Origin: JAUWCW01 sp030609125 [NCBI: Candidatus Rokuibacteriota bacterium]
GTDB taxonomy: Bacteria; JAUVQV01
Direction of reading: 5' to 3'
DNA: 8,672 nt
NCBI GenBank assembly: GCA_030609125.1
Contig: JAUWCW010000070.1
Coordinates: forward strand, 1 to 8,672
Each line of letters begins with the position of its first letter. Within the stretch, counting starts at the first letter, position 1. Below, piece after piece: positions 1 through 8,672 of this stretch. The notes below the pieces were generated by a model. The model was not told the origin of the DNA, did not search any database, and was given only the letters and a program-made list of their open reading frames with translations. The position numbers and the translations under genes are program-made.

Positions 1-383
1 ATCCTCTCTTGTGAGCAAAATCTATACCAGGAAGGGGTCGGGCGGGGGATATTATGAACTGCCCTGTTTTCGACCAGTTAGGAACAGGGAGAAATACCCG
101 TCTTTTTCTGTCATATTTGGCGGACTTCCACGGTGTGCCAAATTGTCAGTATTGTATGTCAGCCTGTCAGCAGATGTGTCCCGTACGTCACGACAGAGGG
201 GGGACTACTGAGGGCGGAAATGTCTTGTGAATGTGATATTTTGTGCTATTGTCGCCGCCTCTTGCCGCGCCGATTCCCAGGACGGAGAGGCGTCACCCGC
301 AATTCTTTCTCGCTGAAGAGAATGAGGACTGATTTCGATGTGCTGACGGGATTTCTTCAGTAGACAATATAGGTTTTTTATAG
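1..383. other. Intergenic region with no convincing gene
   Basis: This stretch is visibly richer in A+T than the coding part of the window. The short open frames in it lack Shine-Dalgarno sequences, recognisable domains and normal composition, so I do not call a gene. Visible structure: a 7-bp stem (CCCTGTT at 62-68 with AACAGGG at 83-89, 14-nt loop) followed loosely by a T-rich stretch at 101-107, which could be the end of a transcript from a gene left of the window; and three copies of TGTCAG at 144-149, 157-162 and 165-170. A possible minor promoter is TTGTGA (225-230), 16-bp spacer, TATTGT (247-252). None of these is strong on its own. Confidence 0.6.
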
Positions 384-384
384 T
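356..384 (+). promoter_or_regulatory. Candidate sigma-70-type promoter of the MerR-family gene
   Basis: TATAGT at 379-384 matches the -10 consensus at five of six bases. TTCAGT at 356-361 is a weak -35 (three of six) at a 17-bp spacing. Transcription would start near 391, giving a leader of about 30 nt before the ATG at 423. An alternative reading is TAGACA (361-366) with TATGTA (384-389), also 17 bp apart. In either case the palindrome at 384-398 covers the -10 edge and the start point. This is a pattern match only; no transcript data are available. Confidence 0.45.
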
Positions 385-398
385 ATGTAATTTACATA
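384..398. promoter_or_regulatory. Perfect palindromic operator candidate TATGTAA-T-TTACATA
   Basis: Two perfect 7-bp half-sites, TATGTAA (384-390) and TTACATA (392-398), flank a single central T. The site lies 24 bp upstream of the preferred start codon of the MerR-family regulator and overlaps the predicted -10 and transcription start. A dimeric regulator bound here would block transcription, so negative autoregulation by the adjacent regulator is the simplest inference. Classical MerR activators instead bind between -35 and -10 elements spaced 19-20 bp apart, which is not the arrangement seen here. I found no second copy upstream of the FadL-type gene. Confidence 0.55.
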
Positions 399-422
399 TT
401 GCCACACGCGATGGGGGAGGGG

Positions 423-857
423 ATGGAGAAAATAACGGTTTCCCGGTACGAGCCGCTGTTCACCATCGGCCTTGCTGCGGAGCGGGTGGGCGTTTCCCCC
501 ATGACCCTCAGGATGTACGAGCAGAAGGGACTCATCCTTCCCTACAAGACAGCCTCCGGAAGACGTCAGTTTTCCATTCATGATCTGGAAATCGTTCTCT
601 GCGTCAGAGAAATGATCGGCCGTCACGGACTGAATATCGAGGGCATCCGCCGCATCATGTCTCTCATTCCCTGCTGGAAGGTAAAGAAATGCTCCTCCGC
701 CGAAAAGAGATCGTGCCCTGCCTTCACCAACGGAGGAGGACCCTGCTGGTCGCTCACGGACAGCATCTGCAGCCGGAAGGGTGAGGAGTGCAGGGAGTGC
801 AGAGTCTATCGCGAACTGCCGGAGTGCTCGAACCTCAGGAAAATGGTTGCAGGATAG
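423..857 (+). CDS. MerR-family transcriptional regulator with cysteine-rich two-CW tail
   Basis: A predicted 144-residue cytoplasmic DNA-binding protein. Residues 12-80 form a MerR winged helix-turn-helix: LFTIGLAAERVGVSPMTLR is the helix-turn-helix, MYEQKGL the following HspR/MerR-like segment, and KTASGRRQFS the wing. After the DNA-binding domain there is no long dimerisation helix. Instead residues 84-135 carry eight cysteines (84, 90, 98, 108, 116, 123, 126, 135), with two Cys-Trp pairs at 84-85 and 108-109, as in the small 'two-CW' domain. Such a tail could bind zinc or an iron-sulfur cluster, or sense redox or metal state; this is inferred. Start choice is uncertain: ATG 423 has GGGGGAGG only 2 bp upstream, ATG 411 and TTG 399 have no Shine-Dalgarno sequence, and the TTG lies in the palindrome. 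The target genes are unknown; autoregulation through the upstream palindrome is plausible. Confidence 0.88.
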   Translation: MEKITVSRYEPLFTIGLAAERVGVSPMTLRMYEQKGLILPYKTASGRRQFSIHDLEIVLCVREMIGRHGLNIEGIRRIMSLIPCWKVKKCSSAEKRSCPAFTNGGGPCWSLTDSICSRKGEECRECRVYRELPECSNLRKMVAG

Positions 858-984
858 GTGCGCTTTTTCGGTGAAGCCATGAATGTTGAATGGCGGACTG
901 ACGGAGTGATTCGCAAGGGTTGAAGAAAGGGGGTGGGGTCAGGGAGAGTACCGCGGGGCATCAGTGTTTTTCGAGGGACAAACC

Positions 985-991
985 AAGGAGG
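985..991 (+). promoter_or_regulatory. Ribosome binding site fixing the FadL-type gene start
   Basis: AAGGAGG ends 9 bp before ATG 1001. It selects this ATG over the longer reading frame that opens at 920. Confidence 0.85.
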
Positions 992-1000
992 ATAAACAGG

Positions 1001-2287
1001 ATGAAAAAGGCACTCACTGTGCTGGCTGTCGGGATGCTGTTCGCGACCGTCGCGGCGGCCCCGGCACTGGCAACAAACGGCATGAACATGATCGGCTACA
1101 ACGTCCGGTCTTCCGGCATGGGAGGCGCCGATGTCGCCATCGACACCGACTGTTCCGGCACCGCCTGCAACCCCGCTACCCTGGGCCGGCAGCGCGAGCG
1201 CTCCGCCGCCATCGGGATCTCATTGCTCATGCCCCAGATTTCGATGAAGAATTTCAACAACGACGTCGACGGCAACGACCAGATCTTTCCCCTTCCCTAC
1301 ATCGCCTACGCCCAGCGCCTCAAGACCGACTCGCCCTGGACCCTCGGCCTGGACTTTTTCGCCCAGGGCGGAATGGGTGTTGACTTCGAGAATGTGAACA
1401 CCTTTGCCGGAAATACCGACAAGTTCGATTCGCAGGTGCGGTATGCCCGTCTCACCGGCGCGGCCGCCTACCGGGTAAACGACAAACTCTCCCTTGGCCT
1501 GGCGGCGATGGGCGGTTACGCGGACATGGAGTTCTCGCTTTATCCCAACACCTATTCACCGGGTATGGACGGTGTCCCGGGCACCATGGATGACTTCCCC
1601 GGCATGGACGCGTCGGGCATGTCGAGCTTCGGTTTTTCCGCCCGCCTCGGGGCGCACTACAAGGTGAACGAGATGGTCAGCCTGGGAATCCAGTACACCA
1701 GCGAGACCTCCATGAACATGGACGGAGGTGACCTGAAGCTGAACTTCGGCATGGCCAAGGCCACGTACGACGCCGAGATGAAAGACTTCGGCTGGCCCCA
1801 GGAAGTGGAGTTCGGAGTGGCCGTCCAGGCCACGCCGCAGCTGCTCATGGCGGTCGACGCCAAGTGGATCGGGTGGTCCTCCACGATGGACGTCGTGACG
1901 CTCGTGGGGACCAACCCCGACATCCCGGCGCCGCCCAGCGTGGAAGTTCCCTTCAACATGAAGTGGGACGATCAGTGGGTTCTGGCCATCGGCACCGAGT
2001 ACGTCATCAACCCCATGAACGCCATTCGCCTCGGGTACAACTACGGCAAGAGCCCGGTGCCGGATGAGTTCCTCTCGCCGCTCTTCCCGGCGATCGTCGA
2101 GCACCACGTCACCGTCGGTTACGGCCTGACACTGAAGAAGTGGGCCCTCGACTTCGCCTACGAGCACGCGTTCGAAAACAGCCAGACCAACCCGACCTCA
2201 CTGCCGGAGGGAAACCCCTTCGGTGCGGGTACGGAAATAAGCCACTCCCAGAACACGCTGCACTTCGCGGCCACCTACTTCTATTAG
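1001..2287 (+). CDS. FadL/OmpP1-family outer-membrane transport protein
   Basis: A predicted 428-residue outer-membrane beta-barrel. Residues 1-24 are a classic signal peptide (basic MKK, hydrophobic core, APALA cleavage). The mature protein begins TNGMNMIGYNVRSSGMGGAD, the N-terminal hatch signature of the FadL/TodX/OmpP1 family, followed by the family's Asn-Pro-Ala (CNPATLG). Alternating aromatic and hydrophobic strands follow, and the chain ends in an aromatic residue (ATYFY), as expected for Bam-dependent insertion. Family members pass hydrophobic molecules such as long-chain fatty acids or aromatic hydrocarbons across the outer membrane; the substrate here cannot be assigned. A Met/Asp/Gly/Pro-rich segment at about residues 184-208 is probably an extracellular loop. 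ATG 1001 is chosen because AAGGAGG (985-991) lies 9 bp upstream and a signal peptide follows; an in-frame GTG/TTG-type extension back to 920 would spoil the signal peptide. An intrinsic terminator follows, so the gene is probably monocistronic or the last of its unit. Confidence 0.92.
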   Translation: MKKALTVLAVGMLFATVAAAPALATNGMNMIGYNVRSSGMGGADVAIDTDCSGTACNPATLGRQRERSAAIGISLLMPQISMKNFNNDVDGNDQIFPLPYIAYAQRLKTDSPWTLGLDFFAQGGMGVDFENVNTFAGNTDKFDSQVRYARLTGAAAYRVNDKLSLGLAAMGGYADMEFSLYPNTYSPGMDGVPGTMDDFPGMDASGMSSFGFSARLGAHYKVNEMVSLGIQYTSETSMNMDGGDLKLNFGMAKATYDAEMKDFGWPQEVEFGVAVQATPQLLMAVDAKWIGWSSTMDVVTLVGTNPDIPAPPSVEVPFNMKWDDQWVLAIGTEYVINPMNAIRLGYNYGKSPVPDEFLSPLFPAIVEHHVTVGYGLTLKKWALDFAYEHAFENSQTNPTSLPEGNPFGAGTEISHSQNTLHFAATYFY

Positions 2288-2320
2288 ACACCGACTCCCG
2301 CGAGGGAGGCTGAACGGCAG

Positions 2321-2351
2321 GGGCCCCGCTTCCCGGCGGGGCCCTTTTTTT
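2321..2351 (+). terminator. Intrinsic terminator after the FadL-type gene
   Basis: A perfect 9-bp GC stem, GGGCCCCGC (2321-2329) with GCGGGGCCC (2336-2344), closes a 6-nt loop and is followed at once by seven T residues (2345-2351). It begins 33 bp after the stop codon of the FadL-type gene. This is a textbook Rho-independent terminator on the plus strand, and it insulates msrA from upstream transcription. Confidence 0.93.
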
Positions 2352-2356
2352 CGGGC

Positions 2357-2419
2357 GGGGTCAGGCACTGAAACGTGAGGTATGGGCTGTTTCTGTTTCA
2401 CGTTTCAGTGCCTGACCCC
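2357..2419. repeat. Long inverted repeat with perfect 22-bp arms (REP/MITE-like)
   Basis: The left arm (2357-2378, beginning GGGGTCAGGCACTG) and right arm (2398-2419, ending CAGTGCCTGACCCC) are perfect reverse complements around a 19-nt centre. The right arm has no T-tract immediately after it, although TTTTTT occurs about 5 nt further on (2424-2429). A strong terminator already lies 5 bp upstream, so this is an extra element. GGGGTCAGG-type ends recall intergenic palindromes mobilised by REP-associated tyrosine transposases; that is recalled family knowledge, not a database match. It could also act as a terminator for transcripts on either strand. Copy number elsewhere in the genome would decide. 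Confidence 0.8.
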
Positions 2420-2455
2420 TGAATTTTTTCTGCGATTCTGTCATCAAAGATAACG

Positions 2456-3310
2456 ATGAACATGCTGAAGAGAAGCCTGCCCGGCCGGAGAGAGGCGGTC
2501 CTTATCGCTGCCCTTGGCGCCGCTTTTTTCGGCAGCGGCGCTGCGGGATCTGCAGGAGGAGGTGAGGAGATGGGAGAGAGCGTGCCACTACTGGATCGGT
2601 ACGTTCCCGGAAAGACCGAGACGGCGACGTTCGCCCTCGGCTGATTCTGGGGGCCCGACTCCCGGTTCGGGAGTATACCCGGGGTGGTGGAGACCCGTGT
2701 GGGGTACACGGGGGGGAGCACGGAATCGCCCACCTACCGCCGCCTTGGGGACCACACTGAGGCCTTCCGGGTGGAGTACGACCCTGGGGTTGTCAGCTAC
2801 GAGGACCTCCTCGCCGTCTTCTGGATGGACCACGATCCCGGGCAGGGACAGTGGTCGAAGCAGTACCGGACGGCGGTCTTCTATCACGACCCCGGCCAGA
2901 AGGAGCGTGCCGTGCGGTCACGGGACCGCATCGCCTCCGCGCGGGGAATCAAGGTCACCACGGCCATAGAACCGGCAGGAACCTTCTATCCGGCCGAGGA
3001 CTATCATCAGAAGCACGACCTCCGCCGCCATGGCGGCCTCCTGGGGGAATATGCCTCCCTCTACCCGGTGCCGGAGGATTTCGTCAGGTCAACTGCCGTG
3101 GCGCGGGTCAACGGCTTTCTCGGCGGCAACGGCACCCTGGAAGACCTTGAGGCCGCGATGGCGGGTCTCGGCCTGTCGGCACAGGGGGAGCGAAAACTCA
3201 GGGAGTACGTGGCGACGAGCTCTCCCCGACGGGCCTGCCCGGTTCCGGCGAAAAGGAAGCCGAACCGGATTCGGGACGGGGCCTCTCGAGAACCCTCTCC
3301 AGCCCGGTGA
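2456..3310 (+). CDS. msrA: Selenocysteine-containing peptide methionine sulfoxide reductase MsrA (in-frame UGA = Sec63)
   Basis: MsrA reduces methionine-S-sulfoxide in proteins, repairing oxidative damage. The frame is open from ATG 2456 to the TGA at 3308-3310 except for one TGA at 2642-2644. There the protein reads ATFALG-U-FWG, so U replaces the catalytic Cys of the GCFWG motif. Family motifs flank it on both sides: PGVVETRVGYTGG, PTYRRLGDHTEAF (catalytic Glu102), QYRTAVFY (Tyr137), FYPAEDYHQKH (about 177-187) and VNGFLGGNGTLEDL. With Sec it is 284 residues. Residues 1-36 resemble a signal peptide with a twin Arg (GRREAVLIAAL...), suggesting export. An in-frame ATG at 2570 (Met39) has a perfect AGGAGGTGA ahead of it and would give a cytosolic 246-residue form. 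The only Cys is Cys261 in an Arg/Pro-rich tail that overlaps the opposing tolC-like gene. Conventional annotation would miss the first half or call a pseudogene. Confidence 0.9.
2557..2565 (+). promoter_or_regulatory. Perfect Shine-Dalgarno AGGAGGTGA before internal msrA ATG
   Basis: AGGAGGTGA is fully complementary to the 16S rRNA tail and lies 4 bp before the in-frame ATG at 2570 (7 bp counted from GGAGG). The first possible ATG (2456) has no comparable site. This either marks the true start of a cytosolic MsrA or a second start within a longer exported form; alternatively it is a chance result of the Gly/Glu codons it encodes (GGGEE). Confidence 0.6.
2642..2680 (+). promoter_or_regulatory. 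Bacterial SECIS element directing Sec insertion at msrA UGA
   Basis: The UGA at 2642-2644 is followed by a hairpin. The upper stem is a perfect 7 bp, ACTCCCG (2658-2664) with CGGGAGT (2668-2674), and the apical loop is GTT (2665-2667). Below it lies a small internal loop and a GGG/CCC lower stem (2651-2653 with 2678-2680). Twenty nucleotides separate the UGA from the apical loop, whose first base is G. Both fit the published general model for bacterial SECIS hairpins read by SelB. The hairpin lies inside the coding sequence (SRFGSIP region), as is usual in bacteria. Confidence 0.8.
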
Positions 3311-4538
3311 CGGCCTTGAAGGTCTCCGCCAGGGCGTCGGTGTGCTCGTTACGGGAGCGGGTGAGGAAGAACCGGGCGTCGGTGAAGTCCGTGGCGATGC
3401 CGAGCCGCGCCTTGAAGAGGCTTTCGTTGACGCGGTAGTTCTCTTCGGCCTGCCCCACCGCCACCCGGGCGGTGGCGGTGTTTGCCCGGGCGACGCGGTA
3501 GCGCTCCAGGGCCGTTTCGAGCTGCAGCACCAGTTCCGCCTCCGTGTCCATCAGGGCTTCCGCATTGGCCCTTGCGCGATACTCCGCCTCTTCGACTTCG
3601 TGCTTCGTGCGCCGGCCGTTGTAGAGATTCCAGGTCGCGTTCAGCCTGGCCGACGTGTCGCTGTCAAAGCCGCCGTCCTGCCCGTCGGGGAAGATGGTGT
3701 CGCCGAAGTTGTCGTGAGCGAGGACGAAGTCCACCCGCGGCCAGTAGGGTGCCCCGCGGCGCTCCCGGTTTTCCTCCAGGGCCACCTGCAGGCTCTTCAG
3801 GTAGCGGATCTCGCTGCGGTTTTCCAGCATCTCCTCCTTCAGGGAGGGGAAGGAGAGCTCTCCGGGATCGGGTAGATCCGTGAAGGGTTCCAGGCGCTCG
3901 GTTTCCGGAAGCGCTGTACCCAGAAGTCTCACCAGCGCCTTGCGAGCCAGGTGCCGATCACCCTCGGTGCGAAGCAGGTCCTGCCGGGCCGAAGAGAGCT
4001 CCACTTCCACGCGGAGCAGGTCGTTCTTGGCCGTCAACCCCTGCTGAAAAAAACGTTCCGCATCCCGCCTCTGCTCTTCGAGGAGCTGAACACTTTCCTG
4101 GTTCGTCGCCACCAGGCGCTGCGCCCGCAGGGAGTCTATGAAGGCCCACCTGACGGCGAGGGCGATGTCGGCTTCGACGGATCGCCGCTGATAGGCGGCG
4201 GCGGAGGCGCGGGCGCGGCTTTCCGCCAGGCCGTGCTTGTCCGCCTTGCCCTTGAAGAGGTTGTAGGAGAGCTCGAGGGTGAAGACCGACGCCTCGTCGC
4301 CGAGGTTGAAGATTTCCTGCTCGCTCTGGCGATAGTTGTAGTTCACGTCGAAGGAAGGGAAGAAGTTCGATCGGGAGGTGCCGACGCGGGCGGCGGCGGA
4401 CTGCTCCAGATGCAGGGCCTCCTTGATCCGGTGATTGTGAGCCAGGGCCAGTTCCACCGCCTCGTCGATGGTCAGGGCCGGGGCCGCGCCGGCGGTGAAG
4501 GCGGCCAGAAACAGGGCGGTGCAGCAGATCCGTTTCAT
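3198..4538 (-). CDS. TolC-family outer-membrane efflux protein
   Basis: A predicted 446-residue outer-membrane/periplasmic channel, the exit duct of the tripartite pump encoded just upstream. Residues 1-21 are a signal peptide (MKRICCTALFLAAFTAGAAPA). The mature chain starts LTIDEAVELALAHNHRIKEA, the typical OEP-family opening. Two OEP repeats follow (about 24-210 and 228-420). Each combines beta segments (FDVNYNYRQSEQ and FTLELSYNLFKG; ARLNATWNLYNG) with long Ala/Glu/Arg-rich helices of the periplasmic tunnel. The start at 4538 is chosen because AAGGAG lies 7 bp upstream and the signal peptide follows; the longer open frame running to 5066 lies inside the pump gene. The gap to the pump stop codon is 2 bp. 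The C-terminal tail (about 410-446) is Pro/Ser-rich, probably disordered, and is coded opposite the end of msrA. Confidence 0.93.
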   Translation of the reverse strand: MKRICCTALFLAAFTAGAAPALTIDEAVELALAHNHRIKEALHLEQSAAARVGTSRSNFFPSFDVNYNYRQSEQEIFNLGDEASVFTLELSYNLFKGKADKHGLAESRARASAAAYQRRSVEADIALAVRWAFIDSLRAQRLVATNQESVQLLEEQRRDAERFFQQGLTAKNDLLRVEVELSSARQDLLRTEGDRHLARKALVRLLGTALPETERLEPFTDLPDPGELSFPSLKEEMLENRSEIRYLKSLQVALEENRERRGAPYWPRVDFVLAHDNFGDTIFPDGQDGGFDSDTSARLNATWNLYNGRRTKHEVEEAEYRARANAEALMDTEAELVLQLETALERYRVARANTATARVAVGQAEENYRVNESLFKARLGIATDFTDARFFLTRSRNEHTDALAETFKAVTGLERVLERPRPESGSASFSPEPGRPVGESSSPRTP

Positions 4539-4540
4539 TC

Positions 4541-7500
4541 TCAGGCTCCTTCGCTTCCAGGCAAGGCTCGTTTTTCCATCCGGATCACGAAGATAAGGAT
4601 GGAGGGAATGACGAAGACCGTGAAGATCGTCGATACGGCGATGCCGCCGAGAATGACGCTGCCCAGGCCGCTGTAGAGCTCCGATCCCGACCCGCGGAAG
4701 AGCACGAGGGGGAGCATGCCGAAGATGCTCGTGGCGGCGCTCATGTAGATCGGCCGCAGCCTGCTCCGGGTCGACTCCAGGACCGCTTCGCGGTAGTCCA
4801 TTCCGTGAATGCGGACGTTGTTGAGGGCCTGGTGGACGATGAGGATGGCGTTGTTCACCACCACGCCGATGAGAATGACGAACCCGAGCATGGTGAGGAT
4901 GTCCATCGGCTGGGGGGCGACGAAGATGTTCAGCAGCTTCAGGCCGATGAATCCTCCGGCGCCCGCCAGGGGAACGGTGAGCAGGATGATGAGAGGGTAG
5001 ATGAAGTTGCCGAAGAGGGACGCCATGAGGAGGTAGGAGATCACGGCGGCGAGGACGAAGTTCCACTGCATGGCCTTGCGGGTCTCGGTCAGCTTGTCCG
5101 CCGCTCCGCTGAGACGGATGTCGAGTCCCTCCAGAAGGCCCTGTGAGCGGAAAGGTTCCACGATCTCCTCTTCGATCTTTTCCATGGCCGCCTGGAGAGG
5201 AACCGCGAGAGGGGGGGTGATCTGCAGAGTGATCGTGCGGTTGCGCTCCAGGTGCCGGATCTGGGCCATGCCGGTCGTCTGCGCCATGGAAGCGAGGCTC
5301 GAGACGGGCACCACCTTTCCCTGAGGCGTCACCACCAGGGCCCGGAAGAGGTCTTCGGGCGTGCCGATGCTCGCTTCATCGGTCTTGAGGACGAGGTCGA
5401 TGGTCTTCTTCCCCTCCTCCTTGAACTCGCCGATGACGCGTCCGTCCATGAGGACGTCCAGGGCGACCCCCAGGTCCCTGGCGGTCATGCCGTTGGCCCG
5501 CAGGCGGTCGCGGTCGGGACTGATGCGGACTTCCGGGTAGGTAAGCTCTATCGAAGGGACAGGCCTCACCTGCGCCCCCGGAAGGACCTCGCGGGCCTTG
5601 CCGAACATCATGCCCGCGGCCCTGACGATGTCGTTCAGGTCCTCGCCGCTGATGTCCACGTCGACGGTCCGCCCTTTGCCGATGCGGCTCTCGAAGACCC
5701 CGGCCTGCATGCTTATGCCGAACATGCCGGGGATGGAGTAGATAAAGCTCCGGCAGAGGGGGAGGAGGTCCCTCGCCCTCTGCCAGTCCATGCTCATGGC
5801 GCCGAAGAGCATGAAGCCCTCACGGCCGACGTAGAACATGTTGAGGATCCCCGGGAAGCCGTCTTTCGGCTGACCTATGTGGGGCCCGGCCATCTCGAAG
5901 AGCTTCTCCCCTATCTCCTGCCGTTCCGCCTGAGAGAGCCCCGGGGGAGGGACAAGGATGTTTACGATGAAGTTGCGGTTGCCCTTCGGCAGGTACTCCA
6001 TCTTCGGCATGAGGACCACCGTGGATCCCGCCGCCAGGGTGATGAGGACGGCCACCGTCGTCAGCCTGGTCGCCCAGTTCCGCGTGGCGACGGACACGGA
6101 GCCCATGATGACGGTGGAGAGGAGCCCGCCGACGGCGGACAGGGGACCTTTCCTCGGCCTTTCCGGCTTGCCCTCCGTACGGGCGTAGAGCTTGTTGGCC
6201 AGGGAGGGAATGACCGTTATCGAGACGAGGAGGCTGAGAGACACCGCCGCCACCACCGCCAGGGCGATGTCGCGAAAGAGCTGGCCCGCCTCCTCCTGGA
6301 TGAAGACGACCGGGAGAAAGACGGCCACGGTGGTGAGAGTGGAGGCGAATACGGCCCCCCAGACCTCGCGGGTCCCCTCGTACGCCGCGTTCAGGGCGGG
6401 CTTGCCCATCTTGCGGTGGCGGTCGATATTTTCGATGACCACGATGGCGTTGTCCACCAGCATGCCGACGGCGAAGGCGATCCCCGCCAGGCTGATCACG
6501 TTCAGATTTCTGCCGAGGGCCGCCAGGAGGATGAAGGTTCCGATGATACTGATGGGGATCGCCGCCGCCACGATGACGGTGGCCCGAATGCTCCGGAGAA
6601 AGACGAGGAGCACGAAGACGGCCAGAAGGGCGCCGTAGGCGATGTTCTGCTTGATGAGATCGATGGCCCCGCGAATGTAGAAGCGCTGGTCGTACACCCA
6701 TTCGAGTTCGATGCCCCGGGGCTTGAGCTTTTCCCTGTTCAGGCGCTCCACGACGGCGCTGACCCTGTCCGTCATCTCCAGGATGTTCGTTCCCGGCTCG
6801 GGCTTGATGCCGATGGCGATGCCGCCGCCGCCGTTGTGGATCACGGTGCTCGTCGCTTTCTCGAAGCCCGCCTCGACCCGGGCGACGTTGCCGACGGTCA
6901 CCCTCCTCTGGCCGGTAGACCTGAGGACGACGGCCTCGATGTCCTCCGGCGAGCGGAATTCCCCGGTCGAGCGGATGCGGAAGTCCCGGCGGCCGACTCC
7001 CATGTTCCCCGCCGAGATATTGACGTTTTCGGCCTGGAGGGCGCCGATCACGTCCTTGATCGTGAGGCCGAAGGCCGCCAGCCGCTCGGGGCGGACGATG
7101 ATGTGCATCTCCTCTTCCACGCCGCTGCCGATGAACAGGTCCGCCACGCCCTCGACCCGCTCCAGGTGCTGGCGGATTTCGTTTTCGAAGTAGGTGCGGT
7201 AGGTGGAGATGGGCCTGGGGTTATTCTCCGCCGCCTTGAGAATGTTCCAGATCACCGGCGACGTGGCGGCGCCGCTGGCGTTGATCACCGGTTTGTCGAC
7301 AGCCGGGGGGTAGGAGCGCACTTCGTTGAGCTTGTTCGACACCCGCAGGAGGGCCTCGTCCACGACGGTCCCGATCTTGAAGCGCAGGGTGATGGTCCCC
7401 CGGCTGTTGCGCGAATCGCTCTCCATTTCCGCCAGGCCCGGTATGCCCTTGAGGACGTTCTCCTGCTCCTCGATGATTTCCCTCTCGATCTCGTACGGCG

Positions 7501-7663
7501 TCGCCCCCCTCCAGACGGTGGTGACGGTGATCTCCGGCTCGATGACGGTGGGGCTGAGCTGGTAGGGGAGGCGGTTGAGACTGATGATTCCGAAAAGAAG
7601 GATGATGATGACGCCGACGATCACCGTCACCGGCTTCTCGATGGAGAAACGGACGATGTCCAT
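4541..7663 (-). CDS. RND-family inner-membrane efflux pump (AcrB/HAE-like)
   Basis: A 1040-residue protein, the usual size for resistance-nodulation-division transporters, which use the proton gradient to move substrate from periplasm or membrane into a TolC duct. The layout is standard: TM1 (about 11-30), a large periplasmic loop (31-335), TM2-TM6 (336-488), TM7 (about 534-552), a second periplasmic loop (553-865) and TM8-TM12 (866-1027). In TM4 the motif is GMLVDNAIVVIEN, so Asp404 aligns with AcrB Asp407 and Asn405 with Asp408. In TM10 GVVVNNAIL has Asn937 at the AcrB Lys940 position, and TM11 Ser975 aligns with Thr978. The relay thus differs from AcrB; similar DN/NN versions exist in other RND subgroups (recalled knowledge). 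The motifs do not match heavy-metal pumps of the CusA type. ATG at 7663 directly abuts the adaptor stop codon and has no strong Shine-Dalgarno sequence, suggesting translational coupling. The substrate is not determinable. Confidence 0.95.
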   Translation of the reverse strand: MDIVRFSIEKPVTVIVGVIIILLFGIISLNRLPYQLSPTVIEPEITVTTVWRGATPYEIEREIIEEQENVLKGIPGLAEMESDSRNSRGTITLRFKIGTVVDEALLRVSNKLNEVRSYPPAVDKPVINASGAATSPVIWNILKAAENNPRPISTYRTYFENEIRQHLERVEGVADLFIGSGVEEEMHIIVRPERLAAFGLTIKDVIGALQAENVNISAGNMGVGRRDFRIRSTGEFRSPEDIEAVVLRSTGQRRVTVGNVARVEAGFEKATSTVIHNGGGGIAIGIKPEPGTNILEMTDRVSAVVERLNREKLKPRGIELEWVYDQRFYIRGAIDLIKQNIAYGALLAVFVLLVFLRSIRATVIVAAAIPISIIGTFILLAALGRNLNVISLAGIAFAVGMLVDNAIVVIENIDRHRKMGKPALNAAYEGTREVWGAVFASTLTTVAVFLPVVFIQEEAGQLFRDIALAVVAAVSLSLLVSITVIPSLANKLYARTEGKPERPRKGPLSAVGGLLSTVIMGSVSVATRNWATRLTTVAVLITLAAGSTVVLMPKMEYLPKGNRNFIVNILVPPPGLSQAERQEIGEKLFEMAGPHIGQPKDGFPGILNMFYVGREGFMLFGAMSMDWQRARDLLPLCRSFIYSIPGMFGISMQAGVFESRIGKGRTVDVDISGEDLNDIVRAAGMMFGKAREVLPGAQVRPVPSIELTYPEVRISPDRDRLRANGMTARDLGVALDVLMDGRVIGEFKEEGKKTIDLVLKTDEASIGTPEDLFRALVVTPQGKVVPVSSLASMAQTTGMAQIRHLERNRTITLQITPPLAVPLQAAMEKIEEEIVEPFRSQGLLEGLDIRLSGAADKLTETRKAMQWNFVLAAVISYLLMASLFGNFIYPLIILLTVPLAGAGGFIGLKLLNIFVAPQPMDILTMLGFVILIGVVVNNAILIVHQALNNVRIHGMDYREAVLESTRSRLRPIYMSAATSIFGMLPLVLFRGSGSELYSGLGSVILGGIAVSTIFTVFVIPSILIFVIRMEKRALPGSEGA

Positions 7664-8672
7664 CTATTGGGCCGTACGGACCGGCTGCCCGTCGCGGAGC
7701 CGCTCGTTGCCCTTGACGACAACGCTCAGCCCCTCTTCCAGCCCGGGACCGGAGACGCCGGTCCTGAGGCCGTCATGGCCGGTTACGGTGACGGGAATCA
7801 TCGCCGCCGCCCCGTCCCTGACGGCGAAGACCACGGTCCGCCCATGCTTGTCGATCACGGCGTCGCGGGGGACGACGAGGCCGGAGGTCTTCCGGTCCGT
7901 AGGCATCGTCGCCCGGGCCTCCATACCCTCCACGAGGCCGGCGGTGTTTTCGAGCCGGAGCTTGACGGAGAAGGTTCTCGTGGCGATGTCCCCCTTGGGA
8001 ACGAAGCTGACAAAACGGGCCTTCAGGTTCTTGCCGGCACAGGTGATGTCGATTTTTCTCCCCTCCCGGAGATGCTGCAGCAGGTTCGCCGGAATGTCCA
8101 CGACGACGTCGATCTCGGCGTCGTCGGCCACCACCGCCACGGTGCCGCCCTCGGAGACCCACTCGCCCTTCTCGACGCTCTTCTTCATGACGATGCCGGC
8201 GAAGGGTGAGAGAATGGCCTTCTTCTTCTTCTCGAGGAGCTGGCGCTCCAGGGCGATCTTGAGCACGGCGGCTCTTCTTTCGAGGCGCTTCTTCTTGAAG
8301 TGGTGTTCGTCGAAGACCACCTCCGCCACCGAGCCCTCCCGATAGAGGGGGTCTATGCGCTTCAGGCTTTTCTCCGCCTCCTCCAGGTCGACCAGGACCT
8401 GCTCGTACGTCTCTCTCGATCCCTCGATGGTCATGTCCAGCAGGTCCGTGTTCAGCCGCACGAGCTCCTGCTCCGCCTCGACACGCCGCCCTTCCTCGAA
8501 CGAGACCACGTCCACTCTGCCCTCGATCTCGGCGGCCACCTCGGAGACCCGGGCGTAGTACACGGTGCCGACGAACTCGGTCATCGGCTCCGTCGAACCC
8601 GTCGTGACGGGCGCCACGGCGACCAGCGTCGGCGGCGGGCCCTTCGGCCTGGCCGAATTCTGAGCGCCCTTT
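7664..8672 (-). CDS. RND periplasmic adaptor (membrane fusion protein, HlyD/AcrA type), 5' end cut by window
   Basis: This adaptor links the RND pump to the TolC-like channel in the periplasm. The frame is open to the right window edge, so the start and any signal peptide or lipobox lie outside; 335 codons are visible. The first visible residues include a Pro-rich PPPTLVAVAPVTTGSTEP, a typical start of the mature adaptor. Then come a first lipoyl half (AAEIEGRVDVVSFEEGRRVEA), an alpha-helical hairpin rich in Glu, Lys and Leu (roughly RLNTDLLDMTIEGSRETY to LERQLLEKKKK), the second lipoyl half (AILSPFAGIVMKKSVEKGEWVSEG), a beta-barrel domain and a membrane-proximal domain (VVPRDAVIDKHGRTVVFAV). 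A GTG at 8615-8617 could be mistaken for the start, but coding clearly continues upstream of it. The stop codon TAG touches the pump's ATG. No regulator gene for the operon is visible. Confidence 0.92.
   Translation of the reverse strand, partial: KGAQNSARPKGPPPTLVAVAPVTTGSTEPMTEFVGTVYYARVSEVAAEIEGRVDVVSFEEGRRVEAEQELVRLNTDLLDMTIEGSRETYEQVLVDLEEAEKSLKRIDPLYREGSVAEVVFDEHHFKKKRLERRAAVLKIALERQLLEKKKKAILSPFAGIVMKKSVEKGEWVSEGGTVAVVADDAEIDVVVDIPANLLQHLREGRKIDITCAGKNLKARFVSFVPKGDIATRTFSVKLRLENTAGLVEGMEARATMPTDRKTSGLVVPRDAVIDKHGRTVVFAVRDGAAAMIPVTVTGHDGLRTGVSGPGLEEGLSVVVKGNERLRDGQPVRTAQ

Follow-up and report, generated by a model that had tools for sequence, protein, structure and literature searches.

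The analysed window, a stretch of 8,672 nucleotides, begins with a gene for a MerR-type regulator with a Cys-rich tail (399-857; open reading frame list and Pfam) and one for a FadL-type outer membrane protein (1001-2287; Pfam). These are followed on the forward strand by msrA (2456-3310), which by translation with TGA read as U, Pfam and TIGR00401 is predicted to encode a selenoprotein methionine-S-sulfoxide reductase, and on the reverse strand by an RND efflux set (3198-8671) comprising an RND pump, a TolC-like protein and a membrane fusion protein whose gene is incomplete at the end of the window. The tolC-like gene converges on msrA, and by their ORF ends the two overlap by 113 bases (3198-3310), a stretch that codes for the C-terminal tail of MsrA on one strand and belongs to the 3' end of the tolC-like gene on the other. 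Between the FadL/Toluene_X-type gene and msrA lie a terminator-like hairpin with a T-run (2319-2346) and a perfect inverted repeat with 22-base arms (2357-2419; GGGGTCAGGCACTGAAACGTGA). The arms recur on other contigs, with one on C288, both on C360 and a recurrence with two mismatches on C21, making six arms in all, and the element looks like an interspersed repetitive hairpin.

Read through a TGA at 2642-2644, the frame of msrA gives 284 residues including selenocysteine (Sec) 63. This TGA is the sole in-frame stop inside the gene, whose terminal stop is another TGA at 3308-3310, and it stands at the position of the catalytic Cys of the motif GCFWG, which here becomes GUFWG (residues 62-66), just as the sequence-only reading of this DNA had noticed. 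That MsrA-type sequence continues in the same frame on both sides of the TGA is borne out by Pfam, where the catalytic domain PF01625 (PMSR) matches residues 56-189 (2621-3022) and thereby spans the TGA, with an E of 2.4e-40 and 138.7 bits against a cut-off of 23.7; the NCBIfam model TIGR00401 (msrA) adds 128.6 bits against a cut-off of 108.1. It is the sole MsrA match in the draft genome, which elsewhere has one MsrB without an in-frame stop. Plain ORF calling splits the gene into one ORF of 62 residues and another of 208, the kind of truncation that had been foreseen for automated annotation. This mechanical outcome is also what could be held in favour of the UGA being a real stop, with a 62-residue peptide and a second product from an internal start, e.g. 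GTG 2684. Neither product, however, would combine the catalytic residue with the domain, the homology crosses the TGA, and the hairpin and the Sec machinery described below would be left unexplained; such a pair of products is exceedingly improbable.

The genome itself (a draft of 2.3 Mb in 376 contigs, 92% complete and 2% contaminated) contains selA, selB, selC and selD, the four genes by which the proposal of Sec insertion was to be checked, so that the lack of selB or selC that would have refuted it does not apply. A tRNA-Sec with the anticodon TCA scores 67.9 bits against an Rfam gathering score of 47 and is called by ARAGORN as well, with ten further, weaker matches all staying under the gathering score. 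SelA (525.9 bits) and SelB (314.5 bits), both above cut-off, are adjacent on contig C310; SelB has a winged-helix domain, and its frame leaves the contig end, with the last C-terminal part lying beyond it. SelD (362.8 bits) has an in-frame TGA of its own, in the context CGU. Another in-frame TGA occurs in a small glutaredoxin on contig C247 (L152:1489-1689, reverse strand; Pfam 39.1 bits against 22.9) at the motif UPYT, and this protein is likely to be a second thiol-type selenoprotein of the genome. On contig C21, a formate-dehydrogenase-like molybdopterin enzyme carries an in-frame TGA ahead of HSATVAA; each of its pieces stays below the cut-off of TIGR01591, a Tat-signal match of 21.1 bits falls slightly short of the 22.7 that Pfam requires, and the best formate dehydrogenase match of the genome, on contig C301, has no in-frame stop.

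Several in-frame TGA codons in one genome are also what a genome-wide reassignment of UGA to Gly or Trp, without any selenocysteine, would produce. Those of SelD and formate dehydrogenase, however, stand at known Sec positions, as does that of the glutaredoxin (PMC13188914 lists glutaredoxin UxxC). Moreover, TGA terminates the RND pump gene (4541-4543) and msrA itself, and a UCA tRNA-Sec together with SelA and SelB accounts for the TGA codons, which leaves reassignment with a negligible probability. Wrong binning of the contig is unlikely too, because the tetranucleotide make-up of the window matches nine pieces of its own genome, the sel genes included, better (correlation 0.83-0.89) than 14 loci from other genomes (0.27-0.78).

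Is the TGA codon peculiar to this gene? The fetched loci yielded 115 MsrA rows; at the codon that corresponds to residue 63, 8 of them (this gene counted) have TGA and the other 107 TGT or TGC, and the comparison with Cys-containing homologues thus came out as the sequence-only reading had implied. The 8 TGA genes span 7 genomes; seven of them lie in six genomes other than our own, one of which (G303) has two Sec MsrA genes, one lacking and one having a hydrophobic N-terminus (L135 and L136). In a survey of 386 genomes, nine had an MsrA match at an E of 1e-40 or better, and seven of these nine carry TGA at the site, and a search of the phylum of genome G036 gave two matches in seven genomes, both already known, and no new gene. 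The scan of genome contigs leans towards Cys forms, because its patterns included TFALGCFW, with Cys in the place of Sec, and is therefore no basis for estimating how frequent Sec forms are; the 17 MsrA loci from a scan of viral contigs were left out of all counts.

A tree of the best 70 of the 115 rows by bit score, plus the crystallised enzyme of Clostridium (Alkaliphilus) oremlandii (CoMsrA), contains a clade of 45 rows, of which 18 are haloarchaeal and 25 are bacterial besides CoMsrA and the gene described here. Sec and Cys forms are intermixed on this tree, with 6 changes of the Sec label (6-7 in bootstraps), of which the starred branches force only one. Sec may thus have had a single origin in this clade, the tree fitting one event or several. 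Three Halanaerobium members of the same clade (L062, L063 and L129) continue for 352 residues beyond their catalytic position. This part contains more Cys residues and may represent a fusion with a second domain, e.g. MsrB.

A SECIS-like hairpin after the TGA had been pointed out in the sequence-only reading. Directly downstream, at 2658-2674 on the forward strand, the arms ACUCCCG and CGGGAGU can form 7 pairs around the loop GUU, the putative apical hairpin of a bacterial SECIS element, with 20 nt from the UGA to the loop and -9.8 kcal/mol alone and ungapped. The published bSECIS model (PMC13188914) describes a loop of 3-9 nt, a stem of 4-16 pairs, 16-37 nt from UGA to loop, a G within the first two loop positions and an energy of -7.5 kcal/mol or lower; in our own ungapped version of this model, the hairpin satisfies all constraints. 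At the true stop (3308-3310), which had been said to have no equivalent structure, the best hairpin indeed reaches only -5.2 kcal/mol and fails. As for the other TGA genes of the genome, SelD (-9.6) and the C21 enzyme (-9.1) pass and the glutaredoxin (-6.9) narrowly fails.

By itself, this hairpin is weak evidence, because 8.9% of the 258 TGA triplets of the window (any frame, both strands) pass the bSECIS test, and 5.0% reach -9.8 kcal/mol. The 23-nt hairpin on its own folds better than its shuffles (z -2.70; 5/200 as good). Against it, the larger 49-nt stretch from the UGA (2642-2690), which had been suggested for SECIS scoring, as a whole barely surpasses shuffled sequences (z -0.79; 42/200 as good), and a 39-nt stretch gives a z of -0.34. 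The folding energy of a whole stretch was tried as a SECIS test and rejected as uninformative in G+C-rich sequence. An Rfam search of the window found no family at its gathering score.

Comparative evidence was used instead of the bSECIS test, because the latter passes 24 of the 107 Cys forms too and, with L130, L133 and L024 missing the -7.5 kcal/mol, only 5 of the 8 Sec forms. The mean number of hairpin pairs out of 7 is 5.75 in the 8 Sec genes, 2.83 in 18 near Cys forms (those Cys rows at 165 bits or more) and 1.51 in the 89 far ones. Thus, as judged from the aligned genes, the hairpin is largely paired in Sec genes, with most Cys relatives being without it. In the Sec genes, 82.1% of hairpin cells pair, as against 19.6-58.9% with the partner slid by 1-3 columns, and two pairs have changed on both sides (C-G to G-C and U-A to A-U). 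The covariation is modest: 20 of 500 shuffles equal the observed values for percentage paired and covariation score, 126 of 500 have as many two-sided pair changes, and 284 of 500 have as many further pair types. The Gly codon at +9, which lies in the 3' arm of the hairpin, is GGG in all 8 Sec genes versus 8 of the 18 near Cys forms (Fisher p 0.0095, only a guide with sequences that are related), and downstream Gly codons in the same 8 Sec genes are GGG in 17 of 100 cases; the Phe codon just before it is TTC in 8/8 Sec genes versus 9/16 near Cys forms (p 0.054).

It is against this background that a pseudogene or a base-calling error has to be weighed, in which the gene would be a normal Cys MsrA whose catalytic codon has suffered a nonsense mutation or has been misread. 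The assembly is a fragmented draft and, moreover, the most similar MsrA among the loci found (L052, from 'Syntrophobacterales bacterium Delta_01', with 61% identity over residues 47-227) is a Cys form that shares with our gene a hydrophobic N-terminus and 6 of the 7 hairpin pairs (L052:676-720), but has TGC where TGA stands here. In this relative, Sec may recently have given way to Cys, with a fossil SECIS being left behind; replacements of this kind have been described for FdhA and a HesB-like protein (PMC1794560). Against both possibilities, however, TGA occurs again at this very codon in seven further genes, spread over six other genomes, and the 221 codons after the TGA are open, with five of the six active-site residues named for CoMsrA being kept. 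The invariant GGG at +9 is a constraint at the nucleotide level for which a Cys gene has no need, and the genome possesses the Sec machinery. We therefore regard a damaged or misread Cys gene as very unlikely, which is also how the sequence-only reading had judged a pseudogene.

Overall, our data make us highly confident that the product of msrA is a 1-Sec MsrA of the type known from C. oremlandii, i.e. one with a helical domain, with Sec predicted to be inserted at the UGA at 2642-2644. Such enzymes are already known, and an active-site stop codon is almost certainly read as selenocysteine here too. Read in this way, a gene that ORF calling had split becomes whole again, and the genome, in which at least three more candidates are present, gains a selenoprotein. 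At the level of translation, SelB carrying the Sec-tRNA(UCA) would bind the hairpin just 3' of the UGA and thereby place Sec at residue 63; the machinery and the signal can be seen in the sequence, and from these we infer the insertion itself. By analogy to CoMsrA, Sec63 should then attack the sulfoxide of methionine-S-sulfoxide, with Glu102 acting as the acid and methionine leaving. Since no resolving Cys is present in the MsrA core, reduction of the oxidised selenium would depend on a thiol from outside the protein. Most probably, although this is much less sure than these steps, the N-terminus carries at least part of the protein across the inner membrane.

This N-terminus (residues 1-36; 2456-2563, forward strand) resembles a signal peptide by hydropathy alone, in a region of low model confidence: an arginine-rich start is followed by AVLIAALGAAFFG and then by small residues, with residues 15-29 being most hydrophobic. 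The best 15-residue hydropathy is 1.93 before and 0.98 after the catalytic residue. Inspection of the sequence before ATG 2456 found no ribosome-binding site. A ribosome-binding-like AGGAGG (2557-2562) lies 7 nt ahead of an in-frame ATG at 2570-2572, which could be a second start giving a cytosolic form, since translation from there removes the signal-like stretch; both starts may be in use. Among the 26 bacterial loci of the clade, 19 of the 24 that are not truncated have a 15-residue stretch with a mean hydropathy of at least 1.9 before the catalytic residue, a count that is descriptive because the cut was chosen with the values already in view and the relatives were compared without assigned start codons. 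By the same post hoc cut, such a stretch is present in 7 of the 8 Sec loci; the haloarchaeal rows lack it throughout (0 of 18), the other MsrA rows have it in 14 of 69 cases, and the highest value after the catalytic residue in the 26 loci is 1.35. Two loci contain LTGC (L054) or LSGC (L057), which resemble a lipobox.

If these features are what they resemble, this MsrA may be sent out of the cytoplasm, at least in part. Going further, we tentatively suggest, as a proposal that is more apt to fail than to hold, that bacterial MsrAs of the CoMsrA clade, Sec forms included, could mostly be envelope enzymes, with signal peptides and in some members a lipobox, the Sec forms repairing methionine outside the cytoplasm by means of selenium, and that ATG 2570 would here add a cytosolic isoform, possibly served by the glutaredoxin, such that one gene would supply two compartments. 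The glutaredoxin on contig C247 is a candidate reductant of MsrA, and it could serve only a cytosolic form, because just 12 residues, without a signal-like stretch, precede its U. No exported Sec MsrA is named among the literature matches listed, by which subscription journals are mostly uncovered, nor in passages of PMC12013277 and PMC6211008. Should export be true, the crystallised enzyme would be the exception of its clade as to its working place, and the question would arise of what reduces, outside the cytoplasm, a Sec enzyme that has no resolving Cys.

How does this protein compare with known systems? An AlphaFold2 model (mean pLDDT 82.9) has residues 51-250 mostly above 90 and low confidence in the N-terminus (1-37 and 39-42) and the C-terminal tail. 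Its best structural match is C. oremlandii MsrA (4lwj; Z 28.8, rmsd 2.4 over 204 residues, 42% identity), with MsrA structures from other species at a Z of 19.2 and less, and Foldseek likewise ranks the C. oremlandii entries on top. Residues 53-256 of the model correspond to 6-209 of 4lwj, almost the entire length of CoMsrA, at a constant offset of 47, and nothing past residue 256 is matched. The C-terminal helical domain (residues 207-244; 3074-3187, forward strand) consists of helices in the model and is recognized by Pfam PF20939 (MsrA_helical, 'Selenoprotein methionine sulfoxide reductase A, helical domain'), although by a narrow pass (24.3 bits against a cut-off of 23.7); at an E of 0.001 this domain is found in 12 of the 21 bacterial clade rows checked.

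CoMsrA (PDB 4lwj, 4lwk, 4lwl, 4lwm, 4u66 and 7c13) is therefore the closest known system, sharing Sec at the catalytic position, the combination of catalytic and helical domain and a core without a resolving Cys. Of its active-site residues Tyr47, Glu55, Gln89, Tyr90, His137 and Tyr140 (PMC4333827), the first five are identical here, as Tyr94, Glu102, Gln136, Tyr137 and His184, and are invariant across the 21 rows aligned for the model (our gene, the seven other Sec forms and 13 of the 18 near Cys forms, i.e. those other than L056, L062, L063, L065 and L129), whereas Tyr140 is replaced by His187. The only Cys of our MsrA, residue 261, which was considered as a possible resolving Cys, lies outside the range matched to 4lwj and in the low-confidence tail; it marks a difference, because CoMsrA has no Cys at all (PMC4479559). 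L023, L024, L053 and L065 likewise have a Cys close to their C-terminus, no more than 8 residues away from it, and most rows of the clade have none there.

CoMsrA is reported to be 20-fold more active as the Sec than as the Cys form, to be reduced by glutaredoxin and not by thioredoxin, and to be able to dimerize via its catalytic residue (PMC4479559). In C. oremlandii a Sec glutaredoxin serves the enzyme (PMC13188914, PMC4479559), and the glutaredoxin with an in-frame TGA in our genome is a parallel to this. The cellular setting seems to differ. While C. oremlandii has been described as a gram-positive organism (PMC4479559), the tolC, FadL and RND genes adjoining msrA hint at cells that possess an outer membrane. 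A Sec MsrA had been listed as early as 2006 for Syntrophobacter fumaroxidans, an anaerobe with 31 selenoproteins (PMC1794560), a likeness that is based on this listing, and later lists of prokaryotic selenoproteins include MsrA as well (PMC13188914, PMC9312934). Sec forms of MsrA were thus known, as the sequence-only reading had said, and with the 2006 listing and an enzyme from C. oremlandii that has been both characterized and crystallized (PMC4333827, PMC4479559), the present one is less surprising than first thought. What this gene adds to the family, in comparison with the crystallized enzyme, are 47 additional N-terminal residues, which begin like a signal peptide and for which CoMsrA shows no counterpart, and a tail of 28 residues with its one Cys at the C-terminus.
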